Positions 1-63,761 of a stretch of 63,761 bases of DNA are shown here, one piece after another (position 1 is the stretch's first letter; the number at the start of each line of letters is the position of its first letter). This DNA is from Candidatus Hinthialibacteria bacterium OLB16 (lineage in GTDB: Bacteria; Hinthialibacterota; Hinthialibacteria; OLB16). The stretch covers positions 1 to 63,761 of the forward strand of contig LMZT01000111.1 in assembly GCA_001567115.1 (NCBI GenBank), given 5' to 3'. A model generated the notes under the pieces. The model made no database searches. It had not been told where the DNA came from and was given only the letters and a program-made list of their open reading frames with translations. A program made the translations under genes and the position numbers.

Positions 1-2
1 AA

Positions 3-368
3 CGCCAGCCTTATGAAATGGGATATCGTGAACTTCAGAGAAGGATCACCCTGCTCGAAGAATCCGGCAGTTCGGCGCTTGCTCTTTATCCCGATCTCGA
101 GTTCAAGATCGCCTTTCCATTTTCGGTGGTCGGGCTGATCCTGATCGGCCTGTATGCCGGAGCCAGCTCTTTCCTGATCGGGCGGGAGGGTGCGGCCCGT
201 TTCACATACCCGCTGGGTGTGTGCCTTTTGATCATGGCCCTCTTTTATGGCCTTACCGGGGTGTGCCTGGTCCTGGGGTATACAGGCAGGATCTCACCCT
301 TCCTGAGTGCCTGGCTGCCGAATCTGACTTTTCTCACCTACGGAATCTGGAAAATCGGCCGGAGCTGA
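3..368 (+). CDS. LptF/LptG-family permease, C-terminal fragment
   Basis: This is the C-terminal end of an LptF/LptG (YjgP/YjgQ) permease, the inner-membrane subunit that extracts lipopolysaccharide for transport to the outer membrane. The frame is open from base 3 to the window edge, and Arg-Gln-Pro-Tyr-Glu precedes the first Met, so the 5' part lies outside the window. The (Q)PYEMGYRELQRRI stretch matches the family segment between the periplasmic beta-jellyroll and the last transmembrane helices. Three hydrophobic helices follow, at about residues 33-53, 62-86 and 97-113 of the visible part. LptF and LptG cannot be told apart from this end alone. Its presence implies a diderm cell with LPS. 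Confidence 0.8.
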   Translation, partial: RQPYEMGYRELQRRITLLEESGSSALALYPDLEFKIAFPFSVVGLILIGLYAGASSFLIGREGAARFTYPLGVCLLIMALFYGLTGVCLVLGYTGRISPFLSAWLPNLTFLTYGIWKIGRS

Positions 369-483
369 TTCCTCACTTTGTTTTTAAGCTGCTCGGAGTA
401 TTTCCCGCACGGAATCTCTGATTGGTCTACTGCCTGTAAAAATCCCTCTTCCCTCTCATCCTGATTACTTTCACGATAACCGC

Positions 484-1821
484 ATGGAAAAGGCTCTCGG
501 GAAATCTTCTTTACTCAGCCTTGAAGAATGCCTCAGATTGATCCGCGATGGTGAGGCAGGAGCGGGGGAGTTGGGTTTGCGCACTCTCATTCAGGCTAAC
601 CCGCAGGATCTGAATGCCTGGGGGCATCTGGCATATCTTCTGTTTTCCCAGAAGCGGTATCGGGAGGCGGCTGAGTGCTACCGGACCTGCCACCGGATCA
701 GCCCGGCCCTGATCGATGCTGTTTTATACGAGGTGGATTGCATGGAAAAGCTGGGGAACAGGCATCAGGCTTTCCAGCTCCTGCGTGGCATCCAGCCGAT
801 CCCCTCAGGTTATGAAATCCCTGTGCACGACCGCTTGTCACGTATTGAGCCTTGGGGGCACTATCTGGCCTCACGCCTGAGGAAGAGATCGAAGTTGATA
901 TCACAGAGGCTCCGAGAGTGGGGATTCATCCGTGGGCTGCTTCGGGAAATCGGCCTGCTGCCGTTTTCCTTCCGAGCCATTCGAGATTCAGGGATGCGTG
1001 GCTTTTTAAGATACCTGAGCCGTGGGTTTCTCGAGGAGTCAGTCTACCGTTATCCGGTGCCACCCTGTGATTTGTGCGGGAGTTCTTTCTTCCGAGGCGT
1101 CTTTTTTATTGACAGCCGCAAAATTATCCGCTGCTGTCGATGCGGTCTGGAGAGAGTCGAACGAGTTCCACCAGGCGGCCAGGATGTCGCTTCGGGTTTC
1201 TATGAGCGGGAAGAAGTGATCGCCGATATGGTGGCCGACTGGCAGGATCCGATCATCATTCGGCACCGGATGGGGTGGCTCGAAATTCTTTTCGATGTGG
1301 CTGGCCTCCGTCTTCAATCGAAAAAATTCCGGATTTTTGAGTTCGGGTGCGGAAGCGGAGAATTTCTGGCTCATCTCAAAGGGCAAGGCTTCGAGGTTGC
1401 CGGGATGGATGGGTCTGCGAGGCTGATTGAGCGTGCACAGCAGGTTTTTCATCTGCCGGTGGATAAATGCTGCCTTGCAGATCTGCCAAAACCCAAAGAA
1501 GCCTGCGATGTGGCTCTTGCGTTTCATATTCTGGAGCACCTTGATTCCCCATCGCTGCTGTTCAAGCACGCCAGAAAGATCCTCAAACAGGATGGCTGCC
1601 TGTTCATCGAGATCCCGGTGCCGGACTTGTGCAGGCTGCCGGTCGAGCTCAAAACCCATGGATCTCATGGGTATGGCAGCAGCGAACATGTCCACTTTCT
1701 GACCCTTCCGCTCCTCGAAAGGTATTTCCTGTCCCATGGGTTTCAGGTCATAGCCAGGTATGAATATCTGGCCGGGGACCTGCCTGCGGGGGGGATGCTG
1801 GGGCGTCTGTGCCCGGAGTGA
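484..1821 (+). CDS. TPR-containing SAM-dependent methyltransferase (copy 1)
   Basis: A 445-residue protein with an N-terminal TPR-like helical part (about residues 1-110, containing ALYxxVxCMEKLG-type helices). A basic linker follows, then a zinc-ribbon-like pair CDLCG ... CCRCG near residues 195-222. The C-terminal part is a class I methyltransferase: motif I FEFGCGSGEFL lies near residue 285 and the post-motif FHILEHLDSP near 350. The SEHVHF segment and the end resemble methyltransferases acting on sugars or surface components. The substrate is unknown. A full-length paralogue with the same domain order lies at 39569-40930 on the other strand. No strong ribosome binding site is visible before this ATG, which follows the permease by 115 bases. 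Confidence 0.85.
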   Translation: MEKALGKSSLLSLEECLRLIRDGEAGAGELGLRTLIQANPQDLNAWGHLAYLLFSQKRYREAAECYRTCHRISPALIDAVLYEVDCMEKLGNRHQAFQLLRGIQPIPSGYEIPVHDRLSRIEPWGHYLASRLRKRSKLISQRLREWGFIRGLLREIGLLPFSFRAIRDSGMRGFLRYLSRGFLEESVYRYPVPPCDLCGSSFFRGVFFIDSRKIIRCCRCGLERVERVPPGGQDVASGFYEREEVIADMVADWQDPIIIRHRMGWLEILFDVAGLRLQSKKFRIFEFGCGSGEFLAHLKGQGFEVAGMDGSARLIERAQQVFHLPVDKCCLADLPKPKEACDVALAFHILEHLDSPSLLFKHARKILKQDGCLFIEIPVPDLCRLPVELKTHGSHGYGSSEHVHFLTLPLLERYFLSHGFQVIARYEYLAGDLPAGGMLGRLCPE

Positions 1822-2319
1822 GAGAGGCGCTTCGAGCGTTTTTCCAGGAATTTCTGCTATTCCCCTGAATCGATCTCTTTTACGTTTCAACCCCTGCACC
1901 CCCTTACAACCACAGTTTCCCTCAATCCCCGCATCGCACTTTCGCCAATCTTTCGTGCTGAAGCCTGAGGCAAATTCAGAGCCAAACTCAGGCTAAGTTC
2001 CTTTCTGAACTCAAATCTTATAAAAAAAGTTAAATCACTTGTAAACAATCCCTGCAATAACTGCCGTAATAACCCGCGTAACAAAAACGATTACTCCCTT
2101 CTAATAAGGTTCTTTCTTAATTTATCATTAAGAACTAAGAAACGGCTTAGCAATGGCATACAACAGATGATCATATAATATATAACATAGATTATTATTG
2201 ATACAGTTCTTATAGATGTAATAACACATACATTACGAAATATAACAGATTGATTATTTTTGCTTTACGAATATTTAACCGATAAATCATACGAACCAGG
2301 TAAAGTCAAAAAATTTTTC
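1822..2319. other. Gene-free stretch becoming strongly AT-rich
   Basis: About 500 bases without a convincing gene. From roughly 2010 to 2320 the composition drops to strongly AT-rich, with many A and T tracts such as those near 2160-2230, in contrast to the GC-rich surroundings. I see no DnaA-box cluster, iteron or transposon end. It ends at a consensus sigma70 promoter and could act as a bent upstream activating region, or it may be foreign DNA. No function is assigned. Confidence 0.6.
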
Positions 2320-2348
2320 TTGCCATGGCCACGATAGTGCTGTATAAT
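2320..2348 (+). promoter_or_regulatory. Sigma70 promoter for the small ORF at 2442
   Basis: The -35 element TTGCCA (2320-2325) and a perfect -10 element TATAAT (2343-2348) are separated by 17 bases. Transcription should begin near 2355, leaving an untranslated leader of about 87 bases before the TTG start at 2442. The AT-rich upstream DNA could serve as an UP element. This is one of the best promoter matches in the window. Confidence 0.65.
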
Positions 2349-2441
2349 ACTGGTCAGAAAAGATGAAAAATCTGATCGATTCGGAAATGCAGTATAAAAA
2401 CACAGAAAATAACTGTCACAGACCGTGCCAGGGGGAGAGCT

Positions 2442-2678
2442 TTGGAGCGATTCGGGACTGTAATCGACCGGAGAATAAAGGACTGGTTCAGCCAGGGAGC
2501 CCCTGCCCGGGATATCCGTCCCGGAAAAAACGGGATCTGCAGGATCTGTAAATCTGCGAAGCTGGGAGATCTCGTTGCCGTTGTTGCCACAAAGGATCCC
2601 AATGGGAGCATCAGCATCGAGACCGTTTATCCATGGACACCATCCAGGCCTGTTCAACCTACCCAATATGTGTGTTGA
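2442..2678 (+). CDS. Small hypothetical protein with a CxxC motif
   Basis: A 78-residue ORF that starts with TTG, preceded at good spacing by a purine-rich AGGGGGAG ribosome binding site and by a consensus promoter. The product contains a GICRICKS motif (single CxxC) in the middle, a predicted beta-rich part (GDLVAVVATKDPNGSISIE), and a terminal Cys. One CxxC pair alone would not make a full zinc finger unless it dimerises. No family is recognised. The promoter and ribosome binding site are the main reasons for listing it; the alternative is that the transcript is a non-coding RNA. Confidence 0.4.
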   Translation: MERFGTVIDRRIKDWFSQGAPARDIRPGKNGICRICKSAKLGDLVAVVATKDPNGSISIETVYPWTPSRPVQPTQYVC

Positions 2679-2720
2679 CCTGCAAGAGAAAAAAGGGCAA
2701 AGGCTGATTCAGGGAAGAGG

Positions 2721-2795
2721 TGGTGACCCTACCGGGAATTGAACCCGGGCTTCAGCCTTGAGAGGGCCGTGTCCTAACCGCTAGACGATAGGGCC
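2721..2795 (-). tRNA. tRNA-Glu, anticodon CTC
   Basis: The reverse strand folds into a complete cloverleaf. The 7-bp acceptor stem is GGCCCTA/TAGGGTC, the D arm contains CTAGCGGTTAGG, the anticodon loop is CTCTCAA (anticodon CTC), and the T arm is CCGGGTTCAATTCCCGG. The discriminator base is A and the terminal CCA is encoded (2721-2723). The anticodon reads GAG. The body resembles bacterial tRNA-Glu. Confidence 0.95.
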
Positions 2796-2826
2796 GCCGG
2801 ATGTTTTCAACAGATTGAATGACTTA

Positions 2827-2854
2827 AAAGTATCAGCACTGAAAGAAGTGTCAA
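2827..2854 (-). promoter_or_regulatory. Sigma70 promoter of tRNA-Glu
   Basis: On the minus strand a perfect -35 TTGACA (2849-2854) is followed after 16 bases by TACTTT (2827-2832). The tRNA begins about 30 bases further on, which fits a short tRNA precursor leader. Confidence 0.6.
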
Positions 2855-2884
2855 GAGTTTCGCTGGGACTCCGGTATTTTGGAA

Positions 2885-2906
2885 GGGGCACGCCATGCCG
2901 TGCCCC
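2885..2906. repeat. Intergenic palindrome, copy A
   Basis: An inverted repeat with arms GGGGCAC (2885-2891) and GTGCCCC (2900-2906) around the 8-base spacer GCCATGCC. It lies between tRNA-Glu and lemA. A second version with extended arms is at 34052-34079. The short GC-rich hairpin could act as a terminator stem for lemA or be a dispersed palindromic repeat. Confidence 0.5.
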
Positions 2907-2966
2907 TGCATCGGATGGTGCGGATGGTCTTTCCACATAAATGGGCTCTGGAATTTGCCGGGCCTC

Positions 2967-3521
2967 TCAGAACTGAACCTTCGGGGCCTCTCTTTCAGCG
3001 GCCATGTCGATTTCAAAAAACTCTTCCGGGCCGAATCCCAGCATTCCTGCGAACAAAACGGCCGGGAAGGTCTCGCGCTGTGTGTTGTACTTCATCACCT
3101 GATCATTGTAGGCCTGGCGCGCAAATCCGATCTTGTCTTCGGTTTCGGTGAGATCCTGCTGCAGCTGAAGCATGTTCTGGTTGGCCTTCAGATCGGGATA
3201 GGCTTCGGCGACAGCAAACAGCGAGCGCAGGGTCGAGGTGAGCATGTTTTCAGCGGCAATCTGATCCTTGACATTGGTTGCATCGATGGCCACCTGGCGG
3301 GCCTTGACCACGGCTTCGAGGGTTTCGCGTTCGTGTTTGATGTATCCCTTGGCGGTTTCGACCAGGTTGGGAATCAGGTCATAACGCCGTTTGAGCTGGA
3401 CATCGATCTGTGCCCAGCCATTTTTGACCTGCTGGCGCAAGCGCACCAGTGAGTTGTAGATGCTGGCCAGCAGCAGGCCGGCAGCGGCAAGAATCCCGAT
3501 GAGAATCCAGATCCCGGACAT
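2967..3521 (-). CDS. lemA: LemA family protein
   Basis: A 184-residue LemA-family protein, the usual length. It has one N-terminal membrane helix (about residues 3-22), followed by the conserved YNSLVRLRQQVKNGWAQIDVQLKRRYDLIPNLV segment in two parts, and a helical-bundle domain ending in PVLFAGMLGF-like residues (here FPAVLFAGMLGF). Most of the protein is expected on the far side of the membrane. The biochemical role of LemA is not established; it often neighbours TPM-domain or M48 protease genes, which are absent here. The start has a good ribosome binding site, AAGGAGGG, 7 bases upstream. Confidence 0.93.
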   Translation of the reverse strand: MSGIWILIGILAAAGLLLASIYNSLVRLRQQVKNGWAQIDVQLKRRYDLIPNLVETAKGYIKHERETLEAVVKARQVAIDATNVKDQIAAENMLTSTLRSLFAVAEAYPDLKANQNMLQLQQDLTETEDKIGFARQAYNDQVMKYNTQRETFPAVLFAGMLGFGPEEFFEIDMAAEREAPKVQF

Positions 3522-3731
3522 GAGGCGCCCTCCTTGTTCCTGAAAAATGAGTCCAGCACTCCTGAAACCCTAACCCAAAGGCACTCAATGGGGTAGTGGC
3601 CAATTTTGCCGGCTGGAACTGTGAGGAGCGATCCGCCCTGCCGATCCGGAAGGCGAGGGGGTCTGTATTTCCCGGAATCTTTGTGCCATTGATACTGTCA
3701 ATATCTGGATGTTTTTCGAGGAGATTGGTTT

Positions 3732-4826
3732 ATGCACAACAGAATCTACAATTTTTCAGCCGGTCCGGCTGTCCTTCCGGAAGGCGTTCTGGAAGAGGCG
3801 CAGAAGGATCTGCTTTCATTAAAAGGCCTCGGCATGTCGGTCATGGAAATCAGCCACCGTTGCAAAGCCGCGGATGAGATCTTTGCGACCACCGATGCGA
3901 ATCTGCGCAGGCTTCTGAGGCTGGGCGACAACTACAAAATTCTCTGGCTTGGAGGTGGCGCCAGCCAGCAGTTTTCCATGGTCCCGATGAACCTGCTGCG
4001 CGGCGAAGGCAGAAGCGCTGATTACATCCTCACAGGCTCCTGGGGCGAAAAGGCCATCAAGGAAGCGAAAAAGGAAGGAACAGCACGGGCCATCTGGACA
4101 GGGAAAGCGGAGAACTTTGTGCGTGTGCCGAAGCCGGAGGAGCTGAATTTCGACCCCAAAGCGGTCTATGTTCATTACACCTCCAATGAGACCATCCAGG
4201 GGGTTCAGTTTGAGGCTGAGCCGGATGCCGGGGGGATTCCCCTGGTGTGTGATGCCTCCTCGGATATTCTTTCACGCCCGATCGATGCCTCGAAGTATGG
4301 CCTGATCTATGCCGGCGCCCAGAAAAACATGGGACCGGCCGGTTTGACTGTTGTCATTATCCGGGAGGATCTGCTCCCCCTGTGCGGCGAGAACCTCCCT
4401 TCCATGCTCTCCTACCGGGTCCATGCGGAGAACAACTCGGTTTACAACACCCCGCCGGTTTTCGCGATCTACATCCTGATGCTGGTGACTCGATGGCTGA
4501 TCGAGATTATCGGGGGGCTGGAGCCGATGGCCGCCATCAACAAACGCAAATCGCAGCTGCTGTATGATGCCATCGACAGCAGCGGCGGGTTTTACCGTGG
4601 CCATTCGGACCCCAGCTGCCGATCGGCCATGAATGTGACCTGGCGGCTGCCCTCTGAGGATCTTGAAAAGGAATTCGTGGCCGAGGCGAAGAAATACAGC
4701 ATGGATGGGCTGAAAGGGCATCGCTCGGTGGGTGGCATCCGCGCCTCGATCTACAATGCCATGCCCGAAAAAGGTGTCGAAACCCTCAGGGATTTCATGA
4801 AGGACTTCGCATCGAAAAAAGGGTAG
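3732..4826 (+). CDS. serC: Phosphoserine aminotransferase
   Basis: A 364-residue class V aminotransferase that converts 3-phosphohydroxypyruvate and glutamate to 3-phosphoserine in serine biosynthesis; the family also acts in pyridoxal phosphate synthesis. It begins with the characteristic NFSAGPAVLP. It contains GMSVMEISHR, the GGGASQQFSMVPMNL phosphate-binding region, and YAGAQKNMGPAG with the Schiff-base lysine near residue 199. GHRSVGGIRASIYNAMP near the C terminus is also diagnostic. The length is normal, and the start has GAGGAG at suitable spacing. A convergent threonine aldolase gene follows, so serine, glycine and threonine metabolism cluster here. Confidence 0.96.
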   Translation: MHNRIYNFSAGPAVLPEGVLEEAQKDLLSLKGLGMSVMEISHRCKAADEIFATTDANLRRLLRLGDNYKILWLGGGASQQFSMVPMNLLRGEGRSADYILTGSWGEKAIKEAKKEGTARAIWTGKAENFVRVPKPEELNFDPKAVYVHYTSNETIQGVQFEAEPDAGGIPLVCDASSDILSRPIDASKYGLIYAGAQKNMGPAGLTVVIIREDLLPLCGENLPSMLSYRVHAENNSVYNTPPVFAIYILMLVTRWLIEIIGGLEPMAAINKRKSQLLYDAIDSSGGFYRGHSDPSCRSAMNVTWRLPSEDLEKEFVAEAKKYSMDGLKGHRSVGGIRASIYNAMPEKGVETLRDFMKDFASKKG

Positions 4827-4886
4827 AGCTGGCATCCCTGCGAACGGGAGGATCCAGGAGTGATGGGGCTTCCCGCAGAGGGAGGA

Positions 4887-5930
4887 TTATAACGAATGGG
4901 TGACAGCGCGAAGATCGTCGATAAATCGATCGATCTCATCCTGGGAGGTTTTCCAGGAACACATCAGGCGGCTGCCGCCACTCCCGATGAAGGAATAGAA
5001 ATGCCAGCCCCGTTGGTGCATGGCCAGTGAGACCGCCTCCGGCAGGTCGACAAAGACCGAATTAGCCTGCTGCGGGTGGCGGATTGGAAAGTTGAATTCC
5101 TCGACCAGGCGCCGGCAGAGGGTGTGTGCGGCGCTGTTGGCATGGCGGGCATTTTCAAGCCAGGCTCCCGACTCGAGCAGGCCCACCCAGGCGGCGGTCA
5201 TGAAACGCATCTTGGAGGCCAGCTGGCCGGCCTGTTTGCAGCGGAAATCGAATTCTCTGGCCAAATCGAGGTTGAAGAAAACCACCGCCTCTGCGCACAG
5301 GATGCCATTTTTGGCGCCCCCCAGGCAGAGCACATCCACTCCCGCTTTCCAGGTCAGTTCGGCCGGTGAGATTCCCAGCGACACAATCGCATTGGCCAGG
5401 CGCGCCCCATCCATGTGGATGTTCATCCCATAGCGTTTTGAAACCTCAGCCAGCGCCTGCAGCTCCGAAGTGGAATAAACAGTCCCGAGCTCGGTTGCCT
5501 GGGTCAGGCTGAGGACACGGGGTTTGGGGTAATGGATATCTTTGCGCCGTTCCACCGCGGCCCTCGCAGCTTCCGGATCGACTTTGCCGTGATCTCCGGA
5601 GATCAGGATCACCTTGGTGCCATTGGTAAAAAACTCCGGCGCACCGCATTCGTCGGTTTCGACATGGGCATAACAGTGGCAGAGCACACTGTGGTAGGAC
5701 TGGCAGAGGTGGCCGATGGCCATCGAGTTGGCGGCGGTGCCGGTGAAGCAGAAATAGACAGCACAGTCGGTTTCGAAGATTTCCCGCAGCAGGTTGCTGG
5801 CTCGTTCGGTCCATGGGTCATCGCCATAGGAGGGGGAATAGTCCTGGTTAGCCTTGAGAAAAGCCTCCAGCGCCTCCGGGCACATCCCGGCGCAGTTATC
5901 ACTGGCAAAACAGAAATGTTCCTGTGTCAT
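4887..5930 (-). CDS. ltaE: Low-specificity threonine aldolase
   Basis: A fold-type I PLP enzyme expected to cleave L-threonine or L-allo-threonine to glycine and acetaldehyde. Visible signatures are FASDNCAGMCPEALEAF at the N terminus, SYGDDPWTERAS, FCFTGTAANSMA for cofactor binding, HMDGARLANA with the PLP-contacting aspartate, and LCLGGAKNGIL with the Schiff-base lysine. The start is set at the ATG at 5930, because family members begin just before the (F)ASDN motif. An upstream in-frame start at 5981 would add an unlikely 17 residues. It is convergent with serC, 60 bases away. The C terminus (FTLW-like in some members, here the MCSWKTSQDEID region) is intact. Confidence 0.93.
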   Translation of the reverse strand: MTQEHFCFASDNCAGMCPEALEAFLKANQDYSPSYGDDPWTERASNLLREIFETDCAVYFCFTGTAANSMAIGHLCQSYHSVLCHCYAHVETDECGAPEFFTNGTKVILISGDHGKVDPEAARAAVERRKDIHYPKPRVLSLTQATELGTVYSTSELQALAEVSKRYGMNIHMDGARLANAIVSLGISPAELTWKAGVDVLCLGGAKNGILCAEAVVFFNLDLAREFDFRCKQAGQLASKMRFMTAAWVGLLESGAWLENARHANSAAHTLCRRLVEEFNFPIRHPQQANSVFVDLPEAVSLAMHQRGWHFYSFIGSGGSRLMCSWKTSQDEIDRFIDDLRAVTHSL

Positions 5931-6036
5931 AGCGGCCAAAAATGCAAACCACAGAACCCCGGGAATATCCGGGCAAGGCAATTCAGCCCGGGTTTTTCAA
6001 AGGGCTGGGGGCCTGAAAGAACTGACTTCCTGTCTT

Positions 6037-6903
6037 TTACCAGGAGTTGATATCATCCTCTGCCAGGACATTGGCGCCTTTGGCTTTCTGGTCAGAAGCA
6101 TCGGAAACCCCGTCGCCATCGTTATCCCGGGAGTCCGAACCGGACAGTCCTCCCGGCTGGTAAAGGCCGCGAATCTTGTCATTCGAGCCGACTGCAGCAG
6201 CCGGGCGAGTATCTCCTGAAGCGGTGACGCCATCCCGGCCAGCCGACCAGAATTGCCCGCTGTTCATCCCGAAGGGTGTATTGGCCTGCCGGTTCCGGTC
6301 ATTGACAGCGACTTCGATATCCATGGCAATCAGCTGGTCAAGGGAAACCTGGCGCTGGGGGTCATCATTGAAACGCAGGCGCAGGTCATCGGGTGAAATA
6401 TAAACAATCGGCCTGCGCCAGGGGTCGAGGACCGGGCGCCAGTCATTGACCTCCGGCTGATTGATCCGGAGTGCATCCTCTTTGAGACTCCGGGGATTCC
6501 CGCTCTGGGCCTTCTGTTTGATCTGGAGGTCGGCATTACTGCTGTATTCACGGGAATAAGTCACCGGACCGGCAGAATTCGTATCGAATTCCATGTATGG
6601 GGGATTGTATCTTTTAGAGGATTTCGCGCTGTATGGAGCATAACCGCCAAGCGCGGCAAACAGATGCTCGGAGCCGCTCTTCGGCCACTGGCGGGTATCT
6701 GTATTGTAGGCAGCCACCGCTCCCTTCAATTCCTGGATAAAGGTTTTGCACTGGGTGACCTTGGCGCGGTCCATAACCCCGATGAAATTCGGAACCGCAA
6801 TCCCGACCAGGATCAGGATCACACCGATCACCACCAGCATCTCGATCAGAGTAAATGCATCCCGCCGCGGGCGCCTGAATAACAGATTTCTATGGATAAA
6901 CAT
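6037..6903 (-). CDS. gspG: GspG-like pseudopilin with Asp-rich tail
   Basis: A 288-residue type IV pilin-like protein, the last gene of a five-gene pseudopilin operon. The leader is long and basic (MFIHRNLLFRRPRRDA), followed by the prepilin peptidase site and hydrophobic helix FTLIEMLVVIGVILILVGIAVPNF; the +5 Glu is present. The soluble domain has the GspG pattern IQELKGAVAAYNTDTRQWP and LDPWRRPIVYIS. This suggests a major-type pseudopilin, though at about twice the usual GspG length. The end carries SRDNDGDGVSDASDQ, an Asp-rich calcium-loop-like motif also found in its operon partners. The gene follows gspK after 90 bases. Confidence 0.8.
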   Translation of the reverse strand: MFIHRNLLFRRPRRDAFTLIEMLVVIGVILILVGIAVPNFIGVMDRAKVTQCKTFIQELKGAVAAYNTDTRQWPKSGSEHLFAALGGYAPYSAKSSKRYNPPYMEFDTNSAGPVTYSREYSSNADLQIKQKAQSGNPRSLKEDALRINQPEVNDWRPVLDPWRRPIVYISPDDLRLRFNDDPQRQVSLDQLIAMDIEVAVNDRNRQANTPFGMNSGQFWSAGRDGVTASGDTRPAAAVGSNDKIRGLYQPGGLSGSDSRDNDGDGVSDASDQKAKGANVLAEDDINSW

Positions 6904-6993
6904 CGGGGTAATCTCCTCTTACTTGAAAGGATAACCTTCCCTCTTTTCGAGTGTCAACGTTGCCCGGGGAACCCGGCAGGCCTGACATGCCAT

Positions 6994-9900
6994 TTAACGG
7001 CCGAACTCCGCTTCGATTTTCTGTTCCGCCACCTGCTCAGGCGGACGCGGTGTGGCTGGTGGAACCGCACTGTCGACATTGAAGATTCTGCCGCGCGAGG
7101 TCACCATGAACTCATTCGATTGAACAGTCGACATGTTGGCCACACGCCCGAGGATGATAAAAAGGTCGGATTCATCGATCACCGGGCGCGATTCCTCATC
7201 CAGATCCCGCCAGGTGGCCGGCTTGAGCAATCCGAGGCTGCGGCGATTCTGTTCGCGCAGCTCCGCAACCACAATCGGGTGCAGCATGGCTGAGGCCATA
7301 TCTCCCACCTCGACATAAGGCCCGTCATCGCTCCCCGGGTAGCCCATTTCATCCGGATCATCGGTCTCCATTCCGGTTTCAACATCGATCATGCCATCGT
7401 CATTGTAGTTGAACCGTCCGAATCCCATGCGGGTATTGGAGCCGCTCCCGCTGACCGGCGCATCCCACATCGGCGGATTGCGGAAGACTCCGCCTGCCAC
7501 AGCCCCGATATCCGCCAGATCCACACGGCCATCGCCATCATCATCCACATCCGGGAAACCGAGTTCTCCATCGAATCCTCTCTGGGAGCGCCCCATGATC
7601 AGCACCTGCGACATCAATGCGGCGAAGCTCATCCGGTTGTTGACATTGAGCACAGACGGGGCTTCCGGCGGGAAAAAGGGCAAGGCGCACAAAACCTTCT
7701 GGTCGGCGCAGTTGATGTTGATCAAACCCTCGACCTGTGGATCCGCGTGGAAATCGAGGTGATTGGCGATCTGGCGCATTTCCTGAAGGGTCGGGCCGGA
7801 AAAAACCCCACGGCCCATCGAATACTTCTCCATGTTCCTTCCGCCAGGGCCTGGCAGATAAGGCGAGCAGGAGGCCATGGTGCCCTCACGGAACCGCAGG
7901 CTGCGCTGGAATGGCTGGACTGCCAGCTGGCGGTTGGCATTGCCGTCATAAAGGTTGCGGCGGCGGTCCATGTAAAAGAACTGGCCATCGAGGTCTTTGT
8001 CGGGGAAGAAGAACCACTCCGCTCCCGGGTCTCCCGCGATCCGGCCAATCGGCCCCTTCGGGGTGGGGGTGGTGATCTGATCGGGCCAGCCAGGAGAGAT
8101 TTCGAGATAGGCGAAATAAGCAGTCGCATTGGCGATATCGGCTTTGAAAGTGATTCTCAGAGAATCATGGTCCTTGTCGAAGATATCTTTGTAACGGTCA
8201 TCCGCATCGCTGAGATTTGGATTGATGACATAAAGCAGATCGCCATGGTAAACCTTCGCCAGCCTTTCGCCTGGGTCGGTTGGATCCAGGTCGACCAGGC
8301 CGATCGATGAATTGGGCGAAATCCCGCCAGCCCGCACAAACAGCAGCGGATATCTCTTGCCATCCACCTCATCGGGGTTCCGGAACCAGTTCAAAATCCC
8401 CGGCCAGTGGAAGGTTACTGTCCTTGTGGCGGACAGCCTGACCAATGGTTCGCCATACTCGGTCCAATGCTGAATGAGATCCAATGCTGTCTGGGTTCCT
8501 CCCCCGACAGACCCGGGGGCCACCTGGCCAATGACATGGCCGGCTTTGAAACCGGCCGCATCCTGGAGTTTTTGTGGTGTGGGATGGGGATCATTTTCAT
8601 AGGTGACCGCGGCATCGACCGCCAGGAAGCGTTTCGGCCCATGGACATAGTTATAGTAGGTGGTGGTGGTGTCATCGACAGGATCAGCCGTGTTTTTGGT
8701 GTCGACCTTGACATCGAGATGGAGGACCGATGCGGTGGGATCTCCTCGATGCTGGGGGGCGAAAGCCAGATCATCCTGCCTGCGGCTCCGCTGGCTGGGT
8801 GTGCAGAAATCAGAGGCTGGATTGTAATAAAAGGCATCGACCAGCACCATCTTTTCAGGGCCACCGCCTCCAGGGGCAGGGTTCTTTTTTTCAGGGGCAT
8901 ACAGCTCGAGCCGTTTGGCTCCATCCTGCCCGAAGATGAGTTCACCGAGGTTGAGAGTCAGATTCAGGAATTCAGTGGCTCCGCTGGGATATCCCAGAAC
9001 CAGGGGATCTTCTCCACCGTTGGTCTGTTTGCGTGGTTTGAGAACTTCAATCTGCGAAGGGCCATTGCTGGCGATATCGCCGGGAGACTGGAGGTGATCC
9101 CGGTAGAGGATGGCAAACTGGCCGGGTTTCAGGTCGAGGTCAGATGCATCCTGTCCTGGACCGGGTTCGATTTTTATGATGCGCTGGCTTTCCGGCTCAT
9201 TCAGTGCACGGTCAAAGATTCCATTTTTGTTCAGGTCGTCATAACTGCCGACACGTATTTCCCAGTTGTTCAGGTTAAAGGTCTTCTCACCAAAGTTGGC
9301 GATTTCCACATACTGGGCCAGAGGGGCATACAGCTCGATGTAATCAAAAGAGATATTGGGGCGCCCACCTGTATTGATGTTGATGGAGAGCTGGCCGGAA
9401 ATGGGGATTGCCGCCGGGGTGTAGAAGACACGCCCATTCTTCAGCCGGTCGGCATACTGCCCGCCAAAGAGTTCGATCTGCTGGGCATTTGCCGGTTCGG
9501 CAATGAAATTCATCGCGGTCCCATTGGCGGTGACGGTACTGTTGGTTCCAAGGGTGTGGCGCGGGGATGAGTTGTAGAGTGAATAGGCCAGGACATAGTA
9601 ATTTCCTTTGGGGATGTCCTTGAAAGTCCACTGGCTGTTGTTGATGGTCCCATCAGGAGTCAGCCGGTAGTACCTGCCGGAACTCTGGGTCTGGGTCCCG
9701 CTCGTGACCAGACTGGTTTCCTGCCAGGGCGAACCGGGGCGGTCGGCCGGGTCGATGTTCTCAGCCTGAAGGCGCATCAGGGGGCGAGCCAGGACCTCGG
9801 TGATCCGGACCGCTTCATTTCCATAGGCGGTTGTGGTGGTCAGGGTCACGCCGGCAATCGGGCCACCGGTAACTGTCGTGGTGGCACTCCGGATCGAGAC

Positions 9901-12252
9901 TGTGGTCACCCCATCGACTTCGTCATCGGCCGCCTTGAAGTCGATGGCATCGATCATGTTGGCGACAAGAACGACATCCAGGGGATCCTCATCCATGCGG
10001 CGAATCGGCAGGGGAGTCGGAATGGCAGCGGGTGTGGGGGCGGGAGTCACACGGGTGTGATCGCGGTCATCATCCCAGGATTCGTAATAAAATTCGTCGA
10101 TTTCATCGACACCCTCATCGGCGGCCATTTCCCAGGCGGTTGCCGGGTCATTGATTGTTTTGCGGATTTCACGGTAATCATCGAGACGGGTTTCATCGGT
10201 CAGCCCATCGAAGTCGTTATCGATCCCATCCGACATCCAGCGTGCTGAATTGCTGTTGTTATCGATTCCGTCGCCCGGTTCACGATCCACATGGTTCGCC
10301 TGAATGGGCCGATTCTGGAAATTGAGGCTCGGATTCGGTGTCGGGTTGCGCAGCTCATTGAGAATGGAGGTGTCCCGCGTGGTGACCGGCAGAAACTTCG
10401 GAGGATCCTCATTGATGCGTGGTTCGGGGTCATAGCCGATCAGCGAATCTTTGTTGTCATCGCCGTCGTCATCCGGGCGTCCATCGCGGTCGTCATCGAC
10501 ATTATTGTTTCTGTCCCATTCGCCGCGGCCATCCCAGTCTCCATCCGGAAGCATATTCCGGTTCAGGTCATCGGGGATGACACGGGCCTGGAGGGTGCCG
10601 GGGTTTTCGAGGGTGTTGGTTCCCCAGTCTCCATCATTATCGAGTCCCGCCAGTGCCAGCAGGTCGGCGGCGGTCGGGTGGGCGTTATCCAGCCCGGTGG
10701 GGAACCCCGGCATGATCAGATTCGGGTTGAGTTTCTGGCGATTATAATAATTGTCCGGACTGTTGGGGAAATCCTTGCGCTGGCGCGGTGATGACGAGCG
10801 GACAGTGATGAAACGCTCGATCAGCTCGAACACGGTCGGTGAGTCCGGAACTCCACTCAGAACCTTCAAAGGAAGCCCTTTCGAGTCCACCAGCAGATTG
10901 CCGAGCTCCTGGCGTGAGGCGAAGGGAGTATCCCGCGCCCCGGAGCTGTCTGTGAACGGGTTTTCCGGACGGTTTTCCGCGAGTTCATCGACAGCCGGAT
11001 TGTCCGGGCTGCCGTTCTTATCGATCTCAAAGATGTTGTCGGTGATGCCATCATTGTCATCATCGACCCCATTCACCAGCAGAACCGCACGATTCGCACG
11101 GTTATCGAGGAGGTCGCTGCCGATGCCATCCCAGTAATCACCGGAATAGGTGGCCGGGATCTCATCCTCCTCATCGGTCAGGCCATCGAGATCGTCATCG
11201 ATCTGGTTGAAGCGGGGGTCTCCCGAGCTTCCATAAGAGGCACTGGACAGGCTGTTTTTGTTGTCATCGACTCCGCCGATGCCGGGAAGGCCATCCATCC
11301 CGCTCCGGTATCGGATGATTCCAGGAAAGTTCGATCCGCCGAATCCATGGACCAACTGGAATCCGAGGGTTTGGCCCAGGCATAAAGTCATAAAGGTTTC
11401 GAGGTCGATCTCTCCGGGATACAGGCCCTGATGGTAGACATGGGTTCCTCCCGGGCCGTTCTGATTGCCGGCGGTGTTGATATTGATCCGGCCTGTGCCT
11501 GGGTCGATGCCGGTATAATCGCCATCCTTGTCCCACCCAAGGAGAATGGCATTGACACGCGCATCGACTTTGTCGAGAAGGACATTGTCGCGGCGGTCGA
11601 GGCCATCCTCATCGGCGATTCCGTCTTCGTCATCGTCCTCTGCGGAAAAGTTTTTGTTATCGATGATCCCATCGAGGTTATCATCGACTCCAAAAAATCC
11701 AGGCTTGCCATCCATCGACAGATCGCCGGGGGGATCCTCATCGATCCCGAGCCGTGAAGCAAACAGGCGTGAATCGGCCTGGCCATTGAGCTGGCGGAAC
11801 TCGAAGGATCCTCCATTGTGGATCCGGATCAGGGGAAGGGCGGGTGCTCCTTTGGGATAAAGCAGGTACTGATTGAAATTCCAGTTGCGGGCTTCAAAGA
11901 CACTGCGCGGCTCCATTGGAGAGAGGATCCCGGAGGTCCCGATGTGCCAGGGGTCGATCAGGGAGACAAACGGGCGGATCTCATCGCCGGTATAGGGCAG
12001 CTGATCTGGCCCATACACAACCGCTTTGAATTCCTCGCCCAGCAGGCCAAGCCCGCTCGTTGTCACATCGCTGACAGTCATGCGGCGAGCCGCCTGGGTG
12101 GAAGTGGCCAGCTGGATGCGCACCTGCTGAACAAAGGCGGTCGCAAAAATCGCCAGAATCGTCAGAATCACCAGCACTGTGAGCATTGCAATGCCCCGTA
12201 TTCGCTGATTTCTGCGAGTGGCTTCCATGAGAAGGTTCTTCCTATTGTCCAT
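6994..12252 (-). CDS. gspK: Giant GspK-like pseudopilin with Asp-rich repeats and a lamin-tail-like domain
   Basis: A 1752-residue protein, about five times the usual GspK length. The N terminus has a basic segment then RGIAMLTVLVILTILAIF, a GspK-type helix lacking the +5 Glu, followed by FVQQVRIQLATSTQAARR. The GspK signature GRININTA appears near residue 265, and a second GLININCAD near 1510. Between them are many Asp-rich loops (DDNLDGIID, DDDLDGLTDEED, DDDNDGITD, DDDRDGRPDDDGDD). A split lamin-tail-like region begins at AVRITEVLARP (about 815) and resumes at QYVEIANFGEKTFNLNNWEIR-like residues (about 980), with a beta-rich insert between. The start at 12252 has GGGGGAGGAG upstream and overlaps gspJ by 11 bases; an upstream in-frame start at 12300 is less likely. 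Confidence 0.85.
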   Translation of the reverse strand: MDNRKNLLMEATRRNQRIRGIAMLTVLVILTILAIFATAFVQQVRIQLATSTQAARRMTVSDVTTSGLGLLGEEFKAVVYGPDQLPYTGDEIRPFVSLIDPWHIGTSGILSPMEPRSVFEARNWNFNQYLLYPKGAPALPLIRIHNGGSFEFRQLNGQADSRLFASRLGIDEDPPGDLSMDGKPGFFGVDDNLDGIIDNKNFSAEDDDEDGIADEDGLDRRDNVLLDKVDARVNAILLGWDKDGDYTGIDPGTGRININTAGNQNGPGGTHVYHQGLYPGEIDLETFMTLCLGQTLGFQLVHGFGGSNFPGIIRYRSGMDGLPGIGGVDDNKNSLSSASYGSSGDPRFNQIDDDLDGLTDEEDEIPATYSGDYWDGIGSDLLDNRANRAVLLVNGVDDDNDGITDNIFEIDKNGSPDNPAVDELAENRPENPFTDSSGARDTPFASRQELGNLLVDSKGLPLKVLSGVPDSPTVFELIERFITVRSSSPRQRKDFPNSPDNYYNRQKLNPNLIMPGFPTGLDNAHPTAADLLALAGLDNDGDWGTNTLENPGTLQARVIPDDLNRNMLPDGDWDGRGEWDRNNNVDDDRDGRPDDDGDDNKDSLIGYDPEPRINEDPPKFLPVTTRDTSILNELRNPTPNPSLNFQNRPIQANHVDREPGDGIDNNSNSARWMSDGIDNDFDGLTDETRLDDYREIRKTINDPATAWEMAADEGVDEIDEFYYESWDDDRDHTRVTPAPTPAAIPTPLPIRRMDEDPLDVVLVANMIDAIDFKAADDEVDGVTTVSIRSATTTVTGGPIAGVTLTTTTAYGNEAVRITEVLARPLMRLQAENIDPADRPGSPWQETSLVTSGTQTQSSGRYYRLTPDGTINNSQWTFKDIPKGNYYVLAYSLYNSSPRHTLGTNSTVTANGTAMNFIAEPANAQQIELFGGQYADRLKNGRVFYTPAAIPISGQLSININTGGRPNISFDYIELYAPLAQYVEIANFGEKTFNLNNWEIRVGSYDDLNKNGIFDRALNEPESQRIIKIEPGPGQDASDLDLKPGQFAILYRDHLQSPGDIASNGPSQIEVLKPRKQTNGGEDPLVLGYPSGATEFLNLTLNLGELIFGQDGAKRLELYAPEKKNPAPGGGGPEKMVLVDAFYYNPASDFCTPSQRSRRQDDLAFAPQHRGDPTASVLHLDVKVDTKNTADPVDDTTTTYYNYVHGPKRFLAVDAAVTYENDPHPTPQKLQDAAGFKAGHVIGQVAPGSVGGGTQTALDLIQHWTEYGEPLVRLSATRTVTFHWPGILNWFRNPDEVDGKRYPLLFVRAGGISPNSSIGLVDLDPTDPGERLAKVYHGDLLYVINPNLSDADDRYKDIFDKDHDSLRITFKADIANATAYFAYLEISPGWPDQITTPTPKGPIGRIAGDPGAEWFFFPDKDLDGQFFYMDRRRNLYDGNANRQLAVQPFQRSLRFREGTMASCSPYLPGPGGRNMEKYSMGRGVFSGPTLQEMRQIANHLDFHADPQVEGLININCADQKVLCALPFFPPEAPSVLNVNNRMSFAALMSQVLIMGRSQRGFDGELGFPDVDDDGDGRVDLADIGAVAGGVFRNPPMWDAPVSGSGSNTRMGFGRFNYNDDGMIDVETGMETDDPDEMGYPGSDDGPYVEVGDMASAMLHPIVVAELREQNRRSLGLLKPATWRDLDEESRPVIDESDLFIILGRVANMSTVQSNEFMVTSRGRIFNVDSAVPPATPRPPEQVAEQKIEAEFGR

Positions 12253-13615
12253 AAGGCTCCTCCCCCTTTCCAAAGGGTAGTGTGACACGCATCGAAACAC
12301 GGACCGGTTCTTCTCTCACTCGCTGCTGATCCTGCACGAAGAGAGTGATCTCCAGCATCCGGGGGAGCCCATCGGTACGATCGACGGCGGAGGCAATGCG
12401 CTCCGCGGCACGGTTCTTTCCGGGTTGGTCTTTCAAGGCATTGGCCAGGCGTGTTCCCGGGATAACCGCCAGGTCATTGGGTTCGTTCGGAAAAATGTTG
12501 ATTTCTGAGTTGAAGGGATAGGGATTGAGCGGGGAGTTCTCGAATGAAGAATCCCAGGAGAAAGCCTTGAAGGCATAAGGATTGAAAATCTGCGCGCCAA
12601 GGCCACTCACCAGAGTGTCCTGCAGATTCGAATTCTCCTCCCCGATGAGATAATCATAGTAATAGGCCCGGCAGTCAAAACCGAGAATGTTCAGCGCCAT
12701 GACATCATAGAATTGAGAAATCCCAAGGGACTCATTCGAGTCGCGTCCCTGAGAATTGCTGGAGACCGCGCCGCTGGTGCGTGATTTTTCGCCCTGATCG
12801 GCCATGCCGCCGGTGGTGTCAAACCAGGGCATGAGAGGCCTCTGCTGGCCGGGGTAAGCGAGTGGCGCTGCAGTGTTATTGCCCATCGCATAATCGACCG
12901 AGACCGGGTAAAGCCCATCCAGGCGCGGGGGTTGCAGCCCAGTGGCGGAAAAGAAGGCTGTGCGGCGCCACAGATCCCTCATGCTGACCGGGTCGATGGC
13001 ATATCCGACCTCGATCTCGCGCCCATCCCGGAAGGAGACAAAATTGAGCATGTCCAGGGGATAGAAGATATCTTCATCGATGCCCTCATCGATCTCGCCA
13101 TCTTTATCGTTATCGATCCCATCGGCCATGGCGTATCCCAGCAGCGGATGGACCGGCCCACCCTGTTCTCCATCGCCATCGTTGTCCATGCCATCGAAAG
13201 CTTCCTCATCGATCCTGCGGTCACCATCATCATCGATGCCATTGCCCCGGTATGGGATCAGCGAGCTGGCGGTGTTCGGATTCTTGTCCAGAGGGGGCCA
13301 GTTATTGATGATCAGCCTTCCCCGGCCATTGTTGGGCAAATTCAGGTCAGGAGGCGGCTGATTCGGGCTGGCGGCCTGGAGGAAACGAAGGTCCTGTTCA
13401 TAGAGTTTGGCGGAGCGGAGTTCCTGGGCAATGAAGGCCAGTGTGGCCTGGGCATTGCGGTAGATATCGAATTTGGCGCTGGCGGCTTTGCGTGCTTCGG
13501 AGGCTGCCATCAGGGTGCTGAAAGCCATGGCGATCACCACTGAGAAGACGGCCACAGAGACCATCATTTCGACCATGGTGAAACCCGAAAGCAAGGCGGC
13601 AGGTGATTTTCTCAT
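12242..13615 (-). CDS. gspJ: GspJ-like minor pseudopilin with Asp-rich insert
   Basis: A 457-residue minor pseudopilin, about twice the usual GspJ length. After a short leader, GFTMVEMMVSVAVFSVVIAMAFSTL gives the prepilin peptidase site (Gly-Phe, Glu at +5) and membrane helix. FDIYRNAQATLAFIAQELRSAK is the typical GspJ region. Residues about 120-180 hold Asp-rich loops (DDDGDRRIDEEA, DNDGDGEQGG, DNDKDGEIDEGIDEDI) of calcium-binding type 3 repeat style. The C terminus resumes a GspJ-like fold. It starts 2 bases after the stop of the upstream frame and overlaps gspK, so translation is probably coupled. Confidence 0.82.
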   Translation of the reverse strand: MRKSPAALLSGFTMVEMMVSVAVFSVVIAMAFSTLMAASEARKAASAKFDIYRNAQATLAFIAQELRSAKLYEQDLRFLQAASPNQPPPDLNLPNNGRGRLIINNWPPLDKNPNTASSLIPYRGNGIDDDGDRRIDEEAFDGMDNDGDGEQGGPVHPLLGYAMADGIDNDKDGEIDEGIDEDIFYPLDMLNFVSFRDGREIEVGYAIDPVSMRDLWRRTAFFSATGLQPPRLDGLYPVSVDYAMGNNTAAPLAYPGQQRPLMPWFDTTGGMADQGEKSRTSGAVSSNSQGRDSNESLGISQFYDVMALNILGFDCRAYYYDYLIGEENSNLQDTLVSGLGAQIFNPYAFKAFSWDSSFENSPLNPYPFNSEINIFPNEPNDLAVIPGTRLANALKDQPGKNRAAERIASAVDRTDGLPRMLEITLFVQDQQRVREEPVRVSMRVTLPFGKGEEPYGQ

Positions 13616-13617
13616 GA

Positions 13618-14406
13618 TTATTCTTCCGGTAGTTGAATCACAGCGGAGGTTTTATACACCCGCCGGTAAGTGTCTTCATCGATTTTTCCATCGAAATCAT
13701 TGTCGATTCCATCCAGGGCTTCTTCATCGATCCAGCCATCGCCATCGTTATCCTTGCGGTCCCCGCCCTGAAAGACATAAACCGTAACCAGACGGCCGAG
13801 CGGGGCGGGGTAAGCCCGCAGATCCTCATCGGTCAGCCCATCGCCATCATTGTCTGCGCCATCGAAGAATTCCTCGTCAACCGCGCTTTCATCGGCCTCA
13901 TCGACCGCACCATCATCGTCATCATCAAATCCGGGAATGCCGCGGCGCAGAGCCGCATCCCCATCGCTGTCCACTCCATCCCCACCGAGGGGCACACGCC
14001 GGACAGTGACACGGAAGGAATATTCATCATTGGGGTATGGGAATGGAAGCGGCTGCCAGGGCACCGCCGCCGCCTGGCAGTCTTCATCGATCCGCCCATC
14101 GCCGTCATTGTCCATCCCGTCATAAATTTCCTCATCGATGCCCTCATCGATCTTCCCATTGCCATCATTATCAATGCCATCGGCCATCCTCTTTCCGGTG
14201 ACCGGATCGACAGGGCTTCCTTTTTCCCCATCCCCATCGTCATCCAGGCCATTGCCCGGCAGGAGGGGGCGAAGGTGATAAGGATTGCCGGGATTTCCTC
14301 CCACACGCACCTGAGAGGCCAGACACAGATCCTCATCGGTGAGTCCATCCCCATCATCATCTCGCCCGTTGGAAATCTCCTCATCGATCGCCTCGTTGCG
14401 GGTCAT
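13618..14406 (-). pseudogene. GspI-like pseudopilin, downstream part after a frameshift
   Basis: This frame continues the GspI-like protein encoded at 14381-15184. From the shift point near 14398 it reads NEAIDEEISNGRDDDGDGLTDED and then a long series of Asp-rich loops of the form DNDGDGRIDEDC and DDDDDGAVDEADE, ending 2 bases before the gspJ start. There is no hydrophobic helix of its own and no good ribosome binding site at the ATG at 14406. Removing one C on the minus strand at 14398 joins the two frames into ...YDPNEAIDEE... and a protein of about 520 residues. It is most likely part of one gene broken by a real mutation or an assembly error. Confidence 0.7.
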
Positions 14407-15184
14407 AGGCAAAATCGCCATCCGGACGGTAAGCAGCCAGCGGGGAGTAACCAAACAGAGCGTTATAGACGTTTGGGTTGGTGAAAATCGAAGAATCCCC
14501 GGTATCATCCGGGATGCCATCATTGTCGGTATCCGGGGTGATGCCCTGCGGGAGTCCGGCGACCAGCAGAGCCTGGGACACATCCTGTTCGGCGACCCCA
14601 TCGAAGTCCCTCAATCCCGATGAGGCCAGGGGGAGTGTCTTCCCATTGATGTCTCTGGCCAGCATGGGGAGCATCAACTGGAGCATGATGTCATCGATCC
14701 CATCGACACCATCATTGAAGCTCTGCACAGAGTGGAAAAACTTCTGGCGGTCTTTCCAGAAGAGCGGATTGTTCGGATTGAGGGTGCGGTCCGAGAAACG
14801 GTCATCATCCACGCCATTTCCCGGGAGTGAGAAGACAATGGTGTTTTTCAGACGGTACGGGCTGCCATCCTTATTGAGCAGCAGCCCCTCCGGGTAGGGG
14901 TTGTCCCCCTGCAAAAGCACCGGCCATGTGGATGGGGAAAGGCCTGGTATCCAGGGAAGCCCCCCCTGCGGGTGGGAACGGATGGCATCGAGGATGCTGT
15001 CGGCGAGCATGGCGGCACGCGGCTCAAATTCGATCGGCTCGCTTTTCTGCAGGGTCCTCTGCAGGACCGCCAGCATTCCCAGCAGGCCGAATGTCAGGAC
15101 AGCCAGCGCGGCAAGGATTTCCACCAGGGAGAAAGCCTGTCTGGAAGAAGCCCGGGATGGGAACAGCCTGTGATGTATCCGCAT
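14381..15184 (-). CDS. gspI: GspI-like minor pseudopilin, upstream part (frameshifted)
   Basis: The 267-residue N-terminal part of a minor pseudopilin. The basic leader is followed by QAFSLVEILAALAVLTFGLLGMLAVL, a class III signal with Glu at +5 and a GspI-like helix, then MLADSILDAIRS, resembling the GspI region after the helix. The frame closes at 14381 just after DFAYDPQRG, where the other frame continues with the same kind of Asp-rich repeats. It already carries DTDNDGIPDDTGD. It starts 3 bases after the gspH stop. Reading the two frames as one protein requires removal of a single base near 14398. Confidence 0.78.
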   Translation of the reverse strand: MRIHHRLFPSRASSRQAFSLVEILAALAVLTFGLLGMLAVLQRTLQKSEPIEFEPRAAMLADSILDAIRSHPQGGLPWIPGLSPSTWPVLLQGDNPYPEGLLLNKDGSPYRLKNTIVFSLPGNGVDDDRFSDRTLNPNNPLFWKDRQKFFHSVQSFNDGVDGIDDIMLQLMLPMLARDINGKTLPLASSGLRDFDGVAEQDVSQALLVAGLPQGITPDTDNDGIPDDTGDSSIFTNPNVYNALFGYSPLAAYRPDGDFAYDPQRGDR

Positions 15185-15187
15185 GAA

Positions 15188-16102
15188 TCAGATTCCTGCC
15201 TTGATATCGTCCGGCAACGGCAACCGTGGCCAGGGATCGAAAATCCCATAGTCAAAAGCGGCAACCATCCCGGTTATCCGGAGAAGGTACAGAGAGAGCA
15301 CCTGCGAGCGGCCCGCATACTGGTGGTTTGGATCGGCATTGGGGCCAAAGAGATTCAGCAGTTCGCTTCTTGTCGAGGCCAGGCTGGCAGGATCTGTGTT
15401 GAGCGCGGCATCCCAGGCGGGAATCCCGATCGACTCGATCTTGCGGAGATAATCATAATCGGATGCCGGCGGGTCGACCCCGGCCATTCTGACTGTGGTT
15501 CCATCATACATGAAATGCAGGACTGGATTTTTGATGACCGGACGGTCCCCATCGGGAGGACGCAGCTGATCGGATTTTCGAGTGCGCCCCTGAATGGTGG
15601 TGATCTGCCCATCCGCAGAAAAGACGAATGAAATGAAGTAGGAGAAGGTGTTGTCGGAGTTGACCCGGGCTTCGGTGGGGTTGCGTGGAATGATCATTCC
15701 TCCATCGATATCGACCAGGGTCACCCCGGCAGGCAGGCTCTGGGCCTCATCGAGAGGCTCTGTGTAGTTGCCCTCCCAGGTGTTCAGGGAATCATTCTTT
15801 TTCCTTTCAACCCAGTAATCGACTTTGGGCTGCCCTTCATAGATCACACCCAGCTTGGCATTTCCCAGGTTGGGATAAGTCACACGCAGGACCACGCGGC
15901 GTTCACGGCTGGTGGCCAGTGCGGCGGTCTGAGTCGCGCGGAACAGCGATTCAATGCCACTGATGGCACTCTGGCGGCGCGCATTGGTAACCATGTTGGC
16001 CACACTGACGCCAACTATGGAGACCAGGAGCAGGATGACGGCAAACACCGCAAGGACCTCGATGATCGTAAAGGCTTTTTTTCCAGTATGAATCGACGCC
16101 AT
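15188..16102 (-). CDS. gspH: GspH-like pseudopilin
   Basis: First gene of the pseudopilin operon, 304 residues. MASIHTGKKAFTIIEV has the prepilin peptidase site with Glu at +5, then a helix ending VGVSVANMVTNARR. Positions about 40-70 (AISGIESLFRATQTAALATSRERRVVLRV) match the GspH/FimT pattern of an amphipathic helix followed by a first beta strand. The rest is a beta-rich domain of unknown binding role. The ATG at 16102 is preferred because AAAGGA sits 9 bases upstream; a TTG at 16126 is in frame. Unlike its neighbours it has no obvious DNDGDG loops. Assignment as H rather than another minor pseudopilin rests on the order H-I-J-K. Confidence 0.78.
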   Translation of the reverse strand: MASIHTGKKAFTIIEVLAVFAVILLLVSIVGVSVANMVTNARRQSAISGIESLFRATQTAALATSRERRVVLRVTYPNLGNAKLGVIYEGQPKVDYWVERKKNDSLNTWEGNYTEPLDEAQSLPAGVTLVDIDGGMIIPRNPTEARVNSDNTFSYFISFVFSADGQITTIQGRTRKSDQLRPPDGDRPVIKNPVLHFMYDGTTVRMAGVDPPASDYDYLRKIESIGIPAWDAALNTDPASLASTRSELLNLFGPNADPNHQYAGRSQVLSLYLLRITGMVAAFDYGIFDPWPRLPLPDDIKAGI

Positions 16103-16261
16103 GGATCCGTTTCCTTTTGCGGGCAACCGGGGGAGGATTTCCCTCCAGGGTTACAAGGGGGCGGTCAAGCACCCTTGCATGCTGCTGAGGCGCTCGAAGG
16201 GAGTTCCCCATCCGTGTGGGTATTTCGTTTTCGTTTGCACCCAGGCCCGTCAGTCAAACAC

Positions 16262-16291
16262 AGTATAGGAAGGGGAAGAGCTTAGCGTCAA
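16262..16291 (-). promoter_or_regulatory. Sigma70 promoter of the pseudopilin operon
   Basis: On the minus strand TTGACG (16286-16291) and TATACT (16262-16267) are separated by 18 bases, both close to consensus. Transcription should start near 16255, giving a leader of about 150 bases before gspH. No other promoter of similar quality was noticed inside the operon, so the five genes probably form one long transcript of about 10 kb. Confidence 0.6.
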
Positions 16292-16462
16292 CCAAGCCTT
16301 TGCGATAAAACACAGCCCGGCAGGAAGGGCTGGATCCGGCCGGTTATGCCGGTTATAACGGTGAGAGGGGGTGAAAGCACGGTTCGATTGCGCTAATTTC
16401 AAACCCATTCCGCCAGGTTGCGGACCACTTTCCCTCGAAATAAACTGAAAAAGGACTGTATT

Positions 16463-19177
16463 ATGGACTCATTCGGATCCCATGGCGTGTTGAAGTTAAA
16501 TGGCCACGAATACCGCATCGCACGCCTTCAGGCCCTCGAAAAGCAGGGGTACAACCTCGATCGCCTCCCATTTTCGCTGAAAATTCTGCTGGAGAACCTC
16601 CTGCGCTGTGAGGATGGACATACTGTAACCACCACAGAGATCGAGGCCCTGGCGAAATGGGATCCCAAAGCCGAACCGGACCGTGAAATCGCATTCATGC
16701 CTGGAAGGGTCCTGCTGCAGGATTTTACCGGTGTGCCGGCGGTGGTCGACCTGGCGGCGATGCGCGATGCCATGCTTCAGCTGGGGGGTGACCCGAAAAA
16801 GATCAATCCGCTCCTGCCCGCCGAGCTGGTCATCGATCACTCGGTGCAGGTGGATGCCTTCGGAAATTCCCTGGCGCTGGATCTGAATGCCGGGCTGGAA
16901 TTCTCCCGCAACAGGGAGCGTTACTCCTTCCTGCGCTGGGGCCAGAATGCCTTCCGCAACTTCCGGGTGGTGCCCCCAGACACCGGCATTGTGCATCAGG
17001 TGAACCTCGAATACCTCGCCCGGGTGGTCATGGTCGGAGAGAATCATGCCGATGCCCCGTGGGCGTACCCGGACTCGCTGGTGGGAACCGATTCCCATAC
17101 CACGATGATCAATGGCCTGGGAGTTCTGGGATGGGGAGTGGGAGGAATCGAAGCGGAAGCCGCCATGCTCGGACAGCCGCTTTCGATGCTCATCCCGCAG
17201 GTCATCGGGTTCTGCCTGAAAGGCCGCCTGCCTGAAGGAACCACCGCAACCGACCTGGTCCTGCATGTCACCCAGATTCTTCGCAAGAAAGGGGTGGTCG
17301 GGAAGTTTGTTGAGTTTTTCGGGCCGGGTCTGGCGGAGCTGCGTCTGGCGGATCGGGCCACAATCGGGAATATGGCTCCGGAATACGGAGCGACCTGCGG
17401 AATATTCCCGGTCGATGAGGTCACTCTGTCCTATCTTCGTTTCAGCGGGCGCTCCGAAGAGCAGGTCCGCCTGGTCGAAACCTACATGAAAGAACAGGGG
17501 CTGTTCCGCACCGCTTCGTCACCCATTGCCGATTATTCCGATATTGTCGAGCTGGATCTTTCGGGAGTCGAACCGAGCCTGGCAGGCCCGAAACGCCCCC
17601 AGGATCGTGTCAATCTCCCCGGGGTCAGAACTTCCTTCCTGGCGCATCATGCCAGCTTGCGGCAAACGGCCGGGGGGGATGGTTCCAGTCCGGCAGCAGC
17701 CTTGAATGAAAAAGCAGTCACGCTGGATGGGGAACATGCGGTCATACGGGATGGGGCTGTGGCGATCGCAGCCATCACCAGCTGCACGAATACCTCGAAT
17801 CCCTCGGTGCTGATTGCAGCCGGGCTGCTCGCGGAAAAGGCGGTCGAAAAAGGGCTGTCACGCAAGCCCTGGGTGAAAACCAGCCTCGCTCCAGGGTCGC
17901 TGGTGGTCACTGAATATCTCAAAGAGGCCGGCCTGCTCGAACCGCTCGAGAAGCTCGGCTTTTACCTGGTGGGATATGGCTGCACCACCTGCATCGGGAA
18001 CAGCGGCCCGCTTCCGGAGCCGGTGGCCCAGGCAATCGATGAAAAGGATCTGGTGGTGGCTTCGGTGTTATCGGGGAACCGGAATTTCGAAGGGCGAGTC
18101 CATGCGCAGGTGCGCGCCAACTACCTCGCCTCTCCTCCGCTGGTGGTCGCTTATGCCCTGGCTGGCAAAGTCGATATCGATCTCAGCAGCGAACCCCTCG
18201 GCCTGGGGTATGGCGGCAAGCCGGTCTATCTCAAAGATATCTGGCCTTCCCAGCGTGAAATCGAGGAAAAGATCCAGAAGTGCATCCATTCGGCCATGTT
18301 TCGCACCACCTATGCGGATGTGTTCAAGGGCGATGAACGCTGGCGGAGCCTGGCGGTCCCCGAGGGAGATACTTTTTCCTGGGATCCAAAATCAACCTAT
18401 GTGAAACGTCCGCCATTTTTCGAAAACCTGTCGAAAGATCCCCAGCCTGTCTGCGATATAGAGAAAGCCCGTGCGCTGGCGGTCCTGGGTGACAGCATTA
18501 CGACCGATCACATCTCACCCGCCGGTTCGATCAAGCCCACCAGTCCGGCTGGAAAGTACCTGCAATCCCTGGGGGTCGCCCCGGCTGATTTCAACTCACT
18601 CGGCTCCCGCCGTGGGAACCATGAAGTCATGATGCGCGGCACTTTCGCGAACATCCGTTTGCGCAACCAGATGGTGCCGGGGGTGGAAGGCGGATTTGCC
18701 CTTCACCTGCCGGACCAGGCTCAGATGTCCATTTACGATGCCGCCATGAAGTACCGTGAAGAGGGGGTGCCTCTGGTGATTCTGGCCGGGAAGGAATATG
18801 GCGCAGGATCCTCGAGGGACTGGGCCGCCAAGGGGCCATGCCTGCTCGGCATCCGGGCTGCAATCGCCGAGAGTTTCGAACGCATCCACCGCAGCAACCT
18901 GGTCGGCATGGGGGTGGTTCCTCTCCAGTTTGAATCCGGGCAGACTGTTGCCAGCCTGGGACTTACCGGACACGAGCTGTTCGATATCCTGGGACTGGCC
19001 GAAGCAATTGAATCCAACTTCGCCAATGGCCGCCAACTCAAGGTCCGTGCGACACGTCCGGACAACTCGGTCATCGAATTCTCAGTGACAGCCCGGATCG
19101 ACACTCCCAAGGAAATTCAGTATTACCGCCATGGCGGCATTCTTCCCTATGTTCTCAGGAAGCTGCTGGAACCCTGA
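16463..19177 (+). CDS. acnA: Aconitate hydratase A
   Basis: A 904-residue aconitase of the AcnA/IRP type, interconverting citrate and isocitrate in the TCA cycle. The [4Fe-4S] ligands are visible: Cys in [13 protein letters not shown] near residue 435 and the pair in [14 protein letters not shown] near residue 505. [30 protein letters not shown] is split over the substrate region near 195-230, and the swivel domain has [11 protein letters not shown]. The ATG at 16463 is preferred over the TTG at 16418 because AAAAAGGA precedes it and the protein then begins like other family members. It is divergent from the pseudopilin operon and followed by a hairpin. Confidence 0.96.
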
Positions 19178-19193
19178 AGGCGGGAGATCTCGA

Positions 19194-19241
19194 GAAATGG
19201 GCCGGGAGGATCTGCAGAGGATATCCCGGCTCATTTCTTGG
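19194..19241 (+). terminator. Hairpin downstream of acnA
   Basis: A long imperfect hairpin 17 bases after the acnA stop: GAAATGGGCCGGGA pairs with TCCCGGCTCATTTC with one mismatch, and TTGG follows. The T-run is short, so it may be a terminator or an mRNA-stabilising stem. Confidence 0.5.
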
Positions 19242-19334
19242 CAGTTGTTCCCCTGCGAAGCCTCCCCCGGGAGTAGCCCGTTTGCCCTTGAAAGAGTAGG
19301 CTTTCCCCAGAAGTTGTTGTAAAGGAGGTTTGTC

Positions 19335-21539
19335 ATGCCCCACAGAATTCTGGCCCTTCTCCTTGCAGGAGGAATGATGCTGGGAGTCTCCCTGGCGGGC
19401 TATGCCCGGGAGAGCCGCCTCGAAATCCAGGCCGACCAGGCCACTGTCGGGATGGGGAGAACAGTCGTGGTCACAGCGGCGCTGCAGGATGGAGCAGGCA
19501 CACCTCTGGCCAATCAGCTGGTCAGACCCTATGTCAATGGCCTGCGCTGGGGTTCCGAGGAACGAACCGATGTCAGTGGCGGCGCGCAGTTCTCGATCCC
19601 GCTCCCGAATCCGGGCGAATGCACGATCCAGCTCGAATCGGTCCTGGCTTTGACTCCCTCACGTGCCCGGTGGATCTGGGCTGCGGAGCCTGCTGACAGG
19701 CAAACCCTCTATTTCGTCCATCCATTTGAGGTTCAGGGAGAGGTGCATTCGGCCACTCTCCATATCACCTGCGATGATTCCTATGAAGCCTTTCTCAATG
19801 GCCGGCCACTCAGCCAGGGGCAGAATTTCCAGCAGGTGCAGAAGGTGGCCGGGCTAGAAAAACAGCTGGTTCAAGGTACAAACCATCTGGCAATCCAGTC
19901 AGCCAATGCCACAGGGCCTGCCGGTCTGCTTGTCCAGATGGATATCGAACAGCCCTCCCACACCTGGAGCCTCACCTCTGATGGATCCTGGAAATATTTC
20001 TCCGAGGCTCCGAAAGGCTGGCCGGGAGAAATCGCCGCGGATGGGCAACCAGTGACCGCTCTGGCTGCTGTGGGAGGAGGAATCTGGGGTGGCTATAACC
20101 TGGACTGGCCGGGATTAACTGCAGATGGCCCATTCGCGGTCGGGAAGCCGCTCCCCACCGGAGATGCAGTCCGTCCGGGTGCAATTCTTTCAAATATCCT
20201 CAAGGTTACGGTCACTCCGCGAACCATTGAAATGCCGATTGATGCCGGCCACCTGGTGGGAATCGAGTGGGAGCCTTGGTTTACACCCCTCAATATCCGC
20301 TGGCAGACCGCCCAGGGCCAGCCTGTAGTGGGCTACTATGATTCATATAACAGGGGTGTCATCCGGCAGCACTGCATCTGGATGGCGGAAGCCGGGATCA
20401 ACTTCCTTGTCGTCGACTGGACCAACAATCTGTGGGGCAAACAGAGCTGGGAAGAGCGGAACCCCGATGTGGATGAGCTGATCGAGGCCACACGAATCAC
20501 ACTGGAAACCTATGCCCAGCTCTCCAAAGAAGGTATTCCAGTTCCCGTGTTGTGCCTGCTGCCCGGATTGGACAATGGCCCGCACACCACCATGAAGGCC
20601 ATTAATGAACAGCTTCGCTGGGTGTATGAAAACCTTGTAAAACCGGAAGAGTTCCGGCCGCTCTGGCTGGAGCACTTCGGAAAGCCATTGATCATCGTAT
20701 TCAATGGTGGCGGGCCACGGGTGCGCGAAAACAAGGAACCGGTGGATGAGAGCCTGTTCACTGTGCGCTGGATGAGCAGCCAGATGCAGGCCACCCGGCT
20801 GCATGAGAAAGGTTACTGGTCCTGGATGGATGGGGTTTCCGATCCTCTGCCGGCTTATTTTGATGGTAAAGCCGAGGCGCTGACTGTGACTCCGGCTTTC
20901 TTCGGAGATGGTGGCTGGCTGTATCCGCAGGCGAGAGGGCGGCGCGGCGGGGCGACCTTCATGGAGACATTCAAAACAGCCCTCCGGGAACGCCCACGCT
21001 TTCTGTTAATCAACCAGTGGAATGAATTTGCCGGCCAGCCTGAAGGAGGCGGTTATGGCCCGAAGAAGGACATATTTCTGGACTGCTACAATATTCCCTT
21101 CAGCAATGATATCGAGCCGGTATCGGTTTCCTCCGAGGCCTACCGAAGCAAAGGCGGGTATGGCTACTTCTACCTCAATCTGATGCGGGCGCTGATCGGC
21201 CTCTACCATGAGAAGCAGCCTGAATCGACCCTGGTGGCTCTGGCCGATCCGGAAGACGATGCCGAGATCAACAGCAGCGAGATTGAAGTCTCATGGACTT
21301 ATATCGGGAAAGAGCCGCAATCCTGGTCCCTGTTTCTTGATGGGAGGGAGCTGGTCAAAGAGACCCAATCATCCTCCGCCAAGGTCAGCCTGGAAGCCCT
21401 GCCACCAGGCAGCCATGAACTCAAACTGGTCGCGCATGGCACCCGGACACGCTTCCTGCTCTCCCGCATCCGGGAAGATATTCCACTGGAACAGCCGGTG
21501 GAGGCCAGCGCAACAAAGATCATACAGGTGGCAAGGTAA
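19335..21539 (+). CDS. Secreted GH99-like/DUF5010-like glycosidase-type protein
   Basis: A 734-residue exported protein with a signal peptide (MPHRILALLLAGGMMLGVSLAGYA) and an excellent ribosome binding site (AAAGGAGG). Residues about 25-100 form an Ig-like part. Residues about 110-200 resemble the N-terminal jellyroll of alpha-L-rhamnosidases (WIWAAEP, LHITCDDSYEAFLNGRPL, GTNHLAIQSAN). From about 305 to 600 a TIM-barrel-like region has GIEWEPWFTP, YYDSYNRGVIRQHCIWMAEAGINF, VVDWTNNLW and FLLINQWNEFAG, as in GH99-like or WbsX-like families. The last 80 residues look like an Ig fold. Substrate is unknown; catalytic residues were not assigned with confidence. It sits alone between acnA and mmsA. 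Confidence 0.68.
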   Translation: MPHRILALLLAGGMMLGVSLAGYARESRLEIQADQATVGMGRTVVVTAALQDGAGTPLANQLVRPYVNGLRWGSEERTDVSGGAQFSIPLPNPGECTIQLESVLALTPSRARWIWAAEPADRQTLYFVHPFEVQGEVHSATLHITCDDSYEAFLNGRPLSQGQNFQQVQKVAGLEKQLVQGTNHLAIQSANATGPAGLLVQMDIEQPSHTWSLTSDGSWKYFSEAPKGWPGEIAADGQPVTALAAVGGGIWGGYNLDWPGLTADGPFAVGKPLPTGDAVRPGAILSNILKVTVTPRTIEMPIDAGHLVGIEWEPWFTPLNIRWQTAQGQPVVGYYDSYNRGVIRQHCIWMAEAGINFLVVDWTNNLWGKQSWEERNPDVDELIEATRITLETYAQLSKEGIPVPVLCLLPGLDNGPHTTMKAINEQLRWVYENLVKPEEFRPLWLEHFGKPLIIVFNGGGPRVRENKEPVDESLFTVRWMSSQMQATRLHEKGYWSWMDGVSDPLPAYFDGKAEALTVTPAFFGDGGWLYPQARGRRGGATFMETFKTALRERPRFLLINQWNEFAGQPEGGGYGPKKDIFLDCYNIPFSNDIEPVSVSSEAYRSKGGYGYFYLNLMRALIGLYHEKQPESTLVALADPEDDAEINSSEIEVSWTYIGKEPQSWSLFLDGRELVKETQSSSAKVSLEALPPGSHELKLVAHGTRTRFLLSRIREDIPLEQPVEASATKIIQVAR

Positions 21540-21593
21540 CTGATGAGTCTTTCATGGATTGGATATGTCGCCGCAATGCGGAGGTGCTGCTGA

Positions 21594-23099
21594 ATGAGCG
21601 GGCCAGCCATAAAAAAACTGAAGTATTTTTCCGGCAACGAGTGGATCGAATCCACAAGCGGAGAATCGATCCCTCTTTTCAATCCGAGCCTGGGACAGCA
21701 GATCGCTGAAGCCCCCTGCCTCACTGCAGCGGAACTCGATGCGGTGATTGAGTCAGCGGCCGCTGCATTTTCCTCCTGGAGTGCGACACCCGCGCCATCA
21801 CGTGTGCAGCACCTGTTCCGTTTCAAGCACCTGCTCGAACAGCATCGCGACGAACTGGCCTGTCTTGTCGCCACAGAAATGGGAAAGACATTGGCGGAAG
21901 CGGCGGGTGAACTTGACCGCGGGATCGAGATTGTCGAGTACGCCTGCGGAATCCCCTCTCATCTGATGGGTGAAACGCTTGAAAATGTTTCACGGGATGT
22001 GGATGTCACCACCTGGCGTGTTCCCATCGGCGCATTCGCCGGCATTGTTCCCTTCAACTTCCCGCTCATGATCCCGCTCTGGATGATGCCTGTCGCTGTT
22101 GCCTGCGGAAACACCTTCATCCTCAAAGCGGCCAACCAGGTGCCACAGTCGGCGATGCGCCTGATGGATCTGGTTAAAGATTCCGGATTTCCGCCCGGTG
22201 TCGTCAATCTGGTCACCTGTTCGAACAATGCAGCGTCCCGCCTGATCGAGCATCCCGATGTCCGTGGGGTCTCCTTTGTGGGATCCACCCGTGTCGCACA
22301 AAAGGTCTATCAGACTGCGGCGCAGCATGGCAAACGGGTGCAGGCGCTGGCTCAGGCAAAAAATCACTGCCTGGTGCTGCCGGACTGCGCGCTTGATCGG
22401 ACTGTTCAGGCCATCGTGAATGCCGCATTCGGCTGCTGCGGCCAGCGTTGCATGGCCCTGCCGGTTGTCGTCGCCCATCAGGCCATCGCGGATGAGCTGG
22501 TGGCCCGGATTGTTTCAGCTGCCTCATCCATTCGTGTCGGCAATGCGCTGGACCCCGAGACCCAGATGGGCCCGCTGGTTACAAAAGAGCATCTCGCACG
22601 GGTCACGGCTTATATCCAGAAGGGAGTCGAGGAGGGAGCCTCGCTGCTGCTGGATGGGCGCAACCCCAGAGTCTCTGCTCACCCGGAAGGTTTTTATCTC
22701 GGTCCGACTGTATTTGACCAGGTCACCCGCGGCATGGTCATCGGCAGGGAGGAGATCTTTGGCCCTGTGCTGTGCATCAGGCGCGCAGAAGATTTCGAGG
22801 AAGGCATGTCCATCATCAATTCCAGCGAGTTCGGGAATGGCGCCTCGATATTCACCAGCAGCGGTTATCATGCGCGCGATTTTTCACATCGTGTGCAGGC
22901 GGGCATGGTGGGCATCAATGTCGCTATTCCGGTGCCGGTCGGGTACTTCTCATTCACCGGCTGGAAAAAATCCTTCTTCGGGGATCTGCACAGCCATGGC
23001 CGGGATGGGGTCCTGTTTTATACCGAAAAGAAATCCGTGACTCAGAGATGGTTTGAAGACAAAGACCATCGTGCAGCGCAGATCGGCACCTGGGATTAA
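21594..23099 (+). CDS. mmsA: Methylmalonate-semialdehyde dehydrogenase (CoA-acylating)
   Basis: A 501-residue aldehyde dehydrogenase of the MmsA subfamily, which converts methylmalonate semialdehyde (or malonate semialdehyde) with CoA and NAD to propionyl- or acetyl-CoA in valine, inositol or pyrimidine degradation. Features include the N-terminal substrate segment, AFAGIVPFNFPLMIPLWM, the NAD-binding FVGSTRVAQKVY, and catalytic cysteine in GCCGQRCMALPVVV near residue 283. IPVPVGYFSFTGWKKSFFGDLHSHG, split over the C terminus, and the ending KSVTQRW are MmsA-specific. No other valine or inositol catabolic gene is adjacent. Confidence 0.94.
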   Translation: MSGPAIKKLKYFSGNEWIESTSGESIPLFNPSLGQQIAEAPCLTAAELDAVIESAAAAFSSWSATPAPSRVQHLFRFKHLLEQHRDELACLVATEMGKTLAEAAGELDRGIEIVEYACGIPSHLMGETLENVSRDVDVTTWRVPIGAFAGIVPFNFPLMIPLWMMPVAVACGNTFILKAANQVPQSAMRLMDLVKDSGFPPGVVNLVTCSNNAASRLIEHPDVRGVSFVGSTRVAQKVYQTAAQHGKRVQALAQAKNHCLVLPDCALDRTVQAIVNAAFGCCGQRCMALPVVVAHQAIADELVARIVSAASSIRVGNALDPETQMGPLVTKEHLARVTAYIQKGVEEGASLLLDGRNPRVSAHPEGFYLGPTVFDQVTRGMVIGREEIFGPVLCIRRAEDFEEGMSIINSSEFGNGASIFTSSGYHARDFSHRVQAGMVGINVAIPVPVGYFSFTGWKKSFFGDLHSHGRDGVLFYTEKKSVTQRWFEDKDHRAAQIGTWD

Positions 23100-23195
23100 G
23101 CATCCCTCTGCCAGTCCAATTTCGGAAGTGCCGACGGCGGGTTGATCCTGACACATCGAGGCAGGCATGGCTTCTTCATTCTTCAATAACGAGAC

Positions 23196-24677
23196 ATGAT
23201 GATCAAGGGCCGTCTATCATCCATACTGCTGGGACTGCTGTCCGCGTCGGTTGTGGTGCTGCTGGCCGAGGCCGGGTTGAGATTGTGCGGTTATCCTGCC
23301 GGAACATTTGACCCGATCATGCCCTCCACACAGGGGCTATACCTGCCCGACACCACACTCCAGATGCGCTGGGGGCCTGTCCCTTATACCATTGCGACAA
23401 ATTCGCTCGGGCTGCGCGGGCCTGAGATCCAGCAACCCAAAACCCCAGGGACTTTCAGGATTGTCGCTGTGGGCGATTCGATTACCGATGGTTTCTTTGT
23501 GGATAACAGCGACACCTGGGAAAGCGCACTGCATGAACGGCTCAAATCACGGTTTCCATTCCCGGTCGATGTCGTCAACTGCGCCCATGGCGGCGGATCG
23601 ATCGACAAAGAACTCTCCCTGCTGAAACAACCGGGGATCACACTGGATCCAGACCTTGTGGTGCTGACTTTTGTCAGCAACGACATCTATGAAATCGTCA
23701 AGTTGCTGGCCCGGAAGAAGGGAGATGGTGCCGCTGGCTCCGAATGGAAACCACCCTTTTCGCTCAGCGCCTTCTTATTGACCCATACCGCAATCGGGGA
23801 AGCCAGCCTCGACACCCTGCTGCGGATCCGGTTCCGGACTTACCGCAAAGGCGATCCGAATCACACGGAGGGTGAATCCGATCCGCGTTACAACATTCCC
23901 GGCGGGGACCAGTTCGAGGAGAACGTGAAGCTGTTCATGGAAAAATACGCCAGGCTGGATGGGCTGGTCCTGGTTGACTCATTCCATCCGAAAGTCCAGC
24001 AGGCGATCGATTACTACAAAGAGCGCCTGGTTGAATTCAAATCCATCTGTGACCAGCAGGGTTGCCGCCTGCTGTTTGTTTATTTTCCCGCATACCCGCA
24101 GGTTTACCAGGCGAATCCCCCGCTGCGGATCAATCAGGCATTGAATACGATGTGTGAGGAAACATCGATCGACTTTCTCGACCTGACTGAGGGATTCCGC
24201 AAGCACAGTGCCGGGCGAGTCCTCCATCTGGCGCCTCTTGATTTCCACCCGAACCCGGAGGGAAACCGGCTTTTCGCGGAACTGCTCGAGCAGCATCTGC
24301 TGCCCATTGTCGCAAACCACACTTCACAGCCTGAACCGGACACACACTCTGTAAGCGAACCCAAAAAACTGATGGCTACCACCTCACAACATGAATCAAA
24401 ATCCGCCATGCAATCCATCTGGATCGTGAGGGGATCTGTCGCAGCCGCCGCCATCGCAAGCCTGGCCATTTATTTATCGACAACACTGCCCGCTCTGGGA
24501 AAAACCGATTTCGATGACGCCTACATGTTCCTGCGTTACGCCAGGCATTATCTTGCTTCCGGGGAGTTTTCCTGGAATCTGGGAGAAGGCCCGACTTATG
24601 GCATGACCAGCCTGCTGCATCTTTTCGCAGTAACAGCGCTGCGCGGGCCACCGCCCTGGAGGATCCGCTCATTCTGA
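23196..24677 (+). CDS. SGNH/GDSL hydrolase running into a membrane protein N terminus (frameshifted)
   Basis: A 493-residue reading frame with two parts. After an N-terminal membrane anchor (about residues 8-27) comes an SGNH hydrolase: block I AVGDSITDG near residue 92, FVSND block III near 165, and the catalytic DFHPNPEGNRLF near 350. From about residue 405 the frame becomes the start of a multispanning membrane protein (a helix, then KTDFDDAYMFLRYARHYLASGEF), typical of ArnT/PMT-like glycosyltransferases. The frame breaks at about 24648 and continues at 24713-26050 in another frame. The protein may be a true hydrolase-glycosyltransferase fusion or two genes whose boundary is hidden. An ATG at 24372 could start a separate second protein. 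Confidence 0.75.
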   Translation: MMIKGRLSSILLGLLSASVVVLLAEAGLRLCGYPAGTFDPIMPSTQGLYLPDTTLQMRWGPVPYTIATNSLGLRGPEIQQPKTPGTFRIVAVGDSITDGFFVDNSDTWESALHERLKSRFPFPVDVVNCAHGGGSIDKELSLLKQPGITLDPDLVVLTFVSNDIYEIVKLLARKKGDGAAGSEWKPPFSLSAFLLTHTAIGEASLDTLLRIRFRTYRKGDPNHTEGESDPRYNIPGGDQFEENVKLFMEKYARLDGLVLVDSFHPKVQQAIDYYKERLVEFKSICDQQGCRLLFVYFPAYPQVYQANPPLRINQALNTMCEETSIDFLDLTEGFRKHSAGRVLHLAPLDFHPNPEGNRLFAELLEQHLLPIVANHTSQPEPDTHSVSEPKKLMATTSQHESKSAMQSIWIVRGSVAAAAIASLAIYLSTTLPALGKTDFDDAYMFLRYARHYLASGEFSWNLGEGPTYGMTSLLHLFAVTALRGPPPWRIRSF

Positions 24678-24712
24678 CCGGCCTGTCCTTTGCTGCCGGC
24701 CTGCTGGCGCTG

Positions 24713-26050
24713 ATGGTGCTTCTGGCAGCCGGCTTCCGGCTCTGCAACCGCAGCGGTCTGTGGCTTCCCCTTCTGCTTGTCCCAATCCTGCTCTGCGGCC
24801 GGATATACCCTTTCCACAGCCTCACAGGCATGGAGACAACCACCTCGCTGCTGATGAACTCCCTGCTGGTTCTCGTGATGGCCTGGCATCCGGGACGGTT
24901 TGGAAAATGGCAAATGATCGGCTGCCTCGTGGCTTCCTATCTTGCCTGCCTGGCGCGCCCCGACAATGGCCTGTATGCCCTGCTGGTTCCACCCCTGTTT
25001 TATTGTGCCTGCGATTCGAGAAACAGAAAACCGGCACTGATCTATGCCGGGTTGTTCCTCGCACTGCTTGGCATTGATGCGATCCTGAAAAAATGGCTGC
25101 TCGGCGATTTTGTCCCTCTTCCAGTTTATGCCAAATCAAGCGGTTTTTATCGAGGCTATCTGGGAAGCGACAAATGGAATGCCGCCACTTTCACATTTCA
25201 GTTTCTGCGTGACTGCCTCCCATTCCTGCTGCTCATCCTCGGCATGGCAAACCGTGACATTCTGCGGCATCTCTTGGCCCTGTTATTTCCGATGATCCTG
25301 ACCTTCGGTTACTACAGCACAGTCAACCAGATCATGGGATGGAATGCACGCTACTACTTCCCTTCTCTGCCATTCGTCATTCTGGGTGCATTTCTGGCCC
25401 TGCGTTCTTTTGAAGAAAAATCATTTCAGCCCAGGCCATGCTGCAGGGAGTTCTGGCCGGCAAGGCTGGTGGGCATGGCGCTGCTTCTGGTCCTGTCGCT
25501 ATCCCCATCCATCGAAACTGTAGTTTCAGATTGCTGGCGGACCCGGGTCGCTGAATCAACTGTAGAATATGAACCCAGGACGCAGTGGAAGATTGAAGCA
25601 GCCGAACCACTGCCCCGCCTTGGGTGGGTGCGTGCGATTCATGAAGTCGATGCCCTGCTGGGCGAACTCCCCGGCGAGGTTATGGTGGCGGCATCAGAAA
25701 ATGGTTTCATCGGCTCAAGGCATCCCACAAAAAAAATCATCGATCTGGCAGGCCTCAATGACCGTCAGATTGCCCATGAGGGTTTCTCTGCCCAGGCACT
25801 TTTCACGAAGAATCCCGACATCCTCTGGCTGCCTCCGCCGGATTATTCGTATGCAGTCAGTGAAATCCTCGATGCCGCCGAATTTCACGCAAACTATGAT
25901 TATTTTCCAGGCGCCTTCGATTATGGCCTGGCTTTGCGGAAGAACTCGAAGGCATACCCACTTGCTGCCGAGGCCCTCAGGAAGGCCTTCATAAAGCTTT
26001 ACCCTGGCCGCGACCCGCTCGGATATCAAGCCAGAACCCTGCCAGGTTGA
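24713..26050 (+). CDS. ArnT/PMT-like membrane glycosyltransferase, C-terminal part (frameshifted)
   Basis: A 445-residue frame made of repeated transmembrane helices followed by a soluble C-terminal part (from about 275). Coding similarity begins upstream of this ATG: from 24650 the same frame reads TALEDPLILTGLSFAAGLLA, which directly extends the preceding frame. One base appears to be missing in the run CGCGGGCC at 24642-24649. Together the frames give a glycosyltransferase-like membrane protein whose first loop has the Asp-Asp pair (FDDAYMF) characteristic of polyprenyl-phosphate-sugar-dependent transferases. The target is unknown; neighbouring SGNH hydrolase suggests polysaccharide or lipid decoration. 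Confidence 0.7.
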   Translation: MVLLAAGFRLCNRSGLWLPLLLVPILLCGRIYPFHSLTGMETTTSLLMNSLLVLVMAWHPGRFGKWQMIGCLVASYLACLARPDNGLYALLVPPLFYCACDSRNRKPALIYAGLFLALLGIDAILKKWLLGDFVPLPVYAKSSGFYRGYLGSDKWNAATFTFQFLRDCLPFLLLILGMANRDILRHLLALLFPMILTFGYYSTVNQIMGWNARYYFPSLPFVILGAFLALRSFEEKSFQPRPCCREFWPARLVGMALLLVLSLSPSIETVVSDCWRTRVAESTVEYEPRTQWKIEAAEPLPRLGWVRAIHEVDALLGELPGEVMVAASENGFIGSRHPTKKIIDLAGLNDRQIAHEGFSAQALFTKNPDILWLPPPDYSYAVSEILDAAEFHANYDYFPGAFDYGLALRKNSKAYPLAAEALRKAFIKLYPGRDPLGYQARTLPG

Positions 26051-26199
26051 GGCGCTGGCAACAGCCGGTTCCGTAACCTGCTCCACAGAAGCATCTTAAG
26101 AAACAAGTTTCAAATTATTTTCTTGACAGCGATCACCCGGAGTTTCAAAGTGACAATCAGAACAGCTCTCCAGATGTTTTCAGGCAGGAGGTCGGGGAT

Positions 26200-26874
26200 A
26201 TGAGAACCAAGCCCATCAGATGCAGCCAGTCAGGCGGTTTCACACTGATCGAGCTCCTGATTGTTATTGCAATCATTCTGATTCTGATTTCGATTGCGCT
26301 CCCAAATTTCATGGAAGCGCAGGTGCGCGCACGGCTGACCAACACCCGGGGATGCCTGCAGGCCTACCGGGTAGCCAATGAAGCCTACCAGGCTGACTTC
26401 AGAACCTACATTCCCGATGTGGATGGCGGGGAAATTGAACCCACCACCAAACGCAGCTGGGCCTCCCTGTGGGCCAGGGGACGAAAAATCAACTGCGACA
26501 TGGTGGGCGAGTTATGCTCGTTTGCCATGCTGACAACACCGATCCAGTATATAAAGCAGCTCTGTTACGATCCCTTTCTGGCTCAGCAGAAGGACCCGCG
26601 CATCAGCAAGCCTTACTCACTGCCTGAATACACCTCCTATCTGTCCGGATCGAAGCAGCGCAAGATGTGGGCGGAACAGTATGGCCTGCGTTATTCCATT
26701 TTGAGCCGCGGCCCTGATCTGGATATCGATGTCGGCAGCTATGACCACCTGTGGTGGTATCTGGGAGCGCATATTCACCACAGCATGGGTTTCCCGGTCA
26801 TCTATTCAGCCACCAATGGGACTTATTCGAGCGGGGATATGGTGGTCTCCAATCGAGGACACGAAGGCCCTTGA
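26200..26874 (+). CDS. Stand-alone type II secretion-type pseudopilin (NFMEAQ type)
   Basis: A 224-residue prepilin-like protein. The leader is followed by GGFTLIELLIVIAIILILISIALPNF and MEAQVRARLTNTRG, a perfect class III signal with Glu at +5. The soluble domain begins with the AYRVANEAYQADFRTYIP pattern of GspG-like proteins and includes YSILSRGPDLDIDVGSYD, a common PulG-like ending. It carries AGGAGGT before the ATG. It lies alone, far from the pseudopilin operon, and resembles the protein at 48871-49467 in its N-terminal 35 residues but not in its soluble domain. Such orphan pseudopilins are numerous in Sumerlaeota and Planctomycetes-like genomes. Confidence 0.85.
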   Translation: MRTKPIRCSQSGGFTLIELLIVIAIILILISIALPNFMEAQVRARLTNTRGCLQAYRVANEAYQADFRTYIPDVDGGEIEPTTKRSWASLWARGRKINCDMVGELCSFAMLTTPIQYIKQLCYDPFLAQQKDPRISKPYSLPEYTSYLSGSKQRKMWAEQYGLRYSILSRGPDLDIDVGSYDHLWWYLGAHIHHSMGFPVIYSATNGTYSSGDMVVSNRGHEGP

Positions 26875-27308
26875 AACATCCCGGACCGGGGGTTTTCACG
26901 GGGGGCCGGGGGTTTCACGGATGCCATGAATGTCGCCCCTACAGCAGGCTCTTCCACCCTTTCTGCCGCCATCTCCATTGTCTTTCCCACTCCCTCCATC
27001 GCCAGCCCCGCTCTTTCCATCGTTTTTCCCAACCCCTTCTTCATCTTTCCCACTCCCTCAGTCGTCTTTCCCGCGAAGCGGGAATCCAGAAAGTGGGTGA
27101 GGGACCATGGATCCCCGCTTTCGCGGGGATGACGGAGAGGGGGAGGCCGGGGGCCGGAGATGACGCCGCATGTGTTTTCCAGGGGCGATGGAAGATCCGG
27201 GTACCATTATTTCCGGGTTGCCATGGGTTCCTGGGCAATCGATTTATTTTCCCTCTCATGCCAGCTTGATGGACGAGTGGCAGGCAATCCCTTGCATCCG
27301 GGGTTCCT
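26875..27308. other. Repeat-rich intergenic spacer
   Basis: No convincing gene. About 26880-26920 has G-rich runs (CCGGGGG twice). From about 26940 to 27070 one strand is almost entirely pyrimidine, with degenerate copies of TCTTTCCCACTCCCTC (for example near 26981 and 27047). A pair of inverted hairpin elements follows at 27070-27134. The short ORFs across it look like repeat translation, not genes. Confidence 0.6.
27070..27134. repeat. Paired palindromic repeat element
   Basis: Two hairpins face each other: CCCGCGAAGCGGGAATCCA (27070-27088) and TGGATCCCCGCTTTCGCGGGGA (27108-27129), followed by TGACGG. The arms are inverted copies of the widespread CGGGAATCCAG/TGGATTCCCGC type of intergenic repeat. 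It could also form a strong RNA stem. Confidence 0.6.
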
Positions 27309-30300
27309 TTATTGAGGAGTGACACGCAGGAGGTTGTCGTAATACGCCCGGACCCGTTCCCGCCATTCGGGCGACACCTCTTCCAGGTTTCTGCGCAGAA
27401 GCCGTGCGAGAGCATCAGGCTCCCCGGGTTCGATGGACTCCGGTGGTTCGGCAACCTCTCCTTCAGGATTGTCACCTTCGGCACGAAGGGCTTTGCGTTT
27501 CTTTTTGAAGCCCTTCTGATGCATCGATTTTTCGGCATCGAGGAGACGCTGTTCGATCTTCATCTGAAGGTCGGTGACACGGTCATTGAGGCGGTTCTGC
27601 TCAAGCTCCTTTTCAACTTCCTGCATCATCTCACCCGCTCCTTCGAGTGAGCCGGTTCTGCCTTTGGCATTCTTATACTGCTGTTCCAGTTCCTGCAGCT
27701 GGCGGCGGATATTGCGCTGCTGTTCAGCCATTTTCTGGAGCTGATCCCCGGCTCCCTTCTGGCCTGGCTTGCCATCCTGGCCCGGGGTTTCCTGCTGGCC
27801 TTCTGATTTCCCCTCCCCATCCTGCTGCTGGCCTCCTTCCTGGTTGGGCAAACGGCTGTTCTGGTTTCCTTCCTGCATCTGCTCCTTGAGGCTCTTGCTG
27901 TCCTGATTCAGTTTCTTCTGCTCGGAGAGCATCTTTTTGAGATCCCGGAAGTAACTTTCCAGGCTGGAACTCGAGCTGCTCGACTGGGATTGAGACTGAT
28001 TGAGTGATTCCAGCAGCCGTTCGATCGCCAGGTTGACCAGGCCCAGAGCCTGGTGGGAACGCACACTGACAGTCATCGGAGAGGACTCCTCCATGATCCG
28101 TGTGTTTTCCTGCCAGTTGCGTGCAGCCTGGTCGAAATGCTTCACAACCGTGTAATCCGCGAAGGGATTCTTCTCTGAAAGCGTTTTGAAATCGGATGAA
28201 AGCCGAAGCGCTTCCTGGCGGAAAAAACCCATCTCCCGCCCGAGGCGGCTCATGCTGTCAGGATTGGGCCAGGTGGGAAGAGACCGGTAACGCCCGGCTT
28301 CCCTGTCATTGTTTTCACTTTCCTCTGAAAGAATAAAGGATCTTTCGAGGACCACTTTCATCTGTTCGATCTGCTGCTCCATATCCTGCCCGCCACAGCA
28401 GCCGCCGAGGCCCGAAGCAATGCGATCCAGATCCTTTTTGGCTTTTGATTGCTTTTTGCAGGCCTTATTGAGGTTGCCCTCCTTGAGGCTCGACTGGGCA
28501 GAGCGCTGGTTCTCGCCAACCGAACTGGCTTCTCTGGATTCAGATACCTGCTTCAAGCCGGGGGACATTTCGCTTTTCTGCTCATCCGCTTTTTCCTGAA
28601 GGCGCTTCAGCTCATCGAGCATGGCTTCGGTTTCTTTTGCAAGCTGCTCCTGGCGGTCCGCGAGCATCTTTTCCTGCTCAGCGAACTGGCTGCCCTCCTG
28701 AGAGGGGGTGGATTCGGGAGGCACAGAACCATTCTCAGGAGACTGGCCGTTTTCAGATGGAGACTCAGCAGAGGCCTGCTCGGAAGCCTGCTCGGGGGTT
28801 TGTCCGGAAGACTGCTCACCACTCTTCTCCGGTTTCTGTTCAGCCTCAGGTGCTTCTGTTGGGGGTTGCTGCCCCTGGCTGGCTTCAGCCAGTTGCGGCT
28901 CACCTTTTTCTTCGATCTGTTTTTTGACTTCTTCGATCAGACGGTCGATCTGATCCTCCAGCTTTTCCGGAGCAGCTTCAGTCTCGGCCAGTTCCGACTC
29001 CAGTTCGGACTCCGGGGTGGCCGATGCGGGATCTTTTTCCTGCTGAAGTTCCTGGGTGGCTTTCTTGAGTTCTTCCTGAAGGTCGGCAAGTTTTTCAGCC
29101 TGTTCTTTGAGGGCTTCGGCTTCATGCTCCAGCCACATGTTCTGAAGCAGGGAGAGCTGGCGGTCGAGCTGTTTTTCAAACTCCGCCAGATTCATCTCGG
29201 TCTTTTCCATGTCCTCCGGGCGGAGTTCATTTTTTTCAAGTTCTTTCAGGGTCTCCTGAAGATCCTTGAGAATCTGTTTGGCTTCCTCGGAGAGGAGTTG
29301 GTCGAGCAGATCCTGAACCTGCTCAAATTTCTGCAGGGTGCGCAGGGAGATGTCATTCTGCTCTTCGAGGCGTTTCAGGGATTCCTCAAACTGCCGGGCC
29401 ACATCGGCGATTTTCTTCTGGACATCCTCCTGCCGCTTGATGGTTTCCTCGAGCTTCTTCTGGCTTTCCCACTGGCTCTCTCCGGCCATCTTGTCTTTGC
29501 GGTTGATCTCGATATCTTCCCGCATCTCTTTGAACTGGCGGCTGATTTCCTTCTGGTCCTCGATGAGATCCTGGAAGTTGTCCGCGGTCCGGGCGCGCAT
29601 GGAAGCCTTCTCATCCATGGTTTCCTCGACAGTGGGGAAACGCACTCCATAAGTCTCGCTTCTCCCGATAACCCCCGGCCGATCCGGGCCGCGCCAGTCG
29701 CGCACTTCGATCCAGTAGCTGACCCGGTCTCCAGGCCAGAGGCCTGAAGTTGCCAGATCCAGGAGCGGAGAGGCAAGCACAGTCGAGGCTGAGGGAATCT
29801 GGGAGCCTGCCTTCAGCAGGGCCTGCCTGGTTTCGGCTGAGGTGGCTGAGGTGGCATCCGCTTCGGTTTCGACCCGATGAACCAGCCAGGCTTCACTCAC
29901 AGCGACATCATCCCGCAGGAGCACCTGGAGAGGGACGCGCAGATCAGGCCCAAGGATGGACTCACGGCTCGGGGATAAAATCTGCGCGCTGGGGATGGCA
30001 TCCGGATATGCAAACAAAGCCAGGTCAGCGGTCTGAGTTTTCTGATCAAAGGTGTCTCTCAACTGAAGGCGCAGCCTGCTGTTTTCCACCATCTGAAGGG
30101 TGGTGGCCAGTGTTTTGCCATGACACTCAAGCGGCAGGCTGGACAGTAACGTTCCAGTTTCAGAAAGCAGCTGGGCTTCCGCCTGAGACAGGTCATTATT
30201 GGTTGTCCAGGAAAAGACCGCCATCGAGCCGGACATTGCCTCGATGCGCGCCGGGGATGTGTATGTCTGCTTCTCCCGCCGGGTGTAAGCGGGTGGAGTG

Positions 30301-30749
30301 ACCACAACCCGGGCATTTTCAATCGCCGGTGGATACACCGGATGGATGGTGCAGGCATTGGATTTTCCCCCATCGGCGACCAGGCTGACCTGCATTTCCC
30401 CGGAGATCTTGAGGCGCAGCGGCTGTGGGGGTGCGCTGCCTCCATCTTCATGCGGGGCAAGGCTGCCGGCACTGCGCCAGGGCCTCCCTTTTTCCCGTAT
30501 GAGGAGCATGACCGAAGAGTGGCCATCCAGCTGCCCGGCTGAACAGAGCGGGTAACGCGAATCCGTTGCGGATGGAATCACCAGTTCCTGGTTCAGTGGA
30601 ACCTGGAGAGAAAGAGGAAGCTGAATGGCCGCAATTCCTGCCTGGCTGGGGAGGCCCTCCTCGATGAATGCCTGCCGGGCAGCCTGCCGGAGAGAGGTGC
30701 CATCAGCCACCACCAGAACAGCGAGAAGCACCAGCCGCCAGCCGCACAC
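27309..30749 (-). CDS. DUF4175-like coiled-coil membrane protein, main part (frameshifted)
   Basis: A 1146-residue frame that starts in a third transmembrane helix (CGWRLVLLAVLVVADG) and continues the protein begun at 31192. Residues about 40-370 form an Ig-like extracytoplasmic part. Residues about 375-620 are a long Glu/Lys/Gln-rich coiled coil (QFKEMREDIEINRKDKM, LKELEKNELRPEDMEKTEM). A low-complexity Gln/Ser/Glu region follows, then another helical part and a Gln-rich stretch near 1000. The layout matches DUF4175-type envelope proteins of unknown role. The GTG at 30749 is a reading artefact: one base is probably missing in CGCCCGG near 30766, and the whole protein would be about 1295 residues. 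Confidence 0.75.
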   Translation of the reverse strand: MCGWRLVLLAVLVVADGTSLRQAARQAFIEEGLPSQAGIAAIQLPLSLQVPLNQELVIPSATDSRYPLCSAGQLDGHSSVMLLIREKGRPWRSAGSLAPHEDGGSAPPQPLRLKISGEMQVSLVADGGKSNACTIHPVYPPAIENARVVVTPPAYTRREKQTYTSPARIEAMSGSMAVFSWTTNNDLSQAEAQLLSETGTLLSSLPLECHGKTLATTLQMVENSRLRLQLRDTFDQKTQTADLALFAYPDAIPSAQILSPSRESILGPDLRVPLQVLLRDDVAVSEAWLVHRVETEADATSATSAETRQALLKAGSQIPSASTVLASPLLDLATSGLWPGDRVSYWIEVRDWRGPDRPGVIGRSETYGVRFPTVEETMDEKASMRARTADNFQDLIEDQKEISRQFKEMREDIEINRKDKMAGESQWESQKKLEETIKRQEDVQKKIADVARQFEESLKRLEEQNDISLRTLQKFEQVQDLLDQLLSEEAKQILKDLQETLKELEKNELRPEDMEKTEMNLAEFEKQLDRQLSLLQNMWLEHEAEALKEQAEKLADLQEELKKATQELQQEKDPASATPESELESELAETEAAPEKLEDQIDRLIEEVKKQIEEKGEPQLAEASQGQQPPTEAPEAEQKPEKSGEQSSGQTPEQASEQASAESPSENGQSPENGSVPPESTPSQEGSQFAEQEKMLADRQEQLAKETEAMLDELKRLQEKADEQKSEMSPGLKQVSESREASSVGENQRSAQSSLKEGNLNKACKKQSKAKKDLDRIASGLGGCCGGQDMEQQIEQMKVVLERSFILSEESENNDREAGRYRSLPTWPNPDSMSRLGREMGFFRQEALRLSSDFKTLSEKNPFADYTVVKHFDQAARNWQENTRIMEESSPMTVSVRSHQALGLVNLAIERLLESLNQSQSQSSSSSSSLESYFRDLKKMLSEQKKLNQDSKSLKEQMQEGNQNSRLPNQEGGQQQDGEGKSEGQQETPGQDGKPGQKGAGDQLQKMAEQQRNIRRQLQELEQQYKNAKGRTGSLEGAGEMMQEVEKELEQNRLNDRVTDLQMKIEQRLLDAEKSMHQKGFKKKRKALRAEGDNPEGEVAEPPESIEPGEPDALARLLRRNLEEVSPEWRERVRAYYDNLLRVTPQ

Positions 30750-31192
30750 AAGGCCGGGCGTCGATGGGCAGGCCAGGTGAGGCCAAGGGCTGGCCAGTCT
30801 GGCTCCGGGAGATGCTCCACACTGTTTTTGAGTGCGGCGATCAGATCCTGCGAAAATCCATATCTGTGGACTTCCGGCATGTTCCGTTGGAGATAATCCA
30901 GTGTGGAGAGGTCATTGTGGTAAGCGGGTGTTGCATCTTCGATGAAACGGCACAAGTGGTGGAAAGATTGAAAGGCCTTGAGCAGATCCCGCAGTTTGAG
31001 AACCAGAAAAGCCACTCCGACCACCAGCCAGCCCAGCACCAGTGATTTCATGGCGGTTATCGACACACCCAGCTTATTCAACAGCCACAAGCTGAGGAGG
31101 GTGGCCGACAGCAGGCCCGCCAGCCCGGCGCAGATATCCAGCAGGCTCCACCCAACGATGCGGTGGCGTGTTTTTCGAATCAGATGACGCAT
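30593..31192 (-). CDS. DUF4175-like protein, N-terminal part (frameshifted)
   Basis: The N-terminal membrane part of the coiled-coil protein. Two transmembrane helices are visible (about residues 19-38 and 48-65), then a soluble loop (DATPAYHNDLSTLDYLQRNMPEV) typical of DUF4175 proteins. After about residue 143 (WPAHRRP) the frame becomes unconvincing (GGWCFSLFWWW and beyond), while the overlapping frame supplies the expected third helix. The real contribution is therefore about 31192-30765. Its ATG overlaps the stop of the upstream protease gene by one base (TAATG), indicating coupled translation. Confidence 0.72.
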   Translation of the reverse strand: MRHLIRKTRHRIVGWSLLDICAGLAGLLSATLLSLWLLNKLGVSITAMKSLVLGWLVVGVAFLVLKLRDLLKAFQSFHHLCRFIEDATPAYHNDLSTLDYLQRNMPEVHRYGFSQDLIAALKNSVEHLPEPDWPALGLTWPAHRRPALCAAGGWCFSLFWWWLMAPLSGRLPGRHSSRRASPARQELRPFSFLFLSRFH

Positions 31193-32478
31193 TATTCAGT
31201 TCCTCGCGAAACAAGTTCGATCAGTCTGGAATCGGAGACAATCCATAACCCCACCTCATTGTGGGCTGATTTTTCTCCGGGCAAAAGGACCGGGACCCCA
31301 TTGAATACCTTTTTACGGGTTAAATCCTCCATGGCCTTGCGGAATTGAGCGGCATCTTCACCGGTATCCCAGACTGTCCGCCAGCAAAGGGCACTGGCTC
31401 CTTCCCGGCTGCGGAAGAGGGCATAACGGTCCCCATCCCAGCCGGCCGCGATATCTCGAGCCTCGAGCGGTGAGAGAGGGTCGATCAACAGGGCCTGAAT
31501 CATGCCTTCTCCCAGTGTGTTTTCCCGGGCCAGCTCCCAATCCGGGCCGAAAGCTTCCAGGATTTTCTTTGAATCGATCTTCACCTCGACCGGATCATCC
31601 CGCTGTCCCAGGTATTTCTCCGGATGGAGAACCTGCTCGGTCGAAAGAGGTGGATTCTTGTAGAGATAATTGACAACTTCCCAGTCCGGCCGGTCGGTGA
31701 GTGGACCGGGAGCCTGCCTTGGAACCAGGGATCCATTTTCAATCCTGCCTGTCCGCATAATCTCACGGAGGAAATGCTCACCGGCCAGATAAGGAAGCAT
31801 GAGTGAGGACTGGATCAGGGCCGGGGAGGAGGCGAAGGTATCCTGATCGACAAGCAGGCCCGCCAGGCCGGTGGCCAGAAGCCCGCCAATACCGAGATCC
31901 TTTCCATACAGGATCATGGCGATGGTGGCATCCCCCTCCACCACAGAAAGAGCCGCCTGAGCCTTATCGTCATTACTGGAGTCCTCGATGGGGAGCTCGA
32001 GCAGGTGGAAATGCTGGTCTGTCAGAGCATGAGTGAGTTCATGAGCCAGGATCATGCCTGCCAGGCCTGTTTTCAGGCTCAGGCTGCCGATGACATACAT
32101 TTTGCCTGTGTGCGGGTCATACAGCCCGCCTGCCTGCTCATTGAGCAGATCCCGGAACAGGCCCTGCAGATCGACATCTCTCGAAAATGCGCCCAGCATC
32201 GCCAGGCTGTCACGCAGGGATTGCCATTCCTGCGGGGTGTACTGGCGTGAAAGCTCGGTTTCAAGAAATGCATCGAGTGATGCCTCATTCAGGCGTTCGA
32301 ATACAATCGGTGTTTTGAACTTGAGACCACGGATTTCTTCAGTGCGCTTGACCAGCACTTCATAGCCCTCTTCAGCCACGACCGGCCAGAGAGTCACGCA
32401 CAGGGAGAAAGCGAACACAAGGAGCCTGGAAAGAAACAACCCAGCCGAAGTCCGTTGGGCGCAGGAAAACAGGGCCAT
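31192..32478 (-). CDS. Exported HExxH zinc metalloprotease-like protein
   Basis: A 428-residue protein with a signal peptide (MALFSCAQRT... ending WPVVAEE). The motif ILAHELTHALTDQHF near residue 150 is an HExxH zinc-binding site, and SVVEGDATIAMILYG about 30 residues later supplies a likely third ligand (EGDA), a pattern known in gluzincin-type proteases. GGLYDPHTGKMYVIG precedes it. The substrate is unknown. The ATG at 32478 lies one base after the regulator stop; an upstream start at 32553 would destroy the signal peptide. It is the middle gene of a regulator-protease-coiled-coil unit. Confidence 0.78.
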   Translation of the reverse strand: MALFSCAQRTSAGLFLSRLLVFAFSLCVTLWPVVAEEGYEVLVKRTEEIRGLKFKTPIVFERLNEASLDAFLETELSRQYTPQEWQSLRDSLAMLGAFSRDVDLQGLFRDLLNEQAGGLYDPHTGKMYVIGSLSLKTGLAGMILAHELTHALTDQHFHLLELPIEDSSNDDKAQAALSVVEGDATIAMILYGKDLGIGGLLATGLAGLLVDQDTFASSPALIQSSLMLPYLAGEHFLREIMRTGRIENGSLVPRQAPGPLTDRPDWEVVNYLYKNPPLSTEQVLHPEKYLGQRDDPVEVKIDSKKILEAFGPDWELARENTLGEGMIQALLIDPLSPLEARDIAAGWDGDRYALFRSREGASALCWRTVWDTGEDAAQFRKAMEDLTRKKVFNGVPVLLPGEKSAHNEVGLWIVSDSRLIELVSRGTE

Positions 32479-32479
32479 A

Positions 32480-33913
32480 TTATTCCGCCAGCCTTTTACG
32501 AAGTGTATTTCGGGACATCCCCAGAATGCGTGCGGCCTGAACCTGGTTTCCATGGGTCAGATCCATCGACAGCCGCACCAGCAGGAGTTCGATCTCCGGC
32601 AGCACCGCCTGGCAATCTCCTCGAGCCAACAGGTCGGACTGGGCTTTTGACAGGAGACTGAGCAGGTGGTCTTCAAGGGCAGCCGCCCCCTGGGAAGACG
32701 GGGCCTCCTGTCCGGTGATGCCTTTAATCTCATCCAGGCCGAGATCTCCGGGTGCAATGACATGCCCACGGCACTGCACCAGGACACGCCGGATGATGTT
32801 TTCCAGTTCTCGGACATTGCCCGGCCACTCGTGTTCGCAGAGCGCCATCAGTGTCGCTGGCAGCAGAGCCGGCGGCTCCATCCCATTGGCCCGCGCATGT
32901 TTCTTGAGGAAGTAACGGACCAGCAGAGGAATATCTTCCTTTCGCTCGGAGAGGGGCGGCAGGTCGATCGTGAAAACATTCAGCCGGTAATACAGATCGC
33001 TGCGAAATTTCCCTTCGGCGGCCAGCTCTTCAAGGGGCCGATTGGTCGCAGCGAGGATGCGGACATCGACCTTGCGCCCCAGGTTCGCCCCCACTCTGGT
33101 AACCTCTTTATCTTCGAGGAAGCGAAGGAGTGTCACCTGTGTATCGAGGGGCATGTCGCCGATTTCATCGAGGAAGACAGTTCCGCCATCAGCCTGCTCG
33201 AATTTCCCGATTTTGCGTTCATGCGCCCCGGTGAAAGCCCCTTTCTCATGCCCGAAGAACTCACTTTCGAGCAGATTCTCAGGGATAGCGCCACAGTTGA
33301 TCGGCAGGAAGAGGGAGTCCTTGCGCGTGGAAAATTGATAGACAGCCCGTGCCACCAGCTCTTTTCCAGCCCCGGATGCCCCCCTTATCAGGACCGGCTC
33401 GCTGGAAGGGGCGACACGCCCGATGCGTTTGTAAACCTCCTGCATGGCCGGGGAGTTGCCGATGATGCAGTCGGCCTCCGAGAGAGCCGGATTCTCATCC
33501 TCGTTCCCAAGGAAGACTGCGGTGGACATTGCCTCATGCGCCTGGTGAGCACGGTGAATGAGGTCGCGCATGGTATCCGACTCGAAGGGCTTCAAGACAT
33601 AGTCATAGGCCCCATGACGGGTCGCTTCGATGGCAGTATTGGCCGAGGCATAGGCAGTCATCAGGATAGCGGTGATTTTGGGATCGATTTCTTTGAGCCG
33701 CCGCAGGACTTCGGTGCCTTCCATCCCTCCCCCCAGGCGGACATCGAGCACAACCACCGAGACACCTCCTCCCCGTATCCTCTCCAGGGCATCACGCCCG
33801 TTGGAGAAAGCCTCCAGAAGGAAAGGCTCGCGCGCCATCATCCTTCGAAAGGAGTAGCGGACCGCCTCTTCATCATCGACCACAAGCACGACCGGCTGGC
33901 TGGCTGAATTCAA
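32480..33913 (-). CDS. NtrC-family sigma54-dependent response regulator 1
   Basis: A 477-residue regulator with the three classical parts. The receiver domain has VVLVVDDEEAVR, the phosphoacceptor aspartate in VSVVVLDVRLGG near residue 54, and the conserved lysine in YVLKPFES. The AAA+ domain has Walker A GASGAGKELVAR, the sigma54-contact loop EKGAFTGAHERK and FLDEIGDMP. The C terminus is a Fis-type helix-turn-helix (NQVQAARILGMSRNTLRKRL). It activates sigma54 promoters after phosphorylation. No histidine kinase is adjacent. It leads the transcript with the HExxH protease and the coiled-coil membrane protein. Confidence 0.95.
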   Translation of the reverse strand: MNSASQPVVLVVDDEEAVRYSFRRMMAREPFLLEAFSNGRDALERIRGGGVSVVVLDVRLGGGMEGTEVLRRLKEIDPKITAILMTAYASANTAIEATRHGAYDYVLKPFESDTMRDLIHRAHQAHEAMSTAVFLGNEDENPALSEADCIIGNSPAMQEVYKRIGRVAPSSEPVLIRGASGAGKELVARAVYQFSTRKDSLFLPINCGAIPENLLESEFFGHEKGAFTGAHERKIGKFEQADGGTVFLDEIGDMPLDTQVTLLRFLEDKEVTRVGANLGRKVDVRILAATNRPLEELAAEGKFRSDLYYRLNVFTIDLPPLSERKEDIPLLVRYFLKKHARANGMEPPALLPATLMALCEHEWPGNVRELENIIRRVLVQCRGHVIAPGDLGLDEIKGITGQEAPSSQGAAALEDHLLSLLSKAQSDLLARGDCQAVLPEIELLLVRLSMDLTHGNQVQAARILGMSRNTLRKRLAE

Positions 33914-34051
33914 AACATACCATCCCTGGTTTCCGGATTTTGTGACAAAAACTCTTCCCTCGGCTGACCGGTTGACCAGCCGACAGACTTCATCAGTCTA
34001 GGATACACATCCAAAAGGCGCAATTCTCCGCCCCGTGGCTCTCCATGTTCT

Positions 34052-34079
34052 GCAGGGGCACGGCATGATGTGCTCCTGC
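34052..34079. repeat. Intergenic palindrome, copy B
   Basis: The arms GCAGGGGCAC (34052-34061) and GTGCTCCTGC (34070-34079) differ at one position and flank GGCATGAT. The core matches copy A at 2885-2906. It lies between a response regulator and DUF4914 genes transcribed away from each other. Confidence 0.5.
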
Positions 34080-34080
34080 C

Positions 34081-34106
34081 TTGACCGGGTATGAATGCAT
34101 CTATAA
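34081..34106 (+). promoter_or_regulatory. Possible sigma70 promoter of the DUF4914 gene
   Basis: TTGACC (34081-34086) is followed after 15 bases by TATAAA (34102-34107), with the gene start 35 bases further on. The spacing is shorter than usual, so this is tentative. It abuts palindrome copy B, which could affect its activity. Confidence 0.35.
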
Positions 34107-34141
34107 AACTCAAGGAAAACTGATTCAGAAAAGGATGATCA

Positions 34142-36022
34142 ATGGCTGATCGTATCAAGATTCTTGGAGGACGAGTTTTTTTACCACCTGAAGTTGCACA
34201 GATTCTGACCAGTTCCCCAAAAGTTGTTATTCCTGCCAGCCGCCACCAGCTTGCCGATCTTTCACTGGGTGGCGAAGAATCCGGCCAGTTTGAAGTGGGA
34301 TATGAGGTTCCGGGAAAAGGCCGGGTTGTTGAAGCAAAAGTGATTCGGGCACGCAATGGAGTGGCGGTCAATTATATGGAGCCATACATGCGGCGCCGCG
34401 ACCCCGACTGCATGGTGGTTGCCGATTCCGGTCCAACCGATAAATCACGCTTTTCTGAACGTTTCGAGGGTTCGTTCCAGGATATGCGCCAGGAGGTTTT
34501 CGACTGGCTGGGGAGACAGGAGGTCCTGGTTCTCCCTTTCATGGCGGGTAAAACCGAACTGGGGTGTGATGCGCTTTTGATAGCGCCATTGAATGCTGCT
34601 TTTTTCGCCACCGGACTGGCGGACCTCCAGGGGATGATTCCAGAAAATGAAATCCCTGAAGGATTCCATCCGCGAGCCATCATCTACCTGGCGCCTCCCT
34701 TCCGCCATACACACTGCCAGGGGCGGCAGATTGTAATCCATAACCGTATGGAAGGCCTCCATGAGCTCTTCTCGCTGAACCTTTATCCAGGTCCCAGTGC
34801 CAAGAAGGGCATTTATGGAGTGCTGCTGTCGATTGGCGAGTCCGAAGGCTGGCTGACCGCTCATGGTTCAACTGTCCAGGTGGTCACCCCTTATGACAAC
34901 ATCGTGACAATCATGCACGAAGGGGCCAGCGGCGGTGGAAAAAGCGAAATGCTTGAATATGTCCATCGTGAAGCGGATGGGCGGCTGCTGCTGGGAGTCA
35001 ATGTGGTTTCCGGGGAAAAAAGGTTCCTGACTCTCAATCAGAGCTGCCAGCTCAGACCGGTCACCGATGACATGGCGCTGTGCCAGCCGGAACTCCAGGG
35101 AGAAAGCCGGAAGCTGGTGGTCACCGATGCGGAAGATGCCTGGTTTTTGCGCATCAACCATATCACGCATTATGGCATCGATCCACAATACGAGAGCCTG
35201 ACTATTCATCCTCCCGAGCCACTCGTTTTCCTGAACCTGGATGCAGTTCCTGGAGCCACCTGCCTGATCTGGGAGCATCAGGAAGATGAACCCGGGGTGC
35301 CATGCCCGAATCCACGTGTGATTCTTCCACGCCGGATGGTGCCGGGGATTGTGAACTCGACAGTGGAGGTCGATGTGAGGAGTTTCGGAGTCCGGACACC
35401 TCCCTGCACACGGGAAAATCCCAGTTATGGAATTTTTGGCATCCTGCATTTCCTGCCGCCGGCACTGGCATGGTTGTGGAGGCTGGTATCGCCGCGAGGT
35501 TTTTCAAATCCGAGCATCACAGACTCCGAGGGGCTTGGCAGCGAAGGAGTGGGATCCTACTGGCCATTCGCCACCGGCCGGAAAGTCGACCAGGCTAACC
35601 TGCTGCTCCGGCAGATCCAGTCCACCCCCGGAACCCGGTACACCCTCTCTCCCAACCAGCATGTCGGATCCTGGAAGGTGGGATTCATCCCGCAATGGAT
35701 TGCCAGGGAGTACCTGGCGCGCCGTGGCGGCGCTAAATTCCGCCCCGACCAGATCGTCCCGGCGCGCTGCCCGCTGCTGGGCTATACCTTGAGGTCGGTT
35801 CTCTTCGAAGGCACACAAATTTCACACTGGTTCCTGGAAGTCGATACCCAGCCGGAGGTCGGTCCTGAGGGATACGATGGCGGAGCTCAGGAATTGAGCG
35901 TTTTCTTTGAAGAAAGCCTGTCCTGTTTCATGGAGGAGGCGGATCTCGACCCCAAGGGGCGTGAGATCATTCAATGCTGTTTTGATAAAGGTTCAGTCAC
36001 GGACTACGAAAAGTTACTCTGA
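34142..36022 (+). CDS. DUF4914 family protein with P-loop
   Basis: A 626-residue protein that I recognise as DUF4914. The central HEGASGGGKSEMLEYVHRE near residue 258 is a phosphate-binding loop resembling those of PEP carboxykinase and HPr kinase folds. Nearby WLTAHGSTVQVVTPYDN resembles the preceding strand-loop. Other conserved blocks are HITHYGIDPQYESLTIHPPEP and PCPNPRVILPRRMVP. A nucleotide-dependent kinase or carboxykinase-like role is plausible, but no reaction is established for the family. The gene stands alone and is followed by a 290-base region with a sigma54-type promoter for the next gene. Confidence 0.82.
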   Translation: MADRIKILGGRVFLPPEVAQILTSSPKVVIPASRHQLADLSLGGEESGQFEVGYEVPGKGRVVEAKVIRARNGVAVNYMEPYMRRRDPDCMVVADSGPTDKSRFSERFEGSFQDMRQEVFDWLGRQEVLVLPFMAGKTELGCDALLIAPLNAAFFATGLADLQGMIPENEIPEGFHPRAIIYLAPPFRHTHCQGRQIVIHNRMEGLHELFSLNLYPGPSAKKGIYGVLLSIGESEGWLTAHGSTVQVVTPYDNIVTIMHEGASGGGKSEMLEYVHREADGRLLLGVNVVSGEKRFLTLNQSCQLRPVTDDMALCQPELQGESRKLVVTDAEDAWFLRINHITHYGIDPQYESLTIHPPEPLVFLNLDAVPGATCLIWEHQEDEPGVPCPNPRVILPRRMVPGIVNSTVEVDVRSFGVRTPPCTRENPSYGIFGILHFLPPALAWLWRLVSPRGFSNPSITDSEGLGSEGVGSYWPFATGRKVDQANLLLRQIQSTPGTRYTLSPNQHVGSWKVGFIPQWIAREYLARRGGAKFRPDQIVPARCPLLGYTLRSVLFEGTQISHWFLEVDTQPEVGPEGYDGGAQELSVFFEESLSCFMEEADLDPKGREIIQCCFDKGSVTDYEKLL

Positions 36023-36229
36023 GAAGAAAAGGTGATGAGACAGTTTTCCCCGTTCAGGATATCCTATGAAAGAGGGGAATGAAATTTTTGTGGAATCCTT
36101 TTCATAATTGTGGAAAGGGTGTATATTTGTCGATAATCTGTGCAGAAGTTTTCTATTTCTTCTTGGCTGGGAGAAAGGAAGATGGAGTTCAGGCTGAATT
36201 TCGGGGCAAAACCGGGCAATCCGGGATGT

Positions 36230-36245
36230 TGGCAGCAACCTTGCT
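36230..36245 (+). promoter_or_regulatory. Sigma54 (-24/-12) promoter of the hexapeptide-repeat gene
   Basis: TGGCAGCAACCTTGCT aligns without gaps to the sigma54 consensus TGGCACGNNNNTTGCW: the GG and GC dinucleotides are 10 bases apart, and TGGCA and TTGCT are intact. Transcription should start near 36257, 57 bases before the ATG at 36314. The site also lies in a 7-bp hairpin (GTTGGCA/TGCTAAC), partly inherent to the consensus. Two NtrC-type activators are encoded within 6 kb on either side. Confidence 0.7.
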
Positions 36246-36313
36246 AACCGATATTCAGCTGGGTAGCATAAGAAACTGAGGGGGAGAACTATATTTCCAC
36301 GGAGGTGGTGTCG

Positions 36314-38188
36314 ATGAAAGCCAGGTGGATTGGCTCCCTGTCAGTCGCAGCAGCGTCTATCTTCGCACTTGCTGGCGCCGGGTATGCTCAGGAAGCTGAA
36401 CAGACAGTAAAAACACAGAGAGGGGCAAACGATATGGTATGCGCCCTCCTGAAAACCAGTGAGGAAATCATCTGGGCCACCCGGACCGAGGTGAGATCCC
36501 GCGAAATTCCCACTACTCGTTCGGAAACCCGCACACGGCTGGTCACTAAATATCGCCCAGAAACCCGTTATCGGGAAGAAACCCGTTACAAGACCGAAAC
36601 CCGCGAAAAAGAAGAGCCAAGAACCCGGCTGGTTTCAAAAACGCGCCCGGTCCAGCGTGAGCGGGAAGAGACTCGTTACAAAACCGAGACCCGTTACAAG
36701 GATGTCGAGAAATCGCGTACTGAAACCCGTGTGAAGATGGAACCCCGCTCACGGCAGGAAACCCGTTACCGTGAGGAAACCCGCACACGCCAGGTCCCCA
36801 AAGTCCGTGAAGAACCTCGTGTCCGCAAAGAGACCCGCTACCGCACCGAAGTCCGCGAGAAGCCGGTCACGGATTATGAAGAGGTCGTGAAGACACGGAT
36901 CGAAACCCGCATGGACACAGTCGAAAAGATGCGTCCAACCACACGGGTCAAAATGGTTCCCAGAACACGAACCGAAGAAAAGACAGTCTATGATGAGCGA
37001 ACCAAAGTTGTTCCGAGAGAACGGGAAATTACACGTTACCGGACTGAAGTGGACTACCGGACCGAAACCCGCCGGAGGTGGGATCCCACCGAAAGGGATG
37101 TGACTCTCTACCGTTGCTCCTACGAATGCCGGGATGGCTGCCCGGTCCGTGTGGCCAAGCCTTATAACACCAAGGTCCGTGACTGGAAGCGCGTGAAATA
37201 CGAGGTTCAGGTTCCCTTCGAGAAACAGGTTCCTTACACCGATACAGTCACCGAAGAAGATGTGGTTTCCTACAAGGTTCCGCGGGTTGAAACTTATGAG
37301 GTCCCTTATGAGGAGCCGGTCGAATACACCGATTATGTTCCATACACCGAGCAGGTTCCCTATGAGGTCGAAGTGCCAGTTGTCGAAAAGGTTCCCACCA
37401 CCCGGCTGGTAAAAGAAGAAATCCAGGTTCCTTATCAGGTCGAAGTGCCCTACACCGAAACAGTCAGCTATACCGATACAGAGACCTATACGGAAAGGGT
37501 TCCCTACACTGTGGATGTTCCCTACGAAGAAGCAGTGGAATATACCGTGCAGGTTCCCTACACCGAAAAAGTTCCCTACGAGGAGCAGGTTGCCTATACC
37601 GTGAAGGTTCCTTACACGGATGAGGAAAGTTATCAGGTTCAGGAAACCTACACAGTGAAAGTCCCTTATCAGGTTCAAGTTCCTTATACCATCCAGGTGC
37701 CCTACACCGAACAGGTGGCCTATCAGGCGCAGGAGCAATATGCCGTTCAGGTGCCTGACAAAAAGGTCGAGCAGTACACGGTTATGGTCAAATACCCCAA
37801 AGCCAAGCATGTCATCGAGACCAAGCACCCATACTTCTGCGGGTCTGCCCCGGTAGGCGGGAATCCATTCGGGCCAAGGCACCCGGCGGGAAGGAACAGG
37901 ACTGTTGATCTTGGAGAACCGACAGTGGTTTCAAACCGCATGGTGAATCTGACTCCCGAGGAGGTTCAGCAGGCCATCACAACTGCCAGTGGACCACTGG
38001 AGCAGGTGATCGGCACAGTCCACACAGCGGTTCAACAGGCACCGGCAGCGGCCCCTCCGCATACTGCCACAGTCTCAACCACACCGGCGCCGCAGCCACC
38101 CGCACAGGCTCCCGGTCCGGCGGAAGATCTGTCACCGGAAGAGGAGCCTTCGGTCGAAGGTGGTGCGCTCCCGGCCATCTGGCAATAA
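36314..38188 (+). CDS. Exported charge-segregated hexapeptide-repeat protein
   Basis: A 624-residue protein with a signal peptide (residues 1-25, ending AGAGYA). Residues 59-256 are 33 uninterrupted hexapeptides of the type E-T-R-Y-R/K-x (for example ETRYRE, EPRTRL, VPKVRE), hand-counted at about +62/-41 charges. Residues 257-287 form a spacer with three cysteines four residues apart (C268, C272, C276). Residues 288-491 are 34 hexapeptides of the type V-P-Y-T/E-x-x (VPYTEQ, VPYEVE, VEYTVQ), about +16/-39. The tail is Pro/Ala-rich. The repeat register is exact and the coding DNA repeats every 18 bases. GGAGGT precedes the ATG at 36314; a GTG at 36305 is in frame. Related Val-Pro-Tyr repeats are known in Planctomycetes; function is unknown. 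Confidence 0.9.
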   Translation: MKARWIGSLSVAAASIFALAGAGYAQEAEQTVKTQRGANDMVCALLKTSEEIIWATRTEVRSREIPTTRSETRTRLVTKYRPETRYREETRYKTETREKEEPRTRLVSKTRPVQREREETRYKTETRYKDVEKSRTETRVKMEPRSRQETRYREETRTRQVPKVREEPRVRKETRYRTEVREKPVTDYEEVVKTRIETRMDTVEKMRPTTRVKMVPRTRTEEKTVYDERTKVVPREREITRYRTEVDYRTETRRRWDPTERDVTLYRCSYECRDGCPVRVAKPYNTKVRDWKRVKYEVQVPFEKQVPYTDTVTEEDVVSYKVPRVETYEVPYEEPVEYTDYVPYTEQVPYEVEVPVVEKVPTTRLVKEEIQVPYQVEVPYTETVSYTDTETYTERVPYTVDVPYEEAVEYTVQVPYTEKVPYEEQVAYTVKVPYTDEESYQVQETYTVKVPYQVQVPYTIQVPYTEQVAYQAQEQYAVQVPDKKVEQYTVMVKYPKAKHVIETKHPYFCGSAPVGGNPFGPRHPAGRNRTVDLGEPTVVSNRMVNLTPEEVQQAITTASGPLEQVIGTVHTAVQQAPAAAPPHTATVSTTPAPQPPAQAPGPAEDLSPEEEPSVEGGALPAIWQ

Positions 38189-38219
38189 ACAGCCCGCTGC
38201 AAATTCAGTTGTTTCCAGG

Positions 38220-38253
38220 AAAGGGTGATCCTCAAGATCACCCTTTCTTCTTT
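38220..38253 (+). terminator. Rho-independent terminator of the hexapeptide-repeat gene
   Basis: The perfect 11-bp stem AAAGGGTGATC/GATCACCCTTT with the loop CTCAA is followed by CTTCTTT, 31 bases after the stop codon. It isolates the repeat gene from the downstream cysteine desulfurase. Confidence 0.85.
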
Positions 38254-38398
38254 AATGGCCTTGTTTCAGATTGCAACAAGGCCGGTCCACCGGGATGCCT
38301 GTCGATGCCACGATTCCTTTCCTGATCGAAGGGGACGAAATGGATTCTGTATTGAACCGGCATCGGGTATGCTGAATATGGAGTCCCAAAGAAAAGCC

Positions 38399-39559
38399 AT
38401 GCCACGGATCGCTTATCTGGATTACAACGCCACCACACCGCTCGACAGCCGGGTTCTTCAAGCCATGCTGCCCTGTCTGCAGGAGGAATGGGGAAACCCT
38501 TCGAGTGTTCATGACTGGGGACAGAGTGCGCGTTACGCTGTTGAAAAGGCACGAGCACAGGTTGCCGATCTGGTCGGTGTATCCGATGAGCACCTGATTT
38601 TTACCGGAACAGGTTCGGAGTCGATCTGCCAGGTCCTTCACTCTGTTGCGAAGAAGTGGCGGGGACAATCCTGCCATATTCTCACCAGCGCCATCGAACA
38701 CCCGGCCACACTGCGTTCCCTGGAACAGCTCCACCAGGATGGGATGATCCAATACTCCACAGTCCTGCCGGAACATTCCGGATGGATCGACCCGAAACGT
38801 GTTGAGTCCATGATTCGGAGCGATACCCGACTGATTTCCATCATGTCAGCCAACAATGAGACCGGGATCATTCAACCGCTTCCCGAGATCGCCGGCCTGG
38901 CTCGCTCCAGAGGGATCGCCATCCATTCCGATATGGTCCAGAGCCTGGGGAAGATCAATCTTCGTTTTGATGATCTGCAGTTGGATTTTGCCTCTTTCGC
39001 TGCGCATAAAATCTATGGACCGAAAGGGATCGGAGCCTTGGCCTTTCGCGAAAAAGGAGATCTGATCCCACTCCTTCATGGCGGAGGGCAGGAGATGGGA
39101 CTGCGAGCGGGAACCGAAAACACTGCAGGAATTGTTGGCTTCGGGGCTGCGGCGGCTCTCTGCAGAGAATTCCTTCCAGAAGAGGCCACCCGTATCACCC
39201 GGCTCCGGGATCAGTTCGAGGAGCAGCTGAAAAAGAAAATCGATGGACTGCATATCCTGGGGGCGGATCAAACCAGGCTGCCCGGCACCTCCTGCATCTG
39301 TTTCGAGGCGCTGCTGGGGACCTATCTGGTTCAGGATCTGGCGGCAGAGGGGATTGCGATTTCGAGCGGCTCTGCCTGCCGGGTGGGAGAATCCAAACCC
39401 TCACATATCCTGCTGGCGATGGGGATCGATCCAGAACTGGCTCGCGGGGCAGTCCGTTTTTCGCTGGGCCGCTTCACTACCGAAGATGAAATACTTCAGG
39501 CTGCCGAACTCACACGCCGGGCAGTCCTCCAGCTGCGGCAGAATCCCGAAAAGATATGA
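38399..39559 (+). CDS. iscS: Cysteine desulfurase (NifS/IscS family)
   Basis: A PLP enzyme of about 386 residues that removes sulfur from L-cysteine for Fe-S clusters or tRNA thiolation. It begins with YLDYNATTPLDSRV, has FTGTGSESI for cofactor binding, IEHPA, SANNETGIIQPL, and the Schiff-base lysine in FAAHKIYGPKGIGAL. The mobile-loop cysteine is present in SSGSACRVGESKPSH. The ATG at 38399 is chosen because family proteins begin just there; in-frame ATGs at 38378 and 38369 are possible, and none has a clear ribosome binding site. No IscU, IscR or tRNA thiolase gene is adjacent, so its sulfur acceptor is unclear. Confidence 0.92.
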   Translation: MPRIAYLDYNATTPLDSRVLQAMLPCLQEEWGNPSSVHDWGQSARYAVEKARAQVADLVGVSDEHLIFTGTGSESICQVLHSVAKKWRGQSCHILTSAIEHPATLRSLEQLHQDGMIQYSTVLPEHSGWIDPKRVESMIRSDTRLISIMSANNETGIIQPLPEIAGLARSRGIAIHSDMVQSLGKINLRFDDLQLDFASFAAHKIYGPKGIGALAFREKGDLIPLLHGGGQEMGLRAGTENTAGIVGFGAAAALCREFLPEEATRITRLRDQFEEQLKKKIDGLHILGADQTRLPGTSCICFEALLGTYLVQDLAAEGIAISSGSACRVGESKPSHILLAMGIDPELARGAVRFSLGRFTTEDEILQAAELTRRAVLQLRQNPEKI

Positions 39560-39568
39560 GGAGCCGCT

Positions 39569-40930
39569 TCAGAAAAGGCCGTCCTGTTTCCTTCCGAGGA
39601 AGCCGCCATTGCTGAGGTACTGGTAGGTTCCCACGAGATCGAATCCATACCGTGGAAAATATGGAGCGAGGCTGCCGTGGGTAAAGAAGTGCATGTGCTC
39701 CGGGTTGGCATACCCGGTTTTTTCATCGAGCCGGTTGCGCAACGGAAGCCGGTCCAGCTCGAGGGTGGGTGTTTCGATAAACAGGTACCCCCCGGGACGG
39801 AGCAGCTGGTGGGCTTTCTGAAACAATTCCGAGGGATGATCGAGGTGTTCGATCACATGGAAGGTATAAACCAGGTCATAATTCGCAGTGGCGGGCTGCA
39901 GTGCTTTCAGGCTGGTGGCATTGACATCCAGGCTGTATTTTCTCACACAGTAATCCGCCAGCGCCTTTGATCCTTCAATGCCCGCTCCGGTGAGGCCTGC
40001 CCGGACCAGGCTGGCGAGGAATTGCCCCTGCCCGCACCCCACTTCAAACACCTTCCAGCCGGCAGAGGGAAAGTCGATATCGAGGTTCCTGAAAAGCCCT
40101 TTCATCGATTTGAGCCGGACATCGATCAGGGCCGGGTCGCTCCATTCTTCCTCAAGCCCCACAATAATTTCTTCGCGTTCGAAAAAGCCCGAAAAGACAT
40201 CCTGCCCTTCAGGGGGTTTGCGTTCGGCTGTTTCCAGGCCGCAGGAGAGACACCGAACCACTTTGGTTCTGCGGTGAAAGAAGAGAACTTCGAACCGATT
40301 TCCTCCGCATAAATCGCAGTGCTGGAGAGGGAAATGCCAGGTCTTTTCGCGCACCAGGGAATGATACAGGAAGGCCAGATAAGCCTTGAGGCCAACCAGG
40401 CGTATGGCGGACCCGCTTCGCGGCAGAAGCCACAGCTCCCTGCCAAGCGCACAATAGAAGCCTGGTGACACAAGCACCCTGCCGAGCTCTGGCAGCTTCC
40501 TCAGGCCTCGCTGAAGGAGCAATCGCCAGGCAGGCTCACATCGAGCCAGCCGGATCTGAAGATCTTTCGATTCAAAAACAGGCTGGCCTTTCAGCTGGAG
40601 GTAGGTCCGGTATGCCCGGTCATGCTGCCCAAGTGAATAAAATGCATCTCCTAGCAGGAGGACTGCTTCAGGCAAACCGGGTTTGATCTCGAGGACTTTC
40701 TGATAACAGAGGACCGCCTCCTCGATGCGTCCCTGCTGCACCAGCAGATGAGCCAGGTGCCCCCAGGAGTCATGAAAATCCGGAGCAGCCCGGGAAAGGT
40801 CTTTGAGGATCTGCTCCCCTTCAGCCAGGCGTCCCAGCCGTACCGCTTCCAGTGCGGCGTCGAGTTGGTCTTGGGGGTTAAGCGAAGAACCAGGCATGGC
40901 AACCAGATCATAAAAAAAGAGGTGAATCAT
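39569..40930 (-). CDS. TPR-containing SAM-dependent methyltransferase (copy 2)
   Basis: A 453-residue paralogue of the protein at 484-1821 with the same layout. N-terminal TPRs (residues about 15-125: WGHLAHLLVQQGRIEEAVLCYQKVLEI) are followed by the zinc-ribbon-like CDLCG ... CLSCGLE and the methyltransferase motif FEVGCGQGQFL. TFHVIEHLDHPSELF matches the FHILEHLDSP block of copy 1, and the shared stretch PPxGQDVxSGFxEREEI is highly conserved between the two. The ATG at 40930 has AGAGGTGG upstream; an ATG at 40897 is an alternative. It is convergent with iscS, 9 bases apart. The substrate is unknown. Confidence 0.86.
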   Translation of the reverse strand: MIHLFFYDLVAMPGSSLNPQDQLDAALEAVRLGRLAEGEQILKDLSRAAPDFHDSWGHLAHLLVQQGRIEEAVLCYQKVLEIKPGLPEAVLLLGDAFYSLGQHDRAYRTYLQLKGQPVFESKDLQIRLARCEPAWRLLLQRGLRKLPELGRVLVSPGFYCALGRELWLLPRSGSAIRLVGLKAYLAFLYHSLVREKTWHFPLQHCDLCGGNRFEVLFFHRRTKVVRCLSCGLETAERKPPEGQDVFSGFFEREEIIVGLEEEWSDPALIDVRLKSMKGLFRNLDIDFPSAGWKVFEVGCGQGQFLASLVRAGLTGAGIEGSKALADYCVRKYSLDVNATSLKALQPATANYDLVYTFHVIEHLDHPSELFQKAHQLLRPGGYLFIETPTLELDRLPLRNRLDEKTGYANPEHMHFFTHGSLAPYFPRYGFDLVGTYQYLSNGGFLGRKQDGLF

Positions 40931-40982
40931 CGATGACCCACCTCTTTTCTGTCAGCCAGTTTCAGAACAGGCGCGCTGAAAA

Positions 40983-41783
40983 TTATCTTTCGGACCCGGA
41001 GAGCAGGCTCTGCTCGATATTCCGCATCATGTCATATTCTTCGTCGGTGACCGAAAAGCGCTTTTCTTCGGCTTCCCGTTTGGATTCAGATCCTTTCGAT
41101 TTCAGGCCGAAGACCTGGGATTCCTGTTCCACACCATCTTTTTTGGCCTGGACTTTGTTTTTCCGGGCAGGTTCGATCTGGGCTACCAGGGCTTCCGGAG
41201 AAGTCGATGGGGCCTGATCGGCAAACTCCCAGTCACTGGATGGAGATGTGGGGGCTTCGAGCGCCACGGCACTGCTTCCTGACTGGCTGCCATTCAATCC
41301 GAAGTGATTGAGTATCTGGGCATCATCCATGTTTGACCACTGCGATCCCTGAGCGGTGCGGGGCGGGCTGATTCCTGCAGGAGGTGTTGATTTCTGTGAC
41401 ATGGGAACTGACTCGAGCGGCGGGGGCGGAAGGGACTCTGAGTTCATCTCCGGCATGACCGAAGGCAGATCCGAAGAGGAGGATGGAGGCGGCAGCAGCT
41501 TTGGCCCGCCCGGGCCATCGACAGCAACAGTCGGTATCGGATCAGAGACACCATAAGGATTCCCGATGCCGCAGATCGAGCAATTCTGGAGCAGCAGATG
41601 CGGGCGAATCGCATAGATCGGAGCAAGGATGGTGTATTTGAGGGCTGTTCCGACACAGGGATCCGGACACAGGACCAGGTCGGCGCAGCTGTATGAATGA
41701 GCGAAATATTCCTGTGCTGCCTGCTGTTGGTAGAAATCCTGTATCTTCAGGGTCTTTGTAATCCAGCAATCCAGGCAGATCAT
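40983..41783 (-). CDS. Pro/Ser-rich protein, main part of a probably frameshifted exported protein
   Basis: A 266-residue frame with a cysteine-rich start (CLDC, CADLVLCPDPC, CSICG), a Pro/Ser-rich middle (LLPPPSSSSDLP, SLPPPPLESVP) and a charged C terminus (KREAEEKRFSVTDEEYDMM). No family is recognised. The ATG overlaps the previous stop in ATGA and has no ribosome binding site. Adding one G to the GGA at about 41800 would join it to the upstream signal-peptide frame as ...SFPGIPLLSPTMICLDC.... It is therefore either translationally coupled to, or more likely the continuation of, the 41780-42001 frame. The pairs of cysteines could bind metal or form disulfides after export. Confidence 0.6.
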   Translation of the reverse strand: MICLDCWITKTLKIQDFYQQQAAQEYFAHSYSCADLVLCPDPCVGTALKYTILAPIYAIRPHLLLQNCSICGIGNPYGVSDPIPTVAVDGPGGPKLLPPPSSSSDLPSVMPEMNSESLPPPPLESVPMSQKSTPPAGISPPRTAQGSQWSNMDDAQILNHFGLNGSQSGSSAVALEAPTSPSSDWEFADQAPSTSPEALVAQIEPARKNKVQAKKDGVEQESQVFGLKSKGSESKREAEEKRFSVTDEEYDMMRNIEQSLLSGSER

Positions 41784-42001
41784 GGTCGGACTGAGCAGAG
41801 GGATCCAGGGAAGCTTCCATCTTCAACATCAGCCGTGTCTTCATCAGAAAAATTTCCGAACCCCATGTCCTCGGATCTTTCATCCATGCGGACAACTCTT
41901 CCACCTTCAAAGGCTTGAGGCTGGGACCAGGAAGGATCACCCATTGCAGAGATCACAACCCCGACCCCAAGAACCACCAGAAAGCTGCGGCACATTTTCA
42001 T
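41780..42001 (-). CDS. Signal-peptide-bearing N terminus of an exported protein (probably frameshifted)
   Basis: A 73-residue frame beginning MKMCRSFLVVLGVGVVISAMG, a clear signal peptide, followed by an acidic stretch (MGFGNFSDEDTADVEDGSF). It ends in ATGA overlapping the next start. The ATG at 42001 has GAAGGG at good spacing; upstream in-frame codons to 42166 do not look like protein. Read with the next frame it would give an exported protein of about 340 residues. Confidence 0.55.
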   Translation of the reverse strand: MKMCRSFLVVLGVGVVISAMGDPSWSQPQAFEGGRVVRMDERSEDMGFGNFSDEDTADVEDGSFPGSLCSVRP

Positions 42002-42346
42002 AACAGAATACCCTTCTCGCACCCACCTCCCCAGGTGAGTCGATCTGATTTTTTCTCCCCCACCAGTCACGGCCATAGTAAAGCACAAATCCCCGGGTTC
42101 CGTCAAAGGGAATGAACCATTTTTTCGGGTTGTATCCAGAGATTCCCGCCATTCGAAAAATTTCAATCCGGACTTGGCGGCACAGCCTCCCCGGGCAGCG
42201 ACTCCAAAGTGAAATCAAAAAAAGACTCTGGAAAACAGGGAGCATGGATGGTACTATGAATCAGTTGTCAGGATAGAGTGAAAGGTTATCAGACGAGACA
42301 AACACTCCCTCTAATCCACTCTATTTGGCGGCTGAAGGGGTTAAAA

Positions 42347-43894
42347 ATGAAGAAGAAAAGTATAGCAGGACAGAAAATACGCATACTCCTGATCGATCAA
42401 GATCCTGATGTTCGTCAAATCATTGAGAACCAGGGCATCATCGATATCTACGATTTTGAGATGGTCCAGGATACACCTGTTGCGCTCAAGGTTGCTGAGG
42501 AATTCAATCCGGACTTTGTCCTGCTCGATCTTGAAACTGTCGGGCGGGACCGGTTTGAAATCATGCGCAAGCTGAAATCAATCGATCCGGATGTGGCCAT
42601 CATTGCCCTGGCGCAAACCCGGCACACCGATGAAGTCCGTGAGGTGCTCGAGCTGGGAGCCGAAGATTTCATGGCGAAGCCATTCGATCCCAGCCTGATA
42701 GAAATCGCCATGCGCAATATCCGTGAGAAACGGAACCTGCGGGAACAGGTCAGCCGTCTGCGAGGCGAACTCGAGCGCGACCATGCCTTTGGCATGCTGG
42801 TGGGAGAAACCAATTCCATCATTGCCTTGAGGGAGTTCATCGAGCAGGTTGCCGATACGGATTTGAACATCCTCATCCGGGGGGAGAGTGGCACCGGAAA
42901 GGATGTGACCTCGCGCCTGATCCATCAGCTTTCAGGGCGGCGTGACAAGCCATTTGTCAAAGTCAACTGTGCGGCGCTGCCGGATAACCTGATCGAATCG
43001 GAGCTGTTCGGTTATGAGAAAGGGGCTTTTACCGGGGCAGTCAGAGCCAAGCCGGGCCGTTTTCAGCTGGCGCATGGCGGCACGATTTTTCTGGATGAAA
43101 TTACAGAGATTCCCTTTCCTCTCCAGTCCAAGCTGCTGCAGGTTCTCGAGCAGCGGGAATTCGTCACTGTGGGTGGCACCCGCACAATCCGGGTGGATTG
43201 CCGTTGCATCGCAGCCACGAATGCCCACATGGAACAGATGATGAGCCATCAGAGGTTTCGGGAGGACCTCTTTTTCAGATTGAACGAGTTTTCGATATCA
43301 CTGCCACCCCTGCGCGAACGCAAGGAAGACATCCCCTTGCTGATCGATTATTTCCTGAGTGTCTATTCGGAACGTTACCAGCGCAAACGGCTTTCGCTTC
43401 CGCAGGAAACCATCCAGCAGATGATGGATTATCCCTGGCCGGGCAATATCCGTGAGCTGGAAAGCCTCCTCAAGCGGGTGATCGTTCTCGACAGCGAAGA
43501 GATCATCTACCAGACCATCGGAAGCAGGCATGGGCCGCGTGCCCCATTGCTGGTGGAGATGAAATCTCAGGCTCATTTTCCCCCGCAGGCCTCCCCCCCC
43601 GAATCAGCCCCGGGTGTCTTGGCTTTTCCAATGGAGCCAGCCTCTCACCGCGTTCAGACTCCGCCTCCAGCAGCGGTGGAAGTCCCACCCTCGGAAACAC
43701 CTCAGCCCTTCAAGGCCACTCCACTGAAAGATATTGTGGAGCAGGCAGTCGAAGCCGCTGAAAAAAAGACCATCCTGGAATCTCTCGATCGCCTGCGCTG
43801 GAACCGCCGCAAGGTCGCACAACACCTCGGGATCAGCTACAGCTCGCTGCTGAGGAGGATCGAAAAATACGGGCTGAAGAACGACAACCCTTGA
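42347..43894 (+). CDS. NtrC-family sigma54-dependent response regulator 2
   Basis: A 515-residue regulator. The receiver domain has ILLIDQDPDVR, the phosphoacceptor in FVLLDLETVG and lysine in FMAKPFDP. The AAA+ domain has GESGTGKDVTSR, the sigma54-contact loop EKGAFTGAVRAK and IFLDEITEIP. A Pro-rich linker (about 420-455) leads to a Fis-type DNA-binding end (WNRRKVAQHLGISYSSLLRRI). The ATG at 42347 follows GAAGGGG; a GTG at 42278 is in frame but lacks similarity. No sensor kinase is adjacent. The downstream degenerate GGDEF-like gene has a possible sigma54 promoter and is a plausible target. Confidence 0.94.
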   Translation: MKKKSIAGQKIRILLIDQDPDVRQIIENQGIIDIYDFEMVQDTPVALKVAEEFNPDFVLLDLETVGRDRFEIMRKLKSIDPDVAIIALAQTRHTDEVREVLELGAEDFMAKPFDPSLIEIAMRNIREKRNLREQVSRLRGELERDHAFGMLVGETNSIIALREFIEQVADTDLNILIRGESGTGKDVTSRLIHQLSGRRDKPFVKVNCAALPDNLIESELFGYEKGAFTGAVRAKPGRFQLAHGGTIFLDEITEIPFPLQSKLLQVLEQREFVTVGGTRTIRVDCRCIAATNAHMEQMMSHQRFREDLFFRLNEFSISLPPLRERKEDIPLLIDYFLSVYSERYQRKRLSLPQETIQQMMDYPWPGNIRELESLLKRVIVLDSEEIIYQTIGSRHGPRAPLLVEMKSQAHFPPQASPPESAPGVLAFPMEPASHRVQTPPPAAVEVPPSETPQPFKATPLKDIVEQAVEAAEKKTILESLDRLRWNRRKVAQHLGISYSSLLRRIEKYGLKNDNP

Positions 43895-44089
43895 TAAACC
43901 GTGTGAGTATCCATAAAAATAAACGCCACAGACATTCACTTGAGGTGATCCTGAAAATTTCAGAGGTGAACAATGTTTTATCAGATGGGCGAAACAGTTC
44001 CCGGGATTGAGTGATGGATGGGGAACGGGCCGGTCCATCGAGCTGGGAAATCAACTGAATTCAAAGTAAATTCGGCTGCATAGAGGAAC

Positions 44090-44104
44090 TGGTCCTGAAA
44101 TTGC
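44090..44104 (+). promoter_or_regulatory. Possible sigma54 promoter before the GGDEF-like gene
   Basis: TGGTCCTGAAATTGC has GG and GC exactly 10 bases apart and an intact TTGC, but the -24 half deviates from TGGCAC. The predicted start near 44116 leaves a 50-base leader before 44166. It lies directly downstream of an NtrC-type regulator gene. Confidence 0.4.
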
Positions 44105-44165
44105 GAATTTAATATCTCGTATCGAGAAGGAAGTATTCCTTTTCCATGGGGAAGGCGGTTTGTAA

Positions 44166-44750
44166 ATGACCTTGAATGAATTGGATGCACTGCGGGATGA
44201 AAATCAGACACTTCGCCTCAGGGTCGCAGCGCTCGAAAATCAGCTGGAATCCATCCGCCTTCAGCGGGTAGCTCAAGATTTTCTGGAAACACATGGCCTT
44301 GTCGATGAGCCCTATTTTATAAGAAGACTGCATGAATCCGTCTTGTCCGCTGAAAGGTATGCTCGATTCGTCACTCTGGTGATGGTGGTTCTGCCTGGAG
44401 AAAAAGGGGAGAACGAGGGGAATAATTCCAGCCTTGAATCGGCTGCACGGTTGCGGGCCGAGCTGCGCCAGACTGACCTGGTCGGCTATTCGAACTCGGG
44501 GCGGATATTCATCCTCCTGGAAGAATCGGATCCCCAGCAGGCGGTTCAGGCCCTGCGGCGTGTCACCCGCGAAATAATGGATTATCCGCACCCGCATTAT
44601 GCGCTGGCGAATTATCCCAATGATTCCAGCCGGGATGACACCCTGCTCGAGATTGTTTCAGCCAGGACCTCTGACCTGCGTGCACGCATTTCCAATCAGA
44701 CCGATCCGGTGGTTCATACCGGGGAGGCGGTTCTTTCGCTGTTCAACTGA
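44166..44750 (+). CDS. Coiled-coil protein with degenerate GGDEF-like domain
   Basis: A 194-residue cytoplasmic protein. Residues 1-35 form a leucine-rich coiled coil (LDALRDENQTLRLRVAALENQL). The rest resembles a diguanylate-cyclase fold: RLHESVLSAERYARFVTLVMV, then LRQTDLVGYSNSGRIFILLEESD where active enzymes have the GGDEF motif, and LRRVTREI afterwards. The active-site loop reads SNSGRIF, so cyclase activity is unlikely. It could sense nucleotides or serve as a dimerisation module. It follows response regulator 2 in the same direction after 271 bases. Confidence 0.6.
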   Translation: MTLNELDALRDENQTLRLRVAALENQLESIRLQRVAQDFLETHGLVDEPYFIRRLHESVLSAERYARFVTLVMVVLPGEKGENEGNNSSLESAARLRAELRQTDLVGYSNSGRIFILLEESDPQQAVQALRRVTREIMDYPHPHYALANYPNDSSRDDTLLEIVSARTSDLRARISNQTDPVVHTGEAVLSLFN

Positions 44751-44987
44751 TCCCTGTCCTGCAGATACCCTTGACCAGGCGCCGGGCAGCCCCAGGCCCG
44801 AAATGTGTGGACACCTATTCGGAAAGGCATCATCTGGTTTATTATATCCCCGCGTATGCAATGAATTGCCGGATTGTGTTTTGGCTGCAACCTTTTTAGT
44901 GTAAGCAGATCGGCTGGATTTTTTTTCTATTCGAAATCTTACAAAGAACCAATCGGAATGTGTTCAGTAAAGTAGAGATGCTCATCT

Positions 44988-45614
44988 ATGTTCAGACGAT
45001 TTCTGCCTAAAAATACCGACTTCTTCGATTATCTCGAGCAGCACAGCAACCTGATCATCGAGACCTGCAAAGAACTCCATAAAATGTCTTCGGACAAGCC
45101 GGATGTGGTGGCCTCTGCCGCCCGGATCAAAGAAATCGAACAGCAGGCCGATGTCATCACCCACAAGTGCACCGAAGACCTGCTGAAGACCTTCATCACC
45201 CCGATCGACCGTTCGGATATTCTCGCGCTGATCAAACGGATGGATGACATCATTGATTTTATCTTCGCCTCGACATCGCGAATGGACCTGTATGAAATCC
45301 GGGAACTCAAACCGGAGGCGAAAGAACTCTCGGCGATCATCCTGGAATCAGCGGAGAAGATCCATCAGGCCATTTCAGGCTTGCGGAACATGAAACACGC
45401 GGCCGAGATCAAGGAAATCTGCATCCAGATCCACCACCTCGAAGATCATGCCGATGGGCTTTTTCGAAATGCGATTGTGAATCTGTTCCGGCAGGAGGAA
45501 CAGCCGATCCAGGTGATCAAGTGGAAAGAAATTCTGGAACGGCTGGAGAAGGCCACGGACCGTTGTGACGATGTGGCCAACATCCTTGAAAAAGTCATCA
45601 TCGAATCGACCTGA
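44988..45614 (+). CDS. DUF47 (PhoU-like) Pit accessory protein
   Basis: A 208-residue DUF47-family protein with PhoU-like helical bundles, usually paired with Pit phosphate transporters and thought to modulate them. It begins with FRRFLPKNTDFFDYLEQHS, as is typical, and has the metal-binding-type helices IKEIEQQADVITHKCTEDL and IHHLEDHADGLFRN. The pit gene follows after 8 bases, so the two are co-transcribed. Confidence 0.92.
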   Translation: MFRRFLPKNTDFFDYLEQHSNLIIETCKELHKMSSDKPDVVASAARIKEIEQQADVITHKCTEDLLKTFITPIDRSDILALIKRMDDIIDFIFASTSRMDLYEIRELKPEAKELSAIILESAEKIHQAISGLRNMKHAAEIKEICIQIHHLEDHADGLFRNAIVNLFRQEEQPIQVIKWKEILERLEKATDRCDDVANILEKVIIEST

Positions 45615-45622
45615 TAAAATAT

Positions 45623-46651
45623 ATGGATCCCCTCTGGCTGGTTATTGTCGGTACTGTCATTGTCGCCCTGATATTCGATGTCATCAATGGATTTCATGAT
45701 GCCGCCAATTCGATCGCCACAGTGGTATCGACGCGTGTCCTCTCGCCCCGTTGGGCGGTCATCTGGGCCGCCTTTTTCAATTTTGCCGCCATGTTTGTTT
45801 TTCCCGCCAAGGTGGCCGATACCATCGCCAAGATTGTCCACATCAAGGCGGATGATTCAGCCTTTGTTTATGTGGTTCTGGCCGCCCTGCTGGGCGCGAT
45901 CCTGTGGGATCTGCTGACCTGGTGGCTGGGGCTTCCGACCAGTTCCTCTCATGCCCTGATCGGTGGGCTGGTGGGTGCGGGTGTCGCGTTTAACGGGGTC
46001 GATATCATCCATTGGGAGAAGGTCTGGGCGACTGTCAAATTCATCCCCCTGGCGCCGCTCATCGGCTTTGCAGTGGGGTTGTTCAATATGTTCGTGATCT
46101 TCTGGATCTTCCGCAAATGGAGGCCGGCGGATGTCGACTGGCTTTTCAGAAAGGGGCAGTTCCTGTCAGCGGCGCTCTATTCACTTGGGCATGGTGGAAA
46201 CGATGCCCAGAAAACCATGGGAATCATTGTGGCCCTGCTGGTCGCTGGTGGGGCGATGAAACCCGGCATCGAGCTCACCCTGACCGACTGGCACACCCTG
46301 TGGATCATTCTCTCCTGCCATGCCGCCATGGCAATCGGGACAGCCTTTGGCGGCTGGCGGATTGTCAAAACAATGGGCATGAAGATCACCAAACTCAAGC
46401 CGGTAGGTGGATTCTGCGCCGAGACCGCAGGGGCATTCACCCTGTTCTTCGCCACTCATGCCGGCATTCCGGTATCCACCACTCACACCATTACCGGTGC
46501 GATCATCGGAGTGGGAGCGGTGACCAAGGTTTCCGGCATTAAATGGGGAGTTGCCACACGGATACTGTGGGCATGGGTTCTGACCATCCCCTTCTCGGCC
46601 CTGATTTCGGCCATCTGTTTCGCTTTGTTCAGGTGGTTCGAGGTCTACTGA
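45623..46651 (+). CDS. pitA: Low-affinity inorganic phosphate transporter, Pit family
   Basis: A 342-residue membrane transporter that takes up metal-phosphate using the proton (or sodium) gradient. Both signature repeats are present: FDVINGFHDAANSIATVVSTRVLSP near residue 20, and FYSLGHGGNDAQKTMGII-like residues near 190. LGLPTSSSHALIGG and GIPVSTTHTITGAI are the duplicated hairpin motifs. About ten transmembrane helices are visible. It forms an operon with DUF47 and is convergent with the alcohol dehydrogenase 13 bases away. Confidence 0.93.
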   Translation: MDPLWLVIVGTVIVALIFDVINGFHDAANSIATVVSTRVLSPRWAVIWAAFFNFAAMFVFPAKVADTIAKIVHIKADDSAFVYVVLAALLGAILWDLLTWWLGLPTSSSHALIGGLVGAGVAFNGVDIIHWEKVWATVKFIPLAPLIGFAVGLFNMFVIFWIFRKWRPADVDWLFRKGQFLSAALYSLGHGGNDAQKTMGIIVALLVAGGAMKPGIELTLTDWHTLWIILSCHAAMAIGTAFGGWRIVKTMGMKITKLKPVGGFCAETAGAFTLFFATHAGIPVSTTHTITGAIIGVGAVTKVSGIKWGVATRILWAWVLTIPFSALISAICFALFRWFEVY

Positions 46652-46664
46652 ATCCGGTTTTCGA

Positions 46665-47831
46665 TCAGCCGCCCCATATCGTCGTGAGTGAATGGAACAG
46701 GATGGTTCTTGCTGCCTGCTCCAGCCACAATCCGTGGGATATCCCCCTTTGAGACACCATACCTGCCAAGCTGGGGATGTGCAGTTTCTCGAGCCATTCC
46801 TCCAGTCCATCGGCCAGCTTCCAGGCTGATGAGAGTGGATCTCCGCCATTCACATTCCCCCCGAACAGCAGGTGGCTCACCCGCTGATATTTCAGAATGG
46901 CTGGATGAGAGGGTACCTGCCGGTCGGCAAGCTTCTGCAGGGTGATTCGGACCGATTCGGCAAGGAGAGTTCCACACACGACACCATGCGGGATATCAAA
47001 AAATCCGCCGATCGGCGCTGCCAGGCCATGCACCACCCCCAGGCCGGCATTGGCGAGGACAATCCCGGATAACAGAGCGGCACAGGAAAGGGCTGTGCGG
47101 GCCTCGATATGGGATGGTTCTTCGGCACATTTGAGGAGAGGATTCCCGGCAAAGCATTTCAACCCCTCCCATGCGAGGCAGTCAGTCATGGGGGAAGCGG
47201 AAGAGGACACATAAGCTTCAAGCAGCTGGGTCAAAGCATCCAGGCCGCAGGCTGCGGTGACTGCAGGCGGACAGGAAAAGGCCAGTTCCGGATCGACCAG
47301 GGCATGGTCGGGCACAAATTTTTCATGGCGCAGGGAGCGCTTGAAACCATTGGGGCCGGTCTGGCCCAGAACCGCATTCCGGGTCGCTTCGCTTCCGGTT
47401 CCAGCCGTTGTCGGCACCGCGATGAATGGAACCTTGCGCCCGTCATGCTGTCTGCCTGACCCAACCCCCTCGAGGTACTGCTGAACTTTTTCGCCGGAAG
47501 GAAGCATGGCTGAAACAGCCTTCCCGGCATCGATCACGCTCCCGCCACCGATTGAGACTACCACCTCGATGGCCTTTCCCCGCATCTCCTCGACCAGGCA
47601 GTCGACCCGGGCCGGGGTGGGTTCCCCCCGGACAACACAGTGATGGAAGCGAACCTGGCATCGATCCAGATCCTGGCAGAACTCAGGCCAGGAGGCCAGC
47701 CACTGGAGGCTGCCGGTCAGGATCAGGGCCGAATGGCCGGCCCGTGAAATCAGATCCGGCAGTTCTTTCCAGACCCCGCACCCGAAGCGAATCTTCGGAA
47801 CTCCGCCGAATTCAAAAGGAGCGATTACCAC
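46665..47831 (-). CDS. Iron-containing alcohol dehydrogenase
   Basis: A 388-residue group III (iron-type) alcohol dehydrogenase. The nucleotide region has VVSIGGGSVIDAGKAVSAM and FIAVPTTAGTGSEATRNAVL. The metal site is visible as H-x13-H in HGLAAPIGGFFDIPHGVVCG, with the first ligands upstream in DHALVDPELAFSCPPAVTAACGLDAL. Substrates of this family range from small alcohols to phosphonate or maleylacetate; specificity cannot be read here. It overlaps the ABM-domain gene by 7 bases, so the two probably form an operon. Confidence 0.9.
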   Translation of the reverse strand: MVIAPFEFGGVPKIRFGCGVWKELPDLISRAGHSALILTGSLQWLASWPEFCQDLDRCQVRFHHCVVRGEPTPARVDCLVEEMRGKAIEVVVSIGGGSVIDAGKAVSAMLPSGEKVQQYLEGVGSGRQHDGRKVPFIAVPTTAGTGSEATRNAVLGQTGPNGFKRSLRHEKFVPDHALVDPELAFSCPPAVTAACGLDALTQLLEAYVSSSASPMTDCLAWEGLKCFAGNPLLKCAEEPSHIEARTALSCAALLSGIVLANAGLGVVHGLAAPIGGFFDIPHGVVCGTLLAESVRITLQKLADRQVPSHPAILKYQRVSHLLFGGNVNGGDPLSSAWKLADGLEEWLEKLHIPSLAGMVSQRGISHGLWLEQAARTILFHSLTTIWGG

Positions 47832-48133
47832 CTGGCCCGATCCCCAGGCGCGATTACCTGGTAAGTTACCGCTTCCCTGGGCCTGGCCATCCAGCCTGCC
47901 ACAGCCTCACGCCAGGCCAGGTAATGGCTGGTCTTACGGTGTTCTTCGATCGCCGCCTCGGATTCGAACACCTCATAGAGAAGAAACAGCGATGGGTCAT
48001 TGGCGTTCTGCAGGACATCAAAACGGAGATTGCCGGGTTCATGGCGTGTTCCTTCGTGGTTTTTGATGGTCGCCTGGATGAAATCCTCGATACAACCCGG
48101 TTCGACTGCGATGTGGACACAATTGACTATCAC
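47825..48133 (-). CDS. Antibiotic biosynthesis monooxygenase (ABM) domain protein
   Basis: A 102-residue ABM-superfamily protein with a ferredoxin-like fold, similar to YgiN/LsrG-type quinol monooxygenases or isomerases. It has the usual VEPGCIEDFIQATIKNHEGTRHEPGNLRFDVL pattern in two parts, LFLLYEVFESEAAIEEHRKTSHY near the middle, and the conserved histidine and asparagine of the family. It begins with GTG, preceded by AAGGAGG at optimal spacing. It heads a two-gene unit with the alcohol dehydrogenase, which suggests aldehyde or quinone processing. Confidence 0.87.
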   Translation of the reverse strand: MIVNCVHIAVEPGCIEDFIQATIKNHEGTRHEPGNLRFDVLQNANDPSLFLLYEVFESEAAIEEHRKTSHYLAWREAVAGWMARPREAVTYQVIAPGDRARW

Positions 48134-48267
48134 ATCCGCCTCCTTGAGAAAAATGAAACTGGGTGGGCGCGCATCGTTACACTACGCTACCGGATCATCA
48201 TCATACCCGGGTCGTAATGCCCCCTCACCGACACGCGCCCCGAAAATTTATGTGAAAGATTACCAGA

Positions 48268-48826
48268 TCATCTCAGCAAACCCCACTCCTCAACCTGGGC
48301 CAGGATCGCTTCGGGTTCGCTCATGCGCCCTTCCCCCGTGATCGCTGCAGGCCAAGGCGGCCGGAATCCGGGAGGAATAATCTGCGCCCCCCCAGGAAGT
48401 GAGCCTTTCGATATTGACCCGTGTGGCCACATGATGCCACATGCGTGTATTCATCGCTGGAACATACACCACCGGGCAGGCGGCTTCATCACCGGTTCCA
48501 ACAGCACAGAGCAGGGTTGTCAGGAGATCATCGGCAATGCCGTTCGCCGCTTTGGCAATGACATTGGCGGAGGCTGGGGCCACGATCAGAAGATCCGCCC
48601 ATTCAGGAAGCCGGATGTGGCTCATCCCGAAATCGCCGCTGTCCTCCCACATATCCGAGGAGACCGGGTATCCGGAAAGCGCTGCCAGAGTGAGCTGGCT
48701 GACAAACCGCAGGCCATTTTGTGTGGCGACAACCCGGACAGTGTGGCCTTTTTCGGTCAGAAGGGATACCAGGCGCGGGGCTTTGCATGCGGCGATCCCT
48801 CCGGAAATTGCCAGAATTATGTTCAT
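48268..48826 (-). CDS. HFCD flavoprotein decarboxylase (CoaC-like), single-base insertion
   Basis: A flavoprotein of the phosphopantothenoylcysteine decarboxylase/UbiX/LanD family: ILAISGGIAACKAPRLVSLL, then the FMN site WADLLIVAPASANVIAKAANGIADDLLTT and PVVYVPAMNTRMWHH. The catalytic histidine is in SHIRLPEWADLL. The literal frame ends at 48290, but its last 30 residues make no sense. Removing one G from the seven-G run at about 48388-48394 restores the family C terminus (GEGRMSEPEAILAQVEEWGLLR) and a stop at 48268. The repaired protein has about 185 residues. It lacks the CoaB domain normally fused to CoaC in bacteria, so a specialised decarboxylase is possible. Confidence 0.82.
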
Positions 48827-48870
48827 AATCAGACCCTCTTTCCTGTAGTATCCCCTTATCGAAAGGGCGA

Positions 48871-49467
48871 ATGATGCCGGACCGGCCTGGTTTCACCCTG
48901 ATTGAACTTCTGGTTACCCTGGCGATCCTTCTGATCCTGATCGCTATCGCATTGCCCAATTTCCTTGAAGCCCAGATACGTGCCCGGGTGGTCCGCACCC
49001 GGAGTGAGTTGAAAACAATCTCCGCCGCACTCCTGCGTTACCACCAGGACTTCCACTTCTATCCTCTCAGAACCACACCCAATGGTCAAACATGGCCAAG
49101 CGGGCTGAACAATCTGACCACCCCCATCCGTTATATGGATCCGGCCCGCCTGCCCGATCCCTTTCCCGATGAGCCCTATTATATGCTGTATCGTTACTGG
49201 CCGATTCGGGCCGATGGATACATCCAGGACAATAACAGCCCGAGCAACCGGGATTCGAGCTGGTATCTTCTCTCGAGCAATGGCCCCGACCAGGATTTCA
49301 ATGCCTTTGCCGAAACCCTCCGCGGGCAGGGATCCTTCCTCGATGTGGTTTATGCTCCCACAAATGGCGGCCGCAGTTCAGGCAACATCTGGCGGCAGGG
49401 GGGGCAGGCGGAAGGGAGAGCACGGGCGAATGTGGTGCCCTGTCTGCCGGGTAGTGACCGGGATTAG
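48871..49467 (+). CDS. Stand-alone pseudopilin (NFLEAQ type)
   Basis: A 198-residue prepilin-like protein: PGFTLIELLVTLAILLILIAIALPNF then LEAQIRARVVRTRSELKTI, a class III signal with Glu at +5. AALLRYHQDFHFYPL is the conserved GspG-like helix end. The soluble domain ends with WYLLSSNGPDQDFNAF, the common YxLxSxGPDxD pattern of this class. GAAAGGGC precedes the ATG, and the gene is divergent from the flavoprotein gene 44 bases away. It shares the N-terminal layout with the orphan at 26200-26874 but not its body. Confidence 0.86.
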   Translation: MMPDRPGFTLIELLVTLAILLILIAIALPNFLEAQIRARVVRTRSELKTISAALLRYHQDFHFYPLRTTPNGQTWPSGLNNLTTPIRYMDPARLPDPFPDEPYYMLYRYWPIRADGYIQDNNSPSNRDSSWYLLSSNGPDQDFNAFAETLRGQGSFLDVVYAPTNGGRSSGNIWRQGGQAEGRARANVVPCLPGSDRD

Positions 49468-49548
49468 GCTCAAGGACCTTGTTTGCCAGCAACTGATCGT
49501 TTAGCCTGAAACGATCGAAAAGAATGGAATGCGGGATGCAAATCAACC

Positions 49549-49836
49549 ATGAATGAAGAGACTCCACGGAAAAGAGCGGTTGCCTTGCGTTATGATCCCG
49601 TTGAGGATCCGGCTCCACGCCTGGTGGCGAAGGGGCAGGGGCATGTGGCTGAACGCATCCTGGAGATTGCCCGTGAGCATGGGATTCACATCCATGAAGA
49701 TCCCGATCTGGTGGAAGTCCTGGCTGCGCTCGATCTGGGCCAGTTGATCCCGGAGGAGTTGTATGAAGCCCTGGCTGAGATTCTCGCTTTCATCTACCGG
49801 TTGAATCGGCTTGCGAAACCTCAGATGGCCCGCTGA
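49549..49836 (+). CDS. FlhB cytoplasmic-domain-like protein
   Basis: A 95-residue stand-alone relative of the FlhB/YscU cytoplasmic C-terminal domain. The family pattern is clear: AVALRYDPVEDPAPRLVAKGQGHVAERILEIA and GIHIHEDPDLVEVLAALDLGQLIPEELY, each in sequence. The autocleavage NPTH motif is absent because the protein starts after it. Such short FlhB homologues (FhlB-like) can substitute for the cleaved FlhB fragment or have an unknown export role. No other flagellar gene lies in the window. It starts 82 bases after the pseudopilin. Confidence 0.85.
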   Translation: MNEETPRKRAVALRYDPVEDPAPRLVAKGQGHVAERILEIAREHGIHIHEDPDLVEVLAALDLGQLIPEELYEALAEILAFIYRLNRLAKPQMAR

Positions 49837-49893
49837 GACAGACTTGTTTTTCCCCGAAGATTCCATCATCTGTTTGCTTGAGGTGAAAATAAA

Positions 49894-51369
49894 ATGGTGT
49901 GCTGCATTTTTCGTCTGCTGCTGATTATCTGGGTCCTGATGGCCGGTCCTGGCTCTGGCGCGCAGGCCACGGAAATGACATTCAGGATCATCGACAAAGA
50001 TACCGGAGAGCCAGTGCCGTCACGGTGCCTGATCCAGGATCAGGACCAGTCCACATACAAGCCGGATGCGAAGAATGCACTGCTGACCGAGGGAAGCCGG
50101 TACTTTCATTGTGAAGGGATATTCAAAATCGACCTTCCGAGCCATCGGAAGATGACCTTATCGGTCGATCGCGGGCTTGCCTGGGTTCCAGCAGAACAGG
50201 TATTTGAAGTCACTGGTGAAGGCCGCCTCGCCACCCTTCAGCTGAGCCGCTATATCAACCTGTTTTATAACCGCTGGTATTCCGGAGATATGGATCTGCA
50301 GACACCATCCAAGAATCTCCCCATGATGGCCGGGGCGGCGGATTTGAATGTTGCCTGCCGGGCAGTTCCAGCGACAGCCACGCAAACCCCGGAGCTGAAG
50401 GCCGAATTCGGGGTGCTGCATTCCCCGGGAATGAGGGCCACCAGTGGCCGGGACTGGGCGTTTGGTGAAGCCAATGTGATTGCGCCGCTTTACCAGATGG
50501 ACCTTCCTGAAACAGCATTTGAGGCAGGAGTTCTGCCGGCGATTCGACGCGGGAAGGATCTCGCAGGATTTATCGATGTGGTGGATCCGGAAGGCGAGGA
50601 TGTCCCGGCGGCTGTGGCACTGGGCTGGGTGGATACGATGCGGGTTGTCGGGCCGCAGAAATCGAATGCGGAAATCTGGGATGAGACACGAGTGGAGTCC
50701 CGCTTCAAGGCCTGGTACCGTTACCTGAACTGCGGGTTCAAGCTTCCGCTCTCCGCTGCAAGCCTGGCCGCTGAAAAAGGGGAACTGCCACAGGACCGTT
50801 CGGGCTTCGCCCGTGTGTATACCCGCCTGCAGGGGAGTTTCTCATTTGGCAACTTCGCTGAGGGGTTGAAAAAGGGGAGGTCCTGGGCGACGAATGGCCC
50901 TCTCCTGTCACTCGGGATCAACAAGAAGGATCCCGGTGAGACTTTCGATATCGCTGCCGGGGAATCCATCAGCATCTCGGTCGGGGCCAGATCTCCACGG
51001 CCTCTGAGCCGTATCGAGGTGATCTTCAATGGCGAGGTGGTTTCCAGCCTGCCGATTTCAACAACTGCTGATTTTACTGTAAAAGATTTTTCATTCCCGG
51101 TTCCTGAGAGTGGATGGTTTGCCGCCAGGGCATTCGAGAAGCGGGAAGGTTCCGCTTCGACTGTCCGGTATGCCCACTCAAGCCCGTCTTATGTTCAGGT
51201 CGGCGGAGTGCGGAAGGTGGACCATGGGGCTGTGGAGTATCTGCTTGCACAAGCCGGGAAGCGGCTGGAAGCCCTCAGGCAGCATCCCGAAGCAGCCAGT
51301 GACCGAATCCAGCAGATGATCGGGTGGACCGAATCGGCCCGCCAGGTTTATGAAAGCCTGTTGAAATAA
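49894..51369 (+). CDS. CehA/McbA-like exported protein lacking PHP histidines
   Basis: A 491-residue protein with a signal peptide (residues 1-25) and a carboxypeptidase-regulatory-like domain (FRIIDKDTGEPVPSRCLI ... LSVDRGLAWVPAEQVFEV). YNRWYSGDMDLQTPSKNLPMMAGAADLNV corresponds to the CehA/McbA PHP start, where active proteins have GDLHVH-type histidines; here the residues are GDMDLQTP. The later region SWATNGPLLSLGINKKDPGE matches the usual TNGP block. The protein therefore looks like a binding-only or inactive metallohydrolase homologue. It may be co-transcribed with the FlhB-like gene 57 bases upstream, and is convergent with the next gene. Confidence 0.72.
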   Translation: MVCCIFRLLLIIWVLMAGPGSGAQATEMTFRIIDKDTGEPVPSRCLIQDQDQSTYKPDAKNALLTEGSRYFHCEGIFKIDLPSHRKMTLSVDRGLAWVPAEQVFEVTGEGRLATLQLSRYINLFYNRWYSGDMDLQTPSKNLPMMAGAADLNVACRAVPATATQTPELKAEFGVLHSPGMRATSGRDWAFGEANVIAPLYQMDLPETAFEAGVLPAIRRGKDLAGFIDVVDPEGEDVPAAVALGWVDTMRVVGPQKSNAEIWDETRVESRFKAWYRYLNCGFKLPLSAASLAAEKGELPQDRSGFARVYTRLQGSFSFGNFAEGLKKGRSWATNGPLLSLGINKKDPGETFDIAAGESISISVGARSPRPLSRIEVIFNGEVVSSLPISTTADFTVKDFSFPVPESGWFAARAFEKREGSASTVRYAHSSPSYVQVGGVRKVDHGAVEYLLAQAGKRLEALRQHPEAASDRIQQMIGWTESARQVYESLLK

Positions 51370-51370
51370 T

Positions 51371-54300
51371 TCATTTTTTTATCTGACTGAGATAATCAAG
51401 AAAACGTTGCACTGTAAACAGGGAAGTGTCTGGAAGTGCGGGATCAAACACCATGTACCTCAGGTTTTCTTTCACCTGCGCTTTCTCGGAGTACCACATC
51501 TGGCTCATGAGAAACAGATCGAGTGCATCCACCGTATGGCTGCCATCCAGATCATAGAGAATCACCACTTCTCTGATGACCGAGGGGAGATCCTCCAGAT
51601 TTTCCACCGCAATCTGTTTTGATTGGAGTGTCCAGAGCTCGACCGGAGTCACTTTGACCCTCCAGTGTTCACCTCCCTGTGTGAAGCGTGTGTATAAACC
51701 AGAAAGCGCGGCCTCACCGGGATAGAAAGGCCTCAGGTTGCCGCTGATTTCCGGGCGTCTCTGCCAAAGGATTCCCTCTGGAGATTCATACCACTCAAAC
51801 AGGTAGACCATCTCATCGCCATCTGCATCTGTGCTGAGGGTATCAAACCAGACCGCCAGGCCATCCGCAGGGGAGGGAAACTCGGGCAGGATGCGGATGA
51901 CCGGCAGAGAGGGTGGCGTATTCAGGATGGCAACCTGATCGGAAGATTCCCGGCTGAGTTGTTCTCCATCAGATGCCTTAACCCGGCACTCGATGACCTC
52001 ATCCCTGTGAGTCCATTCGTTACCGAGAACCGGGCCGGTAACAGATTCAATGGACTTGCCATCGATAAGCCATTGGTATTGGTAAGTGACCGCCAGTTGC
52101 TCGGGGTCGATACTCCCGGTGGCATGGCAGAGAATATCATCCGAAGTGAGTGGCTGCTGAGGCTCCAGGCGTACTGTCGGCGGGCTGGGCGGCAGGTTAA
52201 ACGGACCTCCAGGAATATAACCAAGGAAAACCGGCCCGTTTGCGGAAACCGTGGCAAACACGCCGATATGTTCTCCAGACTCTGAATCAAATTCATGGAT
52301 CCTTCCTGTTTCAAAATCAGCCACAAGAAGATGCCGGTCCGGGGTTGACAAAAGACCTGTCGGGGACGAGAGGATGCCCTTTCCCAGGGTCCTTTTGACC
52401 TGGCCGCTGGAGCTATCCACCACCACCACACAGGAATGAGCCCTTGATGACACAAACAGATCGCCATTTCCCTCGGCCCGTTCGATATCGAATGGAGAAG
52501 CAATCTGATCGTCATCCAGAAGCACCCGCACAAACTGGCCGCTGGTTCCATCAAACTCCAGCAACTGGGTGCCGCCATACCCCCCTGAGGTCACCACCAG
52601 ATTTCCATTCGGCAGCACAGCCAGGCCATCTGGATTTGCCAGATGAGGATCCCGGATGAATGTCCCTTTCATCTCACCGGTGTGGGCATCGACTCGAAAA
52701 ATGGAGTGGTCAGAATTATGCGCCAGGAAAAGGTCGCCACTCACACCTCGGATGGCATCCTTCAGGAAGCCTGCCGGACCCTCATAGGAGCAGAAGAGGC
52801 CTTGTGGTTCGCGTGTATCCGGATCAAAAGCGAATAGTCCCTTGTCGGTTGCAACCAGAAGGCCCCATGAAGGAATCCAGACATAGGCACTTGGATTCTG
52901 AAAATCCCCAAACTGCCGGATCAAATTTCCCTCACGGTCATATTCTTCAATCCGGTTGTTGCTTCCACTGCGCACCAGCACATGCCCGCCCGGGTGGACC
53001 GGCCCGGGTGGGCCATGAGGAGTGGGTGTCGAGGTGGGTGTCAGTGTGGGAGCAGAGACAGGAGTCGGAGTCGGATCCCCGCTGTCTTCATCGCAGGCCA
53101 GGGTGGTGAGGCCTGCCCGGACTGGAAGAACCATGGGACCTTCATACCAATAATCACGGCCATTGATTGAGCCAGTCCGGGCCTCGAAAACCCATGGGAA
53201 TGGGCGAAGCGGGTGGAGGGATTTAGTGGAGGTCCAGTACTCGGCATGGATCGCGTCGATCACATCGACAAAGGCTGTCTGGCCTCCTCCCAGGCGGGCC
53301 ACCAGGCTGTGGATCTCATTCCGGTTCGGCAGACGCCAGTCACTTGAGCCTGCATATACAAGATCCTCACATCTGCTGATGGCCTCTTCAAAGGAACACC
53401 CACCAGAAATTCCGGCATCCTCGGGAGAACGAACCCATTCCAGATGAGTGACCGCATCAAAAACCGTGCTTCCATCTGCGGAGATCTTGAAACGATCAGC
53501 GAGTGAAGCCGGGGGCGCATCTGAACGGACAGGCAAGACATGGAATGATGAATAATTGCTGAACAGGTTGAGGCCCCCCGCACTGTCAATGGCCCAGGCG
53601 GTTTGTTCGTCCCCGCTGGCCTGGGTGCCTGTCCAGTAAGTTTCCATTTCAGTTTCCAGCAGGGGAGAGAAAATGGAGTGGACATAAATCGGGTAGCTGA
53701 CATCGATCAGGCAGGACAGCTCCTCCACAGAAGGAAGCCGCCAGTCCTCATAACCGGCAAAGACCAGATTCTCGCAGGCGGTTCGGGCCGCATCGAATGG
53801 AAGTGTCTGGTTAATTCCGGCTTGAGCGGGATCAACCAGCCAGGTCCGGCCGGAATTCAGGTCGGTGAGTGTGCCATCGCCATTCATTCGGAGTGATTGG
53901 GCCAGGCCACGCTGGTAACTGGCATCATCTCCGGGATTGTAGATTGTAGTCTGGCCAGTCCGAAGCATCCCGATAAAGCCTTCCGGGGCAACTGAAGGAG
54001 TCGTGACAGGGACATAATCCAGACGGAATTCCAGGCCAGCGGGAGGCGAGTCCAGATTCTCCGATCCTCCAACCGCCCAGACCCGCGAGAGTGGACAACA
54101 CCCCAGGGTGTAGCCTTCCAGGCTGGCAAGAGAGACGAGGGGTTCGAGAAGGCCGAGGGCGAGAGCAAAGCGGATCTTCGAGCGGCAGTGAATTATACCC
54201 GGCCCTTGAAGGGTCCATTCCTGGATGGCCCGGGTATCGGATTGGACACGCTCGAGGAACTGCTGAGAAACAGCTGCGAGCAGTTCAATACAATGACTGG

Positions 54301-54577
54301 CTGGGGGGAGTTCCTCACCCGAGATCACAAAATCGGAAAGAACCTGATACGGTTCAAATTGGCTCAGCTGGCACGAAGCAAAGGGAGTTTCCTCAGCCAG
54401 GACCAGCACATGGAGGTCTGAAAGGAAATCCCAATCACCCAGACAGGTGATTTTCAGATCGGCTTCCTGGACAAATGAATCCTCGCCAATCCCGGCAGCT
54501 GTGCCTGGGAAAAAGAGGAGCACAAAAAAACACCCAATAAGGAACCACCCGGTTGGAAAGGAGCCCATTTGTTTCAT
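51371..54577 (-). CDS. Large secreted protein: two Lcl/DUF1566 domains, beta-propeller, half dockerin
   Basis: A 1068-residue exported protein with a signal peptide (about residues 1-28). Residues about 230-350 and 355-490 are two Lcl_C/DUF1566 repeats (DLNSGRTWLVD ... DWRLPSVEEL ... YWTGT ... VLPVRS, and DAVTHLEWVRS ... DWRLPNRNEI ... VLPVRAG). A Thr/Pro linker (about 499-527) leads to an NHL-like beta-propeller (about 527-796; VRSGSNNRIEEYDREGNLIRQF, DGLAVLPNGNLVV). Ig/PKD-like modules follow. Residues about 1006-1031 have DLDGSHTVDALDLFLMSQMW, one dockerin-type calcium loop with no second copy. It is probably a surface or extracellular adhesion protein; its ligand is unknown. Confidence 0.78.
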   Translation of the reverse strand: MKQMGSFPTGWFLIGCFFVLLFFPGTAAGIGEDSFVQEADLKITCLGDWDFLSDLHVLVLAEETPFASCQLSQFEPYQVLSDFVISGEELPPASHCIELLAAVSQQFLERVQSDTRAIQEWTLQGPGIIHCRSKIRFALALGLLEPLVSLASLEGYTLGCCPLSRVWAVGGSENLDSPPAGLEFRLDYVPVTTPSVAPEGFIGMLRTGQTTIYNPGDDASYQRGLAQSLRMNGDGTLTDLNSGRTWLVDPAQAGINQTLPFDAARTACENLVFAGYEDWRLPSVEELSCLIDVSYPIYVHSIFSPLLETEMETYWTGTQASGDEQTAWAIDSAGGLNLFSNYSSFHVLPVRSDAPPASLADRFKISADGSTVFDAVTHLEWVRSPEDAGISGGCSFEEAISRCEDLVYAGSSDWRLPNRNEIHSLVARLGGGQTAFVDVIDAIHAEYWTSTKSLHPLRPFPWVFEARTGSINGRDYWYEGPMVLPVRAGLTTLACDEDSGDPTPTPVSAPTLTPTSTPTPHGPPGPVHPGGHVLVRSGSNNRIEEYDREGNLIRQFGDFQNPSAYVWIPSWGLLVATDKGLFAFDPDTREPQGLFCSYEGPAGFLKDAIRGVSGDLFLAHNSDHSIFRVDAHTGEMKGTFIRDPHLANPDGLAVLPNGNLVVTSGGYGGTQLLEFDGTSGQFVRVLLDDDQIASPFDIERAEGNGDLFVSSRAHSCVVVVDSSSGQVKRTLGKGILSSPTGLLSTPDRHLLVADFETGRIHEFDSESGEHIGVFATVSANGPVFLGYIPGGPFNLPPSPPTVRLEPQQPLTSDDILCHATGSIDPEQLAVTYQYQWLIDGKSIESVTGPVLGNEWTHRDEVIECRVKASDGEQLSRESSDQVAILNTPPSLPVIRILPEFPSPADGLAVWFDTLSTDADGDEMVYLFEWYESPEGILWQRRPEISGNLRPFYPGEAALSGLYTRFTQGGEHWRVKVTPVELWTLQSKQIAVENLEDLPSVIREVVILYDLDGSHTVDALDLFLMSQMWYSEKAQVKENLRYMVFDPALPDTSLFTVQRFLDYLSQIKK

Positions 54578-54707
54578 GGGACCAAACCTTCTTTTTTCAG
54601 GATGGCTCTCTGTTCTGGAGAGAGCGGAGTTGGGCGGAAAGATATTCTGGCAATCCGAAATTATATCTCTATTCTCAAGGATACATCGAACAGGCTGCGG
54701 GTCAATC

Positions 54708-54741
54708 CAAAAAAAGGGTGGCTTTGAGGGCCACCCTTTTC
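54708..54741 (-). terminator. Rho-independent terminator of the ABC/DUF4340 operon
   Basis: On the minus strand AAAAGGGTGGC and GCCACCCTTTT pair around CCTCAAA, and a run of seven T follows, 26 bases after the DUF4340 stop. The stem resembles the terminator at 38220-38253 in its AAAGGGTG/CACCCTTT core. Confidence 0.85.
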
Positions 54742-54766
54742 GGATCGGGTATCTGGCTGGTCTGTT

Positions 54767-56380
54767 TTACTGGCCCGCAGGTGATGAATTCGTGGCTGGA
54801 GGAACCACAGCCGGCGCGGGTGCTGTCCCGGTTGCATCAACTGGGGGAGCCGGTGGGGGCACAGCAGCCTCAGAAGTCCCCGTGGCGGGAACCGGCGGGG
54901 GCGCCGGGACTTCTGTCGGAGGACTTTGCGGAGGCGGCGCAGCCGATTCGCCGGTTGCAGGAGCCGGCTGGGCAGCTTTCAGAGCCGCTGAAACCCGCTC
55001 CTTTTCAGAGGAAGCGACCAGGCTGAGGACATCCTTGCGGACCGCATCGTAGAGCTTCCTGTCAACCAGGAAACGGTCCGGGGCATCCTGCCATGCGGCA
55101 TACACTTTTCCATCCTCCTCCTTGCCGAACAGGATGATTTCACTCTTGTCCTTGCCGGCGGCCTTGAGAATCAGGCGGGGGTTGTCGAGGCCCAGGTCGG
55201 CATCGCTGCCTTTGCCATCGGCGAATCCGAGGATTTTATTGTCATTGAAAGCACGGAGAATCGCCTCGATGGCATCCCGTTCACCCGTGGCATCCTGCGG
55301 AGCCACCACACGCCATTTGCCATCCTTTTTAACCGCCGAGTAAAGCAGCTGATGCTCGGCTGTCGCTGAGAGCAGATCGGTGTTCCATGTTTCCAGGGAC
55401 AGGGCCTTCTTCGGGCGCAGCTCATCAGGATGTTTTGGCTGGTCGGTGAAGAACTCTTTGGCCAGAACAAACAGCGAATCGGTTCCTTCACGCTTGCCGA
55501 CATAGCCTTTTTCTTTCAGATCGAATGCACCGATATAGAAGGTCTGGGCATTCTGTCCGGTGAAAACTTTATAACGGGTCGCCGAGGCGAGTTGGTCGGG
55601 AGCCAGCCCCAGCTTGGAGATCTCTTCCGGGCTGACATTGTCGATGATATTCGAGGCATCATTGCCCAGCTTGTCCACCATCTTGCGCAGCTGAGCGGAA
55701 TCAAGGCGCGCCTTGAAGGGTTCGACCAGGTTCCAGTTTTCCCCTTCACCCTTTTCAGCCACGATATTCAGGTCTTTTTTGCTGACCTCGACCCGTGTGA
55801 TCTTCTTGTCATCGAAGCGCACATCCAGGACCTTGCGATTGCGCAGATCCCGCAGTTCCTTCGATGCGCTGGAAACAATCGCCTGAGGAATCATGAAGGC
55901 CTTGCCATCTTTTTCTGAACTGAGGGCATAGACCTTGTCTTTTCCACCCGGCGGGTTATGGCCGAAGTCAAAAGTGACCTCTCTGGAGCCGGTGCGGATT
56001 GTGGCGGCGATCTCCAGTCCAGCCGGTTTCAGCCCCCAGTTCTGGAGATCGGCATCGGACAGAGTTTTTCCTTCATCAGGGAAAGTCCGGTCGATCTGTG
56101 CCGAGGTCAGATTGTCGGCGATGCTGTTCCAGGCATATTTATCACCCGGCCAGGCGACCGGTTCGGTGATCTTCCACTCTTCACCATCCCGTTCGGCCTT
56201 GACAGTCTGCCCTTTCCGGGTGACCGCCAGCTTCATGACATCCTTGGATTCAGCCACAAGGAAGTCTTTGGTTTCCGCCTCTTTTTTCTTTTCTTCTGCG
56301 ACTTTTTCCTTGTCTTTGATGAAGAAAAAGATCAGCAGCCCTGCAATGACAGCCAGTAGGATTGTCTTTTTCGGGTTCAT
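54767..56380 (-). CDS. DUF4340 domain protein
   Basis: A 537-residue membrane-anchored protein. One N-terminal helix (ILLAVIAGLLIFFFI) is followed by a Lys/Glu-rich stretch and three DUF4340-type beta-alpha units (VTRKGQTVKAERDGEEWKITEPVAWPGDKYAWNSIADNL is split across the first). Typical WKITEPV, WNLVEPF and WRVVAPQ strands occur in order. The end is a Pro/Ala-rich tail. Its start overlaps the stop of the GldG-like gene by 4 bases. Proteins of this family accompany GldG-like ABC components; their role is not established. Confidence 0.86.
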   Translation of the reverse strand: MNPKKTILLAVIAGLLIFFFIKDKEKVAEEKKKEAETKDFLVAESKDVMKLAVTRKGQTVKAERDGEEWKITEPVAWPGDKYAWNSIADNLTSAQIDRTFPDEGKTLSDADLQNWGLKPAGLEIAATIRTGSREVTFDFGHNPPGGKDKVYALSSEKDGKAFMIPQAIVSSASKELRDLRNRKVLDVRFDDKKITRVEVSKKDLNIVAEKGEGENWNLVEPFKARLDSAQLRKMVDKLGNDASNIIDNVSPEEISKLGLAPDQLASATRYKVFTGQNAQTFYIGAFDLKEKGYVGKREGTDSLFVLAKEFFTDQPKHPDELRPKKALSLETWNTDLLSATAEHQLLYSAVKKDGKWRVVAPQDATGERDAIEAILRAFNDNKILGFADGKGSDADLGLDNPRLILKAAGKDKSEIILFGKEEDGKVYAAWQDAPDRFLVDRKLYDAVRKDVLSLVASSEKERVSAALKAAQPAPATGESAAPPPQSPPTEVPAPPPVPATGTSEAAVPPPAPPVDATGTAPAPAVVPPATNSSPAGQ

Positions 56381-58053
56381 ACGTACCTCAGCCTCCTGTA
56401 AAGCCCGACCAGGATCCCGACACCCGGAATCAGAATGAAGGGAATCAGGACAACGAGAAGATTTCTGACCAGCGCTTTCTGGTCGGCGGTGAGAATCACA
56501 CTGGTGTTGTCGGCTTCCCTCTCACGGATGGTGATGAGGTCAACCTGTCCGGTCAGCCAGTTGAAGATATTCAGGGCGAAGTCGAGCTGGCCACGGCTGA
56601 TGGATCCGCCGCGCTTGCCGCTCATGCCTCCATTGGTGAGAAAATCGGAGTCTCCAGCGATAATCACCTTGCCATGCCGGTTGGGGTTCTGGATATCCGG
56701 TTTTCCATCCGGAACTTTGGCCAGATCCAGATCGGCAGCCACAACAAGCGCCACCGGGCCGGCTTTATCACGGCTGGAATCAAAGATGTTCTCCGCAGTG
56801 GCGGTTTCAGAACTGAGAGATTTCGGATCGGCTTCAGCCCAGGAATAAGGCAGGCCGGTTCCCTGCAGGTTCCCGCCTTTGGATTCAGCCAGGATCGTCA
56901 AAGTAATGCCTTCCGGAGGTGACGGGATGCGATTGATGGTGCGTGCTTCGATTAAGGTCACTGAAGAATTGCCGAGATCCTTGGTGATCTCGTGGCTTGG
57001 GTCGAACTTGTCGATGCCGACAGTCTGGCTGGGGCGCGCAGTCATATTCCCGCGCAGCAGATCCTCGAGGGAGGTTGCCCCGACCGCCATTTCGATGACC
57101 ACATTATCTCCGACTTCCACACCGAAATCCTTGAGTGCGGCGGCGGTAAGGGGGCACATTCCCGGATCCAGCGCCACCAGCAGCGACCCGCCACTGAGGA
57201 CAAAACGCTTCAATGATGCGATTTCGGTCTCGGTGAGATCCTCTTCCGGCCCGATCAACGCAACAATATCGGCATCGGGCGGTATTTCCGCAGCGGCTCC
57301 GAGGCGAAGCGGGTTGGCATTTATATTTTCTTCAGAGAGGAAATTTTTGAGGTGAGCCAGCCCGGTCGGGCCTTCGCTCTCCAGCTTGCGCTCATTGTGG
57401 CCCACCAGGAAATAGGCGGTGACCGCTTCGCGGTGGGTCACCTTTTTAATGGCATTGCTGATGTCTTCCTGCTTGAGGCCTTTGGCTTTTTCGCGGAAGG
57501 GCTGGCCATTGACATCCACTTCGGTGATCAGGGTTGGCTCCATCGGCGAATTGAGCAGGGCCTGGTATTTGAGCGCGGTTTCATAGTTTTCAGAGGCATC
57601 CAGGAGCTGGTAGGTGACCTTCTCATTGCGCCGGGCATATTCATCGAGGAGGGTTTTGACCGCCTCGAATTCACCGGAACTGCGGTTGAGAGTCGGGTAG
57701 AAAAGCAGGATGTTCACTTTGGTCTGGAGGTTGTCGAGGATGCTGGCAGTCTGGTTATCGAGGGCATACTTGCCGGTCACTGACAGATCCCAGGTCTTGT
57801 CCCGATTCTGGGCGATCAGGTAAACCACCACCAGAATGGCCACCATGAAAACACTCATCAGGATGGCATTCAGGCCATACATGGTGGAGCGTTTGGCCAT
57901 CTCACGCAGGTTGGTGAGAATATAGACACCGACCACCGCCACACCAGCGATAAGAATGTAGGTTGGATAAGGCAGGTTTCCGGTGTTGAGCAGAGAGAAA
58001 ACCACGCCACAGACAATCAGCGCTATTCCGAGTATCAGCATTTTGGATTTCAT
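56377..58053 (-). CDS. GldG-like ABC transporter auxiliary protein
   Basis: A 558-residue membrane protein of the GldG family (ABC-type uncharacterised transport domain). Membrane helices lie at about residues 5-20, 28-45 and 60-80, and a final one precedes the C terminus. The central domain has VTYQLLDASEN, EAVTAYFLVGHNERK and IVALIGPEEDLTETEIASLKRFVLSGGSLLVALDPGM-type sequence, as in GldG. The ATG at 58053 (MKSKMLILG) has GGAGG upstream; an in-frame start at 58137 would overlap the permease gene. It lies between the permease and DUF4340 genes. Confidence 0.9.
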   Translation of the reverse strand: MKSKMLILGIALIVCGVVFSLLNTGNLPYPTYILIAGVAVVGVYILTNLREMAKRSTMYGLNAILMSVFMVAILVVVYLIAQNRDKTWDLSVTGKYALDNQTASILDNLQTKVNILLFYPTLNRSSGEFEAVKTLLDEYARRNEKVTYQLLDASENYETALKYQALLNSPMEPTLITEVDVNGQPFREKAKGLKQEDISNAIKKVTHREAVTAYFLVGHNERKLESEGPTGLAHLKNFLSEENINANPLRLGAAAEIPPDADIVALIGPEEDLTETEIASLKRFVLSGGSLLVALDPGMCPLTAAALKDFGVEVGDNVVIEMAVGATSLEDLLRGNMTARPSQTVGIDKFDPSHEITKDLGNSSVTLIEARTINRIPSPPEGITLTILAESKGGNLQGTGLPYSWAEADPKSLSSETATAENIFDSSRDKAGPVALVVAADLDLAKVPDGKPDIQNPNRHGKVIIAGDSDFLTNGGMSGKRGGSISRGQLDFALNIFNWLTGQVDLITIREREADNTSVILTADQKALVRNLLVVLIPFILIPGVGILVGLYRRLRYV

Positions 58054-58057
58054 TGGT

Positions 58058-58882
58058 TCAGGCCCTCCAGCGATGGGACTCAAGCGATCGCATGGTGATA
58101 AACAGGGAGCCCACCATGACACACAGGTAGAAAACAATATCCGAAAGGTGCACCAGCCCTTTGTAGAGGTCGGAGCTGCGGTTGGTCAGAGACACCGCTT
58201 CGGCAACCTTTTTCCACTGCTCGGGGATGTTGTCACCCTGGGCAGCCCAGCCCACCACCCACATGAACAGCAGCAGGGTGAAGGTCAGCGCAGCCGAGAC
58301 GATCTGGTTCTCGGTCAATGCCGAGAAAATGAACCCGATGGCGATGCAGGCCGCTCCAAACAGGTAAAAACCGAGGATCGCCGAGGATGCCGGCTTCCAG
58401 GCCACCACACCACCCTCTTTCGAGAAGAAGTCCGGGATCATCAGGTAAAAAACCACCAGGAGGGCCATCAGGGTGAAGACCACCATGCTGGCCATGTATT
58501 TGGCCAGGACCACCTGGAGATCCGAGAGCGGGTAGGTGTACAGCAGCTCGATGGTCCCCTGCCGCTTTTCTTCCGAAATCGCCCGCATGGTCAGCAGCGG
58601 CACCAGGAAGATCAGCACAATCGACAGGGTCCCGAAATAGCCGGGAATAATCAGATCGGTGAAATTCGGAACCGGGAAATTCTGATTCATCATCATCGGG
58701 TTCTGCTGCATCTGCATCTGTATCATGGGATACTGCTCGCAGTATTCGGAGAACTGGAACAGAAACCCGATGGCATAGAACCAGGCACTGAGGAATGAGA
58801 AAATCACCAGAACCACATAGGCAATCGGTGATGTGAAATACTGTTTGACTTCTCTTTTGAAGATAGCGAGAAAGGCTTTCAC
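58058..58882 (-). CDS. ABC-2 type permease, GldF-like
   Basis: A 274-residue permease with six hydrophobic helices. AIFKREVKQYFTSPIAYVVLVIF begins the protein, and LLTMRAISEEKRQGTIELLYTYPLSD is the conserved cytoplasmic segment of GldF-like permeases. The GTG start overlaps the ATPase stop in GTGA, so the two are translationally coupled. Together with the ATPase and GldG-like protein it should form an ABC exporter or envelope-remodelling complex. Confidence 0.92.
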   Translation of the reverse strand: MKAFLAIFKREVKQYFTSPIAYVVLVIFSFLSAWFYAIGFLFQFSEYCEQYPMIQMQMQQNPMMMNQNFPVPNFTDLIIPGYFGTLSIVLIFLVPLLTMRAISEEKRQGTIELLYTYPLSDLQVVLAKYMASMVVFTLMALLVVFYLMIPDFFSKEGGVVAWKPASSAILGFYLFGAACIAIGFIFSALTENQIVSAALTFTLLLFMWVVGWAAQGDNIPEQWKKVAEAVSLTNRSSDLYKGLVHLSDIVFYLCVMVGSLFITMRSLESHRWRA

Positions 58883-59898
58883 TGGCGTGGCACCTCCACA
58901 TGGGATGATTCCGAAATCACCATACCCTCAGCCGAATCGCTTTCACGGGCATTTTCAGCGCTGATGCTGCGGATGAAGACATCCTCCAGGGTGATTTCTC
59001 GTGAACGCAGGTCGATCAGCTCGGCGCCGCTGTCGGTGATGGCCCTGGCCACCTTGCCACGCAGATCGGGTTCGGTGGGGAGACCCACCCGCAGCACCTG
59101 TCCCTGATCGGAGCGCCCATTGCTCTTTTCCGTGTCACGGGCCACATTGCGCACTCCGGGGATCGCTCGAACTATGTTTTCAACACGATCCACATCACCG
59201 CGCACTGTCGCCAGGATTTCGGTATTGGTGGCATTCTGCTGAGTCAGGTTGGCCAGAGTGTCTGCAGCAATGATCCTGCCCTGGTGGATGATCACCACAC
59301 GGTTGCAGGTCATGCTGACTTCCGGGAGGATGTGTGTGGACAGGATCACTGTCCGCCTGCCGGAAAGATCTTTGACCAGGGAACGGATTTCCTTGATCTG
59401 CTTGGGGTCAAGCCCGACTGTCGGCTCATCCAGGATCAGCACCTCCGGGTCATTGACCAGCGCCTGGGCCAGGCCGACACGCTGGCGGTAGCCTTTGGAG
59501 AGCTTCTTGATCAGCCGGTGGCGCATCGTTTCGAGGCCACAATCCGACACCACCTTGTTGACCGCCTGTTTGCGGTCCCTCCCGGAGATTCCCTTGATCT
59601 GGGCGGCAAAATCCAGGTAGGAATCCACCGACATGTCGGTGTAAAGCGGAACATTCTCCGGCAGGTAGCCGATTCGCTTGCGCACTTCATCGAGTTGATT
59701 GAAGACATCGAATCCGGCCACACGCGCTGTTCCCGATGTTGCCGGGAAATATCCGGTCAGAATCCGCATGGTGGTTGTTTTACCGGCCCCGTTCGGCCCG
59801 AGAAATCCAAGGATTTCTCCCTTTTCCACATGGAAACTGACATCCCGGATTGCGGCTACCGAACCATAAAATTTGCACAGATTCTCAACTTCTATCAT
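58879..59898 (-). CDS. ABC transporter ATP-binding protein, GldA-like
   Basis: A 339-residue ATPase with Walker A GPNGAGKTTTMR, Q-loop region YLPENVPLY, signature LSKGYRQRVGLAQAL, Walker B VLILDEPTVGLDP and the H-loop LSTHILPE. The C-terminal extension of about 110 residues includes IDLRSREITLEDVFI, common in GldA/CcmA-like ATPases. The ATG at 59898 is preferred: GGAAAGGAGG lies 6 bases upstream, whereas the TTG at 59904 lies inside that site. It heads the operon. Confidence 0.94.
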   Translation of the reverse strand: MIEVENLCKFYGSVAAIRDVSFHVEKGEILGFLGPNGAGKTTTMRILTGYFPATSGTARVAGFDVFNQLDEVRKRIGYLPENVPLYTDMSVDSYLDFAAQIKGISGRDRKQAVNKVVSDCGLETMRHRLIKKLSKGYRQRVGLAQALVNDPEVLILDEPTVGLDPKQIKEIRSLVKDLSGRRTVILSTHILPEVSMTCNRVVIIHQGRIIAADTLANLTQQNATNTEILATVRGDVDRVENIVRAIPGVRNVARDTEKSNGRSDQGQVLRVGLPTEPDLRGKVARAITDSGAELIDLRSREITLEDVFIRSISAENARESDSAEGMVISESSHVEVPRQ

Positions 59899-60211
59899 CC
59901 GCAACCTCCTTTCCCCATCTGTAATGGGAATTCTTAATCAGTATTTCTTTTCATGGCTCCACAAACACCTCTCTGCTGCGGGGTCATCCCTTCAGCTGGC
60001 TGCCCGGCTGTGTGAGAGAAATTGAGGCTTCACTGTCAGGTGGGAGATTTACAGTGTCATTGTGACCATCGACCTCGTAGAACCATGTGCTGTAACATTT
60101 TCATGAGCAAGAAGCCCTGCAAATCAGGCTGGTATTCGCATAGTTAACACAATTTCAACGATCCAGTCTCTGCCTCTGTAACGCCCCGTGGAGAGATCGT
60201 GAACCTTTGCG
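59899..60211 (-). other. Long leader of the ABC operon
   Basis: About 300 bases between the predicted transcription start (near 60205) and the ATPase start. I see no small ORF with a ribosome binding site, no recognised riboswitch and no strong terminator hairpin. It is unusually long for such an operon and may hold unrecognised RNA regulation. Confidence 0.4.
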
Positions 60212-60240
60212 GATATATAAACTTTCACTTTTCTTGTCAA
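60212..60240 (-). promoter_or_regulatory. Sigma70 promoter of the ABC operon
   Basis: On the minus strand TTGACA (60235-60240) and TATATC (60212-60217) are separated by exactly 17 bases. It lies 35 bases downstream of the mutY stop, so the ABC operon has its own promoter. Confidence 0.65.
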
Positions 60241-60274
60241 GACAACCTCTCTTTTCTCCTTGAAGCTGACCAAT

Positions 60275-61435
60275 TCAGTCAGCAATCAGGAATGGGATAA
60301 TTTTCTTCTGGTAGGAGGGCAGTGCTTCGAGGTGCAGATCTGTGGTTTTCACCCAACGGAAATCATTGCCGCAGAGAAAATCTGCCGAGACTTCGGTTCT
60401 CAAAAAAAGGGTTGAGATCTGGCGGAAAGTGACCCCATGTTTCAATCGGTGAAATTCCCGCCAATCAGCTACGCTGATTCCTGGAAACTCTGAGTGTAAC
60501 CCGGCGGTGGCCGGCTGATCCTTTGCGGCCGATTCAATCCATCTCCAAGGGAACTGCCACATGCCAGGGTACAGATTTTCGTGGTTTGAGCTGGAGAGCA
60601 ACCAGGAGCCCTGTTTTTCAATCAGGAACACCAGCTCTTCCAGGCGGACTTTCCGGCTGGAGCGGGTTTTCACCGGAAAAGAAGCCGAATTTCCCTGCTG
60701 AAAGGCCTGGCAATACGCCCGGATCGGGCAGGCAGGACAGGAAGGGTTTTGAGGAAGACAGAGAGTCGCCCCCAGCTCCATCAAGGCCTGGTTGAAGGTC
60801 CCCGCTCCGGATTCAGGAACCAGGTGCTCTGCAATTTTCCAGATCACCGCCTTGCCATGAGCTGTGGAGAGATCTTCCTGGCAACAGAAGACTCGCGCCA
60901 GGACTCTTTCCACATTCCCATCCACCACGGCGCTGGGGATATCGAAAGCGATGCTCAGAATCGCTCCGGCGGTGTATTCACCGATCCCCGGCAGCGACAG
61001 CAGCTGCTTCCTGTCCCGCGGGAACCTTCCCTGGTGGCTGTTTGCCACCTCTCTGGCCAGAGCCAGCAGGTAATGCGCACGGCGATAATACCCAAGCCCT
61101 GACCAGTGCCTGAGAACCTCCTCTTCCGAAGACTCTGCCAGGGATTCGAGAGTCGGAAAGGCAGCCATGAAGCACTCGAAAAAAGGGATGACCTTGGACA
61201 CCTGGGTCTGCTGAAGCATCAACTCCGAGACCACAATCGCATAAGGATCTCTGGTGCGGCGCCAGGGGAGATCTCTCTGAGCAGTTTCAAACCAGCCCCT
61301 CAGCGCAGCCTGGAAACCCCGGCAAAAGCCAGCTGTGATGTCCGGCAGGCTGTTTTCGAAGGGAGTCCCGGATGCGGAGTTCTGATCGGGCCGGGGGCTT
61401 GTTTTTTTCCGCAGCAAGGACTGTTTGCCCTTCAA
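60275..61435 (-). CDS. mutY: A/G-specific adenine glycosylase
   Basis: A 386-residue DNA repair enzyme that removes adenine mispaired with 8-oxoguanine. It has LPWRRTRDPYAIVVSELMLQQTQV, the helix-hairpin-helix LPGIGEYTAGAI with the catalytic aspartate in VDGNVERVLARVF, and the [4Fe-4S] pattern C-x6-C-x2-C-x5-C in CLPQNPSCPACPIRAYC. The C-terminal NUDIX-like 8-oxoG recognition domain (MWQFPWRW, HRLKHGVTFRQI) is present. It starts with TTG overlapping the upstream stop as TTGA. The N-terminal 35 residues before the core are unusual. Confidence 0.95.
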   Translation of the reverse strand: MKGKQSLLRKKTSPRPDQNSASGTPFENSLPDITAGFCRGFQAALRGWFETAQRDLPWRRTRDPYAIVVSELMLQQTQVSKVIPFFECFMAAFPTLESLAESSEEEVLRHWSGLGYYRRAHYLLALAREVANSHQGRFPRDRKQLLSLPGIGEYTAGAILSIAFDIPSAVVDGNVERVLARVFCCQEDLSTAHGKAVIWKIAEHLVPESGAGTFNQALMELGATLCLPQNPSCPACPIRAYCQAFQQGNSASFPVKTRSSRKVRLEELVFLIEKQGSWLLSSSNHENLYPGMWQFPWRWIESAAKDQPATAGLHSEFPGISVADWREFHRLKHGVTFRQISTLFLRTEVSADFLCGNDFRWVKTTDLHLEALPSYQKKIIPFLIAD

Positions 61436-62802
61436 GGCAAATCTCCGCCGGATGAGACCCGAAGCAGAGGCTGTTTGCCATCACCGGTGTGCGGGATGGA
61501 GTCCACAAGGGTGTAATCCACCTGCATGCTCCCTTCCAGGGACTTTAAAATCCTGCGGCACATTTCTTCACCGAGGGAGTGGGTGAAGCTGCTTCCGGGC
61601 ACGATCAGAAGATGCAGGCGGTCCTTTCCGGTCACAACAATCTGGAATTGGCGGATCTCCTGGCCGTAATCCTCGAAAAGGAGTGTGAAGTAGTGCACTG
61701 AAAGATGCTTTCCATGAGGCGTGATGACCTGGTCGGCAAGCCGCCCGGCCACTCTTTTCCAGCAGTGCAGGCCAAGGCCTCCCGGCGCTGCTGCATCCAT
61801 GCAGGGTTCCACCAGGTCACCGGTATCATAGCGGATGAAGGGCATCGCATGGTTCGAGAAACAGGTCAGCACAAGCCTTTTCAGGCCTTTGGAATCGGGA
61901 GGGTGGGTGTCGAGATACTCGGCATAAAAATCCTCCATCGAGTAGCACATCCGATCCTCGGCACACGAAAAAGCCACCCGGCCGAATTCACGGCTGCCAT
62001 AGGCATTGATGACCGGGACCTGGAAGGCCTTTTTGAGGATCTGCCTGTGCTCTTCGGTCAGGGTTTCACCGGAAACCACGACCGCACGCAGATGCGGGAA
62101 ACTCCACCCCTCCTCCAGCACGAGATGGGCGAGATAGACCGCACTGCTGGTATAGGCTTCAAGAGCAGCCAGGTGCTCTTTTTTCATCCATGAAAGGCAT
62201 TCCCATGCCTTTTCAGGAGAGAGATCGAAAGCCAGCACTTCCCTGCGCCCCAGAATTTTCTGGATAAAGAAACTCCTGGTGCTTTCACTTCCCGCTGTGG
62301 GAACTCTGCCTGCACCCCACAGTTTCAGGTAGGGGTTTCCGGGCTGAATTCCCCAGTGGGACATCTCACGAAAGTAGCGTGCGATTTTCGCCCCATTGAA
62401 GGCCCGGTCGACTACAAACTGAAAAGGCTCCCCGGTCGACCCGCTGGTGCTGTAGGGCAGGCGCTCTCGCGGAGGCACCGCCTGTGAGAGAAACTTTTCA
62501 AGCGGGAAGGAGCGTATGATCTGTTTGTTCAGAAGCGGCAGCTGCTCCAGCTGTTCCGCAGAGCCAAACCGTTCAGGCGCGAGATGGTGATCACCCAGCC
62601 ACTCCCGGTAAAATGGCACAGTATCGAAGGCATGCCTGAGAATCGCCTGGAGCCTGCCTCTCTGCATCTTTTCGAGTGTGCTGCGGGGGAAAAACTGGCT
62701 TTTCAGGAGGGCGCGATACCTCCGGTAAAAGGCTGTCCTCGAGTGGAGAGAAGCCAGGGGCAGAAAAAGACGCTGAATCATGGAAGGGGGCAGATTCATC
62801 AT
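61432..62802 (-). CDS. PaaK/CapK-like adenylate-forming ligase
   Basis: A 456-residue protein of the phenylacetate-CoA ligase/CapK branch of adenylating enzymes. The phosphate-binding loop is YSTSGSTGEPFQF, and VINAYGSREFGRVAFSC and FIRYDTGDLVEPC are the later ATP-binding motifs. LRAVVVSGETLTEEHR precedes them. Members without a thiolation partner often occur in capsule or lipid biosynthesis clusters; the substrate cannot be inferred here. It is flanked by UPF0173 upstream and mutY downstream (overlapping), so all three may be co-transcribed. Confidence 0.88.
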   Translation of the reverse strand: MMNLPPSMIQRLFLPLASLHSRTAFYRRYRALLKSQFFPRSTLEKMQRGRLQAILRHAFDTVPFYREWLGDHHLAPERFGSAEQLEQLPLLNKQIIRSFPLEKFLSQAVPPRERLPYSTSGSTGEPFQFVVDRAFNGAKIARYFREMSHWGIQPGNPYLKLWGAGRVPTAGSESTRSFFIQKILGRREVLAFDLSPEKAWECLSWMKKEHLAALEAYTSSAVYLAHLVLEEGWSFPHLRAVVVSGETLTEEHRQILKKAFQVPVINAYGSREFGRVAFSCAEDRMCYSMEDFYAEYLDTHPPDSKGLKRLVLTCFSNHAMPFIRYDTGDLVEPCMDAAAPGGLGLHCWKRVAGRLADQVITPHGKHLSVHYFTLLFEDYGQEIRQFQIVVTGKDRLHLLIVPGSSFTHSLGEEMCRRILKSLEGSMQVDYTLVDSIPHTGDGKQPLLRVSSGGDLP

Positions 62803-62857
62803 TCGGAAAGGTCCCCTGCGCCGTGAGTGGCCATAGCAGCAAGTGGCTCGTTAATCG

Positions 62858-63550
62858 TCAATAAACCAGCTTTTCACCCGGATTGAGGACATGCGCTTCC
62901 CCTCCCTGTTCCTGAATTCTGCCGGTAAACCGGGTGGGATCCTGGGTGATGGGAGGAAATGTGTTGTAGTGGATCGGGACCGCCTTGAGGGGCTGGATCA
63001 TGCGCCAGGCTTCGAGAGCATCTTCAATTCCCATGGTGAAATGATCCCCAATCGGAATCAGGGCGACATCGATCGGCCCATACAGCCTCCCGAACAGGCC
63101 GAGGTCCGAGAAAAGGGCTGTATCCCCGAGGTGGTATAGTTTCTTCCCCTCGATCTCGAGAAGAACCCCGGTGGGCATCCCGGCATAGGTAAAACCATCG
63201 CTGGTCTGAATCGAGCTGCTGTGCCAGGCGGGCAGAAGTTTGACCCATCCCCAGCCGAAATCATGCCTGCCGCCGACATTCATCCCAATGACTTCAGCTC
63301 CCTGCATCTGGCAGCACCCGGCAAGTTCATAGGTGGCGATGATTGGAGCCTGGTCCCTTCGGGACAAAGCCACTGCATCCCCGAGGTGGTCTCCATGGCC
63401 ATGGGTCAGGAAGATCGCAGAGAGGGGTGGGACTTTCTCGAAGGTGAGTGAAGCGCGAGGGTTGCCCTGGATGAATGGATCGATGATAGCCGCTTTTCCG
63501 CCGCTTTCGATCAGGCAGCAGGAATGTCCGCAGAAGGTCAGTGTCGGCAT
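62858..63550 (-). CDS. UPF0173 metal-dependent hydrolase
   Basis: A 230-residue metallo-beta-lactamase-fold protein. FLTHGHGDHLGDAVAL is the metal motif, and KLYHLGDTALFSDL and PIGDHFTMG provide the later ligands and the UPF0173 signature. VPIHYNTFPPITQDP near the end is also typical. The ATG at 63550 is chosen because family proteins start at this point and AAAGGGAG precedes it; an in-frame start at 63643 adds 31 unlikely residues. The natural substrate of the family is unknown. Confidence 0.93.
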   Translation of the reverse strand: MPTLTFCGHSCCLIESGGKAAIIDPFIQGNPRASLTFEKVPPLSAIFLTHGHGDHLGDAVALSRRDQAPIIATYELAGCCQMQGAEVIGMNVGGRHDFGWGWVKLLPAWHSSSIQTSDGFTYAGMPTGVLLEIEGKKLYHLGDTALFSDLGLFGRLYGPIDVALIPIGDHFTMGIEDALEAWRMIQPLKAVPIHYNTFPPITQDPTRFTGRIQEQGGEAHVLNPGEKLVY

Positions 63551-63733
63551 GGAGGAGCTCCCTTTCTGGAATGTTGCCATCCACAGGGGATGATGACCGG
63601 CTTGAAGTGATTCTAATGCAGTCTGCCGGTTTGTGCATCCCACAGGAAGGTTAGAATGCCCTTTGATTTCTGCCTGATATTTCGGTCTGGCGGACTGGAA
63701 AACAGCTGCTTTTCAAGCAGGACCAGGGTTGAT

Positions 63734-63754
63734 TTATGAGATAATTCCTCATAA
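63734..63754. repeat. Perfect inverted repeat near the window end
   Basis: TTATGAG (63734-63740) and CTCATAA (63748-63754) flank ATAATTC. It may be an operator for a gene beyond the edge or for the UPF0173 gene, whose start is 184 bases away. Nothing else is recognised between 63551 and the end. Confidence 0.35.
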
Positions 63755-63761
63755 GTTGACG

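Follow-up and report, generated by a model that had tools for sequence, protein, structure and literature searches.

A charge-segregated two-arm protein of Candidatus Hinthialibacteria bacterium OLB16, a likely giant antiparallel beta-hairpin

Results

The window analyzed here is a stretch of 63,761 nucleotides of contig LMZT01000111.1 from Candidatus Hinthialibacteria bacterium OLB16. A complete gene on the + strand (36314..38188, from the ATG start to the end of the stop codon) encodes a protein of 624 amino acids, P0001, and is present as a single copy in its own genome. A Shine-Dalgarno sequence, GGAGGT, was read directly at 36301..36306 (+), 7 nt 5' of the ATG. An intrinsic terminator hairpin with a 14 bp stem lies 3' of the gene at 38217..38249 (+), the segment 38205-38262 folding with −23.6 kcal/mol (z −4.5). 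Given this strong hairpin, the gene is probably monocistronic and transcribed alone. The gene directly upstream encodes a full-length DUF4914 protein (34142-36022, +; PF16260, 1023 bits), and the other neighbor is a NifS/IscS-like desulfurase. At L006, the neighbors are RarA-like and polyphosphate-kinase-like genes (named by eye); as the flanking genes differ between the window and L006, synteny is absent and operon clues to function were discarded. Elsewhere in the window, a type IV pilin-like protein with the prokaryotic N-terminal methylation motif PF07963 is encoded at 26200-26874 (+).

P0001 begins with a signal-peptide-like sequence (MKARW...AGYA, residues 1-25; 36314..36388, +), a pattern recognized by eye that suggests export. 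A cysteine invariant in the homologue alignment, Cys43 (36440..36442, +), marks the base of the first arm. This basic arm (residues 59-256; 36488..37081, +) consists of 33 hexads with the consensus ETRYRx and carries K16 R46 D5 E36, for a net charge of +21. It is followed by a spacer (residues 257-287; 37082..37174, +; net +1) with cysteines at 268, 272 and 276 and with the dipeptide D274-G275 (37133..37138, +). The acidic arm (residues 288-491; 37175..37786, +) consists of 34 hexads with the consensus VPYTEx and carries K11 R5 D8 E31, for a net charge of −23; its first 6-11 residues (288-298) are transitional in sequence. A second invariant cysteine, Cys509 (37838..37840, +), precedes a C-terminal tail (residues 510-624; 37841..38185, +) in which a conserved LTPEE motif leads into Pro/Ala-rich low-complexity sequence that varies among homologues. 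With the start at ATG 36314, these results confirm the hexad numbers, common register, residue numbers and spacer cysteines of a preliminary description of this DNA, and computation yielded exactly the arm charges counted there by hand. The two cysteines flanking the arms and the roughly 130 residues beyond the second arm were absent from that description.

The hexad register was checked unit by unit in both arms and never slips. Self-identity at lag 6 was 0.31 in the basic arm and 0.36 in the acidic arm, as compared with shuffled means of 0.14 and 0.12 and shuffled maxima of 0.22 and 0.21. The six-residue periodicity is thus far above chance, though the units are degenerate. Even lags were enriched and odd lags depleted, which is a mark of extended beta structure.

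Among the 14 genomes of the phylum that were examined, the protein was found in all three of its own family and in none of the remaining 11. The named records are the metagenome-assembled genomes 'Candidatus Omnitrophota bacterium OFTM149' and 'bacterium Bin_79R'. No further full-length match was detected in 386 genomes across bacteria or in 294 genomes of a single phylum, that of G286, which was taken as Planctomycetota on the basis of its YTV proteins. Weak matches at L004, L010-L014, L017 and L019 were rejected, as they look like chance low-complexity similarity or broken frames.

The alignment of P0001 with its homologues L002 and L003, from three genera, has no gap from residue 41 to residue 510, and overall identities are 47-60%. 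There is no indel in these 470 residues, and both homologues have both arms, in the same polarity and of exactly the same lengths. Recurrence of basic and acidic arms similar in length had been put forward as support for a conserved assembly principle, and homologues with one arm or unequal arms as the rule as its refutation; no single-arm relative was found among the 14 genomes of the phylum. The net charges of the two arms are +21/−23, +19/−29 and +24/−41 in the three proteins, and pairwise comparison of the homologues shows no exchange of a positive for a negative residue in arm 1. Corresponding hexad units are 49-69% identical between homologues, and non-corresponding units are far less alike; the array was therefore already fixed when the genera diverged and has kept its order since. 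A frozen array of this kind would fit the requirement of a matched hairpin. Third codon positions of the three homologues diverge most (0.60-0.64 vs 0.24-0.40) while the protein is kept, which indicates selection on the protein of the + strand. An antisense ORF of 377 aa that overlies both arms (36749-37882, −) has a counterpart of 404 aa in L002 and is broken in L003. Given the constraint on the + strand protein, this ORF was rejected as a gene and attributed to the repeat composition.

The two arms were compared for charge complementarity across all antiparallel registers. A first scan at the level of units, performed before the AlphaFold model was looked at, gave 549 as the best mirror register (r=−0.55). 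After smoothing, the charges of arm 1 and of mirrored arm 2 were best anticorrelated at i+j=550 (r=−0.56), with a hexad-shuffle P=0.001 across all antiparallel registers, and register 549-550 was recovered from either half of arm 1 and in every 24-residue-block jackknife. The count of opposite minus like contacts peaked at i+j=549-551 in each homologue alone, and none of 150 shuffles scored as high; the three homologues are related, and these tests are thus not fully independent of one another.

Prolines showed an equally regular pattern, with 39 of 39 in arm 1 on even residues and 65 of 65 in arm 2 on odd residues, at spacings that take many different even values and not just multiples of six. 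By established beta-hairpin geometry, both proline classes would occupy the non-hydrogen-bonded, outward sites of a two-stranded ribbon if the register is odd, as 549 is, and set by a two-residue turn.

The midpoint of the arms falls on the dipeptide D274-G275. L002 has GG at this point and L003 has NG, and Gly275 is invariant. Consistent with a hairpin centered here, AlphaFold (from the three-row alignment) drew one strand over residues 53-273, including the basic arm, and a second over 276-497, including the acidic arm, joined by a two-residue turn (273+276=549). Confidence in this model was low, with a mean pLDDT of 51.7 (33-41 in the remaining four models) and a pTM of 0.18, and AlphaFold may have a bias towards hairpins in alternating sequences of this type; the model is therefore support for two long pairing strands, and not proof. 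At the open end of the hairpin, Cys43 and Cys509 lie at nearly mirrored positions (43+509=552). Neither arm contains a cysteine in any of the three homologues. The redox-sensitive three-cysteine hinge proposed earlier is doubtful, since C268 is found in two of the three proteins and C276 in one, although C272 is invariant; C43 and C509, invariant in all three, are better candidates for a clasp.

The suggestion that the arms zip together has thus gained a specific antiparallel register from sequence and prediction, but the register does not distinguish pairing within a chain from pairing between chains. In a strand-swapped or head-to-tail assembly, arm 1 would pair antiparallel with arm 2 of another chain to produce an intermolecular fiber with identical complementary charges and register, and a beta-ribbon of such length could open at its turn. 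However, a two-residue DG/GG/NG turn with an invariant glycine at the exact center is what an intrachain hairpin needs and a swapped dimer does not. The turn favors the intrachain hairpin, and we regard the swapped assembly as unlikely.

The low-complexity composition and the low pLDDT would also suit a largely disordered polyampholyte in which slippage had multiplied the hexads, the arms had no fixed pairing, and the charge split had arisen by drift or as a trait for phase separation. Slippage repeats would not be expected to persist for 470 residues without indels, to be conserved unit by unit under strong protein-level constraint, or to display perfect proline parity and a reproducible register, and such disorder appears improbable.

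Hexad repeats are also carried by left-handed beta-helices, with which P0001 shares the six-residue period. Together with the strong net charge on each arm, this could suggest that the arms fold separately, for example as a beta-solenoid or two sheets, and bind other partners, the basic arm anionic envelope polymers and the acidic arm cations or cationic surfaces. However, neither a Pfam hexapeptide match nor the [LIV]-G-x(4) hexad signature was found in P0001, and the arms are almost free of glycine. Separate folding would leave the equal arm lengths unexplained, and the complementary local charge patterns are best at one mirror register; we consider it very unlikely. Searches of the PDB by sequence and by fold gave no significant match (none at E<=0.001), a point against the proposed fold, and NCBIfam matches to 'EntB wall-binding' and lipase models were rejected as compositional, scoring far below their cut-offs. 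On balance, sequence and prediction argue for pairing of the two arms in a hairpin, a part of the explanation in which we place high confidence.

A weak match in the genome search led to comparison with the planctomycete YTV proteins (PF07639). In the literature, these proteins are described as major constituents of the SDS-resistant planctomycete wall (PMC5287468), a location also shown in PMC8567305, and as Cys-rich and limited to Planctomycetales (PMC8567305); one of them is listed as essential in P. limnophila (PMC10632474). At the curated PF07639 cut-off of 21 bits, neither P0001 nor L002 gave any match and L003 reached 16.7 bits, while the positive controls L015, L016 and L018 matched at 30-118 bits. 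Profile-profile comparison by hhalign yielded probabilities of 1% and 16% for common ancestry, neither significant.

Despite this distance, P0001 and the YTV proteins share a signal-peptide-like start, two long length-matched arms of alternating repeats rich in T/V/Y/P, a central Cys-bearing hinge, prolines of one parity per arm, a charge-complementary register and a predicted giant hairpin. The 624-aa protein thus has the architecture (length-matched arms, hinge, one-parity prolines) that was defined as a criterion in the present analysis. The differences lie in cysteine content (4-5 in all in the P0001 family vs mostly 29-72 in YTV proteins), in repeat units (strict hexads vs mostly 14-16 residues) and in charge, which is segregated between the arms of P0001, whereas in nearly all sampled YTV proteins the C-arm is basic and the N-arm is neutral or weakly positive. 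With no profile match, no detectable homology and few cysteines, P0001 was not filed under YTV; it resembles YTV proteins in how it works but is no member by profile, homology search or Cys content. The preliminary description knew of no precedent for the split-charge layout. This claim must be softened, as YTV proteins share the two arms and one of them, L016, has an acidic arm followed by a basic one (−7 and +16), the reverse polarity; its register scan was ambiguous, with top registers at 608 and 611.

The arms of aligned YTV proteins were 167/165 or 199/197 residues long in one group and 145/131 or 177/163 in the other (143/131 in one protein), so that the two arms kept a constant length difference within a group. 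An increase of 32 residues in one arm was always accompanied by 32 in the other, with the insertions at different places. In 22 YTV proteins, the distance from one proline to the next was even in all 377 cases. The AlphaFold model of the YTV protein L045 (pLDDT 50) has strands at 56-224 and 265-433, of 169 residues each, and between these a tip made of short strands. Charge complementarity peaked at the predicted register or two residues away in seven of nine YTV proteins. A cysteine zipper inside the YTV hairpins was rejected, as direct Cys-Cys pairs were near zero at the predicted register; the arm cysteines therefore probably link molecules, not arms.

Several other proteins have a related layout. 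An 854-aa YTV protein, L051 (G536:C1:4367600-4371800; L028/L051), contains a super-repeat of exactly 76 residues in both arms, as if a hairpin had grown by paired additions; the C-terminus of L051 looks frameshifted. The planctomycete YTV-like proteins L055 and L056 are Cys-poor (3 and 10 Cys) and have the same two-arm layout, intermediate between the Cys-rich walls and the Cys-poor 624-aa protein. Pilin-like proteins L042, L043 and L061, with a hydrophobic N-terminus such as SAVLVVVLYIAVAIAALSF, also have out-and-back arms with prolines largely of one parity per arm, as in P0001, and are Cys-poor. Unlike those of P0001, their arms are inserted between other protein parts and are not free-standing, and this YTV-like arm pair would be a similar hairpin in another protein. 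The genome of L061 lies outside the sampled YTV families.

Discussion

The 624-aa protein represents a new family with a two-arm, YTV-like design, whose special feature is charge segregation. It is likely an exported structural ribbon, zipped by charge into one giant antiparallel beta-hairpin. The outgoing strand would comprise residues of about 53-273 and, after a turn at D274-G275, the returning strand those of about 276-497, giving a two-stranded ribbon with roughly 220 residues in each strand. At 3.3 A per residue, this ribbon would be about 70 nm long. The strand register would be set by opposite charges at facing positions, and prolines confined to outward-facing edge positions would let the two strands pair while blocking further sheet growth. 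Cys43 and Cys509 would meet at the ribbon base, where they may form a disulfide.

By analogy with the planctomycete YTV wall proteins, such a ribbon, without Cys-rich arms, may serve the cell envelope or surface as a structural fiber or strut. This envelope role is somewhat more plausible than not.

A general envelope principle is also reasonably probable, in which two-stranded beta-ribbons stand free, have 170-220 residues in each strand, take their register from charge and are kept from aggregating by prolines at their edges. Such ribbons would make up the Cys-rich YTV walls of Planctomycetes and, with fully segregated charges, would also occur in an unrelated or very distantly related family from another phylum. 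To our knowledge, this shared giant beta-hairpin principle is undescribed.

Segregated charges and Cys-free arms make the pairing rule of the 624-aa protein readable from sequence alone, and the rule carries over to YTV proteins in matched arm lengths, compensated indels and proline parity. The available portions of the literature on planctomycete protein walls (PMC5287468, PMC8567305 and PMC10632474) contain no description of the YTV fold. If true, the general ribbon principle would explain the exact paired length changes of the YTV arms, would give one class of bacterial wall proteins a fold that can be tested directly, and would offer a natural template for long designed beta-ribbons.
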